Positions 1 through 64,000 of a stretch of DNA of 64,000 nt are shown in pieces. The stretch's first letter is position 1. Every line of letters begins with the position of its first letter. The translations under genes were made by a program, and so were the position numbers. Where the stretch lies: positions 1 through 64,000 of the forward strand of contig NZ_FOTT01000003.1 in the NCBI RefSeq assembly GCF_900114655.1, written 5' to 3'. Under the pieces are notes generated by a model. That model made no database searches, was not told the DNA's origin, and was given only the letters and a program-made list of their open reading frames with translations. This DNA comes from Candidatus Frackibacter sp. WG13. Lineage in GTDB: Bacteria > Bacillota > Halanaerobiia > Halobacteroidales > Acetohalobiaceae.

Positions 1-1085
1 GAGTAAAGACTCATATTCCTTTAGCAGGACCAGCTAATAAACAAGGGAGAATTGTAGCTAATAACTTAACTGGTCGCAAGGAGAAGTTTACAGGAACACA
101 AGGGACTTCCGTAGCCAAAGTATTTGATTTAACTGTTGCTTCGACTGGGAAGAATGAAAAGAGCTTAGAGCAAGAAGGAATTGAATATGAAGCATCCTTT
201 ACGATTTCTCGTTCCCACGCTGGATACTACCCAGGTGCTTTTCCAATGACAGTTAAGATTCTGTTTAAACCAGAGGATGGTGAGTTATTAGGAGCACAGA
301 TCGTAGGTCGTGATGGAGTAGATAAACGAATCGATGTTTTAGCAACTGCACTTAGATTTAAAAGAAATGTATTTGATTTACAAGAGTTAGAATTAGCTTA
401 TGCACCGCCTTATTCTTCAGCTAAAGACCCAGTTAATATGGCTGGCTTTACAGCTGGTAATATTCTTAAAGAGACAACTGGAGTCATTCATTGGTCAGAC
501 TTAGATGAAGTAGATTGGCAGGAGTCCGTATTGGTAGATACTAGAACTAAGAAAGAGTATGAGATGGGAGTTATTGACCTTACTGATAATTTAATACATA
601 TTCCTCTTAGTAAATTACGCAAAAGAATAGATGAATTACCACAGGATAAAGAGATTATCGTTTATTGTGGTAGTGGGTTGCGTTCTTATATAGCAGCTCG
701 GATTCTGTTGCAGAATGGATTTGATACGGTGAAGAATCTAAGTGGTGGTTATAGACTTTATAAAATAGTTGAGCAGGATAAAGAAGCTAGATCCAAAGGT
801 GAAGTGAAAGATAAAGTAGTACACGGACAGATTGCTACTGATGAGACTGGAGAGCCGTTAGGTGATGCTATTATACTGGATCTTCGAGGAGAACAATGTA
901 TGGATGTAAGTGAAAGAGTACAGAATAAAGTTGAAGAGCTAGAAGGTGACGATATTTTAGAGGTGAAGCTTGATGATCCAGCATTTAAAGATGAGGTCAA
1001 GTCTTGGTGTGACGAAAGTGGATATGAAGTAATAAAAGTGAAGGAAAAAGAGAGTGAGATAGTCTGTTTTATTAAAAAAGCTTAA
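1..1085 (+). CDS. CoA-disulfide reductase-like flavoprotein with rhodanese and TusA-like domains (5' truncated)
   Basis: The reading frame is open from base 3 to the stop at 1083-1085 and runs off the left edge, so only the last 360 residues are visible. The first 160 or so match the C-terminal dimerisation part of FAD/NAD-dependent pyridine-nucleotide disulfide oxidoreductases of the CoA-disulfide reductase type. A rhodanese domain follows, with active-site loop YCGSGLRS (Cys222 of the visible part). The last 80 residues resemble TusA/SirA, but the usual CPxP motif is degraded to QCMD (Cys299). Family knowledge suggests sulfur or persulfide handling: NAD(P)H-dependent reduction of CoA disulfides or polysulfide linked to sulfur transfer. 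The catalytic Cys of the reductase lies outside the window, so the exact substrate is unknown. Confidence 0.85.
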   Translation, partial: VKTHIPLAGPANKQGRIVANNLTGRKEKFTGTQGTSVAKVFDLTVASTGKNEKSLEQEGIEYEASFTISRSHAGYYPGAFPMTVKILFKPEDGELLGAQIVGRDGVDKRIDVLATALRFKRNVFDLQELELAYAPPYSSAKDPVNMAGFTAGNILKETTGVIHWSDLDEVDWQESVLVDTRTKKEYEMGVIDLTDNLIHIPLSKLRKRIDELPQDKEIIVYCGSGLRSYIAARILLQNGFDTVKNLSGGYRLYKIVEQDKEARSKGEVKDKVVHGQIATDETGEPLGDAIILDLRGEQCMDVSERVQNKVEELEGDDILEVKLDDPAFKDEVKSWCDESGYEVIKVKEKESEIVCFIKKA

Positions 1086-1115
1086 GGTAGATAAAGATTC
1101 AATTGTGTAGAAGAT

Positions 1116-1158
1116 AGTCACTATGTCTCTATGATTTAGAGATATAGTGGCTTTGCTC
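1116..1158 (+). terminator. Intrinsic terminator after the reductase/rhodanese gene
   Basis: A 15-bp stem with G-U pairs (arms 1116-1130 and 1138-1152) has a 7-nt loop and a T-rich tail, 30 bp after the stop codon. Confidence 0.6.
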
Positions 1159-1238
1159 TTTCAAATGACCTCTATAAAAAATGTTGATCTAAGTGAACAG
1201 GTTTAGCTCACAAATCACTCTGTGAAGATGGATTAAAT

Positions 1239-1267
1239 TTGTAAATGCTGTTGAAATAATGTATAAT
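1239..1267 (+). promoter_or_regulatory. Promoter of acnB
   Basis: TTGTAA and TATAAT are separated by exactly 17 bp, about 48 bp upstream of the acnB start. This fits a sigma-A promoter. Confidence 0.6.
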
Positions 1268-1314
1268 TATAAAGTGATAAATATCGCTTTTTATGAGGAG
1301 GAGAGTAATACAGC

Positions 1315-3828
1315 ATGAAAGAAGAATTAATTGAATTGTTGGAAGGCTATAAAGAAAAAGCTTTAGCCCGCAAAAACGCATATAATTTACCACCGAGACC
1401 ATTAAATGTTGATGAGGTTGAGGGATTAATAGCGGGTTTAGAAGTAGAAGGTTTAGATGAAGGAGAATTTACTATCTTTACAACTGAACGGATGGACAAG
1501 CTAGTTGTAAGATTATTATCTGAAGAAGTAAGAAGAGGGACTTTCCCTTCTTCATATGCTAAAGCTGAAGGTTTGGCTAAAGTTGTTAAAGGTGAGATTG
1601 AATCTGATTACTTAAATGCTAAAGAAGCTTTAGCATTATTAGCAGATATGAACGGTGGAGCAGCTACTAGTGAGTTAATCGATATATTAAAAGCGGATTT
1701 ATTTGTAGAAGAAGTGACTGACATTTTAAAGAAAACGGTATTAGTTAATAAGTCTGAATTTGAAGAGGTAGCTAATTTAGTTGAAGATAAACAAGTAGCG
1801 CAAGAGATAATTAAGAGTTGGGCTGAAAGAGAGTTTGCTAAGGATTGGGATTTGCAGGCTGAATATGAAGGAGTTACAATTAAAGTAGGAGATAATATTA
1901 CTACTGGTCACTTAAGTCCTTCAAAGAATGCTGACAGTAGAACTGACCATCCTCGTCATGCTCAATTTATTATGGATGGACGTGAAGATGAGGAAGACTT
2001 TTTAGAACGTTTAGAAGAATTAAAAGAGCAAGATGATAATGTTATCTTTGTGGCAGGAGCTGCATTAGGAGAAGGTTCTTCACGAAAATCAGCTACTTAT
2101 ACGATGTTACAAGTCTTAGGTAAGCCAGTTGAAGGAGAACCAGAAAAGAAGGTTGGGGGAGTGGTTATTGCTAAGAGCTTTGCCCCAATTTTCAAGAACT
2201 CTTTAGTAGCTTCTGGTATTGTACCACTTGAATGTAATACTGATTCTATTAATGAAGGGGACCAATTAAAAGTTGATATCGAAGCAGAGAAGTTAACTGT
2301 TAATAAGGAAGAAGAATTAGATATTGAACTACCGATTCAATTTATGTTAGATAAGATTGCTGCCGGGGGAATGACTTATTTTGATGCCGGAAATGAATTA
2401 CAACAGTGGGCAGCAGAATATTGTCGTGAAAGTGGTGTCGACTTTGATGAGAGCAAATTGCCTGCAGGAGCTAAAGAAGAGGATGATAAACCTACTCAAA
2501 CATTAGCTCAAAAGATTGTAGGAATGAATAGGTTAGATGGGAAAGATACAATTGTACCAGGGGAGACTGCAACTGTAGCAGTAAGAGCAGTTTACTCTCA
2601 GGATACAACAGGACCAATGACTCTTGAAGAGTATCAATCGATGGCTGGGGGAGACTTCGGTGCAGAAGCTGTAGTTCAATCATTATGTCATACCGGAGAA
2701 TGTCCATCTAGTGAAGATAGAGATAGACATAAATTTATTAATGAATTCGTTACTGAACGAGGCGGTGTCTGCTTAGAGCCTGGCGAGGGTATCATCCATA
2801 CGATTGGAAATCGATTCATACTACCTACAGATGTAGTGGTAGGAGGAGATTCACATACTCGAACTCCAAGAGGAGTTTCCTTCCCAGCAGCATCAGATAT
2901 CGTAGCAGGGGCTATGAAGTATGGTAAACAAGATTTGACTATGGACGAGTCAGTAAGAGTTATCTTTAAAGGTGAACCAAAGGAAGGAATAACTGCTCGT
3001 GATTTGGTTTCTACTTTAGTAGTTTATGCGGAAGAGATAGTAGGTAAAGATGTATATAATGGTCGCATCATTGAAATGGAAGGTGTAGAGTTTTTAGATT
3101 CTGATAAGAGATATATCTTAACAAATGCTGTTGCAGAACGAAGTGCTTCAGCAGGAACAGTACCAGCAGATGAAGTCACTATTGAAGCAATCGAAGAAAA
3201 CTTAGAATACTTAAAGTCAAGAACCGATGCAGAAAGTTGTCCTTCGGTTAAAGATACGATTGAGAGTATTGAAGAGTTTTTAGCTAATCCAGTTCTACCT
3301 CAGGCTGATGAAGAAGCAGAATATGCAGCTACTATTGAAATTCCATTAACTGAAGTAGATGAGCCTCTAGTAGCTAAGCCACATCATCCTGATAATGTAG
3401 CACCAATATCAGAGGTAGCAGGAACTGAATTAGATGAAGTCTTTATCGGTAGTTGTGTCGGTGGCGACTTGGAAAGTATTAGAGCAGCAGCACGAATCGT
3501 TGAAGGTCACAAAGTACCACATGGTCTTAACTTTGTCGTCTGTCCTGCTTCTCGAGATATCTATAATGAATTAGTTAAGGATGGTAGTTTAGCTAAATTA
3601 ACCGAGGCAGGAGCTACAATTACTATGCCAGGTTGTGGTTTATGTATGGGTAATAAACGAAGAATCGGCTCTGGAGCAACAGCTCTAACTACAACTACTC
3701 GTAATTATCAGTCTCGAATTGGACCAGCTGATTCAGAGACTTATTTAGGAAGTGCTCATGTAGCAGCGATGGCAGCTGTACTAGGTGAGTTTCCAACACC
3801 AGAAAAATACTTTGAAATGTTTAAGTAA
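1315..3828 (+). CDS. acnB: Aconitate hydratase B
   Basis: Aconitase B interconverts citrate, cis-aconitate and isocitrate in the cytoplasm. The 837-residue chain has the B-type order: N-terminal HEAT-like helical domain, then the swivel domain (GSSRKSAT near residue 257), then the catalytic domain. The [4Fe-4S] ligands are visible as Cys714 (GSCVGG) and Cys774/Cys777 (PGCGLCMGN). GGDSHTRTP and STSTRN-like active-site segments are also present. It is slightly shorter than the roughly 865-residue E. coli enzyme. An AGGAGGAG ribosome site precedes the ATG, and the gene stands alone between terminators. In an anaerobe it probably feeds 2-oxoglutarate and glutamate synthesis rather than a full TCA cycle (inference). 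Confidence 0.93.
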   Translation: MKEELIELLEGYKEKALARKNAYNLPPRPLNVDEVEGLIAGLEVEGLDEGEFTIFTTERMDKLVVRLLSEEVRRGTFPSSYAKAEGLAKVVKGEIESDYLNAKEALALLADMNGGAATSELIDILKADLFVEEVTDILKKTVLVNKSEFEEVANLVEDKQVAQEIIKSWAEREFAKDWDLQAEYEGVTIKVGDNITTGHLSPSKNADSRTDHPRHAQFIMDGREDEEDFLERLEELKEQDDNVIFVAGAALGEGSSRKSATYTMLQVLGKPVEGEPEKKVGGVVIAKSFAPIFKNSLVASGIVPLECNTDSINEGDQLKVDIEAEKLTVNKEEELDIELPIQFMLDKIAAGGMTYFDAGNELQQWAAEYCRESGVDFDESKLPAGAKEEDDKPTQTLAQKIVGMNRLDGKDTIVPGETATVAVRAVYSQDTTGPMTLEEYQSMAGGDFGAEAVVQSLCHTGECPSSEDRDRHKFINEFVTERGGVCLEPGEGIIHTIGNRFILPTDVVVGGDSHTRTPRGVSFPAASDIVAGAMKYGKQDLTMDESVRVIFKGEPKEGITARDLVSTLVVYAEEIVGKDVYNGRIIEMEGVEFLDSDKRYILTNAVAERSASAGTVPADEVTIEAIEENLEYLKSRTDAESCPSVKDTIESIEEFLANPVLPQADEEAEYAATIEIPLTEVDEPLVAKPHHPDNVAPISEVAGTELDEVFIGSCVGGDLESIRAAARIVEGHKVPHGLNFVVCPASRDIYNELVKDGSLAKLTEAGATITMPGCGLCMGNKRRIGSGATALTTTTRNYQSRIGPADSETYLGSAHVAAMAAVLGEFPTPEKYFEMFK

Positions 3829-3860
3829 ACTTAATATATAATATAATATAATATAATTAA

Positions 3861-3898
3861 TAAACTCTCCTGTGATTTCATAGGAGAGTTTATTTTTT
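3861..3898 (+). terminator. Intrinsic terminator of acnB
   Basis: An 11-bp perfect stem (arms 3861-3871 and 3882-3892) is followed by six T residues. It is preceded by a short AT-only tract of TATAA units at 3834-3857. Confidence 0.8.
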
Positions 3899-3939
3899 GT
3901 ATAAAAAGTGTTTAAAATGTTAATTATATGAATAGTAGA

Positions 3940-3954
3940 TGCAAATGATTTGCA
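3940..3954. promoter_or_regulatory. Fur-family 7-1-7 operator upstream of the zinc-transport operon
   Basis: TGCAAAT-G-ATTTGCA is a perfect 7-1-7 inverted repeat, 29 bp before the first gene. Its geometry and AATnATT core match Fur/Zur/PerR boxes. The operon it precedes ends with a Fur-family regulator gene, so autoregulation by that protein is the natural inference. Confidence 0.7.
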
Positions 3955-3982
3955 AATAAAGATATGGTTAGGGTGAGGTTAA

Positions 3983-4972
3983 TTGTTTAAAGACAGAAGA
4001 ATATATACTAATCGGCGCTGGTTTCTTTATCTATTATTACTTTTCATAATAGCTACATCATTAGTCTTAATTGATCTGCCTGATAATTGGTGGACTTCTG
4101 ATGTAAATAAGATAAATAGCCTAAGGAATCAACAGAATAGATTAAATATTTATGTGAGTATTTATCCGTTATATGACTTAGCAAATAAGATTGGTGGAAA
4201 TAAAGTAGACTTACATCTCCTAATTCCTAATGGTGAAGAAGTACATAGTTATAAACCTTCACTTCAACAGCAAAGTAGATTATTAAAAACGGATTTATTT
4301 CTGTATAATGGCGTTGGTTTAGAGCCTTGGGGGACTAAGGTTGCAAAGCTTCTTCAAAAAAAAGGTATCGAAGTTATTAAGGCTAGTGAAGAAGTTAAGC
4401 TATTAAAGTTGGAAAATACTTACGTACATAGCCATGGTCAGTATGACCCACATATTTGGTTAGACCCCATTAATATGCAGTTGATTGCTAAACGAGTAAG
4501 GGATGAATTTATTGATTTAGATCCTGAAAATAAAAGGGAGTATCAGCAAAATTATAAAAGTTATACGAAGAAGATAGATATTCTTGGTCAAGCATATAGA
4601 GCAACTTTGACTAATAGAAATCGAGATTATATTTTGGTCTCTCACGATGCTTTTAGGTATTTGACCAATAGATATGGATTGAATCAGTTATCTGTTACCG
4701 GAGTCACACTTCATGAAAAGCCATCGCCAGGAGCTTTGGCTAGATTAATTGAGAGAGTAAGAAAAGATGGGCTAAAATATATCTTTATGAAGAAGTTATC
4801 TAATTCTAGGGTGGCAGAAGTATTAGCTAAAGAAACTGGTTTGAAGATATTAACTCTTGATCCGATTATTGGTTTAACTGAAGAAGAGAAGGAGAATAAT
4901 GCAGACTATTTTTCAATAATGAGTAAAAATCTTAAGAATTTAAGAAAGGCGTTGGTAGATGAAGATGAGTGA
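3983..4972 (+). CDS. znuA: Zinc/manganese ABC transporter, substrate-binding protein
   Basis: This is a cluster A-I (ZnuA/TroA-type) solute-binding protein that captures a divalent metal outside the membrane and passes it to the permease encoded two genes on. The start is a TTG with GGGTGAGG upstream. Residues 12-31 form a hydrophobic signal anchor with no lipobox Cys, so it is probably an uncleaved or type-I signal rather than a lipoprotein. Candidate metal ligands are His88 (EVHSYKPS), His157 (DPHIWLD), His221 (VSHDAF) and Asp293 (LDPI), the usual family positions. A short HSHGQYDPH loop replaces the long His-rich loop of E. coli ZnuA. It overlaps the next gene by 14 bp. Confidence 0.88.
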   Translation: MFKDRRIYTNRRWFLYLLLLFIIATSLVLIDLPDNWWTSDVNKINSLRNQQNRLNIYVSIYPLYDLANKIGGNKVDLHLLIPNGEEVHSYKPSLQQQSRLLKTDLFLYNGVGLEPWGTKVAKLLQKKGIEVIKASEEVKLLKLENTYVHSHGQYDPHIWLDPINMQLIAKRVRDEFIDLDPENKREYQQNYKSYTKKIDILGQAYRATLTNRNRDYILVSHDAFRYLTNRYGLNQLSVTGVTLHEKPSPGALARLIERVRKDGLKYIFMKKLSNSRVAEVLAKETGLKILTLDPIIGLTEEEKENNADYFSIMSKNLKNLRKALVDEDE

Positions 4973-5666
4973 AATAATTAAAATAAGAGGCTTGAATTTT
5001 GGTTATGATGAAGAAGTAATTTTAAAAGATGTTAATTTAGATATTAGGAACGGCGATTTCGTAGCTTTGGTAGGTCCTAATGGTTCAGGTAAGAGCACTT
5101 TTTTAAAACTCTTAACGGAACAGATTTCTTTTCAACAAGGAGAGATAAAACTCTTTGGTCAAAATATAAATGAATTTAGTGACTGGACGAAGTTAGGATA
5201 TATTTCACAGGAAGTAAAGGAGTTTAACGATAGTTTTCCAGCTACTGTAAAAGAAGTTATCGGAGCTAATTTATATAAGGAGTTTGGAAGGTTTAAGTTA
5301 TTGAATTTAAGGTTGGACCAAAAGATTAATAGGGTTTTAGAGTTAGTAGATATGTTGGAGCACAAAGAGAGACAGATTGGTAATCTGTCTGGTGGGCAAC
5401 AACAGAGAATCTTTATTGCTCGGGCCTTAGTTAGTGAACCGAAAGTTATTTTTCTAGATGAACCTTTAGTTGGAGTAGACATTGAGAATCAGAATAAATT
5501 TTATAAGTTGCTTAACAGATTAAATCAAGAATTAGAATTGACAATATTAATAATTTCTCATAATATTGAAGCTGTAATTCAGTATGCAAATAGAGTATTT
5601 CATTTTGCTAAACAAAAGATAACTCCTCTAAGTGCTTCTCAGGTGGTGGAAAGCAGTCTATGTTAG
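4959..5666 (+). CDS. znuC: Zinc/manganese ABC transporter, ATP-binding protein
   Basis: This ATPase energises the metal importer. Walker A is GPNGSGKST, the signature is LSGGQQQR, and Walker B is VIFLDEP followed by an H-loop His in ISHN. At 235 residues it has normal length for ZnuC/MntB-type ATPases. It overlaps the binding-protein gene by 14 bp and the permease gene by 7 bp, indicating translational coupling. An alternative ATG lies two codons downstream at 4965. Confidence 0.9.
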   Translation: MKMSEIIKIRGLNFGYDEEVILKDVNLDIRNGDFVALVGPNGSGKSTFLKLLTEQISFQQGEIKLFGQNINEFSDWTKLGYISQEVKEFNDSFPATVKEVIGANLYKEFGRFKLLNLRLDQKINRVLELVDMLEHKERQIGNLSGGQQQRIFIARALVSEPKVIFLDEPLVGVDIENQNKFYKLLNRLNQELELTILIISHNIEAVIQYANRVFHFAKQKITPLSASQVVESSLC

Positions 5667-6490
5667 AAGTTTTTGCTTATTCTTTTATGCGGCGAGCATT
5701 TATAGTAGGAAATTTAGTAGCAATAATCTGTCCTTTGATTGGAGTGTTTCTAACCTTAAAGCGATTATCATTAATAGGTCATACTCTATCTCATATTTCA
5801 TTAGCTGGAGTAGCATTAGGAATGTTACTTGGTATTTATCCTATTTATACTGCGTTAATAGTTGCTATTACTGCATCGCTGGGGATTGAGAAATTACGAC
5901 AAGACTATAAAGATTATGAAGAATTATCATTAGCTATCATTTTAGCAACAGGCTTAGGAGTGGCAATAATATTGATTAGTTTGATTAGTAATAGTTCAGG
6001 AATCTTTAGTTACTTATTTGGTAGTATATCACTAATTACAATGAAAGATATATTTATTATTATTCCTTTAGCAATTTTGATAATAGGTATTATATTCTAT
6101 TTTTATTATGGTTTCTTTTTTTTAGCCTTTAATGAGGCAGAGGCTAGGTTAGCTGGGGTGCCAGTTAAGAGATTGAATACTATATTTTTAATTATAGTAG
6201 CAATTACTGTTGCAATTTCTATGCGGATTATCGGTGGTTTATTAGTATCTTCTTTAATTACATTACCGGTGGCTACTAGCTTGCAGTTAGCCAAAAGTTT
6301 TAAAGCAACCATAAGGAATAGTATTATTTTTAGTATTCTTGCGGTTAATGTAGGGCTTATTATTGCTTTTTATCAGGATTTAGCTCCTGGAGGAACGATA
6401 ATTTTAGCCAGTGTAGTTTGTTTGATTACTGTTATTATTTATAAGTGGGTAAGGGGTCTTATTTGCAGGTGGCAAGAGGTTAAGGTTTAG
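5660..6490 (+). CDS. znuB: Zinc/manganese ABC transporter, permease
   Basis: An integral membrane protein of 276 residues with about eight hydrophobic segments, matching the ABC-3 permease family (ZnuB/TroC/MntC). The family segment GHTLSHISLAGVALG is visible near residues 35-49. It forms the membrane channel with the ATPase and binding protein encoded just upstream. Together with the downstream Fur-family gene this makes a four-gene metal-uptake operon under the 7-1-7 operator at 3940-3954. Confidence 0.9.
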   Translation: MLEVFAYSFMRRAFIVGNLVAIICPLIGVFLTLKRLSLIGHTLSHISLAGVALGMLLGIYPIYTALIVAITASLGIEKLRQDYKDYEELSLAIILATGLGVAIILISLISNSSGIFSYLFGSISLITMKDIFIIIPLAILIIGIIFYFYYGFFFLAFNEAEARLAGVPVKRLNTIFLIIVAITVAISMRIIGGLLVSSLITLPVATSLQLAKSFKATIRNSIIFSILAVNVGLIIAFYQDLAPGGTIILASVVCLITVIIYKWVRGLICRWQEVKV

Positions 6491-6551
6491 ACTAAGATTG
6501 GGATTAAGGTTAAGGATAACACAACGAGTAATGGGGTGTAGGAGATAATAT

Positions 6552-6989
6552 ATGGATGAATTAGCTTTTTGGAAGCAGAAATTAAAAGATAAAGAGATTA
6601 AATTTACTAAGCAGCGTTTTGCTATTTTAAAAGTTTTAATCAATAGTAATCGACCTTTATCAGCGCAAGAGGTATTTAAAAAGATCAAGAGTAAAGGGGA
6701 TACTTTGAGATTATCAACAGTTTATCGGAATCTTAATTATTTTGAAGAGAAGAATATTATTTATAGGTTAAATTTATATGGTAAAGAGAGTAGGTTTGAA
6801 TTAAGAGTGGGTAGAGAGCACCACCATCACTTGGTCTGTGTTATTTGTAGTAAAGTTAGGGCACTGGATTGCCCGTTACATAATTTTGAAGAAAAAGTGA
6901 GTGATAAAACGGACTATCAGTTATTTGAACATAAGATAAAATTATATGGATTATGCCCTAGATGCAAGAAGAATAAAGAAAGAAGCTAG
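6552..6989 (+). CDS. zur: Fur-family metalloregulator, probably Zur
   Basis: A 145-residue Fur-family repressor with an N-terminal winged helix (recognition helix region LSTVYRNLNYF) and a metal-binding domain. The regulatory His cluster is EHHHHLVC, and two CxxC pairs (CVIC and CPRC) form the structural zinc site. It is the last gene of the znu-type operon, separated by 61 bp, which favours a zinc-sensing (Zur) role over iron or peroxide sensing. The exact metal cannot be read from sequence alone. Confidence 0.8.
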   Translation: MDELAFWKQKLKDKEIKFTKQRFAILKVLINSNRPLSAQEVFKKIKSKGDTLRLSTVYRNLNYFEEKNIIYRLNLYGKESRFELRVGREHHHHLVCVICSKVRALDCPLHNFEEKVSDKTDYQLFEHKIKLYGLCPRCKKNKERS

Positions 6990-7051
6990 TTGAAAAGAAC
7001 AACCTCAAGAGATTAAATAGTTAAAAAATAATAGTTTTAAGTAGAGTGAAC

Positions 7052-7087
7052 AAGCCTGTTTCTTAAAAAAAGAGACAGGTTTTTTTA
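7052..7087 (+). terminator. Intrinsic terminator of the zinc operon
   Basis: The CCTGTTTCTT / AAGAGACAGG hairpin has an A-rich loop and is followed by seven T residues. Confidence 0.75.
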
Positions 7088-7161
7088 TTGTATAACAAAT
7101 TATATTATTTGCAGATTATTAACTTTACCCCCTCTTCTATAAAATTAATTTATATTGATTA

Positions 7162-7190
7162 TTGAAAAGATTTATAATGTGTGATATTAT
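7162..7190 (+). promoter_or_regulatory. Promoter upstream of the C_GCAxxG_C_C gene
   Basis: TTGAAA and TATTAT are separated by 17 bp, 33 bp before the TTG start at 7223. Confidence 0.5.
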
Positions 7191-7222
7191 AGTTTATAAG
7201 AAAAGATTAGGAGGGGTTAATT

Positions 7223-7699
7223 TTGCAAACAGATGTAAGAGTAAATGAGGTAAGAGAAGAAGCAGAAGGATTATTTAGGAGTGGGCAGTTTTATTGTTCG
7301 GAGGCGATAATTAGTAGTATTAGGAATCAGTTTGAATTAGATATCTCAGATAGAATAATCGCTATGGCTTCTGGATTTCCAGTTGGGATCGGTAAATCAA
7401 AATGTGTTTGTGGAGCTGTTTCGGGAGGAGTGATGGCAATCAGTTATTTCTTTGGTCGTACTAAAGGTGGAGATAAACGGGTTGAAAGAAATTTAAGGTT
7501 AACAAATGAACTTCAGCAGAGTTTTAAAGACAATCATGGATGTCTTTGTTGTAAGGTCTTAACCGATGGGTTTAATATGGCTTCCGGGGAGCATAAAGAC
7601 CAGTGTGCTTCTTTTACTGGGGAAGTGGCTGCTAAAGCTACTGAGATAATTTTGCGTGAGATTAATGCAGGCGGCACTACTTTAGAGGAGGCAGAATAA
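7223..7699 (+). CDS. C_GCAxxG_C_C family putative redox protein
   Basis: A 158-residue member of the small Cys-rich family named for its C-GCAxxG-C-C signature. The motif KCVCGAVSGGVMA lies near residues 54-66, with later Cys residues in HGCLCCKVL and DQCASFTG and an early YCSEA. The start is TTG with TAGGAGGGG upstream. Family members are thought to be redox-active or metal-cluster proteins and often sit beside transporters; no reaction is established. It is followed after one base by a TDT-family transporter, so the two are probably co-expressed. Confidence 0.75.
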   Translation: MQTDVRVNEVREEAEGLFRSGQFYCSEAIISSIRNQFELDISDRIIAMASGFPVGIGKSKCVCGAVSGGVMAISYFFGRTKGGDKRVERNLRLTNELQQSFKDNHGCLCCKVLTDGFNMASGEHKDQCASFTGEVAAKATEIILREINAGGTTLEEAE

Positions 7700-7700
7700 G

Positions 7701-8642
7701 ATGTCTACAATTTTCAAGAGAACACCAGTACCGATAGCAGGTTTGATGCTTGGCTTAGTTGGTGCAGGAAATCTTGTTCTTTCTTATGGAAGTCAATATC
7801 GTTATTTGGCAGGGCTGTTAGCTGTGTCAATATTGTTGCTTTTAATAGGTAGACTTTTTATTGACTGCCGAGGAGTTGTTAATGATTTAAAGAATCCAGT
7901 GGTGGCTAGTGTAGCCTTAACTTTTTCTATGGCAATTATAATTTTAGCTAGTTATATAGTGCCTTTTTCTTATCAACTGGCTTTATATATATGGTATGGT
8001 GGAATTATACTTCATGCTTTATTGGTTATCATATTTTCATTTCGTTTTATTATGAATTTTGATATTAAAAATGTTTTTCCTAGCTATTTTATTGTCTATG
8101 TAGGTATAGTAGTCGCTAGTGTAACTGCTCCTCTTTTTAACCGCATTGAGCTGGGGCAAATAATCTTTTGGTTTGGATTTATTGCTTACATGATTCTATT
8201 ACCGATCGTTACTTATCGAGTCTTTCGGATTGGGGAAATGAAGGATCCTACTTTGCCTACTATTTCTATATTTACAGCTCCAGCGGGACTTTGTTTGGCT
8301 GGATATATGAGCGTCTTTCCTGAGAAGAATATGTTGATGTTAGGTTGGTTGCTTTTATTGACTTTAACGATGTTAGCTCTTGTTTTAATTTATTTACCAA
8401 AGATGCTTGCAGTAGGTTTTTATCCTAGTTTTTCAGCCTTTACATTTCCTTTTGTAATCACAGCTATAGGTTTAAAATTGACTTCAGGGTTTTTAGAAAA
8501 GGAATTTAATAGTACTTTACTTCTTTATCCTGCTCGGATAGCAGAAATTTTGTCAGTCGGATTAGTTCTTTTTGTTTTATTTAAATATTTAAGTCATTTT
8601 ATTCAGATAAGTAACCAAAAATTATTAAAAATTAAAACATAA
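7701..8642 (+). CDS. TDT/SLAC1-family (TehA-like) transporter
   Basis: A 313-residue integral membrane protein with about ten hydrophobic helices. It shows the tellurite-resistance/dicarboxylate transporter (TDT, SLAC1/TehA) pattern, including TPVPIAGLMLGLVGAGNL at the N-terminus and SIFTAPAGLCLAGY in the middle. Family members are anion channels or transporters for small mono- and dicarboxylates, sulfite or tellurite; the substrate here is unknown. It is translationally linked to the C_GCAxxG gene by a 1-bp gap. Confidence 0.75.
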   Translation: MSTIFKRTPVPIAGLMLGLVGAGNLVLSYGSQYRYLAGLLAVSILLLLIGRLFIDCRGVVNDLKNPVVASVALTFSMAIIILASYIVPFSYQLALYIWYGGIILHALLVIIFSFRFIMNFDIKNVFPSYFIVYVGIVVASVTAPLFNRIELGQIIFWFGFIAYMILLPIVTYRVFRIGEMKDPTLPTISIFTAPAGLCLAGYMSVFPEKNMLMLGWLLLLTLTMLALVLIYLPKMLAVGFYPSFSAFTFPFVITAIGLKLTSGFLEKEFNSTLLLYPARIAEILSVGLVLFVLFKYLSHFIQISNQKLLKIKT

Positions 8643-8794
8643 TGCGGAAGATTGAATTGATATAAGAGTTTTTCAATAAAGAAGATGCTGTAATAGATAA
8701 TTAAGTTTTAACAAATAATTAAATTATAAATATTATAAAGTAGTAGGAATGTTAATTTAGGGTGAGTTTATAAATAATTATCAAATTATTTATC

Positions 8795-8823
8795 TTGTAA
8801 TCGTTCGCAAATTTGGATATAAT
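8795..8823 (+). promoter_or_regulatory. Promoter of tRNA-Arg
   Basis: TTGTAA-17 bp-TATAAT ends 15 bp before the first base of the tRNA. Confidence 0.65.
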
Positions 8824-8838
8824 ATATAAGGGAATATG

Positions 8839-8915
8839 GGGGCTATAGCTCAGCAGGATAGAGCAGCAGACTCCTAATCTGCAGGTCGCAGGTTCAATTC
8901 CTGCTAGTCCCACCA
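8839..8915 (+). tRNA. tRNA-Arg (anticodon CCT)
   Basis: A complete cloverleaf with acceptor arms GGGGCTA/TAGTCCC, a D arm, anticodon stem GCAGA/TCTGC enclosing a 7-nt loop with CCT, and T stem GCAGG/CCTGC. The discriminator is A and the CCA end is encoded. It reads the rare AGG codon. Confidence 0.95.
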
Positions 8916-9174
8916 TTTTTTTGAGTTTACAGTTGGAAAGTGGATAGCAGAAAATAATTTAAATATAAAGGGTATAGGGGATTATGTTCAATTTAAAGAA
9001 TATGGACATTCAATGATAATGTGACTTAATCAACAGAAGTAGATTTAATTCCATGTTAAAATTTAAAAAGAAGGAAGGTAATTATAGACTCTTTTAATTG
9101 AATTACCCCTTGTTAATGAATACCCCTCATTATCTTCCTTCACAATTATATAATACAACATATTCCTTAGTAGG

Positions 9175-9210
9175 AGACCAGGGTTGTCACAGCTCTGGTC
9201 TTATTTAATT
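9175..9210 (+). terminator. Terminator-like hairpin
   Basis: A 9-bp stem (9175-9183 with 9193-9201) with a 9-nt loop, followed by TTATTTAATTTT. No gene ends nearby, so it may terminate tRNA-Arg read-through or a small RNA that includes the inverted repeat at 9070-9141. Confidence 0.45.
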
Positions 9211-9249
9211 TTCACATTCTTTTCACACTCTTTTCATTATATTTTCATA
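9211..9249 (+). promoter_or_regulatory. Four direct repeats TTCAyW at 11-bp spacing (response-regulator-like box)
   Basis: TTCACA, TTCACA, TTCATT and TTCATA begin at 9211, 9222, 9233 and 9244, exactly one helical turn apart. Six-plus-five direct repeats of TTnACA type are typical of OmpR/PhoB-family operators. A TACAAT-like -10 lies at 9258, consistent with activation of the downstream secreted-protein gene (inference). Confidence 0.5.
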
Positions 9250-9326
9250 TTTAGTATATACAATATACTTAACAAGAAAGGAACAGCCCCTAAAAGGGGA
9301 TAAATTAACAAAGGAGTGTGGATAAG

Positions 9327-9719
9327 ATGAAAAAAGTAGTAATAGGTGTAACAGTATTGGCGTTAGTATTATCTATGGCGGTAATGGTTATGGCGAAAGA
9401 AGGAAATGATAACTGGTTTCAGAAGAATTATCAATTTCAGAAAGATTACATCAACCAGCAGTTAGAAAGAGGTTTAATCACTGAACAACAAGCAGAGTAT
9501 ATGTTAGAAAGATTAGAAACAATGAAGGAATATTATGAAGAGCATGGAGATGAATTAGACAATAGAGGTAATGGTGCTTACCGAATGCCTTGTGGTATGA
9601 GTGGCCCGGGTATGATGGGGGGCGCTGGTTTTGGTCCAATGATGCATGGCCCTGGTATGATGAGAGGTTATGGTCAAGGTCCAGGAATGATGGGTGGCTA
9701 TGGTCCTGGCATGATGTAA
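9327..9719 (+). CDS. Secreted Gly/Met-rich small protein, DUF2680-like
   Basis: A 130-residue exported protein. The ATG at 9327 is preferred over the upstream GTG at 9318 because AAGGAG at 9311 then has correct spacing. Residues 1-23 form a signal peptide ending in VMA. A helical segment around residues 33-65 (QQLERGLITEQQAEYMLERL) resembles DUF2680. The C-terminal 40 residues are repeats of GPGMM, GGYG and MMHGP, rich in Met, Gly and some His. Met/His-rich tails often bind copper or silver; this is an inference, and an envelope-stress chaperone-like role is an alternative. It is a single-gene unit with its own repeat array and terminator. Confidence 0.6.
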   Translation: MKKVVIGVTVLALVLSMAVMVMAKEGNDNWFQKNYQFQKDYINQQLERGLITEQQAEYMLERLETMKEYYEEHGDELDNRGNGAYRMPCGMSGPGMMGGAGFGPMMHGPGMMRGYGQGPGMMGGYGPGMM

Positions 9720-9748
9720 AATAGCATATAACTCCCTTTTAAATTAAA

Positions 9749-9796
9749 TATAAAGTAAAAACCTCTCTTTGTCATAGGAGAGGTTTTTACTTTATA
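9749..9796. terminator. Long perfect bidirectional terminator
   Basis: An inverted repeat of about 18 bp (9749-9766 with 9779-9796) carries T-runs in both orientations. It ends the secreted-protein transcript on the plus strand and can also end the peroxiredoxin transcript arriving on the minus strand. Confidence 0.75.
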
Positions 9797-9900
9797 TTAT
9801 ATTGTTTAATCATTTTTTAAAGGACTTATACTATTATATAATATATTATAATGCCATAAATTATTATAGTAGAGAAAACTAATTATACTGGGGGGATTAA

Positions 9901-9972
9901 ATGAGTAAAAGTATTAATATATTAGAGACTTTCGAAATGAGGTGGTCTACAATTTTAACTATAAATCTTTAA
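9901..9972 (+). other. Short ORF (23 codons) with a strong ribosome site, possible gene remnant
   Basis: GGGGGGATTAA precedes an ATG opening a 23-codon frame that begins MSKSINILETF and stops 14 bp inside the 3' end of the convergent peroxiredoxin gene. It may be the 5' stub of a gene lost by deletion, or a chance frame. No function is assigned. Confidence 0.25.
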
Positions 9973-10705
9973 AACATAGATACCAATCGATACAATTCCA
10001 ATCAGATGGTGGATTTTCAACTCTTCGTATAAGTTGTTGATAAGTGCTAGGTGGTGGCACAACAACTGGTTCACCAGGTTGCCAATTAGCAGGTGTACCA
10101 ACTTCAAATCGATCTGCCGTCTGTAACGCTTTAACTAATCGTAATATTTCTTCAGTTGATCTACCAACTTCTAAAGGATAATAGTTGATGGCTCTCACAA
10201 TACCTCGTGGATCAATAATAAAGACTGCTCTAACTGTAGATGTATTACTAGTAGCTTGTTGAATCATACCATACTGCTTAGCAATTTGCATGCTAAGGTC
10301 AACAGTGATTGGGAATGGGATCTCCACTCCAGTTTCTTGATAAATATCATAGACCCAAGCTAAATGAGATTGTAGGCTTCCAATACTTAACCCAAGTAAT
10401 TCAGTGTCTAACCTTTGAAATTCATCGTATGCCTCTGCAAAGGCAATAAATTCAGTTGTTCAGACTGGGGTAAAATCACCTGGATGTGAAAAGAAGACTA
10501 GCCAACTACCTCGATAATCGGTTAAAGAACGTCTACCGAAGGTTGTCATTGCTGTGAATTTAGGAGCAGGTGAGCCTATTTCTGGTAAACAGACTCTTTC
10601 TACTTCATCTTCTTGTTGTAGTCCTTCATTTGAGAGATTGACTTGGTTTTGATTTGAATTATTATTTGATAATTCTTCAAAATTGTTTGGTTTAGATTCA
10701 TTCAT
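9959..10705 (-). CDS. prxU: Selenocysteine-containing peroxiredoxin (PrxU-type), in-frame UGA
   Basis: A peroxidase of the AhpC/TSA family that reduces peroxides with thiol donors in the cytoplasm. Two frames, 10463-10705 and 9959-10459, are in the same register and separated only by a TGA at 10460-10462. Read through, they give a 248-residue protein whose residue 82 sits exactly at the peroxidatic Cys position: GDFTPV-U-TTEF in place of the usual FTPVCTTEF. The downstream half continues the family without a gap (TVDLSMQIAKQYGM, AVFIIDPRG) and has the Prx6-like C-terminus with WQPGEPVVVPPP and DWNCIDWYLC. The first 38 residues are an Asn/Gln/Glu-rich extension. Sec-containing PrxU is known from anaerobic Firmicutes. 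AAGGAGGT precedes the ATG. Confidence 0.9.
10412..10445 (-). promoter_or_regulatory. Candidate bacterial SECIS element in prxU
   Basis: Directly downstream of the UGA the minus-strand RNA can form UGCCU/AGGCA with a 6-nt loop starting 14 nt after UGA (10430-10445). Alternatively CCUUUG/CAAAGG (10438-10443 with 10412-10417) can pair. Both lie in the distance range used by SelB-dependent elements; which one forms is not resolved. Confidence 0.45.
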
Positions 10706-10737
10706 TATCTAATACCTCCTTTTTAACTATTTTTAAT

Positions 10738-10767
10738 ATCATATTCATCAATAATAAGAGGTGTTAA
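10738..10767 (-). promoter_or_regulatory. Promoter of prxU
   Basis: On the minus strand, TTAACA and TATGAT are separated by 18 bp, about 32 bp upstream of the ATG. Confidence 0.4.
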
Positions 10768-10798
10768 AGCAAAGATGAAAAAATATTATCACAATTAC

Positions 10799-10827
10799 TT
10801 GACTAATTTGTCAGAATATTTTATAAT
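10799..10827 (+). promoter_or_regulatory. Promoter of the ribose operon
   Basis: TTGACT and TATAAT have an exact 17-bp spacer. The operator at 10833-10858 covers the expected transcription start. Confidence 0.75.
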
Positions 10828-10832
10828 GTTAT

Positions 10833-10858
10833 TGAAAGCGTTACCGAAAACGCTTTCA
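10833..10858. promoter_or_regulatory. LacI-type (RbsR) operator
   Basis: Ten-bp inverted arms TGAAAGCGTT and AACGCTTTCA are separated by 6 bp, 6 bp downstream of the -10. Each arm carries the AnCGnT core of LacI/GalR operators. RbsR is the first gene behind it, so autorepression relieved by ribose is inferred; binding by CcpA is an alternative. Confidence 0.7.
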
Positions 10859-10927
10859 TGAAAGATATATTTCTTAAAAGTCATTATTTAATTAAGATAT
10901 CGGTTGTTATAATGAGGAGTGAATAGA

Positions 10928-11941
10928 TTGAAGGTAACTATAAAAGATATAGCTAAAGAAGCAGGAGTTTCAATTACAACAGTTTCCCGCGTTTTAAATA
11001 ATAAACCCGATGTTAGTGATAATACAAAAGAGGAAGTACAAAAAGTAATTAATCGACTAGGTTATAATCCTAATGGTGTTGCGAGAGGATTGGTACTAAA
11101 AAAAACATATACCATTGGCTTGATTATACCTGATATTAGTAATCCGTTCTTTCCAGAGGTGGCTAGAGGAATAGAAGATAAAGCAAAAGAGTTAGGCTAT
11201 TCAGTTATCTTCTGTAATACTGATAATAACAAAGAGGAAGAAAGAGAAGCAATTGAATTAATGAGGAGTAAGCAGGTTGATGGTATGATTCTGTCATTAT
11301 CAATAGGTAATAAAGAAGAATTACATAAATTAGCTAAAGCTAATTTTCCAGTTGTGCAAATTGACCGTAAGATACCTGAGGTAGAGTTGCCAGCAGTAAC
11401 AATTAATAATAAGACATCTGCCTATCAGATTACTTCTTACTTAATAGAATTGGGCCATACTAAGTTAGCTCATATAGCCGGTGATTTGGCAACTAAAACA
11501 GCTCGTGATAGATTGAGTGGTTTTAGGCAAGCGATAGATGAGTTTGGCCTCGAATATAGTGACAATTGGGTTTTAAAAGGAGATTATAGCAAAGAGTCAG
11601 GGTATAAGTTAATGACGACTTTACTAGAACAATCACAGCGACCAACAGCTGTATTTATGGCTAATGATTTGATGGCTATCGGTGCTTATGGAGCAGTCTT
11701 TGATTCAGGTCTAAAGGTTCCTGAGGATATTTCGATTGTTGGTCATGATGATATTGATATTGCTTCAGCTATTAGACCAGGATTAACAACGATTATGCAG
11801 CCTAAGTATAAGTTGGGAATGACTGCAGCAGAAATTTTAATTAAAAGAATAAATGAATCTAATTTCATAGGGGATGATGTAATCTTAAAGCCTAAGTTGC
11901 AGATAAGAAGTTCTACAAAGGAGTGGCAAGCTAATGCATAA
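10928..11941 (+). CDS. rbsR: LacI-family transcriptional repressor of ribose genes
   Basis: A LacI/GalR-family regulator of 337 residues. The TTG at 10928 is preferred over the GTG at 10919 because the GAGGAG site at 10914-10919 would otherwise touch the start; the protein then begins MKVTIKDIAKEAGVS, the canonical family N-terminus. The helix-turn-helix spans residues 4-25 and the hinge helix lies near residue 50. A periplasmic-binding-protein-like effector domain follows (GLIIPDISNPFFPEVARGIE). Being first in the rbsRKDACB cluster, it most likely senses ribose or a phosphorylated pentose. Confidence 0.85.
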   Translation: MKVTIKDIAKEAGVSITTVSRVLNNKPDVSDNTKEEVQKVINRLGYNPNGVARGLVLKKTYTIGLIIPDISNPFFPEVARGIEDKAKELGYSVIFCNTDNNKEEEREAIELMRSKQVDGMILSLSIGNKEELHKLAKANFPVVQIDRKIPEVELPAVTINNKTSAYQITSYLIELGHTKLAHIAGDLATKTARDRLSGFRQAIDEFGLEYSDNWVLKGDYSKESGYKLMTTLLEQSQRPTAVFMANDLMAIGAYGAVFDSGLKVPEDISIVGHDDIDIASAIRPGLTTIMQPKYKLGMTAAEILIKRINESNFIGDDVILKPKLQIRSSTKEWQANA

Positions 11942-12851
11942 TAAAGTTTTAGTAGTTGGTAGTATGAATATGGACCTAGTAGTACAGACTGAACGTTATC
12001 CACAGACAGGAGAAACGATTATCGGCAAATATTTTAAAGAAATTCCTGGTGGAAAAGGAGCTAATCAAGCAGTAGCGGTAGGTAAATTAGGTGGTCAAGT
12101 TAGCTTTATTGGTGCATGTGGTATAGATCATTTCGGTGATAGCTTAATATCTAATTTAGAAGAAGCAGGAGTAAAAACAGATAGTATATTTAGACTTGAA
12201 GAGAGTACCGGGGTTGCAGCTATAACTGTAGAAGATAGTGGTGATAACCGAATAGTAGTAGTACCTGGTGCTAATGGAAAGTTAAGAAAGACAATGATTG
12301 ATAAGCGAGAGAATAAGATAAAAGAAGCAGAAGTAATCTTATTACAGATGGAAATTCCTCTAGAAACGATTATTCATACGATCAATTTAGCTGATAAATA
12401 TCAGACTACTGTTATTCTCGATCCAGCACCGGCCCAAAAGTTACCAGAAGATATTTATGATAAAATAGATTATTTGTTACCAAATGAAGGTGAATTAGAT
12501 CTACTTTTGGAAGATTATAGGTTTAAAAATCGTCAAGAGAAGATTGATCAGCTTTTAAGTTGGGGAGTAAATAAAGTCTTACTGACGAAAGGAAAGAATG
12601 GTATTACTCTTTATACTAATGATGAAGAGCAAGATTATGCAGCTATTGAAGTAGAAGCAGTGGATACTACGGCAGCTGGGGATTCATTTGCAGGAGCGTT
12701 TGCTTATTGTTTGCAGCAAGGTTGGGATGAGGAGAAGTCTATTAGATTCGCTAATCAAGTTGCTGCTCTAGCAGTAACTAAGTTAGGAGCTCAGACTTCT
12801 TTGCCAAGTCTTTCAGAGGTGAAAGCATTTCAACAGGAAAGGGGCTTATAA
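11934..12851 (+). CDS. rbsK: Ribokinase
   Basis: A PfkB-family sugar kinase that phosphorylates D-ribose to ribose 5-phosphate. The 305-residue chain shows the family motifs GGKGANQAVAVGKLGG near residue 36 and DTTAAGDSFAGAF near residue 244, which contains the catalytic Asp and anion hole. It begins inside rbsR (8-bp overlap), with AAAGGAG upstream, and is followed after three bases by rbsD. Confidence 0.92.
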   Translation: MHNKVLVVGSMNMDLVVQTERYPQTGETIIGKYFKEIPGGKGANQAVAVGKLGGQVSFIGACGIDHFGDSLISNLEEAGVKTDSIFRLEESTGVAAITVEDSGDNRIVVVPGANGKLRKTMIDKRENKIKEAEVILLQMEIPLETIIHTINLADKYQTTVILDPAPAQKLPEDIYDKIDYLLPNEGELDLLLEDYRFKNRQEKIDQLLSWGVNKVLLTKGKNGITLYTNDEEQDYAAIEVEAVDTTAAGDSFAGAFAYCLQQGWDEEKSIRFANQVAALAVTKLGAQTSLPSLSEVKAFQQERGL

Positions 12852-12854
12852 TAG

Positions 12855-13250
12855 ATGAAGAAAAAAGGTATTCTTAATAGTAACTTATCGCAATTAATTG
12901 CAGAAATGGGACATACTGACCGATTAGTAATTTGTGATGTCGGGTTGCCGATTCCAAGACCGGCTAATAGGATTGATTTAGCTTTAACCGCAGGAATTCC
13001 TAAATTCATGAATGTTTTACAAGCAACTTTAGATGATTTAGTAGTGGAAAAAGCAATTATGGCTAGTGAAATAAGAGATGTGAGTCCTGATTTACACGAT
13101 AAGATACTAGAACTTTTAGGAGAAATAGATATTGAATACTGTAGTCATGAAGAATTCAAGGAGATGACTCAAAGTGCTAAAGGAATAGTAAGGACGGGGG
13201 AAGTAATATCTTACGCTAATATAATTCTGATTTCTGGGGTTGATTTTTAA
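12855..13250 (+). CDS. rbsD: D-ribose pyranase
   Basis: RbsD interconverts the pyranose and furanose forms of ribose so that the kinase can use it. The 131-residue protein has the family segments MKKKGILNSNLSQLIAEMGHTD and VCDVGLPIP-type ICDVGLPIPRP. Catalytic His20 lies in EMGHTD. It abuts rbsA with a 1-bp overlap. Confidence 0.92.
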   Translation: MKKKGILNSNLSQLIAEMGHTDRLVICDVGLPIPRPANRIDLALTAGIPKFMNVLQATLDDLVVEKAIMASEIRDVSPDLHDKILELLGEIDIEYCSHEEFKEMTQSAKGIVRTGEVISYANIILISGVDF

Positions 13251-14741
13251 TGCAGAATGAAGAGATAATTTTGCAGATGAAAGCGATTACGAAAACGTTC
13301 CCAGGAGTTAAGGCTCTAGATAATGTTAACTTTAATCTTCATCAAGGTGAAGTCCATGCTTTATTAGGTGAGAATGGTGCTGGGAAGTCAACCTTAATGA
13401 AAGTTTTGAATGGAATCTATCAAAAGAATAGTGGTTCAATCTATCTTGAAGGTAATCAAGTTGAGTTTAAAAGTCCCAAAGAAGCACAAGAAGCAGGATT
13501 AGCTATTATCCACCAGGAACTAGAATTAATCCCTTACTTAACGGTAGCTGAGAATATATTCCTAGGTCGTGAACCTAAAAAAGGTTTCTTAGTCGATTTT
13601 AAGCGTCTCAATGAAAAGACTGAAGAAATTATGAATCGGCTAGGAGTGAATATTGATCCACAAAGTAAAATAAACGAGTTGAATATCGGGAATCAACAGA
13701 TGGTAGAGATAGCTAAGGCTTTATCACAAGATGCTAATATTTTAGTAATGGATGAACCTACTTCATCTTTAACGCCAAAAGAGATTGAAATCTTATTTGA
13801 CTTAATTGAACGACTAACAGCCGAAGGGATCTCTATTATATATATCTCACCGAATGGAGGAAATTTTTCAAATTTGTGATCGAGTAACTGTCTTAAGAGA
13901 TGGTGAGTATGTTGGGGAAGTAGAAATTGATGAAACTGACGAAGATGAACTAATTAAGATGATGGTAGGACGCAAGATTGAGGATAGATTTCCAGAAATC
14001 ATTAATAATAGATCAGATAAAATCTTGGAAGTTAAAGGTCTAACTGTTCCAGATAAAGTAATCGATCTTTCGTTTGCAGCATATAAAGGAGAGGTTTTAG
14101 GAATTGCAGGTTTAATGGGCTCAGGTAGAACTGAGTTAGCTAAAAGTCTCTATGGTTTATTTAATATAGAGGAAGGTGAGATTTACTTTAAAGGTAATAG
14201 AGTTAATATTACTTCTCCTAAGCAGGCGATTGAGATGGGAATCTATTATTTAAGTGAAGACCGCAAAGGTGAAGGATTAGTTCTTGATCTTTCAGTACAA
14301 GAGAATATTTCCTTATCTGTCTTGCATGAACTATTACAGGCTGGTTTTATAAATGAGAACCAAGAAGCTAAATTAGCAGATGAGTACATTGATAAATTAA
14401 GTATTAAGACACCTCATGCTAAGCAGTTAGTTAAAAATTTAAGTGGTGGAAACCAACAGAAAGTAGTTATTTCTAAGCTATTGACTACTGAGCCAGAAGT
14501 CGTTATTTTGGACGAGCCTACCCGAGGTATTTATGTAGGGGCTAAAGCAGAGATCTATGATTTGATTAATTGGTTAGTTGAAGAAGGAGTAGCAGTAATC
14601 TTAATTTCATCGGAACTACCAGAAATATTGAATTTAAGTCATAGAGTCTTAGTAATGAATGATAGACGAATAGCTGGTGAATTAGATAGAAAAGAAACAA
14701 ATCAAGAAAAAATCATGAAATTGGCGACAGGAGGAATATAA
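13250..14741 (+). pseudogene. rbsA: Ribose ABC transporter ATP-binding protein, interrupted by a frameshift
   Basis: RbsA carries two ABC ATPase domains that drive ribose import. Domain 1 (Walker A GENGAGKST; Walker B ILVMDEPTSSL) reads from 13250 but shifts frame at about 13842-13850 within a TATATATATCTC tract and ends at 13879 after the aberrant tail [10 protein letters not shown]. The family continuation [20 protein letters not shown] resumes in the +1 frame from about 13845 and runs intact to 14741, including [13 protein letters not shown] and [11 protein letters not shown]. Loss of 2 bp (a TC unit) explains both halves exactly. It may be a real inactivation, slippage-based phase variation, programmed frameshifting or an assembly error; the rest of the operon is intact. 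Confidence 0.85.
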
Positions 14742-14743
14742 TA

Positions 14744-15697
14744 ATGGGAGAGAAAGCCGTTAATTCTAAATGGAAACAAGGGGTAAAAGTAATTAGTAAA
14801 TTTAAATCAGGTATTGGTTTGATTGTTTTAGTTATTGCTTTATCTTTAGCCAGTGATTACTTTCTAACAGCCCATAACTTATTAAATGTAACAAGACAGG
14901 TTTCGATTAACGCTATTTTAGCAGTCGGTATGACCTTTGTTATCCTAACTGGCGGTATCGATCTATCAGTAGGTTCAGTATTGGCATTATCATCAGCGAT
15001 TACGGCTGGATTATTAGCTAGTGGGACAGGCATTTTCTTAGCTATTTTGGCTGGTATCTTAGTTGGAACAGTATTAGGTTTAGTTAATGGATTAATGGTA
15101 GCTAAAGCCAAAATGCCTGCTTTTATAGTTACTTTAGGGATGATGACTATCGCTCGAGGTCTAACTTTAATTTATTCAGATGGTAGACCTATTTCAGGGT
15201 TTAATGAAGTTTTTAGGTTTATTGGTGCTGGTTATTTAGGACCGATTCCTATGCCGGTAGTAATTATGGTAATTATTTTAGTAGTCTGTTATATTGTTTT
15301 AAAAAAGATTCCATTTGGCCGTTATGTCTATGCTATAGGCGGAAATGAAAAGGCTTCTAAACTATCAGGGATTAATACTGATACTGTTAAGACCAGCGTT
15401 TATATGATTAGTGGTTTTTTAGCAGCAGTCAGTGGAGTTATCTTAGCTGCAAGATTGAATTCTGCTCAACCTACGGCTGGGACAAGCTATGAATTAGATG
15501 CAATAGCGGCTGTTGTTTTGGGTGGTACTAGTCTTTCTGGAGGCCAAGGTGGAATAATTGGAACAATTATTGGGGCTTTAATTATTGGTGTCTTAAATAA
15601 TGGATTGAACTTGTTAAATGTTTCATCATTTTATCAGTTAGTTGCTAAAGGGGCAGTAATCTTAATTGCGGTCTTTTTAGACCGTAGAAGTCAGTAA
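14744..15697 (+). CDS. rbsC: Ribose ABC transporter permease
   Basis: A BPD_transp_2-family permease of 317 residues with about nine hydrophobic segments. Characteristic stretches are VGMTFVILTGGIDLSVGSVLAL near residue 62 and VVLGGTSLSGGQGG near residue 255. It forms the membrane channel for the RbsA/RbsB system and starts 2 bp after the rbsA stop, so it is translationally linked to it. Confidence 0.92.
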   Translation: MGEKAVNSKWKQGVKVISKFKSGIGLIVLVIALSLASDYFLTAHNLLNVTRQVSINAILAVGMTFVILTGGIDLSVGSVLALSSAITAGLLASGTGIFLAILAGILVGTVLGLVNGLMVAKAKMPAFIVTLGMMTIARGLTLIYSDGRPISGFNEVFRFIGAGYLGPIPMPVVIMVIILVVCYIVLKKIPFGRYVYAIGGNEKASKLSGINTDTVKTSVYMISGFLAAVSGVILAARLNSAQPTAGTSYELDAIAAVVLGGTSLSGGQGGIIGTIIGALIIGVLNNGLNLLNVSSFYQLVAKGAVILIAVFLDRRSQ

Positions 15698-15812
15698 AAA
15701 GCTTGAAGATTGGGGAGGTGAGGCCTGCTTAATGATATTATGAGTTAAAAGCTAGCAGAATTTAGAGGTCAAAAATGTATCAAATAATCTTGATTTTGAG
15801 GGAGGATTAAAT

Positions 15813-16733
15813 ATGTTAAAGAATAAGTTGGTAATTTTAGGATTAATTATAGTGTTGGCAGTAGGGTTGATGGGGTGTCAAGGTAATGCACCAAAAGAAT
15901 CGAAAGAAAAAGCAGATGCTTTGAAGATAGGATTTGCTGTATCTACTCAGAACAATCCATTCTTCGTTGACTTAAAAGAAGGAGCAGAAAAGAAAGCTAA
16001 AGAAATAGGTGCTAAATTATTAGTGGTGGATGCTCAAGATGATGCAGCTAAACAGCTAAGTAGCATTGAAGATTTAATTGTGAAGCAGGTAGATGTATTA
16101 GTTATTAATCCGGTAGATGGAGATGCGATTGTATCTGCAATTCAATCAGCCAATGATGCTAATATTCCAGTAATTACAGTTGATAGAGGTGCAAATGGCG
16201 GTAAGGTAGCTTCTCATATTGCTTCGGATAATGTAGCTGGTGGTAAGATGGCAGCAGAATTTATTGCTAAAAAGTTAAATAAAAAAGGTAAGTTAGTAGA
16301 ACTACAAGGTATTCCAGGGACTTCAGCTGCTCGAGACCGAGGGAAAGGGTTTCATAAAGGTATCGATCAATACGAAGGGTTAGAAGTAGTAGCTAGTCAG
16401 CCAGCTGACTTTAATAGAGCAAAAGGAATGACAGTTATGGAAAATATCTTACAAGCTGAAAAAGATATTGATGCTGTATTTGCTCATAATGATTCTATGG
16501 CGTTAGGAGCTATCCAAGCTATTGAAGCAGCAGGAAGGTTAGATGAAATAACTGTAGTTGGATTTGATGCTATCGATGATGCTAGAAAAGCAGTTAAAGC
16601 TGGTAAGTTAGCGGCAACTATTGCTCAGAAGCCAGGATTAATGGGTGAGATGGCTGTTGAGACAGCTAAGAAAGTAGCAAATGGTAAAACAGTAGATGAA
16701 TTTACTCCAGTACCATTAAAGTTAATTAAGTAA
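15813..16733 (+). CDS. rbsB: Ribose-binding lipoprotein
   Basis: A periplasmic-binding-protein-fold receptor of 306 residues. The signal peptide ends in a lipobox LMGC at Cys22, so the protein is lipid-anchored outside the cytoplasmic membrane. Sugar-binding family segments are GFAVSTQNNPFFVDLKEGAE, VITVDRGANGG and VFAHNDSMALGAIQA. It is separated from rbsC by 115 bp with a strong GGGAGG site, as is common for the abundantly expressed receptor. Confidence 0.92.
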   Translation: MLKNKLVILGLIIVLAVGLMGCQGNAPKESKEKADALKIGFAVSTQNNPFFVDLKEGAEKKAKEIGAKLLVVDAQDDAAKQLSSIEDLIVKQVDVLVINPVDGDAIVSAIQSANDANIPVITVDRGANGGKVASHIASDNVAGGKMAAEFIAKKLNKKGKLVELQGIPGTSAARDRGKGFHKGIDQYEGLEVVASQPADFNRAKGMTVMENILQAEKDIDAVFAHNDSMALGAIQAIEAAGRLDEITVVGFDAIDDARKAVKAGKLAATIAQKPGLMGEMAVETAKKVANGKTVDEFTPVPLKLIK

Positions 16734-16798
16734 TTAACTTTTATAACTAATTCATATGAGAATCTTAATGTAGTTGAACATATGATTTATATGTCTAT

Positions 16799-16838
16799 AA
16801 AGGAGTAGATTAGGTAAAACTAGTCTACTTCTTTTTAT
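16799..16838. terminator. Terminator between rbsB and parA (convergent)
   Basis: A 13-bp stem with G-U pairs (16799-16812 with 16821-16833) is followed by a T-run. It lies between convergent genes and can act in both directions. Confidence 0.7.
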
Positions 16839-16847
16839 TTAATAATA

Positions 16848-17618
16848 TTAAACTTCACCTGCTCTAATCAATTCGCGCGCTAAATCACGGTAAGCAGCAG
16901 CACCAGGGATATTTTTAGCATAATAGATGATAGCTTTCTGTCTTTCAGCAGCCTCAGCAAAACGAATACTACGATATATAATGTGGTCATAGACTTTAAT
17001 TTCGGGTTCAAATGTCTTTTTAATCTGTTTTAAAACAGCTTCAGTATGATTAGTTCGGCGATCAAACATAGTTGGTACTACGCCATTTATCTTTAATTTA
17101 CTATTTAATTGTCCTTGTACTTTCTTTATCATCTTCATTAAACCATCTACTCCGCGTAAAGCCAAGTATTCACAAGCAATAGGAATAATAACTTGATTAG
17201 CAGCAGTCATTGCATTTAAGGTTAAAAGACCTAATGACGGTTGACCATCGATAATTACTAAGTCATAGTTATCGCGAATTGGGTTTAAGATAGCGGTCAG
17301 GCGTCGTTCTCTAGCTACGGAATTGATAAGTTCCATTTCACTTACAGCTAAATCGACATTGGCTGGTAGAAGGTGAGCTCCAAACTTTGTTTCTAAAAGA
17401 GCATCATTAGTTAAGTCTTCATCTTTAAGAGCATCATAGATACTTAGTTCTAATTTATCTGGTTCATAACCACAATGTAATGTTAAGCCACCTTGTGGGT
17501 CTAAATCAATTAAGAGAATATCTTTTCCGAATTCAGTTAAAGCAGCTCCTAAATTTAAAGAAGTAGTTGTCTTTCCTACTCCTCCTTTTTGATTGCCAAT
17601 TACAAATATTTGCCCCAT
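16848..17618 (-). CDS. ParA/Soj-type ATPase, orphan
   Basis: A 256-residue deviant Walker ATPase with NQKGGVGKTT (residues 8-17), switch segment DLDPQGGLT and VIIDGQPSLG. These match Soj/ParA proteins that pattern chromosome origins, plasmids or cell-surface machines. No ParB/Spo0J gene lies on either side, so a role other than standard ori partition is possible. It is transcribed alone from a promoter at 17648-17676. Confidence 0.8.
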   Translation of the reverse strand: MGQIFVIGNQKGGVGKTTTSLNLGAALTEFGKDILLIDLDPQGGLTLHCGYEPDKLELSIYDALKDEDLTNDALLETKFGAHLLPANVDLAVSEMELINSVARERRLTAILNPIRDNYDLVIIDGQPSLGLLTLNAMTAANQVIIPIACEYLALRGVDGLMKMIKKVQGQLNSKLKINGVVPTMFDRRTNHTEAVLKQIKKTFEPEIKVYDHIIYRSIRFAEAAERQKAIIYYAKNIPGAAAYRDLARELIRAGEV

Positions 17619-17647
17619 TTTAGAGTCTCCTCTCTTCTTTTGTACTA

Positions 17648-17676
17648 ATTATACCACTTTTAACCAATTGAAGCAA
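17648..17676 (-). promoter_or_regulatory. Promoter of the ParA gene
   Basis: On the minus strand, TTGCTT and TATAAT are separated by 17 bp, about 30 bp upstream of the ATG. Confidence 0.6.
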
Positions 17677-17768
17677 AGATGATTTTAGCTTTTAATTTGT
17701 TAGTCAATAATATATAATAGTCATTGTTTGTAGATATAGTTTCGATTACTGAAATGGAGGCAGTATAA

Positions 17769-18941
17769 ATGGATATTAGTAATAGACGTAAGTTTTTGAT
17801 TGGATATGCATTTGCAGTTATGTTATTCTTAGGAATCATAATTAACTTAAAAGGGGTCGTCAATCCTTTAATACAGGAAGATTATAATATTAATTATTCT
17901 CAATTAGGCTTTGTAGTCTCTAGTTTTTCATTAGGAAGTATAGTGGCTACCTCAATTGGTGGTGTACTAATTCAAAAGTTGGGTTTGAAGAAAAATTTCA
18001 TCTCAGGCTTCTTATTTAGTAGTATAGCTTTAGTAGGAGTTAGCTTTACTGACCAGTATCAATCATTAATTTTAGTAATGGTGTTACTAGGGTATGGGAT
18101 AGGTACTTTAAATGTAAGTGCTAATACTTTAGTTTCTAAGCTTTTTACTAAAGAAAAGGGAAAGATGATGAATCGTTTTCATCTATTTTTTGGGGTAGGT
18201 GGTTTTATTGCTCCATTATATGCTAGTTTGGTCTTTAAATTTAATTTTAACTGGGAAGCGACTTATTCGTTTGGAATAGTATTTGTTATAATATTATTAG
18301 TTTCTTCTCTATTTAGTAACTTTCCTTCTAAACGCCAAGAACAGACTCAAGAAAGTGTACCTTTAAAGGTGCTTTTAGCGGATAGAAGAGTATTAATCTT
18401 TATGTTTATTTTTGGATTAGATATAGGTTTAGAAGTAGGTTTAGCTAGTTGGTTAGGAGTATATTTAGATGATGTGCAGATGAGGAGTAAAGAAGAAATC
18501 AGTTTTTATATTTCTGTTTTCTTTATTTTATTTACACTAGGGCGTCTCCTAGCTAGCATGGTAGTAGAAAAATTTGAGTATCTAAAGTTTGTTATATTGA
18601 CGACTGTAGTAACTATCCTTCTTTTGGGTTTGGGTTTATTAGGGCCGAATTCATTTGCAATCTTCTTTTCAATGACTGGTTTCTTTATTGCTATGAATTT
18701 TCCAACCTTACAGGCGGCAATGTTTCAAACATTTAAAAGAAATGTATCGGTTATTTTAGGTGCTACTTTAACTGCTGGTAGTTTAGGGAATGTTATCTTG
18801 GCTAATTGGTTAACCGGATTACTTAATGATCTATTAGGTATTAGGATAGGATATGGTGTTATGATATTTTATGGGCTATTTCTAATTGGATTAGTTTATT
18901 ATGTTCATTCTTCTTATGTAAAAAATAGTAAAGCTAATTAG
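17769..18941 (+). CDS. MFS transporter
   Basis: A 390-residue integral membrane protein with about twelve hydrophobic helices. It has the major-facilitator pattern of a FucP/sugar-type or general permease (LGFVVSSFSLGSIVATSIGGVLIQKLG in the helix 2-3 region). The central loop SNFPSKRQEQTQES divides the two six-helix halves. TGGAGG precedes the ATG. The substrate cannot be assigned, and the gene appears monocistronic. Confidence 0.75.
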   Translation: MDISNRRKFLIGYAFAVMLFLGIIINLKGVVNPLIQEDYNINYSQLGFVVSSFSLGSIVATSIGGVLIQKLGLKKNFISGFLFSSIALVGVSFTDQYQSLILVMVLLGYGIGTLNVSANTLVSKLFTKEKGKMMNRFHLFFGVGGFIAPLYASLVFKFNFNWEATYSFGIVFVIILLVSSLFSNFPSKRQEQTQESVPLKVLLADRRVLIFMFIFGLDIGLEVGLASWLGVYLDDVQMRSKEEISFYISVFFILFTLGRLLASMVVEKFEYLKFVILTTVVTILLLGLGLLGPNSFAIFFSMTGFFIAMNFPTLQAAMFQTFKRNVSVILGATLTAGSLGNVILANWLTGLLNDLLGIRIGYGVMIFYGLFLIGLVYYVHSSYVKNSKAN

Positions 18942-18971
18942 TAAAGGCAGTATAGAAGACTAGGAGATAAA

Positions 18972-19007
18972 AAAAGAGTCATTCGGTTAACCGAATGACT
19001 CTTTTCA
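18972..19007. terminator. Perfect palindromic bidirectional terminator
   Basis: A 34-bp perfect palindrome (arms of 17 bp meeting at 18988/18989), flanked by A-run and T-run, lies between the convergent MFS and cold-shock genes. Confidence 0.8.
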
Positions 19008-19047
19008 GAAATAATCTATATTATTGCTTTACGCATATAATAGGCGA

Positions 19048-19248
19048 TTATAACTTAACTACATTTTCAGCTTGAGGTCCTCTATCTCCCTCAACAACTT
19101 CAAATTCTACTTCTTGGTCCTCTTCTAAAGTCTTGAATCCATCATCTTGAATAGCTGAGAAATGTACAAATACGTCGTCTTCACCTGGTACCTCAATAAA
19201 TCCATAACCTTTTTCTGAGTCAAACCATTTTACTGTTCCTGTTTTCAT
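19048..19248 (-). CDS. Cold-shock protein (CspA family)
   Basis: A 66-residue single cold-shock domain protein. It shows RNP1 (KGYGFIEV) and RNP2 (VFVHFS) and the family start [16 protein letters not shown]. It binds single-stranded RNA and DNA as a chaperone or antiterminator. It is acidic, in line with other proteins in the window. AGGAGG precedes the ATG. Confidence 0.95.
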
Positions 19249-19286
19249 AAAAAATAATTCCTCCTTGTAAATAATAAATCTAATTT

Positions 19287-19315
19287 ATTATAACATGATA
19301 TGGTAAGCTTGTCAA
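19287..19315 (-). promoter_or_regulatory. Promoter of the cold-shock gene
   Basis: On the minus strand, TTGACA-17 bp-TATAAT, a consensus sigma-A promoter about 40 bp upstream of the ATG. Confidence 0.75.
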
Positions 19316-19348
19316 AAGATAATTTAATAAAAATCAATTTTTTAAAAT

Positions 19349-20593
19349 TCATGCCTCTAATTGTGATAATTTAGTTTCGTTATTTATTGGAGTGTAGAAG
19401 ACTAATTCAGGATCTTTAAGTAAAGAAAGGTCATTCAATGGATTGCCCTTAACTCCAATTAAGTGAGCTTCTTTATTTGCTTCAATACTACCTAATTTTT
19501 GATCTAGGCCAATGATTTCAGCATTATTAATAGTAGCAATTTTAATAATTTCTAAAGGAGTCAAAGAGGTTTGGTTAAATAATTCTAATTCTCTAAAATA
19601 AGAGAGACCATGTCGCACTTGGTAAGCTCCAGCATCTGTACCTATTCCTAACCTAACTCCTAATTCTTTTGCTTTATCTATCATTTTTAATTGTAGTTTG
19701 TAAGTTCTTTTGATAACATCTAGCTCTTCATCAGAATATTGATCTGGGACTTCCGTTTGATTAGCTACTGGAACTACAGTAGGAATCCAAGGGATATCTT
19801 TTTCAGTCATTAATTTCAAGGATTCTTCACTTAAAAAGTAGCCATGCTCTAAAGTGTCTACGCCTGCTTTAATTGACACTTGTACCGCTTCGTTTGAACT
19901 AGCATGTGCCATTACTTCAAGGCCTAAGCTATGGGCCAAATCTACTATATACTCTAAATTATCAACATCAAATTGAACTTGACCTACCTTGCCATAATTA
20001 CTAAAGCTTACAATCCCGGAAACTAAGACTTTCAATTGGTCAACTCCTAGATTATAAAGTCGAGTAATCTCATTTTTGATCTCTTTTTTAGAGTTGATAC
20101 CTGGTCCTAAAAAAGAACCGTAGTTTCCGTCTTTATAGATAGCTTGCCCAGTAGAGATGATTTGTGGTCCAACTATTTCATTATTAAGGATTCTTCTTTT
20201 ACTGTTTAATCCTATTTTAATTTTATCTCCGCCATCACGAATAGCTATTATTCCTTTCTTAATAGTATTTTCAAGTTCCTGTTTAACTCTTTTATTCGTT
20301 TTAGCTGGTGACTTCCATTCTTCAGTAGTTTTTTTGAAGTCTATGCCATCTAATGCTAGATGAACATGGCTGTCGATTAGTCCTGGTAGTATTGTAGTGT
20401 CATTTAGATCAATCTTATGGTAGTTGTTTAATTCTGGATGATTGTTTAATTTCTTTTGTGGGATAATATTTTTGATTTGCTGGTTTTCAATAAAGATAGC
20501 TTGGTTATTTTTAGGTTGAGCACCTGTACCATCAATAACCCTTTTGGCTAAGATTAGCAGTTTGTCTTTTGGATTAATCTGATTAAGATGCAT
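19349..20593 (-). CDS. Amidohydrolase-family metal-dependent hydrolase
   Basis: A 414-residue member of the amidohydrolase superfamily related to imidazolonepropionase and prolidase-like enzymes. The metal ligands appear as the HxH of IDSHVHLALDG, a His in MAHASSNEA, EHGYFLSE, and the Asp of GTDAGAYQVRHG. The start at 20593 is preferred because AAGGAG lies 12 bp upstream; an alternative ATG at 20629 would add 12 residues. The substrate is unknown; cyclic amides, dipeptides or nucleobase-like compounds are typical. The gene stands alone. Confidence 0.75.
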   Translation of the reverse strand: MHLNQINPKDKLLILAKRVIDGTGAQPKNNQAIFIENQQIKNIIPQKKLNNHPELNNYHKIDLNDTTILPGLIDSHVHLALDGIDFKKTTEEWKSPAKTNKRVKQELENTIKKGIIAIRDGGDKIKIGLNSKRRILNNEIVGPQIISTGQAIYKDGNYGSFLGPGINSKKEIKNEITRLYNLGVDQLKVLVSGIVSFSNYGKVGQVQFDVDNLEYIVDLAHSLGLEVMAHASSNEAVQVSIKAGVDTLEHGYFLSEESLKLMTEKDIPWIPTVVPVANQTEVPDQYSDEELDVIKRTYKLQLKMIDKAKELGVRLGIGTDAGAYQVRHGLSYFRELELFNQTSLTPLEIIKIATINNAEIIGLDQKLGSIEANKEAHLIGVKGNPLNDLSLLKDPELVFYTPINNETKLSQLEA

Positions 20594-20819
20594 CTTTATA
20601 TTATCAACTCCTTGATTATTTCCAGTCATTTGGTATATTATGTTTCTACTCCTATATTCTAGATACGAATGTTAATACCTTTTTGTGAAAAAATTATAAT
20701 ATGAAAATTTAATTAATAATGAAGGTTAATTCTTAATAGTTATTGAAAAATACATAAAAGATAGTTAAATTAAAAAACTATTAACTAATAATTAGGTAGT
20801 TAAGAGAGGTAGGGTTAAT

Positions 20820-22577
20820 ATGGAAGTATTACTTTCAGCTTTAAATGCTAGTTTTGTACATTCTTCACTAGCTATTAGATATTTAAGGAGTTACTGTGAG
20901 GATGAATTTAAAATAGAGATATCTGAATATACAATCAATCAACATAGTGATGATATTGCTGCTGAGATTTATAAAGCTAATCCCGATGTACTCGGGTTTT
21001 CTTGTTATATTTGGAATATAGATAAAACTTTAGATATCATTAAAATATTAAAGAAAGTTAAGCCGGAGCTAACTATTATTTTAGGTGGACCAGAAGTTTC
21101 TTATAATCCAGTTAAATTAATGGAAGCGTACGCAGAGATTGACTATATTATTTATAGTGAAGGGGAGTATTCTTTTAAGGAATTGCTTACTAGCTTAAAA
21201 TATAATAAACCTTTTAGTAATGTTAAAGGATTAGTTTATAGACAAGAGAATAAGATAATTAAAAATGAGCCACAACCAGTAATTGATGACTTAGATATAA
21301 TACCATCACCATATAATCAGATAGGTGGTTTAGAGAATAAAATTGCCTATTTTGAAGCAAGTAGAGGATGCCCCTTTAACTGTCAGTATTGTTTATCATC
21401 TACTTTATCATCGGTTAGAAATTTCTCATTAAAAAGAGTTAAGACCGAGCTATTAAGATTAATAAATGCTAAGGTGAAACAGGTTAAATTTGTAGATAGG
21501 ACTTTTAATTGCAATTCTAAGAGGACTTGGGAGATATTTAAGTTTTTATTAGATAATAAGCCTGATGACCATGAAATTAACTTTCACTTTGAAATAGCAG
21601 CTGACCTGTTAAGTAATGAGATGATTGAATGGTTAAAGCAGGTTCCGATCGGTTATTTTCAATTTGAGATTGGGGTTCAGTCTACTAAGTCAGCAACTTT
21701 AGATATAATTCAACGAAAGATGGATTTTAATCGTGTAAAAGAAGTAGTTAATGAATTATTAGAGGCTGAAAATATTCACCTTCATTTAGACTTAATTGCA
21801 GGTCTGCCTAGGGAAGATTATGAAAGGTTTAAAGAGTCGTTTAATGATGTTTATCAACTTAAGCCTCATAAATTACAATTAGGGTTTTTAAAGTTGTTGC
21901 AAGGCTCTGGTTTGCGAAAAAATGCTGAAGAATATGGATATTTATTCACAGAACGACCACCATATGAAGTTTTGGCTAATAACGATATAAGTTATGATCA
22001 GATTCTAAATTTGAAGATGGTAGAGGAAGTTTTAGAAACCTTTGGGAATGCTCATTACTTTGATCACAGTTTAGAGTTTATTTACCAGAATTTTTATGAT
22101 AGTTATTTTGAACTATATTATGATTTAGCTTCTTTTTGGGAAGAAGGAGAATATTATCGTTATTCGCATAAATTAACTTTCCTTTATCAGGTTTTACAGA
22201 AATTTTATCAACAACATTGTCAAGCAAAGCAAAAGCTATTCAATGAAGTCTTGAAATTTGACTATTTATTAGGCAGAAGAAGAGTTAATAACTTACCTGA
22301 CTTTCTTACTAGATATAGAATAGAAAACTATAAAACTAGGTTTAGAGACTTTACTAATAATCCAAAAGAGATTAAAAAGTATTTTGTAGAGTTAAATCAA
22401 CTTTCTTCTCGACAATTGCGGAAGGAAATTCAGATAGAGACTTTTGCTTACGATATTATAGAGGCAATTAAAGAGCCTACGAAAGAGTTAAAGAAGGGAC
22501 AGACTAATATATTATTTAATTATCATAATAAAGAAGGTCTTTTTAATAAAGCGCAATTTAAAAAAGTTGAAATTTAA
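20820..22577 (+). CDS. B12-binding radical SAM protein with DUF4080
   Basis: A 585-residue protein with three parts. An N-terminal cobalamin-binding-like Rossmann domain covers about residues 1-130 (LGFSCYIWNI, LGGPEVSYNP). A radical SAM barrel carries the [4Fe-4S] motif CPFNCQYC near residue 184. A C-terminal DUF4080 region begins around residue 360. Family members are predicted cobalamin-dependent methylases or other radical enzymes with unknown substrates. It is followed 15 bp later by queG, another B12/Fe-S enzyme, so the two may share an operon and cofactor supply. Confidence 0.8.
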   Translation: MEVLLSALNASFVHSSLAIRYLRSYCEDEFKIEISEYTINQHSDDIAAEIYKANPDVLGFSCYIWNIDKTLDIIKILKKVKPELTIILGGPEVSYNPVKLMEAYAEIDYIIYSEGEYSFKELLTSLKYNKPFSNVKGLVYRQENKIIKNEPQPVIDDLDIIPSPYNQIGGLENKIAYFEASRGCPFNCQYCLSSTLSSVRNFSLKRVKTELLRLINAKVKQVKFVDRTFNCNSKRTWEIFKFLLDNKPDDHEINFHFEIAADLLSNEMIEWLKQVPIGYFQFEIGVQSTKSATLDIIQRKMDFNRVKEVVNELLEAENIHLHLDLIAGLPREDYERFKESFNDVYQLKPHKLQLGFLKLLQGSGLRKNAEEYGYLFTERPPYEVLANNDISYDQILNLKMVEEVLETFGNAHYFDHSLEFIYQNFYDSYFELYYDLASFWEEGEYYRYSHKLTFLYQVLQKFYQQHCQAKQKLFNEVLKFDYLLGRRRVNNLPDFLTRYRIENYKTRFRDFTNNPKEIKKYFVELNQLSSRQLRKEIQIETFAYDIIEAIKEPTKELKKGQTNILFNYHNKEGLFNKAQFKKVEI

Positions 22578-22592
22578 ATGAGGTGAGCTTAG

Positions 22593-23717
22593 GTGACTTT
22601 GACAGAAGAACTTAAGGAGTATGCAAAGAGTATTGGTATAGATAAAATAAGAATAACAGGTGTAGAACCTTTCTTAGAGGCAAGAGAGTTTTTAATGAAT
22701 ATGAAAGAGCGAGATTATCTTTCAAAATTCATTAATAATGATATAGACTTAATTACCAATCCTAAGCAAGTACTACCAACAGCCCAATCAGTCATTGTTT
22801 GTGCTATCTCTTATTATCATGAAATAGAATCACCTCCTAGTTTTAAAGAGGAACTGAGAGGAAAATTTTCCAAATTTGCTTGGGGAAGAGACTATCATCA
22901 AGTTTTAGGTGAGAAATTAGAGCAACTAATAGGATTTTTGCGGACAAGAACTGATAATTTAGAAGTGAAAAAGTTTGTAGATACCGGACCTACAGTTGAT
23001 CGTGCTTTAGCACGTCGGGCGGGAATAGGTTGGCAAGGCAAGAATTGTAGTATTATTAACCCAGATTATGGTTCTTGGATCTTTATAGGAGGAATTATTA
23101 CTAATTTGGAGCTAGAATTTGATGCTCCAATTGAAGATCAGTGTAGTGGATGTAGAAAATGTATTGAAGCTTGTCCTACCGGAGCACTTGTAGATGAGTA
23201 TACCTTGAAGAGTAATAAATGTCTAGGTTATATTACTTTGAGTAAAGGTTATATTGAAAAAGAAGACAGGAGAAAGATGGGAACAAGAATATGGGGTTGT
23301 GACACCTGTCAGGATGTTTGTCCTCATAATCAAAAGGTTAAATTCGGGAACCATTCAGACTTTTTACCACAGACTTTAGAAGCCTATCCGCAATTATCAT
23401 CTTTATTAGCATTAACCAATAAAGATTATGAAGAAAAGTTTAAGCCAACTCCAATGAATTGGCGAGGGAAAAGACCAATTCAGCGCAATGCTGCTATAGT
23501 TTTAGGGAATTTAAAGAATCCTAAGGCTATTCCTCATCTTCTAAAAGGATTAGATGACCCTAAGCCGATTGTTAGGGCTCATTCCGCGTGGGCATTAGGA
23601 GAGATAGGCGAGCCAAGTGTAATTGGTGATTTAAAGAAGAGGTTAGCAAAAGAAAGAGAGGAAGAAGTGATCGTTGAGATTGAAGGTGTGATTGATAAGT
23701 TATCAGATTTGTGTTAA
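22593..23717 (+). CDS. queG: Epoxyqueuosine reductase
   Basis: QueG performs the last step of queuosine synthesis, reducing epoxyqueuosine in tRNA using cobalamin and two [4Fe-4S] clusters. The 374-residue protein starts at GTG. Cluster ligands are CSGCRKCIEACPTGAL (near residue 185) and CDTCQDVCPHN. WQGKNCSIINPDYGSW is a typical active-site stretch. C-terminal HEAT-like repeats follow after residue 290 (AIPHLLKGLDDPKPIVRAHSAWALGE). The stop codon lies inside the first BirA-like operator of the biotin operon. Confidence 0.93.
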   Translation: MTLTEELKEYAKSIGIDKIRITGVEPFLEAREFLMNMKERDYLSKFINNDIDLITNPKQVLPTAQSVIVCAISYYHEIESPPSFKEELRGKFSKFAWGRDYHQVLGEKLEQLIGFLRTRTDNLEVKKFVDTGPTVDRALARRAGIGWQGKNCSIINPDYGSWIFIGGIITNLELEFDAPIEDQCSGCRKCIEACPTGALVDEYTLKSNKCLGYITLSKGYIEKEDRRKMGTRIWGCDTCQDVCPHNQKVKFGNHSDFLPQTLEAYPQLSSLLALTNKDYEEKFKPTPMNWRGKRPIQRNAAIVLGNLKNPKAIPHLLKGLDDPKPIVRAHSAWALGEIGEPSVIGDLKKRLAKEREEEVIVEIEGVIDKLSDLC

Positions 23718-23763
23718 CCTAAACTTATAAGTGGTTGACATATTTGGTGATATTTTATATAAT
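23712..23763 (+). promoter_or_regulatory. BirA-type operator overlapping a consensus promoter
   Basis: TGTTAACC-13 bp-GGTTGACA (23712-23740) is the bipartite biotin-repressor (BirA) operator pattern. Its right arm contains the -35 of a perfect promoter, TTGACA-17 bp-TATAAT (23735-23763). The predicted transcript reads into bioB after a leader of roughly 315 nt. Confidence 0.7.
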
Positions 23764-24087
23764 AGATTGAGACTTAGGCTAAGGATGAGATTGAGTAGGC
23801 TAGTTGATATTTGACAGTTAAAACACTAAAAAAATTAAATAACAATTAGACACAGACTAATAATAATTGACAATTAAAGGGTTTTAAAAGCTTAGGTAAT
23901 TAAAATTAGATTAAAAATAAGGTTAAGAGTAAAACTCAATTGATACTAATTCTTGAAAATAAAAAAGTTTTGTGTATGATTTCGTGTAAGTCTTGTGTTA
24001 ATATTCTATTTATTTTTAATTATATTGTCAACCTAATATATAAATTAGTTAACGTATTTTTGGTTAACGGATTTAAGGAGGAAGATT
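23764..24087 (+). other. Untranslated leader of the biotin operon
   Basis: A 324-bp AT-rich stretch with no convincing gene. It contains a second, weaker promoter-like pair (TTGAAA at 23953, TATGAT at 23975, 16-bp spacer) and the second BirA-like site at 24026-24054. No riboswitch was recognised. Confidence 0.5.
24026..24054 (+). promoter_or_regulatory. Second BirA-type operator
   Basis: TGTCAACC-13 bp-AGTTAACG has the same half-sites and 13-bp spacing as the site at 23712. A further half-site GGTTAACG lies at 24061-24068. It lies 34 bp before the bioB start. Confidence 0.55.
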
Positions 24088-25059
24088 ATGTTAGAAAAAT
24101 TATCAGAACATGTTTTAGCAGGTGGAGAGATTAATCAAGAGGAAGCAATGGCTTTAGCAAAATTAGAAGAGAGTAAGACAATGCAACTATTAGCGGCAGC
24201 TAATGAGATTAAAGAAAAGTTTATTGGTAAGAAAGTAGACCTCTGTTCGATTGTAAATGCTAAGTCGGGTAGTTGTTTAGAAGACTGTACTTTTTGTGCT
24301 CAATCAGCACATCATGAGACAGGAGTAAACAATTATCCTTTACTAGACAAGAAAAAGGTATTAGCTCGAGCTAAGGAAGTAGAAAAAGGTGGTGCAGAAC
24401 ATTTTGGTCTAGTAACTAGTGGTCGAGGAGTAGTTAGTGATGAAGACTTTAATAAAATTATAGAAATTATTAGTGAAATAAAAGAGAAGACTACTTTAGA
24501 AGTTTGTGCTTCTTTAGGAACTTTAAATGAGAGTCGGGCCAATAAGTTATCAAAAGTAGGCTTAAAACGATATAATCATAACCTAGAGACTTCCAAAAGT
24601 TATTTTTCTAAAATATGTACTACTCATACTTATGAGGAAAGAGTGAAGACAGTAAGATTTTTAAAAGACAAGGGAATAGAGGTCTGTTGTGGAGGAATTA
24701 TTGGCTTAGGAGAAAGCTTTACTGATAGAGTTGAGTTGGCTTTTACATTAAAGGAATTGGATGTAGATTCAGTACCGATTAACATTTTAAATCCAGTATC
24801 AGGAACTCCTTTAGAAGATAATGAACCCCTTCCGCCTATGGAAAGTCTGAAGACGACGGCAATCTTTAGATTTATTCTACCTAAAAAAATTATTAAGTTA
24901 TGTGGTGGGAGAGAAGAAAATCTGCGTGACTTACAATCTTTGAGTCTATTATCAGGTGTTAATGGTCTATTAATTGGTGATTACTTAACAACTGAAGGAC
25001 GGGCTGTGGAAGATGACCTACAGATGATTAAAGATTTAGGTTTGAATATGGAGGGATAA
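24088..25059 (+). CDS. bioB: Biotin synthase
   Basis: BioB is the radical SAM enzyme that inserts sulfur into dethiobiotin to make biotin. The 323-residue protein carries the cluster motif CLEDCTFCAQS near residue 62, SGRGVVSDEDF, YNHNLETS and NPVSGTPL, all family hallmarks. AAGGAGG precedes the ATG. It heads a six-gene operon encoding the whole pathway from pimelate. Confidence 0.96.
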   Translation: MLEKLSEHVLAGGEINQEEAMALAKLEESKTMQLLAAANEIKEKFIGKKVDLCSIVNAKSGSCLEDCTFCAQSAHHETGVNNYPLLDKKKVLARAKEVEKGGAEHFGLVTSGRGVVSDEDFNKIIEIISEIKEKTTLEVCASLGTLNESRANKLSKVGLKRYNHNLETSKSYFSKICTTHTYEERVKTVRFLKDKGIEVCCGGIIGLGESFTDRVELAFTLKELDVDSVPINILNPVSGTPLEDNEPLPPMESLKTTAIFRFILPKKIIKLCGGREENLRDLQSLSLLSGVNGLLIGDYLTTEGRAVEDDLQMIKDLGLNMEG

Positions 25060-25060
25060 A

Positions 25061-25561
25061 ATGATAAACAAATCAAAGAGACTAACAAGAATTGCTTTAT
25101 TAGCAGTTTTAATTACAGTTAGTGGAGCTTTTAAAATTCCTGGACCAGCCGGGACAGATTTTCAATTATCTGCTCCTTTAGCGGTTGCTATTGCTGCTGT
25201 TTTTGGTTTTAAAAGATATATATTAGCTGGAGTTATTTCTAGCACTGTCGGATTTATTTTAGGGACTCAAACATTGATTCATATTGGAATCGCTATGATT
25301 TTTAGAGTTGTGGCTGGTAGTTTGGTCACTTTAGTTGGTCCTGTTATTTGGGCTATTATTATTGCTGGTCCTTTAGGTTCGATTTTAGCTCGGATCATTC
25401 TAAGTGAAATATTAGGTCAAGGTTTAATTCCATTATTAGTAGCTGCTTTACCAGGGATTATCTTTACTGCATTGACTGCGTATCCTTTAACTATGGTCTT
25501 AAAGGGAATTGCTGAAAAGATTAATAAAGGAGTAGGAGATTATGTCCAAACAACTTTTTAG
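25061..25561 (+). CDS. Small membrane protein in the biotin operon, candidate ECF-type substrate-binding subunit
   Basis: A 166-residue protein with about five hydrophobic segments, starting 1 bp after bioB and overlapping bioW by 20 bp. The short basic N-terminus followed by LTRIALLAVLITVSGAFKIPGP resembles S-components of energy-coupling-factor importers. However, I do not see the usual BioY motifs, so I do not call it bioY. Given its position directly before the pimelate-activating enzyme, it may import biotin, dethiobiotin or pimelate (inference). Its function is not established from sequence. Confidence 0.55.
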   Translation: MINKSKRLTRIALLAVLITVSGAFKIPGPAGTDFQLSAPLAVAIAAVFGFKRYILAGVISSTVGFILGTQTLIHIGIAMIFRVVAGSLVTLVGPVIWAIIIAGPLGSILARIILSEILGQGLIPLLVAALPGIIFTALTAYPLTMVLKGIAEKINKGVGDYVQTTF

Positions 25562-26399
25562 TTTACGGATGAGAGCTGCTGAGGGTGGAAGTCATAAAGA
25601 AGGTGGAAGACATATTTCAGGAGCAGAAAGAATTATTACTCCAAAAGAGATAGATAATGAGGTAAGTTCGTTAATTAAACGAGCACAGGAACATAGCCAA
25701 GGGAACGCTGACTATATAAATTTAACATTAGAACTACTTAAATCAGAGGAGATAGAAAAGCTTACTTCTTTACCGATTACTACGATTAAGGTAGATAATT
25801 ATTCAACTGGAAGAAAGGAAGTTAAAAGATTATTATTGAAATTAGGAATTGAGCAAAAAGGAATAAACAAAGCTCTTGGTTTACTAGCCAATGGACCTAA
25901 TCCAGATAGAGAGAATATGCGAGGAGCTATCTTAATGAATTCAATTACGGGAGAAAGATTAGAACCTGATCAATATCGCGGTATTAGAGCCAGTAGGATG
26001 GACTATAAAAGAGAAACCAAAATGGAGTTAATTGACTTATTAAAAAGGAATAACCTCAACCAAACACACTTACCTGATGCTTTGGCTTTAGCAACTAAAG
26101 TTCTTTCGTGTCCATCAATAATAGCTGAGCTATGTTGCTCAGATGATCCTAATTATACTGCGGGTTATGTAGCTAGTAAAAAGTTTGGATATTGTCGTTT
26201 TCCTTATCTTAAGCCTGACGATGTAGCTAGAGGGGGACGAGTTTTTTTCTTAAGTTCGTTAACCAATTTTAATGAAACATTAACATATATTCAAAAGAGG
26301 CCAGTTTTAATTAATGATTTAGATTTTATAATTGAAAAGTATTCATCTACTAACGAGATGTTAAAAGTGCGAGGTGAAGATGTTGGAGGAATGGCATAA
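25542..26399 (+). CDS. bioW: 6-carboxyhexanoate-CoA ligase (pimeloyl-CoA synthetase)
   Basis: BioW activates free pimelate with ATP and CoA to pimeloyl-CoA, the first committed biotin precursor. The 285-residue protein begins with the family segment LFSLRMRAAEGG and HISGAERII. Later stretches ALGLLANGPNPDRENMRGA and GYVASKKFGYCRFPYLK are also typical. It overlaps both neighbours. Its presence means that this organism makes biotin from free pimelate rather than through the BioC/BioH route. Confidence 0.9.
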   Translation: MSKQLFSLRMRAAEGGSHKEGGRHISGAERIITPKEIDNEVSSLIKRAQEHSQGNADYINLTLELLKSEEIEKLTSLPITTIKVDNYSTGRKEVKRLLLKLGIEQKGINKALGLLANGPNPDRENMRGAILMNSITGERLEPDQYRGIRASRMDYKRETKMELIDLLKRNNLNQTHLPDALALATKVLSCPSIIAELCCSDDPNYTAGYVASKKFGYCRFPYLKPDDVARGGRVFFLSSLTNFNETLTYIQKRPVLINDLDFIIEKYSSTNEMLKVRGEDVGGMA

Positions 26400-27561
26400 A
26401 GAATTAAGTAGAGAGATAGATTTAATAAAGCAGAAAGGATTATACCGTCAGTTAAAGAGGTTAGAGAGTTCCCAAGCACCACGAACGGTTATCAATGGTA
26501 AAGAGGTTATTATGTTAGCTTCTAATAACTATTTAGGATTAACTATAGAACCAGAGATAAAACAGAAAACTATAGAGACAGTTAAGGAGTACGGTACTGG
26601 TTCAGGAGGATCGCGTCTAACTACTGGGAATTATGATTTGCACCAAAGTTTAGAAAGTGAACTAGCAAATTTTAAAGACACAGAAGCAGCTATTATTTTT
26701 AATACTGGTTATATGGCTAACTTAGGGGTCTTAACTACGGTAGTTGGTCAAAAAGACTTAATTATTAGTGATGAATTAAATCACGCTAGTATTATTGATG
26801 GATGTCGTTTAAGTAAGGCTGAAGTAGTCATTTATAAGCATAAAGACTTAAAAGATTTAGAATTAAAATTACAGAAAGGAAAGAATTATAGAAGAATACT
26901 AATAGTGACTGATGGGGTCTTTAGTATGGATGGCGACTTAACTCCCCTACCAGGAATAGTAGATTTAGCATCTAAATATCAGGCGTTGGTGATGGTTGAT
27001 GATGCTCATGGTACTGGGGTTTTAGGTGAGAGCGGGGCTGGTATTGTAGAACATTTTAACTTGAAAAATGAGGTAGATATTCAGGTTGGTACTTTAAGTA
27101 AAGCTTTAGCTGCTGAGGGAGGATTTATAGCCGGGAATAAATTATTAGTTGATTTACTGCGTAATAAGGCTAGGTCTTTTATTTACTCTACAGCTTTAGC
27201 GCCAAGCGCAATAGAAGCAGGTTTAAGCTCTTTACAATATTTGTACAACAATCCTCAAATCTTACGGAGATTATGGAGAAATATTAATTTATTGAAGTCT
27301 GGTTTAAAAGATTTAGGATATCAATTATTGCCTAGTAATAGTCCAATAATTCCGATTATGATTGGTGATGAAGAAGAGACAATAGAGTTGAGTCATCGGC
27401 TTTTAGAAGAAGGAATCCTAGCTCCAGGAATTAGACCACCGACAGTTCCAAAAAGGACAAGTAGAATTAGAACAACAGTTATGGCTAATCATCAGATTAA
27501 GGATATAGAGGAAGCATTAGAGGTTTTTGCTAAATTAGGGAGAGAATTAAACTTAATTTAG
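26380..27561 (+). CDS. bioF: 8-amino-7-oxononanoate synthase
   Basis: BioF is a PLP enzyme that condenses pimeloyl-CoA with alanine. The 393-residue chain shows SNNYLGLT, GSGGSRLTTGNYDLH, DDAHGTGVLGESGAG and the PLP-Lys segment GTLSKALAAEGGF. The start used is the ATG at 26380; a GTG at 26374 would add two residues. It overlaps the end of bioW by 20 bp. Confidence 0.94.
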   Translation: MLEEWHKELSREIDLIKQKGLYRQLKRLESSQAPRTVINGKEVIMLASNNYLGLTIEPEIKQKTIETVKEYGTGSGGSRLTTGNYDLHQSLESELANFKDTEAAIIFNTGYMANLGVLTTVVGQKDLIISDELNHASIIDGCRLSKAEVVIYKHKDLKDLELKLQKGKNYRRILIVTDGVFSMDGDLTPLPGIVDLASKYQALVMVDDAHGTGVLGESGAGIVEHFNLKNEVDIQVGTLSKALAAEGGFIAGNKLLVDLLRNKARSFIYSTALAPSAIEAGLSSLQYLYNNPQILRRLWRNINLLKSGLKDLGYQLLPSNSPIIPIMIGDEEETIELSHRLLEEGILAPGIRPPTVPKRTSRIRTTVMANHQIKDIEEALEVFAKLGRELNLI

Positions 27562-27573
27562 GAGGTATAGATA

Positions 27574-28320
27574 ATGCAGAAAGGATTCTTTATTACTGGG
27601 ACTGATACAGGAGTTGGTAAAACAGTATTAACTGCTGGATTAATAGATGGCTTACGACAAAAGGGTTACGATATCGGGGTAATGAAGCCTTTTCAAAGTG
27701 GCGCTATTAAGAAAGAAGATGAATTATTAGCACCAGATATAGAGTTTGTTTTAGAAATGACAGGTTTAAAGGGAGATGATAAGTTAACATATGACTTAAT
27801 GAATCCGGTTCGACTAAGTCCACCCTTAGCTCCTAGTGTAGCAGCAGAAATAGAAGGGGCAGAAGTTAGAATTGAAAAAGTAAAGTTTGCTTATCAAAGG
27901 TTACAAGAACAGCATCAAGCTTTAGTAGTCGAGGGTGCCGGTGGCTTAATGGTTCCTTTAACTGATAACTTTTTAATTCCTGACTTAGTTAAGTTATTAA
28001 ACTTACCAGTAATTATTGTTGCACGACCTAGCTTAGGAACTATCAATCATACAGTTTTAACGGTAAAGGTAGCTAAAGAATTAGGGTTAAATGTATTAGG
28101 AGTAATCATTAATGGTCTTAAAGAAGAGGAAGTCGGGGTCGCCGAAGAGACTAACCCCGAAATTATTGCTGAATTAGCTCAAATACCGATTTTAGGTATT
28201 GTTCCGTATATTAATGAGTTAAATGACAGGTCAAGAGAGGTTAATTTAGGAGAGATAGTTGCACAAAATGTTGATTTAGATAGGCTAAGTGACAAATTAC
28301 ATCAAAATGAAAGGAGCTAA
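27574..28320 (+). CDS. bioD: Dethiobiotin synthetase
   Basis: BioD closes the ureido ring using CO2 and ATP, converting 7,8-diaminopelargonate to dethiobiotin. The 248-residue protein has the P-loop GTDTGVGKTVL (residues 8-18), MKPFQSG and the VVEGAGGLMVPL segment. It lies between bioF and bioA with spacings of 12 and 5 bp. Confidence 0.95.
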   Translation: MQKGFFITGTDTGVGKTVLTAGLIDGLRQKGYDIGVMKPFQSGAIKKEDELLAPDIEFVLEMTGLKGDDKLTYDLMNPVRLSPPLAPSVAAEIEGAEVRIEKVKFAYQRLQEQHQALVVEGAGGLMVPLTDNFLIPDLVKLLNLPVIIVARPSLGTINHTVLTVKVAKELGLNVLGVIINGLKEEEVGVAEETNPEIIAELAQIPILGIVPYINELNDRSREVNLGEIVAQNVDLDRLSDKLHQNERS

Positions 28321-28325
28321 ATAAT

Positions 28326-29681
28326 ATGCAAGATAAATTATCCTTGCTACAAAAGGATAAGAAATACTTATGGCACCCCTTTACTCAAATGAAAGAATGG
28401 GTACAGGATGATCAATTGATTATAGAACGTGGAGATGGTATTAAGCTCTATGATATAGATGGTAACGAGTATTATGATGGTGTTTCATCTATTTGGTTAA
28501 ATGTTCATGGACACCAAAAAGCAGAATTAAATGAGGCAATTAAAGATCAACTAGATAAAGTAGCCCATTCAACTATGTTAGGTTTAGCAAATGAACCAAC
28601 AATAGAGCTAGCAGAGAAGTTGGTGGAGATAACTCCCAAAGGTTTAAATAAAGTTTTTTATTCTGATAGTGGATCTACAGCAGTGGAGATTGGTTTGAAG
28701 ATGGCTTTTCAGTACTGGCAGCAGTTAGAAGAAGATTGTGGTTCAAAAGATAAATTTATAACTTTAATTAATGCTTATCATGGAGATACAGTTGGGTCAG
28801 TGAGTGTTGGTGGTATTGATCTTTTTCATAAGATCTATAAACCATTATTATTTAATAGTTTAAAATCACCATCTCCTTATTGCTATCGTTGTTCATTTGG
28901 AGAACAAAAAGGAGAATGTAACTTTACTTGCGTTAAGGAATTAGAAAAGATAATGAAAGAAAATCATCGGGAGGTAGCTGCTTTAATAATTGAACCATTA
29001 GTACAAGGAGCTGGGGGAATGATTGTAGCCCCTAATGGCTATTTGGCTAAGGTAAGAGAGTTATGTGATAAATATAATATTTTGATGATTGCTGATGAAG
29101 TAGCAGTTGGATTTGGTCGTACAGGAAAATTATTTGCTTGTGAACATGAAGCGGTAGTGCCAGATATTATGGCAGTAGCTAAAGGGATAAGTGGTGGTTA
29201 CTTACCGATTTCAGCTACTCTAACTAAAGATAAGATTTATGATGCTTTCTATGATGATTATAAAACGCAAAAGACATTCTTTCATGGTCATTCTTATACG
29301 GGGAACCCTTTAGCAGCAGCAGTTTCTGTAGCTAATATAAAACTTTTTGAGCAAGGAGATCTTATTTGTAGGATGCAACCTAAAATTAAAGTAGTTGCTG
29401 AGGAATTAGAAAAGTTTAAGACTTTAATCCATGTAGGAGATATACGTCAGAAGGGTTTAATGGTCGGAATAGAGTTAGTTAAAGATAAATCAACTAAAGA
29501 GCCTTATGATTGGGAGAAGCGAATAGGAGTGGAAGTCTGTATGAAAGCCAGAGAAAGAGGAATGATTATTCGTCCTCTAGGAAATGTAGTAGTCTTTATG
29601 CCGCCGCTATGCAGTACACAAAATGAATTGATAGCAATGTTAGATATAATGTATGAGAGTATTATAGAGGTACTAGAGTAA
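28326..29681 (+). CDS. bioA: Adenosylmethionine-8-amino-7-oxononanoate aminotransferase
   Basis: BioA is a class III PLP aminotransferase that converts 8-amino-7-oxononanoate to diaminopelargonate, usually with S-adenosylmethionine as amino donor. The 451-residue protein contains WHPFTQMKEW near the N-terminus, YSDSGSTAVEIGLKMA, IADEVAVGFGRTG and the PLP-Lys segment VAKGISGGYLP. It is the last gene of the operon; no terminator is evident before the repeat array at 29692. Confidence 0.95.
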   Translation: MQDKLSLLQKDKKYLWHPFTQMKEWVQDDQLIIERGDGIKLYDIDGNEYYDGVSSIWLNVHGHQKAELNEAIKDQLDKVAHSTMLGLANEPTIELAEKLVEITPKGLNKVFYSDSGSTAVEIGLKMAFQYWQQLEEDCGSKDKFITLINAYHGDTVGSVSVGGIDLFHKIYKPLLFNSLKSPSPYCYRCSFGEQKGECNFTCVKELEKIMKENHREVAALIIEPLVQGAGGMIVAPNGYLAKVRELCDKYNILMIADEVAVGFGRTGKLFACEHEAVVPDIMAVAKGISGGYLPISATLTKDKIYDAFYDDYKTQKTFFHGHSYTGNPLAAAVSVANIKLFEQGDLICRMQPKIKVVAEELEKFKTLIHVGDIRQKGLMVGIELVKDKSTKEPYDWEKRIGVEVCMKARERGMIIRPLGNVVVFMPPLCSTQNELIAMLDIMYESIIEVLE

Positions 29682-29691
29682 ATTTAGCAAT

Positions 29692-29746
29692 ATAGTGTAA
29701 ACATAGTGTAAACATAGTGTAAACATAGTGTAAACATAGTGTAAAA
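29692..29746. repeat. Five tandem copies of an 11-bp repeat
   Basis: The unit ATAGTGTAAAC is repeated five times (last copy ending in A). Read on the minus strand it is TTTACA plus five bases, repeated at exactly one helical turn, like response-regulator direct-repeat boxes. It ends 6 bp before the -35 of the T-box promoter. Confidence 0.85.
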
Positions 29747-29752
29747 TTTAGC

Positions 29753-29781
29753 TTGACAAATCTCAAAATATATGCTACAAT
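29753..29781 (+). promoter_or_regulatory. Promoter of the Phe T-box/DAHP synthase unit
   Basis: TTGACA-17 bp-TACAAT. The element is nearly identical to the promoter of the Leu T-box unit at 39091-39119, including TATGC before the -10. Confidence 0.75.
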
Positions 29782-29819
29782 TTTTAAAAGTCATATTAAG
29801 ATATTTAAACGACTATGAA

Positions 29820-30102
29820 GGAGAAAAGTAAGTCTTAGATGGAAGAATAGCGAGCTAAGGGTAGTGGAAGCTTAGCCAGAAGTTTAAAGCTGAAGTTCTC
29901 TCTGGAGTTGCTAGTTGAAAATCAAGTAGGCTTAGCCGGTATTCCCCCGTTATCTAAGGAAGAGGATATAAAGGTAGTTTTGTATTAAAGAATTACTTCG
30001 TATCCTATTAATTAGAGTGGATTAGTTTTTATTAGCTAATCAATCAGAATGGTAACGCGATATAAACTCTTCGTTTCTGAAAAAGAGGCGGGGAGTTTTT
30101 TT
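29820..30102 (+). promoter_or_regulatory. T-box leader 1, specifier TTC (Phe)
   Basis: The leader has the Stem I region with GAAG-TTC-tctcTGGAG, in which TTC sits four bases before TGGAG, the same place as CTC in the Leu leaders of this window. The T-box GAATGGTAACGCG lies at 30047-30059, and a 10-bp terminator stem (30064-30073 with 30089-30098) is followed by seven T residues. Uncharged tRNA-Phe is inferred to stabilise the antiterminator. Confidence 0.8.
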
Positions 30103-30159
30103 AATTTGATAATAAAATATAGATTAAAAGCAAAGAAGGAGTTAAGTAGGTAAGGTTTA

Positions 30160-30428
30160 TTTTGTAGAATAGAGAAGAGATGTCATCGGCTGGAAACATC
30201 TCTAAAAGTACCTTTAACTGAAATTTCGCTCTGGAGCTGTATAATTGAAATTTAGTAAATTATACCGGCAATCTAAGTCGTTAATTAAACTAGTGGCTTA
30301 TAGCTATGGGATGATAGATTATGGTTTTTAATTCATTTAATATTATTCGTATAAGTCAATTAGGGTGGTATCACGGAACTTAACCTATCTTGTTTCGTCC
30401 TAAATAGGACAGCAAGATAGGTTTTTTA
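30160..30428 (+). promoter_or_regulatory. T-box leader 2, specifier TTC (Phe)
   Basis: A second complete T-box with TTC four bases before TGGAG, T-box AGGGTGGTATCACGG at 30362-30376, and a terminator with stem 30382-30392/30412-30422 and T-run. Two serial Phe T-boxes must both read through to express the DAHP synthase downstream. Confidence 0.82.
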
Positions 30429-30496
30429 TTTAGAAATGTTTTAATTGTCAATTGTAAATTGTCAACTGTCAATTATTAAAAATTGGGGTGATAAAA

Positions 30497-31309
30497 ATGT
30501 TAAAAGATTTAAAGGTTAAGAATCATAAGCAGATAATTGAGGTAGGAGATGTAAAGATTGGTGGCGACGAATTAGTGATTATGGCTGGGCCTTGTGCAGT
30601 TGAAAGTAGAGAACAGATTCTTGAGGCAGCGGAGCATGTTAAAGCTAATGGAGGCCAAATATTAAGAGGGGGAGCATTTAAACCGCGTACTTCGCCATAT
30701 AGCTTCCAAGGTTTAGGGGAAGAAGGGCTGAAATTATTAGCTGAAGCTAGGGAGAGAACAGGACTTAAAATTATTACTGAAGTGTTAGATTCAGAAGATC
30801 TTGAATTAGTAGACAATTATGCTGATATTTTGCAGATCGGTTCTCGGAATATGCAAAATTATGGTTTGTTAAAGAAGTTAGGAAAGGTTGATACACCAGT
30901 AATGCTTAAAAGAGGTTATGCTGCAACAGTTAAAGAATGGTTATTATCAGCTGAATATGTTATTTCTCATGGAAATCCGAATGTTATACTTTGTGAAAGA
31001 GGGATTAGAACTTTTGAAACAGCTACTCGGAACACTTTAGATCTAAATGCCATCGCTTTAGTTAAAGAATTAACCGATTTACCAGTAATTATAGATCCTA
31101 GCCATGGTACAGGAAAGAGAAGTTTAGTAAATCCTTTAGCTAAGGCAGGAATTAGCGTAGGAGCTGATGGTATTATTGTAGAGGTGCATCCTAATCCTGA
31201 GGAGGCTCTTTGCGATGGTGAGCAGTCATTAACTCCAAATGATTTTACTTCATTAATAGATGATTTGGATAAGGTAGCTAAAGCAGTGGATAAAAGATTA
31301 ATTATTTAG
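30497..31309 (+). CDS. aroF: 3-deoxy-7-phosphoheptulonate (DAHP) synthase
   Basis: This enzyme condenses phosphoenolpyruvate and erythrose 4-phosphate, the first step of aromatic amino acid synthesis. The 270-residue type I-beta protein has [54 protein letters not shown] and [14 protein letters not shown]. The ATG at 30497 is chosen over the GTG at 30488 because GGGG at 30485-30488 then has normal spacing. It stands alone behind two Phe-specific T-boxes, so expression should rise when Phe-tRNA is uncharged. Confidence 0.94.
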
Positions 31310-31421
31310 CATATTTTTAAAGGAAGGAATAAGTGAATATAGAATATAAAATATTAGGTATGGAAATATATTAATTAAATAAAGGTTTTAATTAGGAAAT
31401 AAGAAAGAAGAGGTGTAAATC

Positions 31422-32267
31422 ATGGCAAAAACTATTCCAGAAGTAGATTTTGCAATCATTGGTGGGTCGAGTACTTATTCAATAAGTTTTCCAGAAGATT
31501 TAGCAGCAGATGATGTTGAAATTTTAGATAAGGAAATGATATTTAGTACTCCATATGGAGATAGTCCTAAATTTAAGTTATTTAGAATTGGCAAGAAAAA
31601 AGTTCTAACTTGTAAGATGCATGGCTGGCGAAAGTGGCAAGAGGATTTGAGTCGTGCTCAAGCTTCTCAGCAAGTATTTTGGGTCCTTATGCAAGCAGGT
31701 GTAAAAAAGATTATGGCTGAAGGTGGAGTAGGGGCTATCAATCACTTATTAGAGCCGCGAGATATAGTAGTGCCTACTGATTATATAGATCAGTCATTAC
31801 GCAAAGATGTAGATCTAAATCAAGGCTATCTATTAATGATGCGTCAAGCTATCTGCCCTGATATTCACCAGGCTTTATATGAAGAAGCACAGGATAATCC
31901 GCTTGGACGAACCTTTAGTAGGAGCAACTATGTTGTTACTGATGGTAGACATTTTGAGAGTCCAGCAGAGATTCAAATGTATAAGCAATCTGGTGGAGAT
32001 GTAGTAGGTCAAACTCTCTGTCCAGAAGTCTACTTAGCACGAGAGATTGGTGCTTGTTATGCAGCGGTGTATTTAGTTGTTAATTATGCTGAGGGAATTG
32101 TAGAAGATTGGAGTCATGATGAACTTAGTGATCTCTTCCATAATGAAGGAGAAGTAATTGGTAATATTCTATTGGATGCCTTGCGAAAGATAGATGTTGA
32201 GCAAGAATGTGGTTGTAATGATTTAAGAAAACCGACTATGATTAAGGAAGAAAATCGGGGAGAATAA
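31422..32267 (+). CDS. MTAP/PNP-family nucleoside phosphorylase
   Basis: A 281-residue member of the purine nucleoside/5'-methylthioadenosine phosphorylase family. Family landmarks are IIGGSSTYS (phosphate loop), an early TPYGDSP, HGWRKWQ, AEGGVGAINHLL and VVGQTLCPEVYLAREIG. Such enzymes split nucleosides with phosphate. The shift of several active-site motifs from canonical MtnP leaves the exact nucleoside open (5'-methylthioadenosine or another purine nucleoside). The TudS-like gene follows closely. Confidence 0.75.
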   Translation: MAKTIPEVDFAIIGGSSTYSISFPEDLAADDVEILDKEMIFSTPYGDSPKFKLFRIGKKKVLTCKMHGWRKWQEDLSRAQASQQVFWVLMQAGVKKIMAEGGVGAINHLLEPRDIVVPTDYIDQSLRKDVDLNQGYLLMMRQAICPDIHQALYEEAQDNPLGRTFSRSNYVVTDGRHFESPAEIQMYKQSGGDVVGQTLCPEVYLAREIGACYAAVYLVVNYAEGIVEDWSHDELSDLFHNEGEVIGNILLDALRKIDVEQECGCNDLRKPTMIKEENRGE

Positions 32268-32289
32268 GATTGTTGAAAGGAGAATGGAG

Positions 32290-32754
32290 ATGATCTTAGT
32301 TAGTTCTTGTTTGCTAGGGTTTGATTGTAAATATGACGGAGGTAGTAATGAGAATGAAAAAGCACTAGAATTATTTGAAAGAAGCGCAATGGTTCCTATC
32401 TGTCCAGAAAGCTTGGCTGACCTACCTGTTCCTCGCCCTCCAGCTGAAATTCGAGGTGGAGACGGTAGTGATGTATTAGATGGTAATGCTAAAGTGATTG
32501 ATAAACATAATAGGGACTTAACTAATGAATTTGTAGATGGTGCTTACCAAGCTTTGCAGCAAGCAAGGATGCACGGAGCAAACTTAGCTATTTTAAAGGC
32601 TAGGAGCCCCTCTTGTGGTAAAGGACAAATTTATACGGGTGAATTCAATGGTGAATTAAAAGAAGGCGATGGAGTAACAGCTGCCTTATTAAAGCGAAAT
32701 GGGATTCAAGTATATACTGAAGAAGAGATCGATAAGATTGTAGATAAATTATAG
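32290..32754 (+). CDS. DUF523 protein, TudS-like
   Basis: A 154-residue DUF523 protein. Family knowledge: DUF523 includes the [4Fe-4S] thiouracil desulfidase TudS. The three conserved Cys are visible in SSCLLG, ICPES and SPSCG. The ATG at 32290 gives the family start MILVSSCLLG and proper spacing from AAAGGAG; an ATG at 32284 is too close. It follows the nucleoside phosphorylase by about 22 bp, which suggests salvage or cleaning of modified nucleobases (inference). Confidence 0.78.
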   Translation: MILVSSCLLGFDCKYDGGSNENEKALELFERSAMVPICPESLADLPVPRPPAEIRGGDGSDVLDGNAKVIDKHNRDLTNEFVDGAYQALQQARMHGANLAILKARSPSCGKGQIYTGEFNGELKEGDGVTAALLKRNGIQVYTEEEIDKIVDKL

Positions 32755-32815
32755 ATTATAGAACTAAATTCATGTTTAAGAGGATTTAATAATTTATTGA
32801 GGGAGGTATATACTA

Positions 32816-33274
32816 ATGAATATAGTACTTTATCAACCGGAAATCCCTCCTAACACCGGTAATATTGCTAGGACTTGTGCTTGTACAGGAGTATCCTTAC
32901 ACTTAATTAGACCATTAGGGTTTTCTACAGACGAGAAAGCTTTAAGAAGAGCAGGATTAGATTATTGGGATAAGTTAGATATCTATTATTATGATAGTTT
33001 TAAAGAATTAATAAAGGAATATCCCAAAAATAATTTTTACTTTGCTACTAAGTTTGCTACTAAATTTTATACAGATATTGAGTATCAAGAAGATGACTTT
33101 TTAGTATTCGGAAGAGAAACAGCTGGCTTACCTGGAGATATAACTAATCAATATAAAGAGAGCTGTATTCGTATTCCAATGAAGAAAGATACTCGCTCGC
33201 TTAACTTAGCTAATTCTGTTTCTATTATTTTATATGAAGCTTTAAGGCAGAATAATTTTAATGGATTAACTTAA
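32816..33274 (+). CDS. trmL: tRNA (cytidine(34)/uridine(34)-2'-O)-methyltransferase
   Basis: A SPOUT-class methyltransferase of 152 residues that 2'-O-methylates the wobble base of tRNA-Leu. Visible motifs are VLYQPEIPPNTGNIARTCA, FGRETAGLP and IPMKKDTRSLNLANSVSIILYEALRQ, the trefoil-knot SAM site. GGGAGG precedes the ATG. Confidence 0.92.
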   Translation: MNIVLYQPEIPPNTGNIARTCACTGVSLHLIRPLGFSTDEKALRRAGLDYWDKLDIYYYDSFKELIKEYPKNNFYFATKFATKFYTDIEYQEDDFLVFGRETAGLPGDITNQYKESCIRIPMKKDTRSLNLANSVSIILYEALRQNNFNGLT

Positions 33275-33305
33275 AAGAATATTATACTAATTGAAGAAAG
33301 GACGC

Positions 33306-33680
33306 ATGATGAATTACTTCATTAGGATTATATTAATTATTATAGGAACACTTTCTTTAATTCTAGGTATTTTAGGGATATTATTACCTCTTTTGCCTAC
33401 TACTCCTTTTTTATTGCTTGCAGCTATCTGTTATGCTAGAAGTTCGGAACAGTTTTATAATTGGCTTTTAGATAATAGATTATTAGGTAGATTTATTAGA
33501 GATTATCGTGAGGGGAAGGGAATTCCTTTTAAAGGGAAAATTTTATCTATTTTAACAGTCTGGATAAGTATAGGTTGGTCTACCTATTTAATCCAAAATT
33601 TATTTTGGAATATCTTATTAATCTTGATAGCTATTAGTGTTACAATATATATTCTTTCTATAAAGGCTTATAATCAATAA
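33306..33680 (+). CDS. DUF454 (YbaN-like) membrane protein
   Basis: A 124-residue membrane protein with the DUF454 pattern: an N-terminal hydrophobic segment ending LPLLPTTPFLLLAAICYARSS, then WLLDNRLLGRFIRDYREGKGI, then two further hydrophobic helices. The ATG at 33306 is chosen because AAGAAAGGA lies just upstream. The function of the family is unknown. Confidence 0.8.
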   Translation: MMNYFIRIILIIIGTLSLILGILGILLPLLPTTPFLLLAAICYARSSEQFYNWLLDNRLLGRFIRDYREGKGIPFKGKILSILTVWISIGWSTYLIQNLFWNILLILIAISVTIYILSIKAYNQ

Positions 33681-33770
33681 AATATTATTAATTTATTTCC
33701 ATTTGAATATTTTTGCATTAATTGCTGTAGACTAAAGACTAAATGAAGGCAAAGGGGGATAAATTAAATA

Positions 33771-34343
33771 ATGAAGAGTCGCAAATTTTTAAGAAGAGGA
33801 TTAGTGTTAACAGTAATGGTTTTATTGTTGGTGTTAACTGTGATTGGATGTTCTCCTCAAGCAACTGACCAAGCAGAGGATGGGGCGCAAGATGAGGCTC
33901 AAGACACTGCTGATGCTGCTCAAAATGAGGAGAATAAACAGAATGCTGAAAGAGTAGCAAAATTAGAAGAAAAATTAAAAGTAGTTACTCAGGATAATTC
34001 GGATGGTAAAGGTTGTATCGGATGTCACGAAGCGGGTAGTGAATATAGTTTACAAAAGGAGATTGATGGTATAGAAGGACATCCGCAAGTAGAAGCTAAA
34101 GAATTATCAGATTGCATGCAATGTCATGCCAGTGGGAACCTTGCTTTTAAAAGATTAATTCATGAGAAACATCTTGTTGAAGGGGATCACTATAAAGAAG
34201 AGTATGATAAGAACTGTATTAATTGTCATAAGATTTCTGAGAACGGTGAGATTAACGTAAGAGGTTTAGACGGTAAAAATGGAGAAGATAAAGGAAATGG
34301 TGGTAACGAAGACACTGAAGGAAACGGTAATGGCAACGAATAA
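33771..34343 (+). CDS. Triheme c-type cytochrome lipoprotein
   Basis: A 190-residue exported protein with a signal peptide ending in lipobox VIGC (Cys27), then an acidic Ala/Asp/Gln linker. Three heme-binding sites follow: CIGCH, CMQCH and CINCH. The tail is rich in Gly, Asn, Asp and Glu. It is inferred to be a lipid-anchored electron carrier outside the cytoplasmic membrane. A related five-heme lipoprotein lies at 60490. No cytochrome maturation or terminal reductase genes are nearby, so the partner is unknown. Confidence 0.8.
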   Translation: MKSRKFLRRGLVLTVMVLLLVLTVIGCSPQATDQAEDGAQDEAQDTADAAQNEENKQNAERVAKLEEKLKVVTQDNSDGKGCIGCHEAGSEYSLQKEIDGIEGHPQVEAKELSDCMQCHASGNLAFKRLIHEKHLVEGDHYKEEYDKNCINCHKISENGEINVRGLDGKNGEDKGNGGNEDTEGNGNGNE

Positions 34344-34375
34344 TTATTAAAATTTAAAATTTAGTCTAAATTTTT

Positions 34376-34413
34376 AAAGCCTAATTGCTTTCTTGTTAAG
34401 CAATTAGGCTTTT
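34376..34413 (+). terminator. Intrinsic terminator of the triheme gene
   Basis: A 15-bp perfect stem (34376-34390 with 34398-34412) with a short loop and T tail. Confidence 0.75.
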
Positions 34414-34504
34414 GAGTTTGCTGGACTAAACTGTTATCATTATTTGCAGGTATTAATAATAAACGTATAGAAAATAATAAAATTAATGAAGGGGGTGAAA
34501 ATAT

Positions 34505-34696
34505 ATGCCGATCATTACTTTGGACGGACCTAAATTAACTAAAGAACAAAAGAAAGAATTAATTAAAGGCTTTACTGAAACTGCTAGTAATGTTGTAAAT
34601 TTACCTGAGGAAGCTTTTGTAGTCTTAATTAAAGAGATGGAAGCTGAAAATGTAGGTGTTGGTGGTGAGTTATTAGCCGAAAAACACGGAGAATAA
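34505..34696 (+). CDS. 4-oxalocrotonate tautomerase family protein
   Basis: A 63-residue tautomerase. After Met removal the catalytic Pro1 is exposed (PIITLDGPKLTKEQKKELI), and the TETASNVVNLPEEAFVVLIKE segment matches the family. Oligomeric enzymes of this kind catalyse keto-enol tautomerisations; the natural substrate is unknown. AAGGGGGTG precedes the ATG. Confidence 0.85.
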   Translation: MPIITLDGPKLTKEQKKELIKGFTETASNVVNLPEEAFVVLIKEMEAENVGVGGELLAEKHGE

Positions 34697-34714
34697 AGGA
34701 AAAAATTATAATTA

Positions 34715-34752
34715 AACCCTAAATTAGAATTGATTCTAATTTGGGGTTGTTC
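34715..34752 (+). terminator. Probable terminator after the tautomerase gene
   Basis: A stem of about 15 bp with G-U pairs (34715-34730 with 34733-34748); the T tail is weak. Confidence 0.5.
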
Positions 34753-34792
34753 CATTATATTAATCAGAATACATTCAGATTGAGGTGGGCTT

Positions 34793-35686
34793 ATGAAATT
34801 AAATTATATTACACAAAATATAGGTTACTTGGAAAACAGGACCAAGATAGGTATAATAAAATTTAATAACGAAGTAATTCTAATTGATAGCGGTTTAGAT
34901 GATAGTGTAGGAAGAAAAGTATTAAGAGTGTTAGAAGAAGAGGGGCTTCACCCAAAAGCAATAATTAATACTCATGCCCATGCTGATCATTGTGGTGGCA
35001 ATGCTTATCTTAAGAGGAATACAGAGGTTGAAATTTATGCACCAAAAGTTGAAGCTGAGATGGTAAATGCTCCTTACATAGAACCGTTATATCTATTTTC
35101 AGGTGCTGCCCCAATAAAAGATTTAAAAAATAAATTTTTGATGGCGACTCCTTCAAAAGTAGACCAGATTATAGCTAAAGATAAATCTGAATTAGAGTTT
35201 GAAGGTCTGAAAATTAATATTCTTCCTTTACCTGGACATGCTCCTAATCAGATTGGAATTGGAATAGATAATATTCTATTCTGTGCTGATACTATCTTTT
35301 CAAAAGCAGTATTGAGAAAGCATAAAATTCCATTCTATATGGATATTAATAAGCAGAAGCAGACTTTAGATTTCTTAAAAAATAGTGATTATAAATTATA
35401 TATACCTGCCCATGGGGAGCCAATAGAGGATATTGAAGAATTAGTAGATGCTAATTTAAAAGTAATAGATGAGATAGAAAACTTAATATTAGAGATTACT
35501 AAAGAACTAAGTTCTACAGAAGAGATATTACAAGAGGTATGTAATCAATGCCAAATCAATATTGAGAGGATTCAACAGTATTATCTGCTAAAGACAGCGA
35601 TTAATGCATACCTTAGTTCTTTATATGAAAGAGGGAGTTTGGAGATAAGTATAAAGGAAAATTTATTATCTTGGAGAAATAAATAA
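34793..35686 (+). CDS. MBL-fold metallo-hydrolase
   Basis: A 297-residue metallo-beta-lactamase-fold protein. The metal motif THAHADHCGG lies near residue 61, with further ligands in PGHAPNQIG, FCADTIFSK and PAHGEP. The C-terminal 80 residues are helical and resemble the winged-helix-like tail of the glyoxalase II-like subgroup. The substrate is not assigned; thioester or lactone hydrolysis is typical. Confidence 0.8.
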   Translation: MKLNYITQNIGYLENRTKIGIIKFNNEVILIDSGLDDSVGRKVLRVLEEEGLHPKAIINTHAHADHCGGNAYLKRNTEVEIYAPKVEAEMVNAPYIEPLYLFSGAAPIKDLKNKFLMATPSKVDQIIAKDKSELEFEGLKINILPLPGHAPNQIGIGIDNILFCADTIFSKAVLRKHKIPFYMDINKQKQTLDFLKNSDYKLYIPAHGEPIEDIEELVDANLKVIDEIENLILEITKELSSTEEILQEVCNQCQINIERIQQYYLLKTAINAYLSSLYERGSLEISIKENLLSWRNK

Positions 35687-35720
35687 ATTAGAAATAATAA
35701 GTTTAGGAGGAGGAAAACTG

Positions 35721-36521
35721 ATGCTAGCAACTTTTACCTTAACAGTACCAGAATCTAAACGCTTAATTGCTAAAGGGGTTAAAGCTTTACCTGAAGTCAA
35801 AGAGGCTATGGAGAAGCATAAGATAATTGTAGCCGGAGGAACGACAAATGGTTACGTAGCTGAAGAGCTAATTGAGAAAGAATTAGAGAAAGAATATTAT
35901 ACGGCAGGAACTGTTAGTCAGGGATTACATTGTTCTACAGCTCCTAATAAGAGGATTAAATCATTAACTTTAGAAGCAGGAGAAGGTCAGGACGAAGATT
36001 GGCTTGATTTTTTAGGTGAGTTCACTAGTAGAGATGTCTTCATTAAAGGAGCTAATGCTTTTGATAATGAAGGAATAGCAGGAGTTTTAGCAGGACATCC
36101 AGAAGGTGGAACTATTGGTGCAGCGATAGGTACTTTAATAGCTAGAGGTGCATATTTGATCGTTCCTGTTGGCTTAGAAAAGAGAATAGAATCAGTTAAA
36201 AAAGCTAGTCAATTAGTAGGGATTGATAAAATCGATTACTCTTATGGGATGAAGGCAGGCTTGATTCCAGTAACTTATGGAAAGATAGTAACAGAATTAG
36301 AAGCTTTGAATATATTAACAGGAGTTGAGGTTGAACAAATTGCTGCTGGGGGGATAGGTGAATCCTCTGGGGCTGTAACTTTAGCGGTTGAAGGTACTGA
36401 AGACGAAGTAGTAGCAACAATGGAATTAATTAAAGAAATTAAGGGAGAACCAAAATTAGAAGCTAATAAAAAAGCATGTAAAGACTGTCCTAATCATTGT
36501 AATCAGGTCAAAGAGATTTAA
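35721..36521 (+). CDS. Conserved protein of unknown function with a C-terminal CxxCxxxC motif
   Basis: A 266-residue soluble protein that I do not recognise as a characterised enzyme. It begins ATFTLTVPESKRLIAKGVKALPEV. It has Gly-rich stretches (VAGGTTNGYVAEELI, GVLAGHPEGGTIGAAIGTLIARGAYLIVPVGLEKRI) that suggest a nucleotide- or cofactor-binding alpha/beta fold, and AAGGIGESSGAVTLAVEG near residue 213. It ends in CKDCPNHCNQ, a possible metal or Fe-S site. AGGAGGAGG precedes the ATG. Confidence 0.6.
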   Translation: MLATFTLTVPESKRLIAKGVKALPEVKEAMEKHKIIVAGGTTNGYVAEELIEKELEKEYYTAGTVSQGLHCSTAPNKRIKSLTLEAGEGQDEDWLDFLGEFTSRDVFIKGANAFDNEGIAGVLAGHPEGGTIGAAIGTLIARGAYLIVPVGLEKRIESVKKASQLVGIDKIDYSYGMKAGLIPVTYGKIVTELEALNILTGVEVEQIAAGGIGESSGAVTLAVEGTEDEVVATMELIKEIKGEPKLEANKKACKDCPNHCNQVKEI

Positions 36522-36539
36522 AAGTTTAATTGAGATTCA

Positions 36540-36588
36540 AATCATTAGGGTTTTAAATTATAAAACTTAAAGCCCTAATGATTATTTA
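36540..36588 (+). terminator. Intrinsic terminator
   Basis: A 15-bp stem (36540-36554 with 36569-36583) is followed by ATTTAT, after the unknown-function gene. Confidence 0.6.
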
Positions 36589-36671
36589 TCTTATTATTTA
36601 AATATAGTGATATTCAAAGAACGATTATAGGAAATAATAAAGAAAAGACTAATTATAAAGGGGTTAATAGA

Positions 36672-37907
36672 ATGCAATTAATAGGAATATTATTAGGGTT
36701 TATAATCATTTTATTTCTTAATTCTAAGAAAATCAATATGGGATTATCGTTATTAATTGGAGCTATATCTGCAGGCTTATTATCACAGATGAGTATTCAA
36801 GAAATAAGTTTGGTTATTTATGAAGCAATAGTAGAGCCAGTAACTTTACAATTAATTATTGTAGTGACAGTAATTAGTGGTCTAGGTTATATATTGAAAG
36901 AGACCGGTGATCTTGATCAAATGATAGATTCATTAATTTCTATTGTTAAGAACGGTAAACTGCTGAGTATGCTTTTGCCGGCATTAATTGGAACTTTATC
37001 TGTTCCTGGAGGAGCTATATTGTCTGCTCCGTTGATTAATGAAAGTGGGGATAGAATTAGTTTAGATAACGTTAGGAAAACAGCAAGTAATTTATTTTTT
37101 AGACATATATTCTTATTTGGATATCCATTGTATGGTGCTTTGATTTTAACTGGTGAGTTATTTAGTGTAGGAAAAACATTTATTTTAAGGTATAATGCTT
37201 TAATTATGTTAGCAGGTATTATATCTGCGTATTTAGTCTTTTTTAATAATAGTCATCAGGAAAGAGATGATAGTATTAAGAATGATGATAAAGGTGAAAC
37301 TATTAAGGAAATTATGAGATTTTTTATAAGTTTTTTACCAATCTTAGTTATTATAGTATTGGCATTGTTATTTGATGTCGCTTTTCATTATGCTGTATTT
37401 GTTGGGTTACTTATAGCAGTTATTAGAAAGTTACCTGAGGGTAATAAGGTTGTTGAATTTAGCAAAAGAATGAAGAGATTTGTATTTGAAGGTGTAAATT
37501 ATAAGATGGCTGGTTTAATTATTGGAGTTATGGCTTTTAAGTCAATAGTTGAAGCTAGTGGGGCAGTTAATGGTTTAGCTAATTTTTTAACTCATAGTGG
37601 GGTACCTTTAAGCTTGATGATTACTGTATTAGGTTTAATTACTGGTTACTTAACAGGAATGACTATGGCGGCATTGGGGATTTTAGCGCCAATATTTATT
37701 CCGTTGTTTCCAGAAGGTAATGTTGGTCCATATATTTCTCTATTATTTACTACTGCTTTTGTTGGTTATTTAATCTCTCCTATTCATCTTTGTCTTGCCT
37801 TGACCAAAGAATATTTTGAAGTTAGTTTTAAATCAGTTTATCGTATTACAGCTATACCGGGATTAGTTATGGTTGTTGTAGCTTTATTGCAAGTAATGAT
37901 AGGTTGA
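36672..37907 (+). CDS. DUF401 family membrane transporter
   Basis: A 411-residue membrane protein with about eleven hydrophobic segments, matching DUF401, a predicted carboxylate-type transporter family. Distinctive stretches are SVPGGAILSAPLINESGDR near residue 112, GYLTGMTMAALGILAPIF and FVGYLISPIHLCLALTKEYF, resembling ion-transporter (IT) superfamily permeases. The substrate is unknown. It is flanked by long untranslated regions. Confidence 0.75.
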   Translation: MQLIGILLGFIIILFLNSKKINMGLSLLIGAISAGLLSQMSIQEISLVIYEAIVEPVTLQLIIVVTVISGLGYILKETGDLDQMIDSLISIVKNGKLLSMLLPALIGTLSVPGGAILSAPLINESGDRISLDNVRKTASNLFFRHIFLFGYPLYGALILTGELFSVGKTFILRYNALIMLAGIISAYLVFFNNSHQERDDSIKNDDKGETIKEIMRFFISFLPILVIIVLALLFDVAFHYAVFVGLLIAVIRKLPEGNKVVEFSKRMKRFVFEGVNYKMAGLIIGVMAFKSIVEASGAVNGLANFLTHSGVPLSLMITVLGLITGYLTGMTMAALGILAPIFIPLFPEGNVGPYISLLFTTAFVGYLISPIHLCLALTKEYFEVSFKSVYRITAIPGLVMVVVALLQVMIG

Positions 37908-38089
37908 GATATAAAGTTTTTGATTTTATTAAAACTATAAGAATTTATTCTTTGAATTTTGGTTAAATTAATTGATAATTAAGTAGGTTTTATAATTAGA
38001 TTTCAAGCATAATTAACACAGAATTTTAGCATCGGCAATTAATTATGCAAGATCCTTAATTGGTTTATCGAAATTTGGAGGGATTCTTT

Positions 38090-39055
38090 GTGTTAAGAGA
38101 AAGAAGAATATCAGAGTCAAAGGTGGCAATTGGAGAAGGGTTGGAAGGAGATATTATCCAACAATTATTAGATACACTAAAGATAGAACAAGTTATCTCT
38201 TTTGAGGATACAGTAACTATTACACCTAATTGGGTTAATACCAATGCTCCGGAAACCGGAACTGTTGTAGGGCCGCAGTCTTTACAAAAGTTAATTCAAT
38301 ATATTAAGGGACAATCCCCAGGAAGAGTAGTAATTGCTACTGGGTCTGGTGGTGATGAAACAACGAAGGTATTAAAAAAGACCGGTTATCAACAGATTAT
38401 TGAGAAAGAAGATGTAGAATTTGTTGATTTAAATTATGGCCCTTATGAAGAGTTTGAGATTAATCATCCAAAGTTTAAAAAGATAAAATTAAATAAGCTC
38501 TTAAAAGAAACAGATTTTTTAATCTCTTATACTCAGATTAAACATCACGAGGAAGCAACAGTCTCTTTGGGTATTAAAAATATTGCTTTGGCTTGTCCTC
38601 CGGCAGAGTTACATGGGTTTCCGAAAGCAGGTCAAGGAATTCATGAATACTTGCATGAATTTATTACTGCTATGGCAGAATTAATACCTATAGACCTTGC
38701 AATATTAAGTGGGGACCAAGGAATGGTTGGAACAGGGCCTTCGCATGGGAAACCAGTTAATGCTGATTTAGTTGTAGCTGGTACTGATCCAGTCACTACT
38801 GATGTAGTAGGAGCTCGTTTACTAGGTTTTAGGCAACAAGCAGTTCGTTATTTGCATAATTTAGTTAGAGAAGGAGTAGGGGAAGGAGATTTAAAGAAGG
38901 TAACTTTATTAGGAATGCCGCTCAAGCAAGCAGAAGAGAAATTTAGTCAAGCCGCTTATGATTATAAAATTGCTTTAGATAAATATGAAATTTTACCACT
39001 ACACTTACGACCTAAAGAAAGAACCGAAGCAACATCAGATGCTATTTCTCATTAA
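38090..39055 (+). CDS. DUF362 domain protein
   Basis: A 321-residue DUF362 protein. The GTG at 38090 is chosen because GGAGGG at 38078-38083 is ideally placed; a TTG at 38060 would put the ribosome site inside the gene. Visible family segments are KVAIGEGLEGDI, PNWVNTNAPETGT, SYTQIKHHEEATVSLGIKN and GTDPVTTDVVGARLLGF. Many DUF362 proteins also carry ferredoxin clusters, but this one has none. The function is unknown. Confidence 0.72.
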   Translation: MLRERRISESKVAIGEGLEGDIIQQLLDTLKIEQVISFEDTVTITPNWVNTNAPETGTVVGPQSLQKLIQYIKGQSPGRVVIATGSGGDETTKVLKKTGYQQIIEKEDVEFVDLNYGPYEEFEINHPKFKKIKLNKLLKETDFLISYTQIKHHEEATVSLGIKNIALACPPAELHGFPKAGQGIHEYLHEFITAMAELIPIDLAILSGDQGMVGTGPSHGKPVNADLVVAGTDPVTTDVVGARLLGFRQQAVRYLHNLVREGVGEGDLKKVTLLGMPLKQAEEKFSQAAYDYKIALDKYEILPLHLRPKERTEATSDAISH

Positions 39056-39090
39056 ATGGAAATAAATTATAAATAAATTCCAAAAAACCC

Positions 39091-39119
39091 TTGACTAATT
39101 TCAAATATTATGCTACAAT
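39091..39119 (+). promoter_or_regulatory. Promoter of the Leu T-box/acyl-CoA ligase unit
   Basis: TTGACT-17 bp-TACAAT, almost the same as the promoter at 29753-29781. Confidence 0.75.
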
Positions 39120-39157
39120 CGTTAACAACAAAATATGAATACATTATTAAAAATAAA

Positions 39158-39400
39158 GATAGGGAGTAGTAAAATACTAGTAGATTTTTAGAGAGCTATC
39201 GGTTGGTGGGAGATGGTATCTACTACTTTTGAACTCACCCTGGAGTTGTTAATCTGAAATATAAGTAGGATTATATCGGTGCCTTCCGTTAAGAGGTTAA
39301 GAGGGATTACATCTTAATTATTAGGTGTAATAACTAGAGTGGTAACGCGGATTAAATCTTTCGTCTCTATTTGTATACGTAGAGGTGAAAGATTTTTATA
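39158..39400 (+). promoter_or_regulatory. T-box leader A, specifier CTC (Leu)
   Basis: A complete T-box with Stem I (AGAGAGC, GGTTGGTGGGAG), specifier GAA-CTC-accCTGGAG, T-box AGAGTGGTAACGCGG at 39336-39350, and a terminator with 15-bp stem (39354-39368 with 39381-39395) and T-run. CTC at the specifier position indicates tRNA-Leu. Confidence 0.88.
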
Positions 39401-39466
39401 TTTTAAATGAAGTTATAGATTAGGTGAATATTAAATTGTGAAAATTTAATACTAGTAAAAAACGAA

Positions 39467-39709
39467 GATAGGGAGTAGTAAAATACTAGTAGATTTTTAG
39501 AGAGCTATCGGTTGGTGGGAGATAGTATCTACTACTTTTGAACTCACCCTGGAGTTGTTAATCTGAAATATAGTAAGATTATATCGGTGCCTTCCGTTAA
39601 GAGGTTAAGAGGGGTCTTGTCTTATCTTTTAAGACAAGACAATTAGAGTGGTAACGCGGATTAATCCTTCCGTCTCTATTAATATTAATAGAGACGGAAG
39701 GATTTTTTG
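39467..39709 (+). promoter_or_regulatory. T-box leader B, specifier CTC (Leu), near-identical copy
   Basis: The first 145 bases repeat leader A with only a few differences, at an offset of 309 bp. The T-box AGAGTGGTAACGCGG is at 39645-39659, and a perfect 18-bp terminator stem (39663-39680 with 39687-39704) precedes a T-run. This is a tandem duplication of one leader. Confidence 0.88.
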
Positions 39710-39776
39710 ATTTTTATTAGGATTAAAACTGAGTAGAAGAGAAGAAGAGTATATTTTAAGGAGGTTTATTATAATT

Positions 39777-41399
39777 ATGACTAAAGAGTTAGAGATGACA
39801 ATAGGTGAATTGTTAGATCAGCAAGCAGTAGAGTATGCGGAGAATGATGCTGTAGTTTATGTGGAAGAAGGGATTAGGTATAGTTATCGAGAATTTAGAG
39901 ATGTTTGTAATCAGGCAGCGAAAGGGTTTATGAAGCTAGGGATTGAAGTAGGAGATCACATAGCAGTTTGGGCCCATAATCGTCCAGAATGGTTGACGAC
40001 ACAGTTTGCTACGGGGAAGATGGGTGGAATCTTAGTTACTGTAAATACTAATTACCGAACTTCTGAATTGGAATATCTGTTAAAGAATTCTGATACTGAA
40101 ACTTTAATTTTATCAGAAGGAATGAGAACTAGTTATCCAGAGATTTTATATAAGATTTGTCCGGAATTAAAAGAATGCGAACCAGGGGAGTTAGAGTCTG
40201 AAAAGTTGCCTCGTCTTAAGAATATAATATATATTGGCGAAGGAGAGGCACCTGCTGGTATGTATCACTGGGATGATATTATGGAGATGGGTAAAGAAGT
40301 TAGTGATGTCCAGTTAGAGGAACGACAAGATAGCTTGGATCCTGATGATGTGATTAATATGCAGTATACTTCTGGTACTACTGGATTTCCGAAGGGAGTT
40401 ATGTTAACCCATGCTAATATTATAGCCGATGCTACTTATATAGGGGAATGTATGGACTTTAGTCATGAAGATCGTTTATGTATTCCAGTACCATTCTTCC
40501 ATTGCTTTGGTTGTGTGCTAGGCACACTAACTTGTGTAACAGCAGGAGCAACAATGGTTCCAGTAGTTAAGTTTAAGCCGGAACCAGTTTTAAAAGCGAT
40601 TGAAGCAGAGCGATGTACAGCGGTGCATGGGGTGCCAACAATGTTCATTGCTAAATTAGAAGATCCTAATTTTGATAAGTATGATCTTAGTTCTTTACGA
40701 ACAGGAATTATGGCCGGATCTCCTTGTCCAATGTCGGTTATGAGACAGGTAATTGATAAAATGGGAGCAGATGAAATAACTATTGCTTATGGTCAAACAG
40801 AATCTTCGCCGGTAATTACCCAGACTAGGGTTGATGATTCTATTGAAAGGAAAGTATCTACGGTAGGTAAGGCATTGCCTAATGTAGAAGTTAAGATTGT
40901 AGATCCGGAGACTGGTGAAGAAGTAGGACCAGGAATTCAAGGTGAATTATGTACTCGTGGCTTTCATGTAATGAAAGGATATTATAAGATGCCAGAAGCT
41001 ACAGAAGAGGCTATTGATGAAGATGGTTGGTTGCATACAGGAGATTTAGCTGTTATGGATCGTGATGGTTACTTTAAGATTACTGGTCGCCTTAAAGATA
41101 TGATTATTCGTGGTGGAGAGAATGTATATCCACGTGAAGTTGAGGAATTCATGTATGAACATCCTGAGATTAAAGATGTGCAAGTAGTAGGTATTCCAGA
41201 TGAAAAGTATGGAGAAGAAGTAATGGCCTATATTCAATTAAAAGAAGGAACAGAGGCAACTTCTGAAGAAATTTTTGATTATTTCAAGGATAAACTTTCG
41301 TGGTATAAGATTCCAAAAAAGATTGAAATAGTCGATGAATATCCAATGACAGCTAGTGGGAAGGTGCAAAAATATAAATTAAGAGAAATGGCAATGTAA
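39777..41399 (+). CDS. AMP-forming acyl-CoA ligase under Leu T-box control
   Basis: A 540-residue AMP-dependent synthetase that activates a carboxylic acid to its CoA thioester via an acyl-adenylate. Motifs are YTSGTTGFPKGVMLTH (residues about 201-216), YGQTESSPV, GELCTRGFHVMKGYY, TGDLAVMDRDGYFKITGRLKDMI and the catalytic Lys in TASGKVQKYKLR. It resembles medium- or branched-chain fatty acid-CoA ligases. Its only visible upstream control is a pair of leucine T-boxes. That suggests the product feeds leucine synthesis, for example isovalerate to isovaleryl-CoA followed by reductive carboxylation (inference). Confidence 0.88.
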   Translation: MTKELEMTIGELLDQQAVEYAENDAVVYVEEGIRYSYREFRDVCNQAAKGFMKLGIEVGDHIAVWAHNRPEWLTTQFATGKMGGILVTVNTNYRTSELEYLLKNSDTETLILSEGMRTSYPEILYKICPELKECEPGELESEKLPRLKNIIYIGEGEAPAGMYHWDDIMEMGKEVSDVQLEERQDSLDPDDVINMQYTSGTTGFPKGVMLTHANIIADATYIGECMDFSHEDRLCIPVPFFHCFGCVLGTLTCVTAGATMVPVVKFKPEPVLKAIEAERCTAVHGVPTMFIAKLEDPNFDKYDLSSLRTGIMAGSPCPMSVMRQVIDKMGADEITIAYGQTESSPVITQTRVDDSIERKVSTVGKALPNVEVKIVDPETGEEVGPGIQGELCTRGFHVMKGYYKMPEATEEAIDEDGWLHTGDLAVMDRDGYFKITGRLKDMIIRGGENVYPREVEEFMYEHPEIKDVQVVGIPDEKYGEEVMAYIQLKEGTEATSEEIFDYFKDKLSWYKIPKKIEIVDEYPMTASGKVQKYKLREMAM

Positions 41400-41465
41400 T
41401 TTAGAATCTATTAATATTATTGAAAATCTTTAGTTTAATTTAAAATTGTTTAGGACAGAATGAAT

Positions 41466-41496
41466 AAAAGGTTGCTACTTAAGTAGCAACCTTTTA
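41466..41496. terminator. Perfect palindromic terminator
   Basis: A 15-bp perfect stem (41466-41480 with 41481-41495) with A-run and T-run on either side. It ends the acyl-CoA ligase and can serve the minus-strand tRNAs. Confidence 0.7.
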
Positions 41497-41567
41497 TAAG
41501 TTTATATAAAAAATAATTTAAATTTTTTATTTTATAATTCGCTTTTTAAAATGTTAACTATAAAAAA

Positions 41568-41652
<85 letters not shown>

Positions 41653-41656
41653 TAAA

Positions 41657-41733
41657 TGGTCGGAGCGAAAGGATTTGAACCTTCGACCCCCTGGTCCCAA
41701 ACCAGGTGCGCTACCAAACTGCGCCACGCTCCG
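41657..41733 (-). tRNA. tRNA-Pro (anticodon TGG)
   Basis: A 77-nt cloverleaf with acceptor CGGAGCG/CGCTCCG and anticodon stem CCTGG/CCAGG enclosing TGG. CCA is encoded. It is four bases upstream of tRNA-Tyr in the same transcript. Confidence 0.95.
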
Positions 41734-41747
41734 ATGCAACAATATAA

Positions 41748-41776
41748 ATTATAAATGATTTTTTCTTTATAGTCAA
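41748..41776 (-). promoter_or_regulatory. Promoter of tRNA-Pro/tRNA-Tyr
   Basis: On the minus strand, TTGACT-17 bp-TATAAT, 14 bp upstream of tRNA-Pro. Confidence 0.7.
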
Positions 41777-41815
41777 GAGGAAAATTGAAAAAAATTAAAT
41801 TAATTAAGCTAAAGA

Positions 41816-41846
41816 AAAACCTTACTGGGAATTCCAGTAAGGTTTT
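41816..41846 (-). terminator. Terminator of the Nfu gene
   Basis: A 13-bp stem (41816-41828 with 41834-41846); on the minus strand it is followed by TTTTTCTTT. Confidence 0.75.
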
Positions 41847-41864
41847 AATTCTTTAAAATAAATT

Positions 41865-42086
41865 TTATTCTACAGACTCTACAGATTCTACTGCAGGAAC
41901 TTCTTCCTTAAGTACTCTTTCAATACCATTCTTAAGAGTCATTTGAGACATAGGGCAACCGCCGCAAGCTCCTGTTAACCTAACTTTTACGACGCCTCCA
42001 TCAATTTCAACTAATTCAACATCTCCACCATCAGCTTGTAGAGATGGTCTAACCTTATTTAAAGCAGCTTGAACTTCTTCTTTCAA
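41865..42086 (-). CDS. NifU C-terminal-domain (Nfu) iron-sulfur scaffold
   Basis: A 73-residue Nfu-type protein that carries and delivers Fe-S clusters. The cluster motif CGGCPMS is at about residues 41-47, with [15 protein letters not shown] upstream, both typical. The start is TTG with GGAGGTGA in front. The Fe-S-rich hydrogenase operon lies about 800 bp away; functional linkage is only a suggestion. Confidence 0.92.
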
Positions 42087-42288
42087 TTCAAGTCACCTCC
42101 TCCCAAAATAAACCTTGAATGCCAAGACTATTTCTAGTATATCAAAAATCAAATAAGTAATACTGTTAAATAGCTTACATTTCTAAAAAAATATTCTCAA
42201 CAACTACTATTTCTTGATAGAGAATAATATTCCTTTTTAAATTAATGAAAAATATTTTAGAGATATGATTTATTATATTTTTTAGCTT

Positions 42289-42317
42289 TTGACAATTAGT
42301 GTTATGATTGATATAAT
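42289..42317 (+). promoter_or_regulatory. Promoter of perR
   Basis: TTGACA-17 bp-TATAAT. A 12-bp palindrome TAATAATTATTA follows at 42330-42341 and could be an operator, but it does not fit the PerR consensus well. Confidence 0.65.
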
Positions 42318-42366
42318 TAAAATAGCAATTAATAATTATTACTATTAGCAAATAAAGGGTGAAAAA

Positions 42367-42765
42367 ATGGGTAAATCTAAACCTAAAAGAAGAATGACAA
42401 AGCAGCGGAAGAAGATATTAGAAATTTTAAAGAGTACAGATACTCATCCTACTGCTGATTGGATTTATGACCAGGTGAAAGAAGAGATTCCTAATATTAG
42501 TTTAGGCACTGTCTATCGGAACTTAAATGTGTTAAAAGAGATGGGTAAGATTATGGAATTAAATTACGGTAGCTCTTATAGTCGTTTCGATGGCAATCCC
42601 AAAAATCATTATCACTTTACTTGTGTAGGATGTGGTAAGGTAATGGATGTCGATGAACCAATCCATGTTGAAATAAATCATAATATAGAAAATAAAATGG
42701 ATTGTAATATCGATCATCATCGGATGGAGTTTTTTGGTCAATGTTCAGAATGTAAAAATGAATAG
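42367..42765 (+). CDS. perR: PerR-type peroxide-responsive repressor
   Basis: A 132-residue Fur-family protein closest to PerR. HPTADWIYD supplies the first regulatory His, and SRFDGNPKNHYHFTC supplies the Asp and His ligands. HHRMEFFGQC and the CVGC/CSEC pairs complete the regulatory and structural metal sites. PerR senses H2O2 through metal-catalysed oxidation of its His ligands. It is monocistronic. A peroxiredoxin gene (prxU) is elsewhere in this window, but I could not find a convincing PerR box there. Confidence 0.87.
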   Translation: MGKSKPKRRMTKQRKKILEILKSTDTHPTADWIYDQVKEEIPNISLGTVYRNLNVLKEMGKIMELNYGSSYSRFDGNPKNHYHFTCVGCGKVMDVDEPIHVEINHNIENKMDCNIDHHRMEFFGQCSECKNE

Positions 42766-42774
42766 AATTTAGTT

Positions 42775-42807
42775 AAAGCACCAGGAATATTATTCTTGGT
42801 GCTTTTT
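42775..42807 (+). terminator. Terminator of perR
   Basis: A 15-bp stem with G-U pairs (42775-42789 with 42791-42805) is followed by a T-run. Confidence 0.75.
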
Positions 42808-42898
42808 TATTTTTAATTACTATATATTCTAATACAGAATATTTTTTAAAGGCTATGGAGATAATATTCAATGTAGATTATTAGGGAGGTGTAGTTTA

Positions 42899-43453
42899 TT
42901 GGCGACTACAGAAGAGAAGATTAATACAGAGCAGACAGGAAATGAAATAGAAGGTCATGAGATAGAAGATGAAGCAATAGATGATGTTAAATTGACAGAA
43001 GAAGAGTTAAAAGAGTTGGAAAAAATTATAGAAGAGAATAAAGGGCAAAGAGGAGTTCTAATTAATGTTTTACATAAAGCACAAAAGATACTTGGTTATT
43101 TGCCAAGAGAGATACAAGTTCGAGTCGCAAGGGGATTAGATATTCCTTTTAGTAAAGTTTATAGTGTGGTAAGTTTTTATTCTTTATTTTCTACTAATCC
43201 TCGGGGAAAATATACTATAGAAGTCTGTACTGGCACGGCATGTTATGTAAAAGGGGCAGAAGATATTTTAAAAAAATTAAAGAATGAATTAGAAATAGAA
43301 CCGGGAGAAACTACTGATGATAAATTGTTTACATTAGAGACTACTCGTTGTGTAGGAGCTTGCGGCATGGCACCAGTAGTTATAATTGGTGATGATGCAC
43401 ATGGGCGATTAACAGTAGAAGATGTACCAAAATTATTGGAGCAATATCAATAG
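42899..43453 (+). CDS. hydC: [FeFe] hydrogenase gamma subunit (NuoE-like)
   Basis: A 184-residue NuoE-like subunit carrying one [2Fe-2S] cluster, with ligands in CTGTACYVKG and TTRCVGACGMAP. The start is TTG with AGGGAGGTG upstream. A 45-residue acidic N-terminal extension precedes the domain. It is the first gene of a three-gene operon encoding a trimeric hydrogenase of the HydABC type. Confidence 0.88.
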   Translation: MATTEEKINTEQTGNEIEGHEIEDEAIDDVKLTEEELKELEKIIEENKGQRGVLINVLHKAQKILGYLPREIQVRVARGLDIPFSKVYSVVSFYSLFSTNPRGKYTIEVCTGTACYVKGAEDILKKLKNELEIEPGETTDDKLFTLETTRCVGACGMAPVVIIGDDAHGRLTVEDVPKLLEQYQ

Positions 43454-43466
43454 AAGGAGGGAGAGT

Positions 43467-45269
43467 ATGGCGCCTAAAGCTGAAATATTGGTCTGTGGAG
43501 GGACTAGTTGTTATTCTTCTGGTGGACCAGATATTTATAAGAATCTTATTGAAGAGTTAAAAAGAAAGGAGTTAGAAGAGAAGGTTAAGTTGACTCAAAC
43601 GGGGTGCTTTGGTTTTTGTGAAAAAGGACCAGTAGTAGTAATTTATTGTGAAAAAGAGCCGAATGGGATCTTTTATTGTCAAGTTAAACCAGAAGATAGT
43701 GAACGGATCCTTAAAGAACATATAATAAATGGAGAGATTATAGATGACTTGCTTTATGAAGATCCAGAGACAGGGGCTAAAATTCCTGGGCATGAAGATA
43801 TGGGCTTTTATAAGTATCAACAAAGAATTGCATTAAAGAATTGTGGACTTATTCAACCATATAAGATTAAAGAGTATATAGCCAGAGATGGTTATAGAGC
43901 ATTAGGTGAAGCTTTATCTCATATGACGTCTAAGGAAGTCATTGAAATAGTCAAGACTTCAAAGATAAGAGGTAGAGGAGGCGGTGGGTTTCCTACCGGA
44001 CTCAAGTGGGAGTTAACAGCAAAGGCTAAAGGTTCACCTAAATATGTAATCTGTAATGCGGATGAAGGTGATCCAGGTGCTTTTATGGATAGAAGTATAT
44101 TGGAAGGAGATCCTCATAGTGTAATTGAAGGCTTGGCGATTGCTGCTTATGCGATTGGAGCAGAACAGGGATATGTATATGTACGAGCTGAGTATCCATT
44201 GGCAGTAGAAAGGTTAGAACAAGCTATTAAAGATGCTAGAGAATTAAATCTTTTAGGAGAAGATATATTCGAGACTGGTTTTAAATTTGACTTAGAGATT
44301 CGAGTAGGAGCAGGAGCATTTGTATGTGGCGAAGAAACGGCATTAATGCAGTCTGTACAGGGGGAACGAGGAGACCCGCGTTTTAAACCTCCTTATCCAG
44401 CCAACAAGGGTTTATGGGGACAGCCAACAGTGATCAATAATGTAGAGACTTTAGCTAATATACCAGGGATTATCTTGAATGGTGGTGAATGGTTTAGCCA
44501 TATAGGAACTGAAGAGAGTACAGGGACTAAAGTCTTTGCTTTAGCAGGAGATATTCATAATACAGGATTGATTGAAGTTCCTATGGGGACTACTCTACGT
44601 GAAGTAGTCTTTGAGCTTGGCGGTGGGATTCCAAATAAGAAAGAATTTAAAGCTGCTCAGACTGGAGGACCATCCGGGGGATGTATTCCTAAGGAACATT
44701 TAGACATTCTTATGGACTATGATTCCTTAATAGAAGTTGGTTCGATGATGGGTTCCGGTGGATTGATCATCATGGATGAAGATACTTGTATGGTAGATGT
44801 AGCACGATTCTATTTGGATTTTACCCAGGATGAAGCCTGTGGGAAGTGTACTCCTGGTCGAGTTGGAACTAAGAGATTACTAGAGATGTTAAATAAGATA
44901 GTAGAGGGTGAAGCCGAACCTAATATTCTTGAAAAATTAGAAGCTTTGTCGAATCAAGTTAAGAAATCCTCTTTGTGTGGTCTAGGACAGTCAGCACCTA
45001 ATCCAATTTTAAGTACGCTGCAATACTTTAGGGACGAATATGAAGCCCATGTATTTGAGAAGAGATGTCCTGCTGGGGTTTGTGAAGCATTATTAGATTA
45101 TGTAATAGATGAAGAGAAGTGTAAAGCATGTGGATTATGTGCTGAAAAGTGTCCAGCTGCTACTATAGAAGGAGATAAGGAAGAAGGATATACTATAAAT
45201 TCAGAAGCATGTAAAAGCTGTGGTATCTGTGAAGAAGAATGTCCTTTCGAAGCAATTACGAAAGGTTAG
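43467..45269 (+). CDS. hydB: [FeFe] hydrogenase beta subunit (NuoF-like)
   Basis: A 600-residue flavoprotein subunit. Residues 1-95 form a thioredoxin-like [2Fe-2S] domain (CGGTSCYSSGG, QTGCFGFCEKGP). The FMN/NADH-binding NuoF core follows (RGRGGGGFPTGLKW, CNADEGDPGAFMDRS, GAYICGEE-type GAFVCGEETAL). A [4Fe-4S] site lies in CGKCTPGR, and the C-terminus adds two ferredoxin clusters (CKACGLCAEKCP, CKSCGICEEECP). The ATG at 43467 follows AAGGAGGG; an upstream in-frame ATG at 43422 lies inside hydC and lacks a site. Such subunits link NAD(P)H and ferredoxin to hydrogen in electron bifurcation or confurcation. Confidence 0.92.
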   Translation: MAPKAEILVCGGTSCYSSGGPDIYKNLIEELKRKELEEKVKLTQTGCFGFCEKGPVVVIYCEKEPNGIFYCQVKPEDSERILKEHIINGEIIDDLLYEDPETGAKIPGHEDMGFYKYQQRIALKNCGLIQPYKIKEYIARDGYRALGEALSHMTSKEVIEIVKTSKIRGRGGGGFPTGLKWELTAKAKGSPKYVICNADEGDPGAFMDRSILEGDPHSVIEGLAIAAYAIGAEQGYVYVRAEYPLAVERLEQAIKDARELNLLGEDIFETGFKFDLEIRVGAGAFVCGEETALMQSVQGERGDPRFKPPYPANKGLWGQPTVINNVETLANIPGIILNGGEWFSHIGTEESTGTKVFALAGDIHNTGLIEVPMGTTLREVVFELGGGIPNKKEFKAAQTGGPSGGCIPKEHLDILMDYDSLIEVGSMMGSGGLIIMDEDTCMVDVARFYLDFTQDEACGKCTPGRVGTKRLLEMLNKIVEGEAEPNILEKLEALSNQVKKSSLCGLGQSAPNPILSTLQYFRDEYEAHVFEKRCPAGVCEALLDYVIDEEKCKACGLCAEKCPAATIEGDKEEGYTINSEACKSCGICEEECPFEAITKG

Positions 45270-45284
45270 AATGGGAGGGATTAA

Positions 45285-47093
45285 ATGTTGGTTACGGTAA
45301 CGATAGATGGACAAGAAGTAGAAGTAAGTGAAGGAACAACAATATTGGATGCCGCTGATATGTTAGATATCGACATTCCGACTCTTTGTTACTTAAAAGA
45401 ATTAAATGAGCCAGGAGCTTGTAGAGTCTGTTTGGTGGATGTAGAAGGTGATGCTAACTTTCAACCAGCTTGTGTTTATGAAGTTACAGACGGTCTAAAA
45501 GTTAGGACTAACACTCCGCAGGTTATAGAAGCACGCAAGAGAGTTATAGAACTTCTTTTGTCAGACCATCCTTTTGAATGCTTGACTTGTGTTGCTAATC
45601 AAAATTGCGAATTACAATCTGTAGCTAAGCAGTATGGTATTAGGGATTTAGAGTTTGGTGGGGAAAGAAATAAGTTTCCAGTCGATGATCTGTCGCCATC
45701 GCTAGTTCGAGAGCCAAGTAAATGTATCTTATGTAGACGATGTATTAGTGTCTGCGCTGAAATCCAGGAAGTGCATATTTATGATGTCATTGAAAGAGGG
45801 TTTGGATCAGTTGCAGCACCTGCTTATAACGAAAGCTTAATGGATACGCCTTGTATCACTTGTGGACAATGCATTATGGTCTGTCCAACTGGAGCGTTAC
45901 ATGGTCAGGACGATACGCAAAAAGTATGGGATGCATTAGCTGATGAATCTAAGCATGTAGTGATTCAGACTGCGCCTGCTATTAGGGTTACAATTGGAGA
46001 GATGTTTGGGTTGGAAATAGGTAGTTTAGTAACAGGACAATTAGTAGCTGCATTAAAGAGGTTAGGTTTCGATAAAGTCTTTGATGATTGTTTCGGTGCC
46101 GATGTAGTTGTAATGGAAGAGGGGCATGAGTTGATGGAAAGGTTAGAGAGTGGCAAGGATTTACCACAATTTACTTCTTGTTGTCCAGGATGGGTTAAGT
46201 TCTGTGAATCATTTTATCCATCAATGTTAGATAATCTGTCAAGCTGTAAGTCTCCACAGCAAGTCTTTGGAGCTTTAGCAAAAAGTTATTATGCTGAACA
46301 AGCGGGGATTGACCCAGAAGATATATTCTGTGTATCAACTATGCCTTGTGTAGCCAAGAAATACGAATCTCAGCGACCAGAGATGGATTCTAGTGGTCAT
46401 CGAGATGTAGATGCTGTATTAACTACTCGAGAATTAGGTGAGATGATTAAGCAGATAGGATTAGATATTAAAAAACTGCCAGAAGAGGATTATGATGAAC
46501 CGATGGGTTATGCCAGTGGGGCAGGAGTTATCTTTGGTTCTACTGGGGGAGTGATGGAAGCTGCTTTACGTACTGTTTATGAAAGGATAACTGGTGAACG
46601 ACTAGAGGACTTTGAATTAAAATCAGTAAGAGGGAGAGACTTTAAAGAAGCTGAGATAGATTTAAAAGATGGTCGAAGCTTAAAAGTAGCTGTAGCAAGA
46701 GGAACGGGGAATGCTAGAAGATTAATTCACAGAATCATGAATGGAGAAGCCGAATATGACTTTATTGAAGTGATGGCTTGCCCTGCTGGAGGATGTGTCG
46801 GTGGTGGTGGACAACCGATCTATTCTGGGCGTGATAAATGGCTTAGAATGGTTGAAGATAGAGCCCATAGAGCTAAAGGTTTATTTGAAGAAGACGGACA
46901 GAAAGAATATCGAGTTGCACACGAGAATCCATTTGTGAAAAAATTGTATGATAATTATTTAGGTGATCCTCATGGAGAAAGATCTCAAGAATTATTACAT
47001 ACTAGCTATGTAGATAGGCAGTTATATACACATGAAGAAAGGTATAGTGATAAGAAAGGTGAGCCAATGAAGGTTGCAAAAAAGAATCATTAA
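45285..47093 (+). CDS. hydA: [FeFe] hydrogenase catalytic subunit with an altered P3 motif
   Basis: A 602-residue catalytic subunit. The N-terminal [2Fe-2S] domain (CYLKELNEPGACRVCLV) is followed by a His-Cys cluster (HPFECLTC) and two [4Fe-4S] clusters (CILCRRCISVC, CITCGQCIMVCP). H-cluster ligands are Cys300 in TSCCPGW, Cys355 in MPCVAKK, and Cys499 and Cys504 in EVMACPAGGCVGGGGQP. The last motif has four residues between its cysteines where the usual CxGGC has three. Maturation genes hydEFG are not in the window. With HydC and HydB it should form a soluble NAD- and ferredoxin-dependent hydrogenase. Confidence 0.93.
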   Translation: MLVTVTIDGQEVEVSEGTTILDAADMLDIDIPTLCYLKELNEPGACRVCLVDVEGDANFQPACVYEVTDGLKVRTNTPQVIEARKRVIELLLSDHPFECLTCVANQNCELQSVAKQYGIRDLEFGGERNKFPVDDLSPSLVREPSKCILCRRCISVCAEIQEVHIYDVIERGFGSVAAPAYNESLMDTPCITCGQCIMVCPTGALHGQDDTQKVWDALADESKHVVIQTAPAIRVTIGEMFGLEIGSLVTGQLVAALKRLGFDKVFDDCFGADVVVMEEGHELMERLESGKDLPQFTSCCPGWVKFCESFYPSMLDNLSSCKSPQQVFGALAKSYYAEQAGIDPEDIFCVSTMPCVAKKYESQRPEMDSSGHRDVDAVLTTRELGEMIKQIGLDIKKLPEEDYDEPMGYASGAGVIFGSTGGVMEAALRTVYERITGERLEDFELKSVRGRDFKEAEIDLKDGRSLKVAVARGTGNARRLIHRIMNGEAEYDFIEVMACPAGGCVGGGGQPIYSGRDKWLRMVEDRAHRAKGLFEEDGQKEYRVAHENPFVKKLYDNYLGDPHGERSQELLHTSYVDRQLYTHEERYSDKKGEPMKVAKKNH

Positions 47094-47096
47094 AAA

Positions 47097-47130
47097 AGAA
47101 GCCCTTCCACAGAATTAGGAAGGGCTTTAA
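47097..47130. terminator. Bidirectional terminator between hydA and the acetate transporter gene
   Basis: AAGCCCTTCC/GGAAGGGCTT stem (47099-47108 with 47118-47127). On the minus strand it is followed by CTTCTTTTTT. Confidence 0.7.
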
Positions 47131-47160
47131 ACTAATATATTAAAGAAATATTATGGGTTT

Positions 47161-47748
47161 TTAAGCACTAATATTATCTCTTTCACCAACAGGTAATACA
47201 GTTCCATCAGAAACAGAATTAATAACTTCCGCAGCTGATAGATACCAAGCAAGAGCAGCACAAACTAAACCTAAATAGCCACCCATTGTTCCAAACTTAG
47301 GATTTACTAAATCTCCTAAGCCTAATAAGAAGAAAGTAACCCATAAGGTTAAGAAGACCAACCAAAGAGTTCTATTAAGCTTGAATGTACCTATCCACAT
47401 ATAGAAAGTGAAGAATGCCCAAGCCATAAGCACTAACCCTACAGATACAGCACCACTTTCACCTAAAGATATCCATCCAAGTGCAAGTGAATACTTAAGT
47501 AAAGCAAAAAACATCCACCAAGCACCATAAGAAGTAAAGGCAGTAGCTCCAAAAGTATTACCAGTTTTAAACTCCCACATACCAGCCATAAATTGAGCTA
47601 AACCACCATAAAAGAATGCTAGTGAAAAAACAATTGCCTCCCCTTCTACTGGTAGAATACCAGCATTATAAAAACTAAGTACAAATGTAGTTAAAGCGAA
47701 ACCTGCTAACCCTAAAGGAGCAGGATTTGCTATTTTAGTATCAGCCAT
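47161..47748 (-). CDS. satP: Acetate uptake transporter (GPR1/FUN34/YaaH, SatP family)
   Basis: A 195-residue protein with six hydrophobic helices. It has the family signature NPAPLGLAGFALTTF near the N-terminus, FYGGLAQFMAG and TAFTSYGAWW. These are acetate/succinate-proton symporters or channels. The ATG at 47748 follows AAAGGGGG; the frame extends upstream, but without a start of similar quality. It faces the hydrogenase operon and has its own long leader. Confidence 0.9.
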   Translation of the reverse strand: MADTKIANPAPLGLAGFALTTFVLSFYNAGILPVEGEAIVFSLAFFYGGLAQFMAGMWEFKTGNTFGATAFTSYGAWWMFFALLKYSLALGWISLGESGAVSVGLVLMAWAFFTFYMWIGTFKLNRTLWLVFLTLWVTFFLLGLGDLVNPKFGTMGGYLGLVCAALAWYLSAAEVINSVSDGTVLPVGERDNISA

Positions 47749-48233
47749 TTTTAATCCCCCTTTGTATTCTAATAAATATTTTTGATTAAGCCTAAAAGTT
47801 AACCACTTAAACATGATAAATAAGATTAGAGAATGACCTAAAATAAATATACCATAATACCAGATATATTATTCCTATTTAAATTTCATACATATGTTAT
47901 GATTTTTGTTATATCAAGGCGTATTTAAACAGTAGAATACTTGAAATTTCCTCCCTCCCTTCATCTTTTTTACTTTAATTCCTAACCATAATATATTATA
48001 GATGGAATTAAAGTTAAATAATTACTGTTGAATTAAATTATATAGCAAAATTGGATTAATGTCAAGAATTTTCTGAAAATTTTAATAATTAGATTAATAA
48101 AAGGTTTTTGTTAAATTATATGATGTATATTCTTAGTATATGCTAAAAAAAACTTAATGTGCAGGAATAATCTATTAGATTAAGAATTAATAGTTAGAAG
48201 TTCAGTTTAAAATATTGATAGAGGGGGAAAATT
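47749..48233. other. Intergenic region: long leader of satP and upstream region of yjbQ
   Basis: No gene is evident. A consensus minus-strand promoter lies at 48037-48065, giving satP a leader of about 280 nt. The leader contains a 10-bp inverted repeat (47973-47982 with 48004-48013) around an ATAATATATTAT core and a GGGAGGGAGG purine tract near 47950-47961 (minus strand). The plus-strand side near yjbQ shows nothing distinctive. Confidence 0.5.
48037..48065 (-). promoter_or_regulatory. Promoter for the satP leader
   Basis: On the minus strand, TTGACA-17 bp-TATAAT, a perfect match to consensus. Confidence 0.65.
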
Positions 48234-48632
48234 ATGATTTATGAGCTACAAATTGGAACTAATGCTAAAACGGAGTTGTTAGACATAACTAGTAAAGTTC
48301 AAAAGCTCATTCAAGATATTAATTTTCAAAATGGGATTTGTACTATCTTTGTACCTCATACTACTGCGGCGATTACTATTAATGAGAATGCTGATTCTAC
48401 TGTTAAAGAGGATATGTTAATGGAGTTAAATAAGGTGATTCCATTCAATGATAATTATCAACATTTAGAAGGTAATTCTGCAGCTCATATTAAATCAACC
48501 TTAGTTGGCTGTAGTCAACAGATAATCATTAAGGAAGGAAATTTAGTTTTAGGTACTTGGCAAGGAATCTATTTTTGTGAATTTGATGGTCCTCGTAAAA
48601 GAAAAATAAAATTAAAGTTGATTTCTGAGTAA
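48234..48632 (+). CDS. YjbQ/UPF0047 family protein
   Basis: A 132-residue member of the YjbQ family (secondary thiamine-phosphate synthase-like). Family segments are GICTIFVPHTTAAITINENAD, HLEGNSAAHIKSTLVG and GTWQGIYFCEFDGPRKR. The conserved His residues form a putative metal site. The cellular role is not well defined. It precedes a PHP-domain phosphatase gene by 29 bp. Confidence 0.88.
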   Translation: MIYELQIGTNAKTELLDITSKVQKLIQDINFQNGICTIFVPHTTAAITINENADSTVKEDMLMELNKVIPFNDNYQHLEGNSAAHIKSTLVGCSQQIIIKEGNLVLGTWQGIYFCEFDGPRKRKIKLKLISE

Positions 48633-48661
48633 TATAATAAAAGTGATTAGGAGGAATAGAA

Positions 48662-49423
48662 ATGTTAGTCGACTACCATACCCACCCAATTGGTCATGAT
48701 GATGCTGATCATTCTAAAGAAAACTTGAGAAAGTTTGCTAAAAGTGCTCAAGAGAAAGGGATAAAAGAATTAGGGATAGCTGATCATAATCGCTATCATA
48801 AAGCATTTAAGTTTGATAATATTCAAGCTGTTAATGAAGAATTTACAGATGTTGAACTTAAAATAGGGATTGAGATGGATTACACACCATTACATGAAGG
48901 AGAAATATTTGACTTTTTAAATCAATTTAAGTTAGACTATGTTATTGGCTCAATTCATTATATTGATGATTGGATGTTTGATCATCCAGATTATGTTGAT
49001 GAGTATGATAATTGGAATATTGATCAACTATATGCAAAATACTTTTCAAATATCGCTCAAGCAGCCGGTTCAGGTCTCTTCGATATTATAGGACACCTAG
49101 ATCTGATTAAAGTCTTTGATCATCATCCGCAAGAAGATGTATTGAAGTATGCTGAACTTGCTTTACAAACAATTGCAGATCAAGGCCTCTGTCTTGAGAT
49201 TAATACTAATGGACTTAATAAACCGGTTAATGAAATGTATCCGAGTATTCAATTATTAGAAAGAGCTTATGAATTAGATATACCAGTAACCTTAAGTTCA
49301 GATGCTCATTCACCAGAACGAGTAGGAGAAAAACTGGTAACAGCTAAGAAAATGTTAAAAGAGATAGGATATAATAAGTTAGCTACTTTTAAAAATCGTG
49401 AGTTAGAGCTAATTAATATGTGA
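48662..49423 (+). CDS. PHP-domain histidinol-phosphatase-type phosphoesterase
   Basis: A 253-residue PHP-domain protein with metal ligands in DYHTHPIG, GIADHNRYH, GIEMDYT, GSIHYIDDW, IGHLDLIKVF and LSSDAHSPERVG, the HisJ/HisK pattern. Such enzymes remove phosphate from L-histidinol phosphate, but related PHP proteins act on other phosphomonoesters. No other his genes are nearby, so the substrate is uncertain. Confidence 0.8.
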   Translation: MLVDYHTHPIGHDDADHSKENLRKFAKSAQEKGIKELGIADHNRYHKAFKFDNIQAVNEEFTDVELKIGIEMDYTPLHEGEIFDFLNQFKLDYVIGSIHYIDDWMFDHPDYVDEYDNWNIDQLYAKYFSNIAQAAGSGLFDIIGHLDLIKVFDHHPQEDVLKYAELALQTIADQGLCLEINTNGLNKPVNEMYPSIQLLERAYELDIPVTLSSDAHSPERVGEKLVTAKKMLKEIGYNKLATFKNRELELINM

Positions 49424-49455
49424 AAGTAGTATATAAATAAAAGGAGATGTATTTA

Positions 49456-51279
49456 TTGACTAAGTTAGATAAGAGGGAAAAGATTAGAAATATAGCAATT
49501 ATTGCTCATGTTGACCACGGTAAGACGACTTTGATCGATGGCATGTTAAAACAGAGTGGGATTTTTCATAAAGAGAAGAATTTAGAAAAGAGAGTAATGG
49601 ACTCTAATGATTTAGAAAAAGAACGAGGCATTACCATCTTATCGAAGAATACTGCGATAGAATATGACGGAGTCAAGATTAATATAATCGATACTCCTGG
49701 TCATGCTGATTTTGGGGGAGAGGTAGAAAGGATTCTTAAGATGGTAGACGGTGTTCTTTTAGTAGTAGATGCTTTTGAAGGTCCTATGCCGCAGACAAAA
49801 TTTGTTCTTAGAAAGGCGCTAGCTTTAGATTTAAAGCCAATAGTGGTAGTTAATAAGATAGACCGCAGTGATGAGCGAGCTTATGAAGTGGTAGATGAGG
49901 TATTAGATCTATTTATTGAATTAGAAGCTTCCGATGAACAGTTAGAATTTCCAGTGATTTATACTTCGGCTTTAGATGGATATGCTAAGGAAAACTTAGA
50001 TTTAAAGAATGAGAATTTAAATCCTTTATTTCAAAAGATAATAGAAGAGATTCCTGCGCCGAAAGGAAAGTTAGATGCTCCTTTGCAGATGATAGTAACT
50101 ACAATTGAGTATAATGATTATGTAGGGAGGCTAGCGGTAGGTAGAGTTATGCATGGGAAGATAAAGAATGGCGAAAAAATAGCGATTTGTAAACCTGACG
50201 AAAGTATAGTTCAAGATAAGGTGAGTAATCTATATAAATATCACGGATTAGATAAGAAAGAGGTTGAAGAAGCTAAAGTAGGAGATATAATTGCTATAGC
50301 TGGATTAGAAGAAATAAATATTGGAGAGACGATTGCTGATTTAGAGAAACCAACGCCCTTGCCGTTTATTGAGATAGAGAAGCCAACGGTCACCATGGCT
50401 TTTACTACTAATGATAGTCCACTGGCTGGACAAGAAGGAGATTATTTAACTTCGCGTCATTTACGGAGGAGATTATTGAAAGAGTTAGAAAGTAATGTTG
50501 CTTTAGATGTAGCTGAGACAGATAGTGCTGATGCTTGGCAGGTTTCTGGTAGAGGAGGATTACACTTATCGATCTTAATTGAAACTATGCGTAGAGAAGG
50601 TTATGAATTTCAAGTTTCTAAACCGGATGTAATTATGAAGGAAGAAGATAACAAAAAATTAGAACCATTTGAAGACTTAGTAATTGATATTCCAGAGAAA
50701 TTTATGGGAACGATTATGGAGGAAATCGGGAAACGAAAAGGTGAAATGCAGAATATGACTCATCTTAATGCGGGGAGGATTAGATTAGAATTTGAAATTC
50801 CAGCCCGAGGTTTAATCGGTTTTAGGTCAGATTTTTTGACTTTGACTAAAGGAGAAGGGATCCTAACCCATACTTTTTCACATTATGCTCCATATAAAGG
50901 AGAGATCCCTAAAAGGGAACATGGTTCTTTAGTAGCAGATAGAGAAGGAGAAGTAACTAAGTATGGAGTTTGGAATGCTCAGGAAAGAGGTACTATCTTT
51001 GTTGATGTAGGAACTAAAGTTTACCAAGGGATGATTATTGGGGCCCACTCGCGTGAAAATGATTTAGATATTAATATCTGTAAAGAGAAGAAGTTAACCA
51101 ATATTCGTGCTGGCTCAGCCGATGAAGCAATTCAATTAACTCCACCTACTAAATTGAGTTTAGAACAAGCTTTGGAGTATATTGCTGATGATGAATATGT
51201 AGAAATAACTCCTAGCAATATTCGTTTAAGAAAGAAAGTTTTAAATAAGAAGCGAAGAATAAAGGCCCAAAAGAAATAG
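49456..51279 (+). CDS. typA: Ribosome-associated GTPase TypA/BipA
   Basis: A translational GTPase of 607 residues that binds the ribosome and helps 50S assembly under stress. G-motifs are [28 protein letters not shown] and NKIDR; EF-G-like domains and the BipA-specific C-terminus follow. A TTG start at 49456 is preferred because AAGGAG is at 49441-49446, directly touching the ATG at 49447 but nine bases from the TTG. It ends 11 bp before an ABC exporter gene. Confidence 0.94.
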
Positions 51280-51290
51280 GGGGGGGTAGA

Positions 51291-53048
51291 ATGGAAATCT
51301 TTAAGCGCTTCTTTAAGGAGTATCTTAAACCAGAGAAGAAAGGGTTAGCGATAGCTGTTATTATGATGTTCTTTGTAGCAGTTATCTCTACTGTTATTCC
51401 GCAGATGATTCGGTTAGTAATCGATAGAATAATTCCTCAAAAGGATTTTTCACTTTTAAACTGGGTTATTATTGGTTCGTTTTTTCTACTGGTAATTAGA
51501 AACTTATTAACTTTATATCGAGTAAAGTTGGTTTTTGTCATTTCACAGAAGGTTTTATTGGAGATTAGAAAGAGATTATATAGTCATTTACAGCATCTAT
51601 CGCTATCTTATTATGAACAGAACCTAACCGGTAAGATAGCCTCTAGAGTGACTAATGACGTAAAAGATCTACAGCGGATGATTGTGGCTGGTTCTTCGCG
51701 TTTAATTCAGCAGTCATTAACGATAGTTGGAGTTATTATCTTTTTGTTTGTGATGAACTGGCGTCTAACTTTGGTTACAATGTCTTTATTTCCGATTATG
51801 CTATTTATAACGTCTAAATTTGGACGTAAGCTAAGAAAAGTAAATAAGAATATTCAACAGAAGATGGCTGATATGAGCGGTGTGTTACAAGAAGCAATTT
51901 CAGGGATGAAGATAGTTAAGGCTTTTGTTAACGAAGAGCACGAACTAAATAAATTTATGAAAGAAGCGGTTGAGAATAAACGTTTAAATATTAAACGAGG
52001 TAGTTTATATGCTAGGTTAGATACAAGTATTAACTTTACTTCTAGATCATCGACTTTAATTATTCTCTGGTATGGTGGGCTGCAAGTAATGAATCAGAAC
52101 TTGACTGTAGGTGAGCTAGCTGCTTTTATAACTTATACTCAGATGTTATTTAGACCAATTATCAGATTAACTATGTTGAATAACATTATTCAGCAAGGTA
52201 TGTCTAGTTTAGAAAGAATTTTTGAAGTATTAGACACCGAGGTAGAAGTTAAAGAAAAAAGTGGAGCTGTTGAGTTAATTGACTGTCAAGGAGAGATTAT
52301 ATTTGAAGATGTAAGTTTTAGTTATGCATCGGAAGAGGAAGTATTACATAATATTAATTTAGAAGTAAGTCCTGGGGAGATGGTAGCGTTAGTAGGGCCT
52401 AGCGGTGCTGGAAAGACGAGTATCATTAATCTATTACTCAGATTTTATAATCTTGATTCTGGTAGAATTAAGATTGATGGAGTAGATATTGAAGATTATA
52501 CTTTGGATTCTTTACGACAACAGATGGGAATTGTTTTACAAGATCCGATTTTATTTAGTGGCACGATTAAAGAAAACTTAATTTATGGCTGTCCTGAGGC
52601 CAGTCAAGAAGAGATAGAAAGAGCAGCGAAGGCTGCTAATGCTCATCAATTTATTACTAATTTTCCTAATGGATATGAGACAGAGATTGGCGAAAAAGGG
52701 ATTAAGCTTTCTGGGGGGCAGAAACAGCGAGTGGCTATAGCAATGGCCTTATTAAAAGACCCTAAAATATTAATCTTAGATGAAGCAACTTCATCTTTAG
52801 ATTCGGAATCAGAAAGTTTGATTCAAAATGCATTAGAGAACCTCTATTTAAATCGTACTACTTTTGTTATTGCTCACCGCTTATCAACAATAGTAAAGGC
52901 TGATAAGATAGTAGTGATTAAAGAAGGCAAGATTAAAGAGGTAGGTAATCATAAAGAATTACTAGAAGAAGATGGGGTCTATAAGGAATTATACGATGCT
53001 CAGTTTAAGAAGGAAACATTATACTTAGACGCGGATCAGGTTTCTTAA
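51291..53048 (+). CDS. ABC exporter half-transporter (MsbA/MDR type)
   Basis: A 585-residue fused permease-ATPase that works as a homodimer or with a partner. Six hydrophobic helices occupy residues 1-310, with ISRVTNDVKDL-type ASRVTNDVKDLQR in the coupling region. The ATPase has Walker A GPSGAGKTS, Q-loop VLQDPILF, signature LSGGQKQR, Walker B ILILDEATSSLD and the His switch AHRLST. Lipid, drug or peptide export is typical; the substrate is unknown. Confidence 0.88.
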   Translation: MEIFKRFFKEYLKPEKKGLAIAVIMMFFVAVISTVIPQMIRLVIDRIIPQKDFSLLNWVIIGSFFLLVIRNLLTLYRVKLVFVISQKVLLEIRKRLYSHLQHLSLSYYEQNLTGKIASRVTNDVKDLQRMIVAGSSRLIQQSLTIVGVIIFLFVMNWRLTLVTMSLFPIMLFITSKFGRKLRKVNKNIQQKMADMSGVLQEAISGMKIVKAFVNEEHELNKFMKEAVENKRLNIKRGSLYARLDTSINFTSRSSTLIILWYGGLQVMNQNLTVGELAAFITYTQMLFRPIIRLTMLNNIIQQGMSSLERIFEVLDTEVEVKEKSGAVELIDCQGEIIFEDVSFSYASEEEVLHNINLEVSPGEMVALVGPSGAGKTSIINLLLRFYNLDSGRIKIDGVDIEDYTLDSLRQQMGIVLQDPILFSGTIKENLIYGCPEASQEEIERAAKAANAHQFITNFPNGYETEIGEKGIKLSGGQKQRVAIAMALLKDPKILILDEATSSLDSESESLIQNALENLYLNRTTFVIAHRLSTIVKADKIVVIKEGKIKEVGNHKELLEEDGVYKELYDAQFKKETLYLDADQVS

Positions 53049-53165
53049 ATAAAATTTTATTTATTTTTAATTTTAAGCAGGAAATTTGTTGTTTAATAAG
53101 GAATTTTATTTTGAATGATGAAAGAGAATTTTAAATTTAGAAATTAGTCTAAGGGGAGGAAAGAG

Positions 53166-54347
53166 ATGTATTTATCTGAGCGCGCCAAAGGAATAGATGA
53201 ATCACCAACTTTAGCAATTAGTTCTAAGGCAAAAGAAATGAAGAATGAAGGGATTGATATTATTGGTTTAGGAGCTGGAGAACCTGACTTTGACACTCCA
53301 GAACATATTAAAGCAGAAGCAATCAAAGCAATCGAAGAAGGCTTTACTAACTACACTCCTGTAGCTGGAATTAAAGAATTAAAGGAAGCTATCATCAAAA
53401 AATTAAAGTTAGAAAATGATGTAGAGTATAAGCTAGATGAAATTATAGTTTCTTCTGGTGCTAAACATTCACTTTATAACACTTTACAGGTTATCTGTGA
53501 TGATGGTGACGAAGTTATTGTACCGGCTCCTTATTGGGTGAGTTACCCACAACAGATTAAATTAGCCGGTGGAGAACCAATAATTTTAGAAACTGATGAA
53601 ACTAATGGATTTAAATTAGAATCAGAAGCTTTAGAAGGACAGATTACAGATAAAACATGTGCTCTTATTTTAAATACGCCGTCTAATCCAACTGGGGCGG
53701 TATATACTGAAGAAGAGCTGAAAGAGATTGCTAGAATAGCAGTTGAGAATAATATTTACATTATAGCTGATGAGATCTATGAAAAGATTCATTATGGTCA
53801 GAAGCCAGTAAGTATAGCCAGTTTTGGGCAAGAAGTTAACAATTTAACCATTTTAGTTAATGGTGTTTCTAAAGCTTATTCGATGACTGGTTGGAGGATT
53901 GGATATGTAGCTGCTAAAGAAGAGATAGTAGATGCTATGTCTAAATTGCAGAGTCATAGCACCTCTAATCCTAATTCCGTTGCCCAAAAAGCAAGCGTAG
54001 CTGCCTTAGAAGGCAGCCAAGAACCAGTAGCGGAAATGTTAGAAGCTTTTAAAGAACGAAGAGACTACATTGTCGAAAGAATAAATAGGATTAACGGATT
54101 ATCGGCTAGAACGCCACAAGGCGCTTTTTATCTTTTTGTAAATGTTAAGGAGCTAATTGGAAGTAAGATTAAAGGGGTTAAAATTATAGATGACCAAAAA
54201 TTAGTCGAATTCTTATTAACTGAAGCTAAGGTGGCAGTAGTTCCTGGGAGTGCATTTGGGGCTCCGGGTTATTTGAGGTTATCTTATGCTACTTCATTAG
54301 AGGATTTAACTGAAGCTTTAGATAGAATTGCTGATTGTTTAGATTGA
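53166..54347 (+). CDS. aspC: Aspartate aminotransferase-type class I/II aminotransferase
   Basis: A 393-residue PLP aminotransferase of subgroup I-beta (AspAT/prephenate aminotransferase-like). Motifs are LGAGEPDFDTPEHIK near residue 37, YTPVAGIKELKEAI, NTPSNPTGAV, ADEIYEKIHY, the PLP-Lys segment GVSKAYSMTGWRIGY and PGYLRLSYATS with the carboxylate-binding Arg. It interconverts aspartate and oxaloacetate, possibly also prephenate and arogenate. It converges with ytrI. Confidence 0.9.
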   Translation: MYLSERAKGIDESPTLAISSKAKEMKNEGIDIIGLGAGEPDFDTPEHIKAEAIKAIEEGFTNYTPVAGIKELKEAIIKKLKLENDVEYKLDEIIVSSGAKHSLYNTLQVICDDGDEVIVPAPYWVSYPQQIKLAGGEPIILETDETNGFKLESEALEGQITDKTCALILNTPSNPTGAVYTEEELKEIARIAVENNIYIIADEIYEKIHYGQKPVSIASFGQEVNNLTILVNGVSKAYSMTGWRIGYVAAKEEIVDAMSKLQSHSTSNPNSVAQKASVAALEGSQEPVAEMLEAFKERRDYIVERINRINGLSARTPQGAFYLFVNVKELIGSKIKGVKIIDDQKLVEFLLTEAKVAVVPGSAFGAPGYLRLSYATSLEDLTEALDRIADCLD

Positions 54348-54349
54348 AT

Positions 54350-54829
54350 TTAATTTTGACTTATATTAGTTGCTTTAACTTTAACGATAGTTTCTTCCTG
54401 TAGGAGTAACCAGATTAAATCTATTTGGTAGTTTGTGTCATCAATAATTATTACTCGGTCGTCAACTGTATTACTGATTAAAGTACCGTCTATCTTATTC
54501 ATTTGGCGACCGATAATGCTATTTAAAATTTCATATAGTTTTGATTCTAGTTCTTGTTTGATATGTTTATTCTCTTCAGTTTCAACCACAATCTTTATTT
54601 TTTGTACTACCTTCCACTTTCGACTTGATAGGCTTTCTTCTAACTTCTTCAATTCTTCATTTTGGTTCTTGATTTTACTGTTTAATTCCCTATTTTTATA
54701 TATTAAGTTATCTATTTCGTTGGCTACAATTAAATTTAATATTAAAGCACCCATAATGAATCCCAATATAAATGAAGCAATTAATTGCATTAATTCAGCT
54801 TTAGTTAAACTTAAAAATCTAAACTTCAT
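54350..54829 (-). CDS. ytrI: YtrI-like sporulation membrane protein
   Basis: A 159-residue protein with one N-terminal transmembrane segment (about residues 13-35), then a coiled coil (residues 40-70, KNRELNSKIKNQNEELKKLEES), then a small C-terminal domain. The sequence alone is not diagnostic. The order ytrI-ytrH next to dnaE is the arrangement in Bacillus and other spore formers, which supports the call. It follows ytrH by 3 bp. Confidence 0.65.
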   Translation of the reverse strand: MKFRFLSLTKAELMQLIASFILGFIMGALILNLIVANEIDNLIYKNRELNSKIKNQNEELKKLEESLSSRKWKVVQKIKIVVETEENKHIKQELESKLYEILNSIIGRQMNKIDGTLISNTVDDRVIIIDDTNYQIDLIWLLLQEETIVKVKATNISQN

Positions 54830-54832
54830 ATC

Positions 54833-55144
54833 TTATTTGCCCCCAGTTAAGACAGTAATAATCCAGATTCCTAATTGAGCACCTAAAAAAGCAACAATTA
54901 GAATTATTAGTTGTTTAACTACTAAGGATAATTTTCCTTCCATAAAACCGCCTTCTAAGACTCTTAAGTTAGAAAAAGTACCACCAATAGCAGTAGCTAC
55001 TGCCCATAATTTGATATCTTCTGCTAATTCAAACATAATTTTAATAGGAGACTGTTTGGTTAAAGTTCCCCCAATACTTCCGATTAATGCTCCTCCCAAT
55101 AGAACACCGAGGGAAGTAAAGAAAACAACAACTATCTTTTGCAT
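54833..55144 (-). CDS. ytrH: YtrH family sporulation protein
   Basis: A 103-residue membrane protein with three hydrophobic segments. It has the YtrH pattern: LGVLLGGALIGSIGG near the N-terminus, AEDIKLWAVATAIGGTF in the middle, and VVKQLIILIVAFLGAQLG. YtrH is needed for efficient sporulation in Bacillus. It is divergent from dnaE and upstream of ytrI, implying that the organism belongs to an endospore-forming lineage. Confidence 0.85.
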   Translation of the reverse strand: MQKIVVVFFTSLGVLLGGALIGSIGGTLTKQSPIKIMFELAEDIKLWAVATAIGGTFSNLRVLEGGFMEGKLSLVVKQLIILIVAFLGAQLGIWIITVLTGGK

Positions 55145-55400
55145 AATATCACCTGCTTAAATTGTTAATAATATATATTTATATAAAAATATATTTAGAA
55201 CTTGGTTATCTTGTATAAATAAGGACAATTAATTTTAAGCAGGATTTTTAGGTGGTTAGCTTGAATAACTATATATATTGGGGTTAATAGAGTTATATCA
55301 AAAAGAGAAGAAGTTAATGCCAAAATTTGATATATATTGATGTTATATAGGCTTAAATTGGGAATAATAGTCTTTAATTATGGATAGAGGAGGGCTGGCA

Positions 55401-58400
55401 GTGACTGATTTTGTTCATCTACATGTTCATACAGAGTATAGTCTTTTAGATGGAGCAGCTAGAATTGAAGAATTAGTTAGTCAAGCTGCTGCTTATGATA
55501 TGCCAGCTTTAGCTATTACAGATCATGGTAATATGTATGGAGCAATAGAATTTTATAAAGAGGCTAAGAAACAAGGTGTTAAACCGATTCTTGGTTCGGA
55601 GGTTTATGTAGCTCCTCGAAGTAGATTTAGCCGTGAAGGGAAGAAGGATGAAAAGGCCCATCACTTAGTATTATTAGCTAAGAATAATCAAGGATATCAG
55701 AATTTATTAAAGTTAGTTTCCTTAGGCTTTTTAGAAGGGTTTTATTATAAACCCCGGGTTGATCGTGAGTTATTAACAGAATATAGTGATGGTCTAATCT
55801 GTTTAAGCGGCTGTTTAGCTGGCAAAGTGGCTAAAGGGGTCTTAAATGAACAGATTGAAGAGGTTAAAGCGACGATTGAGAGTTATCAAGATATTTTTGG
55901 TAAGGATAACTTCTATTTAGAACTACAGGATCAAGGTCTACGTGAAGAGAAGATGGTTAATCATGAATTGTTAAAGCTAAGTAAGGAATTAGATATACCA
56001 GTAGTAGCAACTAATGATGTTCATTATTTAAAAGAAGAAGATGCTCAAGCGCATGATGTACTGTTATGTATTCAGACTGGAAAGAATTTGTCTGATGAAG
56101 ATAGAATGAAGTTTCCTAATGATCAGTTTTACTTAAAGAGTGGAGATGAAATGGAGACTGTTTTTGCAGATGCTCCACAGGCCATTAAGAGTACTTTAGA
56201 GATTGCTAAACGATGTAATGTAGATTTAGATTTTGACCAGATCTATTTACCTCATTATGAAGTTCCTGCTGAACATGATTTATCTTCCTATCTGCGAAAT
56301 TTATGTTTGACGGGAGCAGAAGAGAGATATGGCGAAATTACTGAAGAGGTTAGAGAAAGGTTAGATTACGAGTTAGAAATTATCGAAGAGATGGGTTATC
56401 CAGCATATTTTTTGATTGTTTGGGATTTTATTAAGTATGCTCGTGAGGAAGGGATTATGGTGGGGCCAGGGCGAGGAAGTGCTGCCGGAAGCTTGGTCTC
56501 CTACGTATTAGGAATTACTGATTTAGATCCACTAGAGTATGGGTTGATCTTTGAAAGATTTCTTAATCCTCAGCGGGTTAGTATGCCAGATATAGATATA
56601 GATTTCTGTTATCAACGACGAGATGAAGTTATTAATTATGTAACAGAAAAGTATGGTCAGGAGAAAGTGGCACAGATTATCACTTTTGGGACTATGGCAG
56701 CAAGAGCAGTAATTAGAGATGTAGGTAGAGTTTTAGATTTGCCGTATGGAGATGTAGATAAGATAGCTAAACTGATTCCATTTGGAGCTAATTTAGATGA
56801 GGCTTTAGAAGCTTCGCCAGAATTAAAGTCGATCTATGAAGAAGAGCGAAGAATTAAGCGATTAATCGATTATGCTCGTCGACTAGAAGGATTACCTCGT
56901 CATGCTTCAACCCATGCTGCTGGAATAGTAATCTCGAAAGAAGAATTGACTGATTATACTCCTTTACAGCAGAATAAAGGTGAAGTTACTACTCAATACC
57001 CAATGAATGATTTAGAAGAGATCGGTTTGTTAAAGATGGATTTCTTGGGGTTAAGGACATTAACTGTTATTAACAATACCTTAGAAATAGTTCAAAGAAC
57101 TCAAGGTATAGAGCTAGATTTAAGTGATATTTCTTTAGAAGAGCAAAAGACTTATGAATTGCTCCAAACTGGTAATACTGAAGGGCTCTTTCAAATTGAG
57201 TCTAATCTATTTCAGAGGTTAATTACTGATTTGCAACCGACAAAGTTTGAAGATTTAATTGCCTTATTGGCCTTAGGACGACCAGGACCATTAGGGAGTG
57301 GGATGGTAGATGACTTCATTCAACGCCGCCATGGTGAAGCTGAAATAGAGTATCTGCATCCAGACTTAGAACCGATTTTAAAAGAGACTTACGGTGTTAT
57401 TGTCTATCAAGAACAAGTAATGAAGATTGCTAATGAAATAGCAGGCTATAGCCTTGGCGAAGCAGATATTTTAAGAAGAGGTATGGGTAAGAAGAAACCA
57501 GAATTGCTTAAGAAACATCGACAAAAATTTATTAGTGGAGCTTTAGATAATGGCTATTCAGAAAAGCTAGCAAATGATCTATTTGATTTAATGGAGTATT
57601 TTGGGGGATATGGTTTTAATAAATCTCATAGTGCTGCTTACGCTTTAGTTTCCTATCAAACAGCTTATCTTAAGAATTATTATCCTGTTGAATTTATGGC
57701 AGCATTGTTGAGCAGTGTTATGGGAAATAGTGATAAAGTGGCTCGCTACATTGAAGAGTGTAGGCGGATGGGAATTGATATTCTGCCTCCAGATGTAAAC
57801 GAAAGTGAAGTCAGGTTTACAGTAGTCAAAGGTAAGATTAGATTTGGTTTGGAAGCTGTTAAGAATGTAGGTCAGAAGGCGATTGAAGAGATAATTGATA
57901 CTAGGGAAGAAGGCGATTTTGAATCAATCTTTGATTTTTGTGAGAAGGTCTCCTTAGGCAAGGTTAATCAAAGGGTGATTGAAAGTCTAATTAAAGCTGG
58001 AGCTTTTGATTCATTAGGTGCGTATCGTTCTCAATTATTAAAGGCTTTAGATAAACTCTATGAACAATATCGTCAAATTCAAAAAGAAAAAGAGAATGGA
58101 CAACAATCTTTTATGGATTTTTTAGATGATGATCAATTTGTTAATGACACTTTAGAACTACCAGATATTAAAGAATATAGTTCAGAAGAGTTATTAGCCA
58201 TGGAACGGGAATACTTAGGGCTATATATATCTGGACATCCAATTGATAAATTTCAGTCTTTATTAGATAAATATGAGCCACTCTCGACTTTGCAGATTAA
58301 AGATTTAAATGATGGAGAAGAAGTGGTAATAGCCGGAATTATTAGTGACTTAAATCAGATTGTTACTAAGCATGGTAAGAAGATGGCATTCGTCCAATTA

Positions 58401-58787
58401 GAGGATAGGGTTGGTCAAATTGAAGTAGTTATCTTTCCTAAATTATACAATAACTCAGGAGAATTATTAGTTCATAATGACTTTCTCTTGGTAAAGGGAA
58501 AATTAGACCGAAATGAACAAGTAATAAAAGTAATTGGAGAAAAGATAGAAGGGCCACCACAAAAAAGATTATATTTGAAGATAAGCGAGATAGAGATAGA
58601 AGAATTAAAAAAAATGGCACAAATACTGAAAAATTGCCCGGGGAATATGTCAGTATATATCGTTGCTGATCTTGAAGAAGAGAAAGTACTGCTATCAACA
58701 GCTGATAAGTTTTCTGTTCAATTCAGTGAAGAACTAGAAGAGAAATTAAAGGCAATTAATGGAATCGATGATTACATTTTGGATTAA
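55401..58787 (+). CDS. dnaE: DNA polymerase III alpha subunit (DnaE)
   Basis: The replicative polymerase alpha subunit, 1128 residues. The N-terminal PHP domain starts FVHLHVHTEYSLLDG. The catalytic palm contains VGPGRGSAAGSLVSYVLGITD and MPDIDIDFCYQRRDEV with the active Asp residues. A helix-hairpin-helix region and the OB domain (VVIAGIISDLNQIVTKHGKKMAFVQLED) follow. A GTG start at 55401 follows GAGGAGGG; the ATG at 55380 lies upstream of that site and is less likely. Confidence 0.95.
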   Translation: MTDFVHLHVHTEYSLLDGAARIEELVSQAAAYDMPALAITDHGNMYGAIEFYKEAKKQGVKPILGSEVYVAPRSRFSREGKKDEKAHHLVLLAKNNQGYQNLLKLVSLGFLEGFYYKPRVDRELLTEYSDGLICLSGCLAGKVAKGVLNEQIEEVKATIESYQDIFGKDNFYLELQDQGLREEKMVNHELLKLSKELDIPVVATNDVHYLKEEDAQAHDVLLCIQTGKNLSDEDRMKFPNDQFYLKSGDEMETVFADAPQAIKSTLEIAKRCNVDLDFDQIYLPHYEVPAEHDLSSYLRNLCLTGAEERYGEITEEVRERLDYELEIIEEMGYPAYFLIVWDFIKYAREEGIMVGPGRGSAAGSLVSYVLGITDLDPLEYGLIFERFLNPQRVSMPDIDIDFCYQRRDEVINYVTEKYGQEKVAQIITFGTMAARAVIRDVGRVLDLPYGDVDKIAKLIPFGANLDEALEASPELKSIYEEERRIKRLIDYARRLEGLPRHASTHAAGIVISKEELTDYTPLQQNKGEVTTQYPMNDLEEIGLLKMDFLGLRTLTVINNTLEIVQRTQGIELDLSDISLEEQKTYELLQTGNTEGLFQIESNLFQRLITDLQPTKFEDLIALLALGRPGPLGSGMVDDFIQRRHGEAEIEYLHPDLEPILKETYGVIVYQEQVMKIANEIAGYSLGEADILRRGMGKKKPELLKKHRQKFISGALDNGYSEKLANDLFDLMEYFGGYGFNKSHSAAYALVSYQTAYLKNYYPVEFMAALLSSVMGNSDKVARYIEECRRMGIDILPPDVNESEVRFTVVKGKIRFGLEAVKNVGQKAIEEIIDTREEGDFESIFDFCEKVSLGKVNQRVIESLIKAGAFDSLGAYRSQLLKALDKLYEQYRQIQKEKENGQQSFMDFLDDDQFVNDTLELPDIKEYSSEELLAMEREYLGLYISGHPIDKFQSLLDKYEPLSTLQIKDLNDGEEVVIAGIISDLNQIVTKHGKKMAFVQLEDRVGQIEVVIFPKLYNNSGELLVHNDFLLVKGKLDRNEQVIKVIGEKIEGPPQKRLYLKISEIEIEELKKMAQILKNCPGNMSVYIVADLEEEKVLLSTADKFSVQFSEELEEKLKAINGIDDYILD

Positions 58788-58838
58788 ATAAACATATATT
58801 ATATTAAATAATAAAAAGAGTAAAGGGAGGGGAATTTA

Positions 58839-59324
58839 ATGAAAGAGATAGTAATTAAGTCATTAAAAGATAGAGGTGTAAAGATAAAAGATATTGCTAA
58901 GATTGCTTATGATTTACAGGTGCCTTATAATCCAGATTTGACTTTAGACGAATGTATTATTAGTGTTGAAAAAGTATTTGAAAAGAGAGAGGTCCAGTAT
59001 ACAATTTTGACCGGTATCGCTTTAGATAAGTTAACAGAAGATGGGGTTGTTGAAGAACCTTTATCTAGTATTATTGAAACTGATGAACCTTTATACGGGA
59101 TTGATGAGAGTTTAGCGATGACTATTGCTAATATATATGGGACAATTGGGATTACTAGTTTTGGCTATTTAGACAAAAATAAAGTAGGAATTATGGAAGA
59201 ATTAGATAGTAGCAAAGATAATGTGAATACTTTTTTAGATGATATTGTAGCAGGGATTGCTTCTGCTGCTTCGGCTAGATTGGCTCACCATCATCGCAAT
59301 CAAGAACAAGCAGATATTTCATAA
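58839..59324 (+). CDS. Phosphatidylglycerophosphatase A-like protein
   Basis: A 161-residue soluble PgpA/YutG-type protein. It has the family pattern VIKSLKDRGVKIKDIAKIAYDLQVPYNP at the N-terminus and HAVLTGIALD-type YTILTGIALDKLTE in the middle. YutG-type proteins have been linked to phosphatidylglycerophosphate dephosphorylation in lipid synthesis, though the soluble subgroup's role is less certain. AAAGGGAGGGG precedes the ATG. Confidence 0.7.
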   Translation: MKEIVIKSLKDRGVKIKDIAKIAYDLQVPYNPDLTLDECIISVEKVFEKREVQYTILTGIALDKLTEDGVVEEPLSSIIETDEPLYGIDESLAMTIANIYGTIGITSFGYLDKNKVGIMEELDSSKDNVNTFLDDIVAGIASAASARLAHHHRNQEQADIS

Positions 59325-59365
59325 ATTATAATCTAAAATTTAATAGCCGGATTGGAGGGAAAGGT

Positions 59366-60346
59366 TTGGAGAAATATCAAACGGATTATTATAAGGTTGT
59401 AACTACAGTTGGCGGAACTTTAAGTTATAGATTAAGAGAAAGATTTTTAGAATTTGATTTACATTATTCCGTTAAGGTCATTAAAGGGCCAGAAGGTCGT
59501 AAAGTTGAATTTGCAGTTGTAGTTAAGAGAGATATGTTAAATAAGACATTAGAATTGATTAAAGAAGTATGTATTGATCCGATAATAACAATTCTACCTG
59601 TAGCAGAATTTAAAGATCAGAAAAGCGAAAGAGAGATTCGGAAAGTAACTTTGTTGGATGGAGCAAGTGTTAGTTCATTGGCAGAACTTTATGATGGAGT
59701 TTTTCTTGATAAAGGTAGTAGAGTAGTAGGAAATGCAATTTTGCATGAAGATGTAACGATAGGACAGAATACCTTCGTTGGTACAGGTGTCATTATTAGG
59801 ACCGGTACTACTATAGGTGATAACTGTCATATTGGAACCGGGGCTATTATTGGAGATAATGTTCAAATCGGAGATAATGTTAATATTGAAGAGAATGTCA
59901 CGATTAGAAGTGATGTAAAGATAGGTGATAATGTATCGATTGGTACAGCAGCTAACTTAGAGAGTAATATAACTATTAAGAATAAGATTAGGATTGGACC
60001 TTTGGCTAGAATTTTTAATGTAGGACGTAAGAGAGCAACTATAGAAGATGATGCTGATAGAAGAGTAATTTCTACAGTGATTGATAATGGAACTTTTATT
60101 GGTAGTGGAGCCATAGTAGGAGGTAAAGTAGGGAAGAACGTAATGGTTGGTTCTAATGCGATAGTACACACAGCTAGAATAGAGCATGGGGTAACTATTG
60201 GTTCAGGAGCAGTAGTTCCGTTTGGTAGGGAAGTAAAGTCTGGATTAACAGTTATTGGTTCTCCAGCACAGCCAATTAAAGATTATAAAAAAGAAAAGAA
60301 ACTACTTAAATTATTAGAAAAAAAGTATAAAGATGAGCTTGAATGA
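59366..60346 (+). CDS. Left-handed beta-helix (hexapeptide-repeat) protein of unknown substrate
   Basis: A 326-residue protein starting with TTG. Residues 1-95 form an alpha/beta domain that I do not recognise. Residues 110-300 are imperfect hexapeptide repeats of the [LIV]-G-x4 type (VTIGQNTFVGTG, TTIGDNCHIGTGAIIG), typical of acyl- or acetyltransferases such as LpxA/GlmU domains. The repeats are interrupted near residue 220 by FNVGRKRATIEDDADRRV, a possible active-site loop. The last 25 residues are a Lys-rich helix. It may acylate a sugar or amino-sugar; no neighbour supports a pathway. Confidence 0.65.
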   Translation: MEKYQTDYYKVVTTVGGTLSYRLRERFLEFDLHYSVKVIKGPEGRKVEFAVVVKRDMLNKTLELIKEVCIDPIITILPVAEFKDQKSEREIRKVTLLDGASVSSLAELYDGVFLDKGSRVVGNAILHEDVTIGQNTFVGTGVIIRTGTTIGDNCHIGTGAIIGDNVQIGDNVNIEENVTIRSDVKIGDNVSIGTAANLESNITIKNKIRIGPLARIFNVGRKRATIEDDADRRVISTVIDNGTFIGSGAIVGGKVGKNVMVGSNAIVHTARIEHGVTIGSGAVVPFGREVKSGLTVIGSPAQPIKDYKKEKKLLKLLEKKYKDELE

Positions 60347-60352
60347 TTTGTG

Positions 60353-60380
60353 CCTCCATATATTATTGTGGAGTCTTTTT
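60353..60380 (+). terminator. Probable terminator
   Basis: CTCCATA/TGTGGAG hairpin (60354-60360 with 60367-60373) is followed by TCTTTTTC. Confidence 0.55.
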
Positions 60381-60489
60381 CACTGTATTAATTAAAAAAT
60401 AGCTTAGAAGCTAATAATATATTAGATTTGATTTATAATAAGTAATGTAGATTTATTTTACAAAATTACATTACATAGGGGTGGAATTC

Positions 60490-61566
60490 ATGAAAAAGTT
60501 TTTATTAATCGTATTAACCTTAATCATGGTATTATCTTTAGCAGCATGTGCTGGAAATCAAAATGCTAATGATAATAATGCAGCTGAAGATAATACAAAT
60601 AATAATGCTGCTGAGCAACAAAAGCAACAAGTTCAAGAAGATGAAGAACTAGGTGACTTAACAAAAGTCAGATTAATCTCTGAAGACTGGAAAGAATCTG
60701 GTCATCAGTATGCTATCGTCGATGTAGCCGAAAGAGGAAAGCCATGTTCTAATTGTCATGATGGAAATGGATTTAATGCCCAAAATAAAGAAGAGTTTAA
60801 GGCAGAGCATGTTACAGGGATTGATTGTCAAGCATGTCATAGCGATGTAGGTGCAGAATTAATTAAAAATGGTGAAGTTGAGTTGCCATTTTTAGATGAG
60901 CCATATGAAGCTGGAAGAGGTGCTGTTTGTATGGCGTGTCATAATGGTAGAAGGAATCCATCAGAGCTATTTGAGGATTCAAAAGCCAACCAATTAGAGA
61001 AGTTTACTTATCCTCACTATAGTATGGCAGCTGCATTGCTTACTGGGAAAGGTGGTATGGAAATACCTAGAGAGGAATATAGCACTTCATCTGGACATCC
61101 CGGTCTAGACAATACATGTGCAAGCTGTCATATGATAGAAGCTGAAGAAGGATATGAACAACATACTTTTGTAATGGAAGAGGAAGCTATTGAGCAGGTA
61201 TGTAGCAAGTGCCATTCTGATATTGACACATTTAACTTAAATGGATATCAAGATGAGACGAAAGAAAGATTAGAAAAATTAAAGAAAGCAGTTTTAGAAG
61301 CCACTGGTGCTGCTGAAATTGATTCATATCACGGAGGGTTTTTATTTAAAGATGAAAATGGGGAAGAAATTAAGGATATCCCACATGAAGCATATGTTGC
61401 TGCCTATAACTGGAAGCTAGTAAAAGGAGATGGCAGCTATGGTGTTCATAATCCTAAGTACGCTAAAGATTTATTAGAAAAATCATATGAATTTTTAACT
61501 AATGGAACTACACAAGGTGAGGATACAAAAAATAATGGAGATGATAACCAAGAGAATAATGAATAG
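60490..61566 (+). CDS. Pentaheme c-type cytochrome lipoprotein
   Basis: A 358-residue exported protein. The ATG at 60490 gives a signal peptide ending in lipobox LAAC (Cys20); a GTG at 60481 is less likely. An Asn/Ala/Gln-rich linker precedes five heme motifs: CSNCH, CQACH, CMACH, CASCH and CSKCH. The C-terminal region after residue 250 has HGGFLFKDENG and ends in an acidic Asn-rich tail. It is inferred to be a lipid-anchored multiheme electron carrier, related in layout to the triheme protein at 33771. No reductase partner is visible. Confidence 0.82.
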   Translation: MKKFLLIVLTLIMVLSLAACAGNQNANDNNAAEDNTNNNAAEQQKQQVQEDEELGDLTKVRLISEDWKESGHQYAIVDVAERGKPCSNCHDGNGFNAQNKEEFKAEHVTGIDCQACHSDVGAELIKNGEVELPFLDEPYEAGRGAVCMACHNGRRNPSELFEDSKANQLEKFTYPHYSMAAALLTGKGGMEIPREEYSTSSGHPGLDNTCASCHMIEAEEGYEQHTFVMEEEAIEQVCSKCHSDIDTFNLNGYQDETKERLEKLKKAVLEATGAAEIDSYHGGFLFKDENGEEIKDIPHEAYVAAYNWKLVKGDGSYGVHNPKYAKDLLEKSYEFLTNGTTQGEDTKNNGDDNQENNE

Positions 61567-61579
61567 AGTTAATTACTTT

Positions 61580-61608
61580 AAAGAGGAAGCTTTTAGCTTC
61601 CTCTTTTA
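61580..61608 (+). terminator. Terminator of the pentaheme gene
   Basis: An 11-bp perfect stem (61580-61590 with 61596-61606) with a 5-nt loop and T tail. Confidence 0.75.
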
Positions 61609-61716
61609 GATTCTTTTAATACTAAAAAAGGTAAGGAAAAAAATATATAGAATACTATCTATATAGATAATATTAAGCGAATAGAATAAGAGTATAATTA
61701 AGTGGAGGTTAAGAAT

Positions 61717-62196
61717 TTGGAAGAATTATTTATTACTTTAAAAGAGTTAGTGTCTAAAGAGTTTGCTGTTTTTATTGCTGCCATGCTACCAGTAACCGAG
61801 CTGAGAGCTTCTATTCCGTTGGCAATCTCATGGGGGTTGAGTCCAACTAAAGCATTTGTTCTGAGTGTTATTGGGAATGCAGTTCCGGTTATACCTTTAT
61901 TATTTTTATTAGACCCAGTAACTAAATATTTAAGGAGGATAGAATTATTCGATAGATTTTTTTCTTGGTTATACGCTAGAACTAGGCGTAAAAGTGACAA
62001 AGTAGATAAATATGGAGCTATTGGTTTAATTTTATTTACAGCTATTCCCTTACCGACAACTGGAGCTTGGACAGCATCTGTAGCAGCTACTATCTTTAAA
62101 ATTAGATTTAGGTCTGCTTTTCCAGCAATTATTACAGGTGTTCTAATTGCTGGTGTAGTAATTACTCTTTTAAGCACAGGGGTTAGCCATTTCTAA
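61717..62196 (+). CDS. COG2426 small membrane (multidrug-export-like) protein
   Basis: A 159-residue membrane protein with about four hydrophobic segments. Its pattern AAMLPVTELRASIPLAISWGLSP, IGNAVPVIPLLFLL and FTAIPLPTTGAWTAS matches the COG2426 family annotated as putative small multidrug export proteins. The TTG at 61717 sits seven bases after GGAGGT; a GTG at 61702 would overlap that site. The true substrate is unknown. Confidence 0.75.
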   Translation: MEELFITLKELVSKEFAVFIAAMLPVTELRASIPLAISWGLSPTKAFVLSVIGNAVPVIPLLFLLDPVTKYLRRIELFDRFFSWLYARTRRKSDKVDKYGAIGLILFTAIPLPTTGAWTASVAATIFKIRFRSAFPAIITGVLIAGVVITLLSTGVSHF

Positions 62197-62290
62197 AGTT
62201 TTGCTTGACAATAAAAAGAAAGTATATTATCATGAGTGTAACAGGTTTTAGTACTTATATATAGACATTGACCCAGAAAGGGGATTGATA

Positions 62291-62515
62291 ATGGAAACGC
62301 GCATAGATGAAGACTACGTAGTAATTAAAGCTTTAGAAGACGGGGTTACAATTATCGGTTTAACTCGTGGTAAGAATACTAAATTTCATCATACTGAAAA
62401 GTTAGATGAGGGAGAAGTAATGTTAGCTCAATTTACAGAGCATACTTCGGCAATTAAGATTAGAGGTAAAGCAAAGATTATTACTGAACATGGCGAAGTG
62501 GAGTCTGACGGTTAA
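62291..62515 (+). CDS. mtrB: Trp RNA-binding attenuation protein (TRAP)
   Basis: TRAP forms an 11-subunit ring that, when loaded with tryptophan, wraps RNA carrying GAG/UAG triplets and so represses trp genes. The 74-residue sequence is unmistakable: [50 protein letters not shown] and ITEHGE. Residues known in Bacillus TRAP for Trp contact (Thr and Gly in [12 protein letters not shown]) and RNA contact (the Lys and Arg of KIRGKAK) are kept. The ATG at 62291 has AAGGGG eight bases upstream; an in-frame TTG at 62285 is less likely. The gene lies about 80 bp upstream of a TRAP-binding leader with no terminator between them. Confidence 0.95.
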
Positions 62516-62593
62516 TTTGATAAATTGATTAGTTGCTAGTTTAGTCAAAAGATGAGAGTTGGGAAGAGTTGAGTATAGACAATTAAATATTAA

Positions 62594-62657
62594 GAGATGA
62601 GTTGAGTTTAGTTGAGTTTAGTTGAGTTTAGTTGAGTTGAGATTAGATTAGGAAGAG
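62594..62657 (+). promoter_or_regulatory. TRAP-binding site: 12 GAG/UAG triplets in 5-nt register plus one
   Basis: GAG or TAG begins at 62594, 62599, 62604, 62609, 62614, 62619, 62624, 62629, 62634, 62639, 62644 and 62649, each separated by exactly two bases; a thirteenth follows at 62655 after three. The TRAP ring binds eleven such repeats. Weaker scattered triplets lie upstream (62566, 62571, 62576). Confidence 0.93.
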
Positions 62658-62798
62658 AATTCTTTAGTATGATTCTGTCATAGGTATATTATGTCTAATT
62701 TAGAATTTATAGACATGGTTAATTATCTATATTCAGAGGTGAATTAGTGCATCTATTCATATTAAAGATGATGATTAATCTATGAACCAACGAATATA
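62652..62798 (+). other. trp leader between the TRAP site and the terminator
   Basis: A stretch of about 145 nt with no gene. It contains a small hairpin ATGTCTA/TAGACAT (62691-62697 with 62710-62716). The terminator's 5' arm carries CTCAA, which can pair with the many GTTGAG copies in the TRAP site, a plausible antiterminator that bound TRAP would prevent (inference). Confidence 0.45.
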
Positions 62799-62826
62799 AG
62801 CCAGGCTCAATTGAGCCTGGCTTTTT
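62799..62826 (+). terminator. trp attenuator terminator
   Basis: AGCCAGGCTCAA pairs perfectly with TTGAGCCTGGCT (62799-62810 with 62811-62822), followed by TTTT. It lies between the TRAP site and the first trp-region ORF. Confidence 0.88.
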
Positions 62827-62916
62827 CTGGTATGGAGGTGGTAAATTAATTCGATTAGAAGTTAGCGGCAAGGAGTGCTAAGAAGCACAAAGATAATTGC
62901 TAACAGTTAATATAAG

Positions 62917-62952
62917 TAGTTTGAGATTAGAGAGGAGTTGAGATGAGATGAG
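62917..62952 (+). promoter_or_regulatory. Second TRAP-type triplet cluster over the ribosome-binding site
   Basis: TAG/GAG triplets occur at 62917, 62923, 62928, 62932 or 62935, 62940, 62945 and 62950. They cover the GAGGAG ribosome site (62932-62937) and the ATG at 62948. The last four keep 5-nt register. This suggests translational repression by TRAP in addition to attenuation. Confidence 0.7.
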
Positions 62953-63178
62953 TCAACCTGCTAGAGAGTTATATCCTTTGGTAGGGCGTAACAAGGAGTT
63001 AGAGAAGAGTATAATTCAGATTGACAGAGTTAAAATTGGTGATAGTAAGCCGGTGATTATGGCAGGACCTTGTGCTGTTGAAAGCAAAGAACAACTATTT
63101 ACTACAGCAAAGGTCGTTGCAGAAGCTGATGGCGTATCAGAAAGCTTTAGGAAGGAAGTTGGAGATGTATTATCCTAA
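62948..63178 (+). pseudogene. Truncated DAHP synthase remnant translationally coupled to trpE
   Basis: A 76-codon frame whose residues 26-52 ([21 protein letters not shown] and onward) match the N-terminus of type I-beta DAHP synthase such as the one at 30497. Homology then ends abruptly after AKVVAEADG, and the frame stops 17 codons later. The rest of the roughly 270-residue enzyme is missing, so it cannot be active. It has a proper GAGGAG site and ATG, and its stop overlaps the trpE start by 14 bp. The retained start may serve as a TRAP-controlled coupling leader for trpE. Confidence 0.8.
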
Positions 63179-64000
63179 AAAGGAAGAATTCATAACTAAA
63201 GCTGAGGAAGGAAATTTAATTCCGGTCTATTGTGAGGTAGTAGCTGATATGGAGACTCCGGTGTCGGCATTTAAGAAGTTAGGAGATACTGAATACTCTT
63301 ATTTGCTCGAGAGTGTAGAAGGAGGTCAGAAGGTAGGACGTTACTCTTTTATTGGTGGTAAGCCATTCTTGACTTTTAGTTATCAAGATGGAGTGGTGAC
63401 TATTGAGAAGAATGGAAGTATTGAAGAGTATAATACTGACCATCCATTAAAAGAGTTAGAAGATATCCTGGCTAAGTATCAACCAATGGAACTTGCTGAT
63501 TTACCAAGATTTTATGGTGGGGCGGTTGGATATTTAGGTTATGACCTAGTTACTTCATTTGAAGAAATAGAATTAATGGCTTCATCAGGATTAGATATTC
63601 CAAATAGTCTATTCATCTTGACTGATACTATCTTAATCTTTGACCATGTCAAGCATAAGATCAAGATAGTGGCTAATACTTTGGTGGAAGATAATCCAGA
63701 GGAAGCTTATCAGCAAGCAATCAATAAGATTAATAAGATTAGAAAAAGGCTTAAAGTTGATTCTAAAAGCTCGTTTGCGTTAGCTAATAATAAGCAGCCA
63801 GAAAATATTGAATTTAAGTCTAATATGAATCAAGAAGAATTTATGCATAAAGTAAAGCAGGCTAAAGAGTATATCAGGGCAGGGGATATCTTTCAAGTCG
63901 TTCTTTCACAAAGATTAGAGGCAGAGATAACAGTTCAACCTTTTGAAGTCTATCGGGTATTACGACGGATTAATCCATCGCCTTATATGTATTATCTTAA
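63165..64000 (+). CDS. trpE: Anthranilate synthase component I (3' truncated by the window edge)
   Basis: TrpE converts chorismate and ammonia or glutamine to anthranilate, the first step of tryptophan synthesis. The frame is open from the ATG at 63165 to the right edge, showing 278 residues. Visible features are LIPVYCEVVADMETPVSAFKKL, the Trp feedback site LLES in YSYLLESVEGG, GRYSFIG, GGAVGYLGYDLV and GDIFQVVLSQRL. It overlaps the DAHP synthase remnant by 14 bp, so its translation is probably coupled to that frame and hence to TRAP. The catalytic C-terminal half lies beyond the window. Confidence 0.93.
   Translation, partial: MYYPKKEEFITKAEEGNLIPVYCEVVADMETPVSAFKKLGDTEYSYLLESVEGGQKVGRYSFIGGKPFLTFSYQDGVVTIEKNGSIEEYNTDHPLKELEDILAKYQPMELADLPRFYGGAVGYLGYDLVTSFEEIELMASSGLDIPNSLFILTDTILIFDHVKHKIKIVANTLVEDNPEEAYQQAINKINKIRKRLKVDSKSSFALANNKQPENIEFKSNMNQEEFMHKVKQAKEYIRAGDIFQVVLSQRLEAEITVQPFEVYRVLRRINPSPYMYYL

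Follow-up and report, generated by a model that had tools for sequence, protein, structure and literature searches.

A predicted TRAP attenuation circuit in which the regulator gene mtrB heads the trp operon in Candidatus Frackibacter and related Halanaerobiales

TRAP is a tryptophan-sensing RNA-binding protein whose action on the trp genes is a textbook case of attenuation, and it is known mainly from Bacillus, where the regulator is not linked to its target. In the case of the B. subtilis trpEDCFBA operon, TRAP exerts attenuation as well as translational control of trpE (PMC3913778, PMC11255114), and at trpG, trpP and ycbK it represses at the ribosome-binding site (PMC11255114). The locus described here lies at the end of the window, i.e. 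the whole 64,000-nucleotide stretch of DNA that was analysed, and is predicted from sequence to have in common with the B. subtilis trp system the TRAP ring protein, the (G/U)AG repeats with spacers of 2-3 nt and the mutually exclusive antiterminator and terminator; an additional translational control of trpE is predicted as well. It differs in three respects: mtrB opens the operon, whereas it is part of a separate mtrAB operon in B. subtilis; the triplet array and the terminator are about 140 nt apart; and trpE is apparently controlled via an upstream overlapping ORF rather than via a hairpin that sequesters its Shine-Dalgarno (SD) sequence. As in B. subtilis trpG, trpP and ycbK, the triplets of a second site overlap an SD sequence and start codon, so that TRAP, once bound, would stand directly in the way of the ribosome, but the target is a remnant of aroF (or, in relatives, an ORF of 15-18 codons) that overlaps trpE. 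The mtrAB operon of the Bacillaceae contains the same regulator gene, but there mtrA lies upstream and trpE is distant or unseen. Regulation of this kind is known, and what is new is the arrangement, with the regulator gene in front and a proposed coupling ORF. We found no description of TRAP in the Halanaerobiales or of a regulator-first layout in a literature that mainly concerns Bacillus and that was covered incompletely, so that an earlier report is possible. The features of the locus are, in order:

62205 to 62233, + strand: sigma-A type promoter (TTGACA-17-TATCAT, 11/12 consensus), proposed for mtrB, leader and trp operon
62291 to 62515, + strand: mtrB, encoding TRAP (74 aa; Pfam PF02081, NCBIfam NF009724, TRAP structures)
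62594 to 62657, + strand: predicted TRAP site 1, 13 (G/U)AG triplets that double as the antiterminator strand
62798 to 62823, + strand: intrinsic terminator (attenuator), a stem of 11 pairs (7 GC) followed by a U tract
62918 to 62952, + strand: predicted TRAP site 2, seven triplets, the final five at exact 5-nt spacing, covering the SD sequence (GAGAGGAG) and start codon of the aroF remnant
62948 to 63178, + strand: 76-codon ORF, truncated DAHP synthase (aroF) remnant and proposed coupling ORF (Pfam PF00793, NCBIfam, AroF alignment)
63165 to 64000, + strand: trpE, continuing beyond the window and followed by trpD, C, F, B and A

The mtrB product of this salt-loving bacterium is a member of the TRAP family on sequence grounds, and Trp-dependent RNA binding would be expected of it. 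It scores 138.9 bits against the Pfam TrpBP family (PF02081, cut-off 21.3) and 141.3 against the NCBIfam MtrB equivalog (NF009724, cut-off 117), which confirms the claim of an earlier note on this DNA that the gene encodes a clear TRAP, and it matches TRAP structures including 1wap and 1c9s. A profile search of the 2.77-Mb genome recovers a single copy. Aligned with what we take to be the B. subtilis TRAP sequence, the protein is 66% identical over 73 aa, without gaps and with identical numbering, and the residues that presumably contact RNA or tryptophan (K37, K56, R58, T25, T30 and S53 in B. subtilis numbering) are all present; the conserved stretch of contact residues is also seen in the alignment to the PDB chains.

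Site 1 begins 78 nt past the mtrB stop codon. It consists of twelve triplets at exact 5-nt spacing (62594, 62599 and so on to 62649), as the earlier note had stated, to which a 13th can be added that starts at 62655 and ends at 62657; the array is of the kind that characterizes a TRAP attenuator, i.e. about 11 (G/U)AG repeats with 2-3 nt spacers upstream of trp genes. Exact-period matches of four triplets occur 11 times in the window where 0.22 are expected, a number that none of 100 shuffles equals, and the longest triplet chain in the leader (13) compares with a maximum of 7 among 2000 dinucleotide shuffles. Sites 1 and 2 together contain all exact five-triplet matches of the genome. One chosen variant with 6-nt spacing yields no further genomic site, and trpG, which is located on another contig, is without a triplet chain longer than two, unlike its B. 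subtilis counterpart. TRAP may thus be a single-operon regulator here, although sites of other, mixed spacings might have escaped the search. The anti-TRAP gene rtpA has no match in this genome; anti-TRAP matches in three relatives were rejected, being weak, below the cut-off and situated in frames of 377-387 codons.

A terminator had been placed directly after the array in the earlier reading; it is indeed present, but at the distance given above. The terminator scan finds no terminator-like site between mtrB and site 1, in agreement with the statement that none separates the gene from the leader. In the predicted leader fold the array engages in long-range pairing with the terminator region (z = -3.8). 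With a free array the terminator has a computed probability of 0.09; if the triplets are constrained to remain single-stranded, as they would be under bound TRAP, the value is 0.90. Replacement of the array by 150 random segments of the window gives a mean of 0.97 and a minimum of 0.92, none being as low as the real leader, and shuffled arrays likewise give a mean of 0.97. A measure of nascent pairing is less specific: among 150 random arrays four equal the real one, and among 150 shuffled arrays twelve do so. Throughout the order (13 genomes) this predicted pairing of the terminator's 5' arm with the array, which precedes synthesis of the 3' arm, has values of 0.44-0.91, but at equilibrium a free array strongly disrupts the terminator (P < 0.3) only in loci L082, L095, L099 and L102. 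Several other genomes have an equilibrium terminator probability of at least 0.9 despite the nascent pairing, which implies that a switch in those genomes would have to be kinetic. In these folding models the array forms an antiterminator that excludes the terminator, as an attenuator requires, and the leader is very probably a TRAP attenuation circuit for the trp operon, in which termination would depend on tryptophan and TRAP. An Rfam scan of the 58-64 kb part of the window detected neither a T-box nor any other convincing RNA family; the three matches that it gave, all to eukaryotic families, were below threshold and were discarded. Elsewhere in the window, CxxCH-containing ORFs were observed at 60481-61566 and 33771-34343, the former of which matches multihaem cytochrome c families.

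An 11/12 site of the form TTGACA-17-TATNAT is located 5' of mtrB in 13 of 13 genomes of the order, and no site of at least 10/12 occurs in any of them from the second half of mtrB to +90. Among 2000 mononucleotide shuffles of the upstream region of the window, 14 contain an 11/12 site. Since the strong promoter 5' of mtrB stands alone and is conserved throughout, mtrB, leader and trp genes are likely co-transcribed, and the promoter prediction lends support to the earlier idea that one promoter serves mtrB and the leader.

The earlier note had also proposed a comparison of mtrB-trp synteny. Each of the 13 genomes of the order has mtrB with the trp genes downstream, directly adjacent in 12 of them and about 2 kb apart in G005, so that the linkage is lineage-wide. 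The named relatives belong to the Halanaerobiales, Halobacteroidaceae (NCBI taxonomy), consistent with the lineage that had been guessed from the letters. At the level of the class, mtrB is present in 47 of 59 genomes, the 13 included. Of the 22 loci read outside the order, just two have a trp gene next to mtrB, namely those of G045 (trpB) and G050 (trpE), where triplets and a terminator are found too; judged by reading the translations at these 22 loci by eye, mtrB there mostly precedes what are presumably accDA or pfkA-pyk. Among 80 named loci, trp matches within 1.5 kb downstream of mtrB are confined to Halanaerobiales records, and Bacillus-type loci carry mtrA just upstream of mtrB with trpE, where seen, at 5.9-7.3 kb. 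Several individual loci show additional features. A chain of nine (G/T)AG triplets just 5' of trpD in G004 (L098, about +2753 from the end of the mtrB match) is a possible extra TRAP site, and two loci with two trpB copies in the cluster have six-triplet chains just 5' of the first copy (L105, about +5187; L106, about +4922). In G045 (L173) mtrB is followed by triplets, a terminator and then trpB, and a further cluster of triplets lies at the trpB start codon. In G044 (L172) mtrB almost directly precedes an aroA-like (EPSP synthase) ORF that is followed by an aroF match, that is, a different linkage to the aromatic pathway.

The core of the earlier reading, a regulator beside its target, is supported by the above, but site 2, the aroF remnant and the coupling of an overlapping ORF to trpE had been missed. 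A chain score of at least 6, as for site 2, is reached in 2 of 2000 shuffles; the site has only 5-7 triplets, versus 11 in the B. subtilis leader. The aroF remnant spans only positions 5-43 of the 270 of PF00793, leaving the catalytic domain incomplete, matches the NCBIfam DAHP synthase at the N-terminus and aligns to the full-length AroF of relatives; the deletion is known from one assembly. The remnant overlaps the start of trpE by 14 nt in a different frame, and a purine-rich sequence upstream of trpE might permit independent initiation.

With G005 set aside because of its insertion, an ORF with an SD sequence and triplets that overlaps or abuts trpE is found in 11 of the other 12 genomes, whereas G006 has no ORF of the coupling type before trpE. 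In six genomes of the sister family it has 15-18 codons, is preceded by AGGAG, carries a cluster of 4-6 triplets and overlaps trpE by 14-17 nt; shuffles of these six yield an ORF with SD and ATG overlapping trpE in 4-41 of 2000 cases. In G004 an intact aroF abuts trpE. The corresponding ORF of G001-G003 is an aroF homologue of 271-281 codons with alterations in motifs that are intact in G004, and, judged by the known active sites of DAHP synthase, these three proteins are probably catalytically dead. Between L095 and L096 dN/dS is 0.26 for the aroF homologue and 0.10 for trpE, which suggests that the former is still under selection. The trp-operon homologues of L095, L096 and L097, with altered catalytic motifs and signs of purifying selection, are possible pseudoenzymes.

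Three other explanations have to be weighed. The triplets of site 1 could be a product of chance or a simple repeat without relation to TRAP. The middle of the array is indeed a GAGTTTAGTT tandem repeat, possibly generated by slippage, but relatives carry arrays of other sequence that obey the same triplet rule in the same position, the TRAP gene adjoins the array and the array participates in the predicted leader fold, so that we consider this explanation extremely improbable. Somewhat less remote, yet still improbable, is that the leader has its own promoter and that mtrB and trp adjoin without co-transcription. A promoter-like site is present within mtrB (62432-62460), but it is a weak 9/12 match of a type that occurs at chance frequency (7 observed, 6.7 expected), and none of at least 10/12 exists in the tested stretch of the 13 genomes, all of which have conserved the mtrB promoter.

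The third explanation concerns trpE only and deserves more weight, although we judge it rather unlikely: attenuation at site 1 would be real, with site 2 and the aroF remnant being relics and trpE being translated from its own ribosome-binding site. A remnant that lacks most of DAHP synthase looks like a decaying pseudogene, the more so because full-length genes are present elsewhere (one at 30488-31309 of the window), and G006, a member of the order, has a direct SD sequence for trpE in place of such an ORF. Against this, exact five-triplet matches occur at just two loci in the genome, of which site 2 is one; the deletion has left both the reading frame and its 14-nt overlap with trpE in place, a configuration also seen in three relatives; and the sister family has short ORFs in the same placement. 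We therefore propose, tentatively and with slightly less than even confidence, that TRAP controls trpE via a coupling ORF, the frame of the remnant having been kept for this purpose and the 15-18 codon ORF of the sister family playing the same part. In the family of the present genome the ORF would be an aroF gene whose catalytic function disappeared in several members and which was reduced here to 76 codons.

The circuit may then operate as follows. Transcription from the single promoter 5' of mtrB would proceed through mtrB, the leader and trpEDCFBA. At low tryptophan TRAP would be inactive and the array would pair with the terminator's 5' arm, allowing RNA polymerase to read through; at high tryptophan Trp-loaded TRAP would wrap the array, the terminator would form and the mtrB message alone would be produced. 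On transcripts that have read through, TRAP may bind site 2 and bar the ribosome from the aroF-remnant ORF, and because this ORF extends 14 nt into trpE, translation of trpE would be expected to drop by coupling.

The position of the switch would keep TRAP supplied while the trp operon is off, and the locus is a small natural model in which the linkage of a regulator to its target can be studied. Through the conserved overlapping ORF, TRAP may have a means of controlling the translation of trpE. If this is true, the decay of aroF represents a case in which the function of an enzyme was lost while its reading frame was retained for regulation.

Follow-up and report, generated by a model that had tools for sequence, protein, structure and literature searches.

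A remnant of a DAHP synthase gene as a putative TRAP-gated leader of trpE in Candidatus Frackibacter sp. WG13

The sequence of the tryptophan operon of Candidatus Frackibacter sp. WG13 suggests that trpE is preceded by a leader ORF whose start is gated by TRAP and whose translation would be coupled to that of trpE. The slot that holds this leader is found throughout this salt-loving order. In one family it is occupied by a DAHP synthase gene, here named aroT, and in WG13 by a remnant of aroT that keeps both the gated start and the overlap with trpE. We consider this reading moderately probable. TRAP binding at the leader, translational coupling, and the usefulness of the remnant, as opposed to its not having been lost yet, are what we infer. 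TRAP is a textbook RNA-binding regulator and, to our knowledge, is known almost only from Bacillus.

The mtrB-trp locus and its putative TRAP sites

The window, i.e., the whole 64-kb stretch of DNA that was analysed, ends inside trpE. The features of the locus are as follows.

62205 to 62233, + strand: probable sigma-A promoter of the mtrB-trp transcript (TTGACA, 17 nt, TATCAT; read from the sequence)
62291 to 62515, + strand: mtrB, encoding TRAP (PF02081, E=2.4e-41)
62594 to 62657, + strand: putative TRAP site 1 (attenuator), 13 (G/U)AG triplets with 2-3-nt spacers
62797 to 62826, + strand: intrinsic terminator (attenuator), hairpin of -21.0 kcal/mol
62917 to 62952, + strand: putative TRAP site 2, seven to eight (G/U)AG triplets over the Shine-Dalgarno and ATG of the aroT fragment
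62948 to 63178, + strand: aroT remnant or leader ORF, 76 codons (ORF list, DAHP synthase profiles)
63149 to 63155, + strand: Shine-Dalgarno of trpE, AGGAAGG, within the end of the leader ORF (read from the sequence)
63165 to 64000, + strand: trpE, with its ATG at 63165, continuing past the window edge to position 64631 of contig C14 (PF04715, E=9.9e-38)

The same promoter pattern (TTGACA-17-TATNAT) lies 5' of mtrB in four relatives of the same family (G001-G004), and mtrB is present as a single copy in each of the 13 genomes of the order. The full trpE ORF encodes 488 aa and is followed by trpD-trpC-trpF-trpB-trpA. The trp operon of the window does not include trpG. A second trpE, accompanied by trpG, lies elsewhere (L226, G000 C29 22000-27000) and displays no obvious TRAP boxes.

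The 13 triplets adjoining mtrB and the terminator that follows them form what is, in its predicted structure, a typical TRAP attenuator. Such attenuators combine about 11 repeats, an intrinsic terminator downstream and a competing antiterminator that uses the repeats, and all three elements were found here. In the predicted fold of the pre-terminator transcript, the 5' arm of the terminator makes 10.6 expected pairs with TRAP site 1. The same pairing is predicted in G002 and G004 and is weaker in the other genomes, and a cluster matching site 1 is present in 12 of the 12 other genomes of the order. This is reminiscent of TRAP attenuation in the trp leader of B. subtilis (PMC3913778), with which it has in common 11-13 repeats and an antiterminator that competes with a terminator. 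Both systems would also share a second layer that acts on trpE translation. In B. subtilis this layer is a long-range hairpin that sequesters the trpE Shine-Dalgarno, according to the account of Merino 1995 and of Du and Babitzke 1998 given in PMC4347634, whereas here it would be a box-covered leader ORF. A further difference is that the attenuator of WG13 sits 3' of mtrB in one transcript.

Site 2 was first noticed as a cluster of "seven or so" GAG/UAG triplets covering a ribosome site and ATG, and our count of seven to eight agrees with this. Five of the triplets are in perfect N2 register (62930-62952, GAGAGGAGTTGAGATGAGATGAG), while the further three (62917-62930) either have one in common with the five or are one base off register. 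A Markov model of the window predicts 0.13 chains of five triplets per strand in 64 kb, and the window contains one other such chain. As a control, we scored the ATG starts of 158 ORFs with a length of 120 aa or more, taken from the window and from 13 loci. Chains of at least four triplets were detected at 19 of these starts and at no other genes than aroT, trpE or trpD (19/19), which indicates specificity of the boxes for trp genes. Chains of 4-6 triplets cover the equivalent site in G001-G004, and the total number of site-2 triplets ranges from 4 to 10 across the family. GAG boxes on the Shine-Dalgarno and ATG of the leader were found in 12 of the 13 genomes of the order, with the register kept across genera; in three sister-family genomes, the unbroken register at site 2 amounts to only 2 triplets.

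TRAP is known to block the ribosome sites of trpG and trpP in B. subtilis, where 9-11 triplets give good binding (PMC4347634). At these targets, Trp-activated TRAP binds (G/U)AG repeats over the Shine-Dalgarno and represses initiation, and the same is predicted for site 2: mtrB is in the genome, and (G/U)AG repeats with 2-3-nt spacers overlap the Shine-Dalgarno and ATG. Site 2 differs from trpG and trpP in that its seven to eight triplets fall short of 9-11 repeats, and in that the start to be gated belongs to a leader ORF overlapping trpE, be it an enzyme remnant, a dead enzyme or a mini peptide.

GAG/TAG boxes also cover the Shine-Dalgarno and start of trpD in all 11 order genomes examined, including a nine-triplet chain in G002; in WG13 they lie just past the window, at about 64625-64690 of contig C14 (L115 6625-6690). 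Their position suggests TRAP control of trpD translation. Likewise, the mtrB leader of G001 contains GAG/TAG boxes about 530-435 nt 5' of aroT (L119), a hint of TRAP autoregulation.

The aroT gene: intact, dead and deleted

The leader ORF of WG13 was described in the first-pass annotation as the start of a DAHP synthase, truncated after the first 50 or so codons, with a stop overlapping the start of trpE by 14 bp. Leader and trpE share exactly 14 nt (63165-63178), with the leader in the -1 frame. Residues 6-60 match DAHP synthase (NF006421, E=5.9e-14; TIGR01361, E=1.2e-10), and the match to PF00793 (E=1.6e-5) is just under the cut-off of that model. The truncation is thereby upheld, and the homologous stretch is somewhat longer than first described: it covers ~61 codons from the N-terminus of a DAHP synthase of type I-beta (e.g., PDB 1zco, 1rzm; TIGR01361), with ~200 codons missing before trpE. 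Measured against the full catalytic set (metal Cys/His/Glu/Asp, KPRT, GxRN, LLKRG, CERG), the remnant fails, as all it retains is the AGPC cysteine with the sequence in front of it. The last ~14 codons of the remnant were considered as a trace of the old C-terminus and this was rejected, since local alignments were not significant (best p 0.054).

Across codons 1-62, dN/dS between the remnant and the intact ortholog of G002 is 0.16 (62 codons only), and that of trpE is 0.14. WG13 is sister to G002 in the trpE tree (support 94/93). The resemblance of the two dN/dS values and the intact AGPC motif indicate that the deletion in the WG13 genome is probably recent. This bears on the original proposal that an enzyme gene had been eroded to a regulatory leader: the dead DAHP synthase remnant and the conserved boxes are in place, but a deletion that looks recent does not speak for a fragment "kept" for regulation.

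A search for a full-length gene at this site, as the first-pass annotation had advised, retrieved one in four relatives. All five genomes of the family share the order mtrB, attenuator, TRAP boxes, DAHP synthase gene (aroT) and trpE. Among these are G001, which is Fuchsiella alkaliacetigena, and G004, a single chromosome of 2,469,596 bp that we take to be probably Acetohalobium. In G001-G004, aroT is a type I-beta DAHP synthase ORF of full length (271-281 aa) that starts with 'MSQxAxxLYP' under TRAP boxes. The gene is intact in G002, which retains every catalytic residue checked. Meanwhile, the orthologs of G001, G003 and G004 are full-length and lack catalytic residues for metal, PEP or E4P, and that of WG13 is deleted. 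The loci of the three dead full-length genes are listed below.

L118, 5272 to 6096: dead full-length aroT
L117, 5138 to 5953: dead full-length aroT
L119, 3469 to 4314: dead full-length aroT

None of the three retains R73 (KPRT), R126 (GxRN) or either of the metal ligands H212 and D249 (numbered as in G002), and each displays further losses. The replacements at these four positions are L, P, D and T in G001 and Q, Q, Q and N/T in G003/G004. Because those of G001 differ from those of the other two, catalysis was lost at least twice, and the deletion in WG13 is probably a third loss. The three glutamine replacements common to G003 and G004 indicate that aroT was already dead in their ancestor. 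Both of these proteins nevertheless score above the NCBIfam cut-off for TIGR01361 and would be labelled as enzymes by automatic annotation.

Selection on these dead genes provided insights into what may maintain them. Between G003 and G004, i.e., after catalytic death, dN/dS of aroT is 0.26 (CI 0.17-0.37), as compared to 0.08-0.17 for trpE, trpD, trpC and trpF. The values are unevenly distributed along the gene: 0.77 in codons 1-62, 0.30 in codons 63-130, 0.09 in codons 131-200 and 0.19 in the remainder. Neither gene contains a stop, against about 13-14 per lineage in a neutral simulation. Constraint on the gene is relaxed but not neutral, with strong purifying selection on codons 131-200. At the nucleotide level, the first 13 codons are the most conserved 13-codon block of the dead trio (rank 1/271), and the region of codons 131-200 is the second most conserved. 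Two pressures seem to be at work. The first acts on the start region and keeps the frame open, which is what a coupler requires, and the second acts on the protein near codons 131-200, which a coupler leaves unexplained. Since selection at the protein level persists, the dead full-length genes may do something else too.

In the phylogenetic tree, the aroT genes form one clade (100/99) that is placed beside and not inside the T-box-controlled paralog of both families, and the dead AroT proteins have long branches. A recent duplication of the T-box paralog inside this family was rejected by an AU test (p 6e-5, with long branches in play). As aroT branches outside the paralog of both families, its origin would predate their split. 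No closer relative of aroT outside the family was found among 300 genomes of the phylum, in which the best matches were ordinary DAHP synthases, 57-66% identical.

The WG13 genome encodes two intact DAHP synthases besides the remnant. One of them, DAHPS-b, is located in the window.

29806 to 30081 and 30124 to 30405: tandem T-boxes 5' of DAHPS-b (108.9 bits and, under the gathering score, 79.4 bits)
30488 to 31309, + strand: DAHPS-b, intact T-box-controlled paralog, 273 aa (TIGR01361, 406.9 bits)

The specifiers of both T-boxes, read by eye, are UUC (Phe), and T-boxes precede the DAHPS-b paralog also in G001-G004 and in the three sister-family loci scanned. AroT would have been the Trp-responsive isoenzyme, and it would be dispensable because intact DAHP synthases such as DAHPS-b remain. 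Another tandem pair of T-boxes is found in the window at 39147-39371 and 39456-39680 (129.1 and 138.6 bits).

Leader ORFs of the sister family and possible coupling to trpE

The slot between terminator and trpE is not exclusive to genomes with aroT. In seven of the eight genomes of the sister family it contains, without aroT, a 12-18-codon mini ORF, which reads, to name two cases, MSRDKKKVILNVLSS in Orenia metallireducens and MSLAEFSKQRVIDYVLS in G006. In all seven, the ATG lies amid GAG boxes and the ORF runs 8-17 nt into trpE before its stop, in the -1 frame as aroT does. The boxes are less regular in G007, G011 and G012, and the encoded peptides differ between genera. By shuffling, the chance of such a mini ORF is about 0.10-0.15 per lineage, and mini ORFs are present in five lineages. 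In G010, an insertion with a TnpB-like gene splits trpE from mtrB and the attenuator (L225, G010 C2), and the boxed mini ORF is retained downstream. G005, of the same family, displays neither boxes nor a leader ORF at trpE. Outside the order, mtrB adjoins trpE in one of the 20 mtrB loci examined in the class, with no leader ORF there, and the other trpE leaders of the class in readable orientation consist of boxes and a terminator followed directly by trpE.

Based on these findings, we postulate that Trp-loaded TRAP would act at three kinds of site: at the attenuator that separates mtrB from the structural genes, at the leader's Shine-Dalgarno and ATG, and at the trpD start. At site 2, TRAP would stop ribosomes from starting the leader ORF. 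Since the leader is in the -1 frame and reads 8-17 nt into trpE, ribosomes completing it would as a rule start again at the trpE ATG, and a block of the leader would thus lower trpE translation. The aroT slot would have held a Trp-regulated DAHP synthase that later lost catalysis and, in WG13, was mostly deleted.

The overlap between stop and start that is expected of a coupled leader measures 14 nt in WG13 and three relatives and 8-17 nt in the seven mini-leader genomes; in G002, the leader stop abuts the trpE start with no overlap. A gap of about 800 nt separates site 2 from trpE in G001, G003 and G004, so that site 2 could influence trpE through coupling and in no other way. Meanwhile, in the mini-leader genomes the boxes are so near the trpE Shine-Dalgarno that no coupling would be needed for a direct block of trpE by TRAP. 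The Shine-Dalgarno of the leader is at least as strong as that of trpE in most genomes. A strict need for coupling, for want of a ribosome site at trpE, is ruled out, as trpE has its own Shine-Dalgarno in every genome. In WG13, the predicted accessibility of this site is at the 82nd percentile and its anti-Shine-Dalgarno energy is -10.3 kcal/mol (median of the window genes, -10.6). With an accessible site of median strength, coupling may be partial or absent in WG13.

A comparable case is that of CsrA, which blocks the coupled leader ORFs of iraD and evgA (evgL-evgA), with coupling shown experimentally (PMC11210196). There, as proposed here, an RNA-binding protein sits on a leader ORF, the leader stop overlaps the next start, and the downstream gene is affected through coupling. 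The systems differ in the protein and its ligand, and in that the leader is a DAHP synthase gene in one family of the order studied here.

Alternative explanations and implications

The fragment of WG13 might be an ordinary young pseudogene, left after a recent deletion of a redundant aroT, in which case boxes and overlap would be leftovers and trpE would use its own Shine-Dalgarno. The enzyme-like N-terminal codons (dN/dS 0.16 against G002), the two intact paralogs and the predicted accessibility of AGGAAGG are all compatible with this, and yet it leaves unexplained why the sister-family mini leaders carry the same boxes and overlap, and why the starts of long-dead aroT genes remain box-covered and their frames open. 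We find this explanation unlikely. Somewhat easier to entertain, if still doubtful, is that full-length dead AroT is a functional pseudoenzyme, e.g., one that regulates the active DAHP synthases as their partner, with TRAP control serving the protein, loss in WG13 only, and an incidental overlap with trpE. The dN/dS of 0.26 after catalytic death and that of 0.09 in codons 131-200, the second most conserved block, point in this direction. Such a function would not apply to the 76-codon remnant or to the mini leaders, and the long branches and the N-terminal dN/dS of 0.77 indicate relaxed constraint.

Two further explanations are less likely still. AGGAG-type Shine-Dalgarnos include GAG, and the GAG runs could be merely purine-rich ribosome sites rather than TRAP sites; this is very unlikely given that chains of at least four in-register triplets are confined to aroT, trpE or trpD (19/158 starts) and that their register is kept across genera. 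An assembly error, with a full aroT actually present in the genome, is a highly improbable source of the ~200-codon gap: we relied on a single assembly, but the junction is unique and mid-contig (146.8 kb), the frame is open into the trpE overlap, and other family members lost the enzyme by other routes.

The putative TRAP-gated leader coupled to trpE accommodates a more far-reaching scenario, which we put forward tentatively and with considerable doubt. In it, aroT turned, two or three times independently, into a dead frame kept open as a TRAP gate for trpE, acting also as a pseudoenzyme while full length, and the leaders of 12-18 codons are the end state of the same erosion.

Parts of this system have precedents, as TRAP blocking ribosome sites (trpG, trpP), the trp attenuator and CsrA acting on coupled leader ORFs are already known (PMC4347634, PMC3913778, PMC11210196). 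In the open-access literature we found no description of TRAP gating a trpE-coupled leader ORF with an enzyme gene in the slot. If our reading is correct, these bacteria would have an added layer of TRAP regulation, which gates a leader ORF coupled to trpE. The order would also provide natural intermediates in one regulated slot, from intact enzyme, dead full-length gene and deleted remnant to mini leader, which would make the origin of leader ORFs directly testable.
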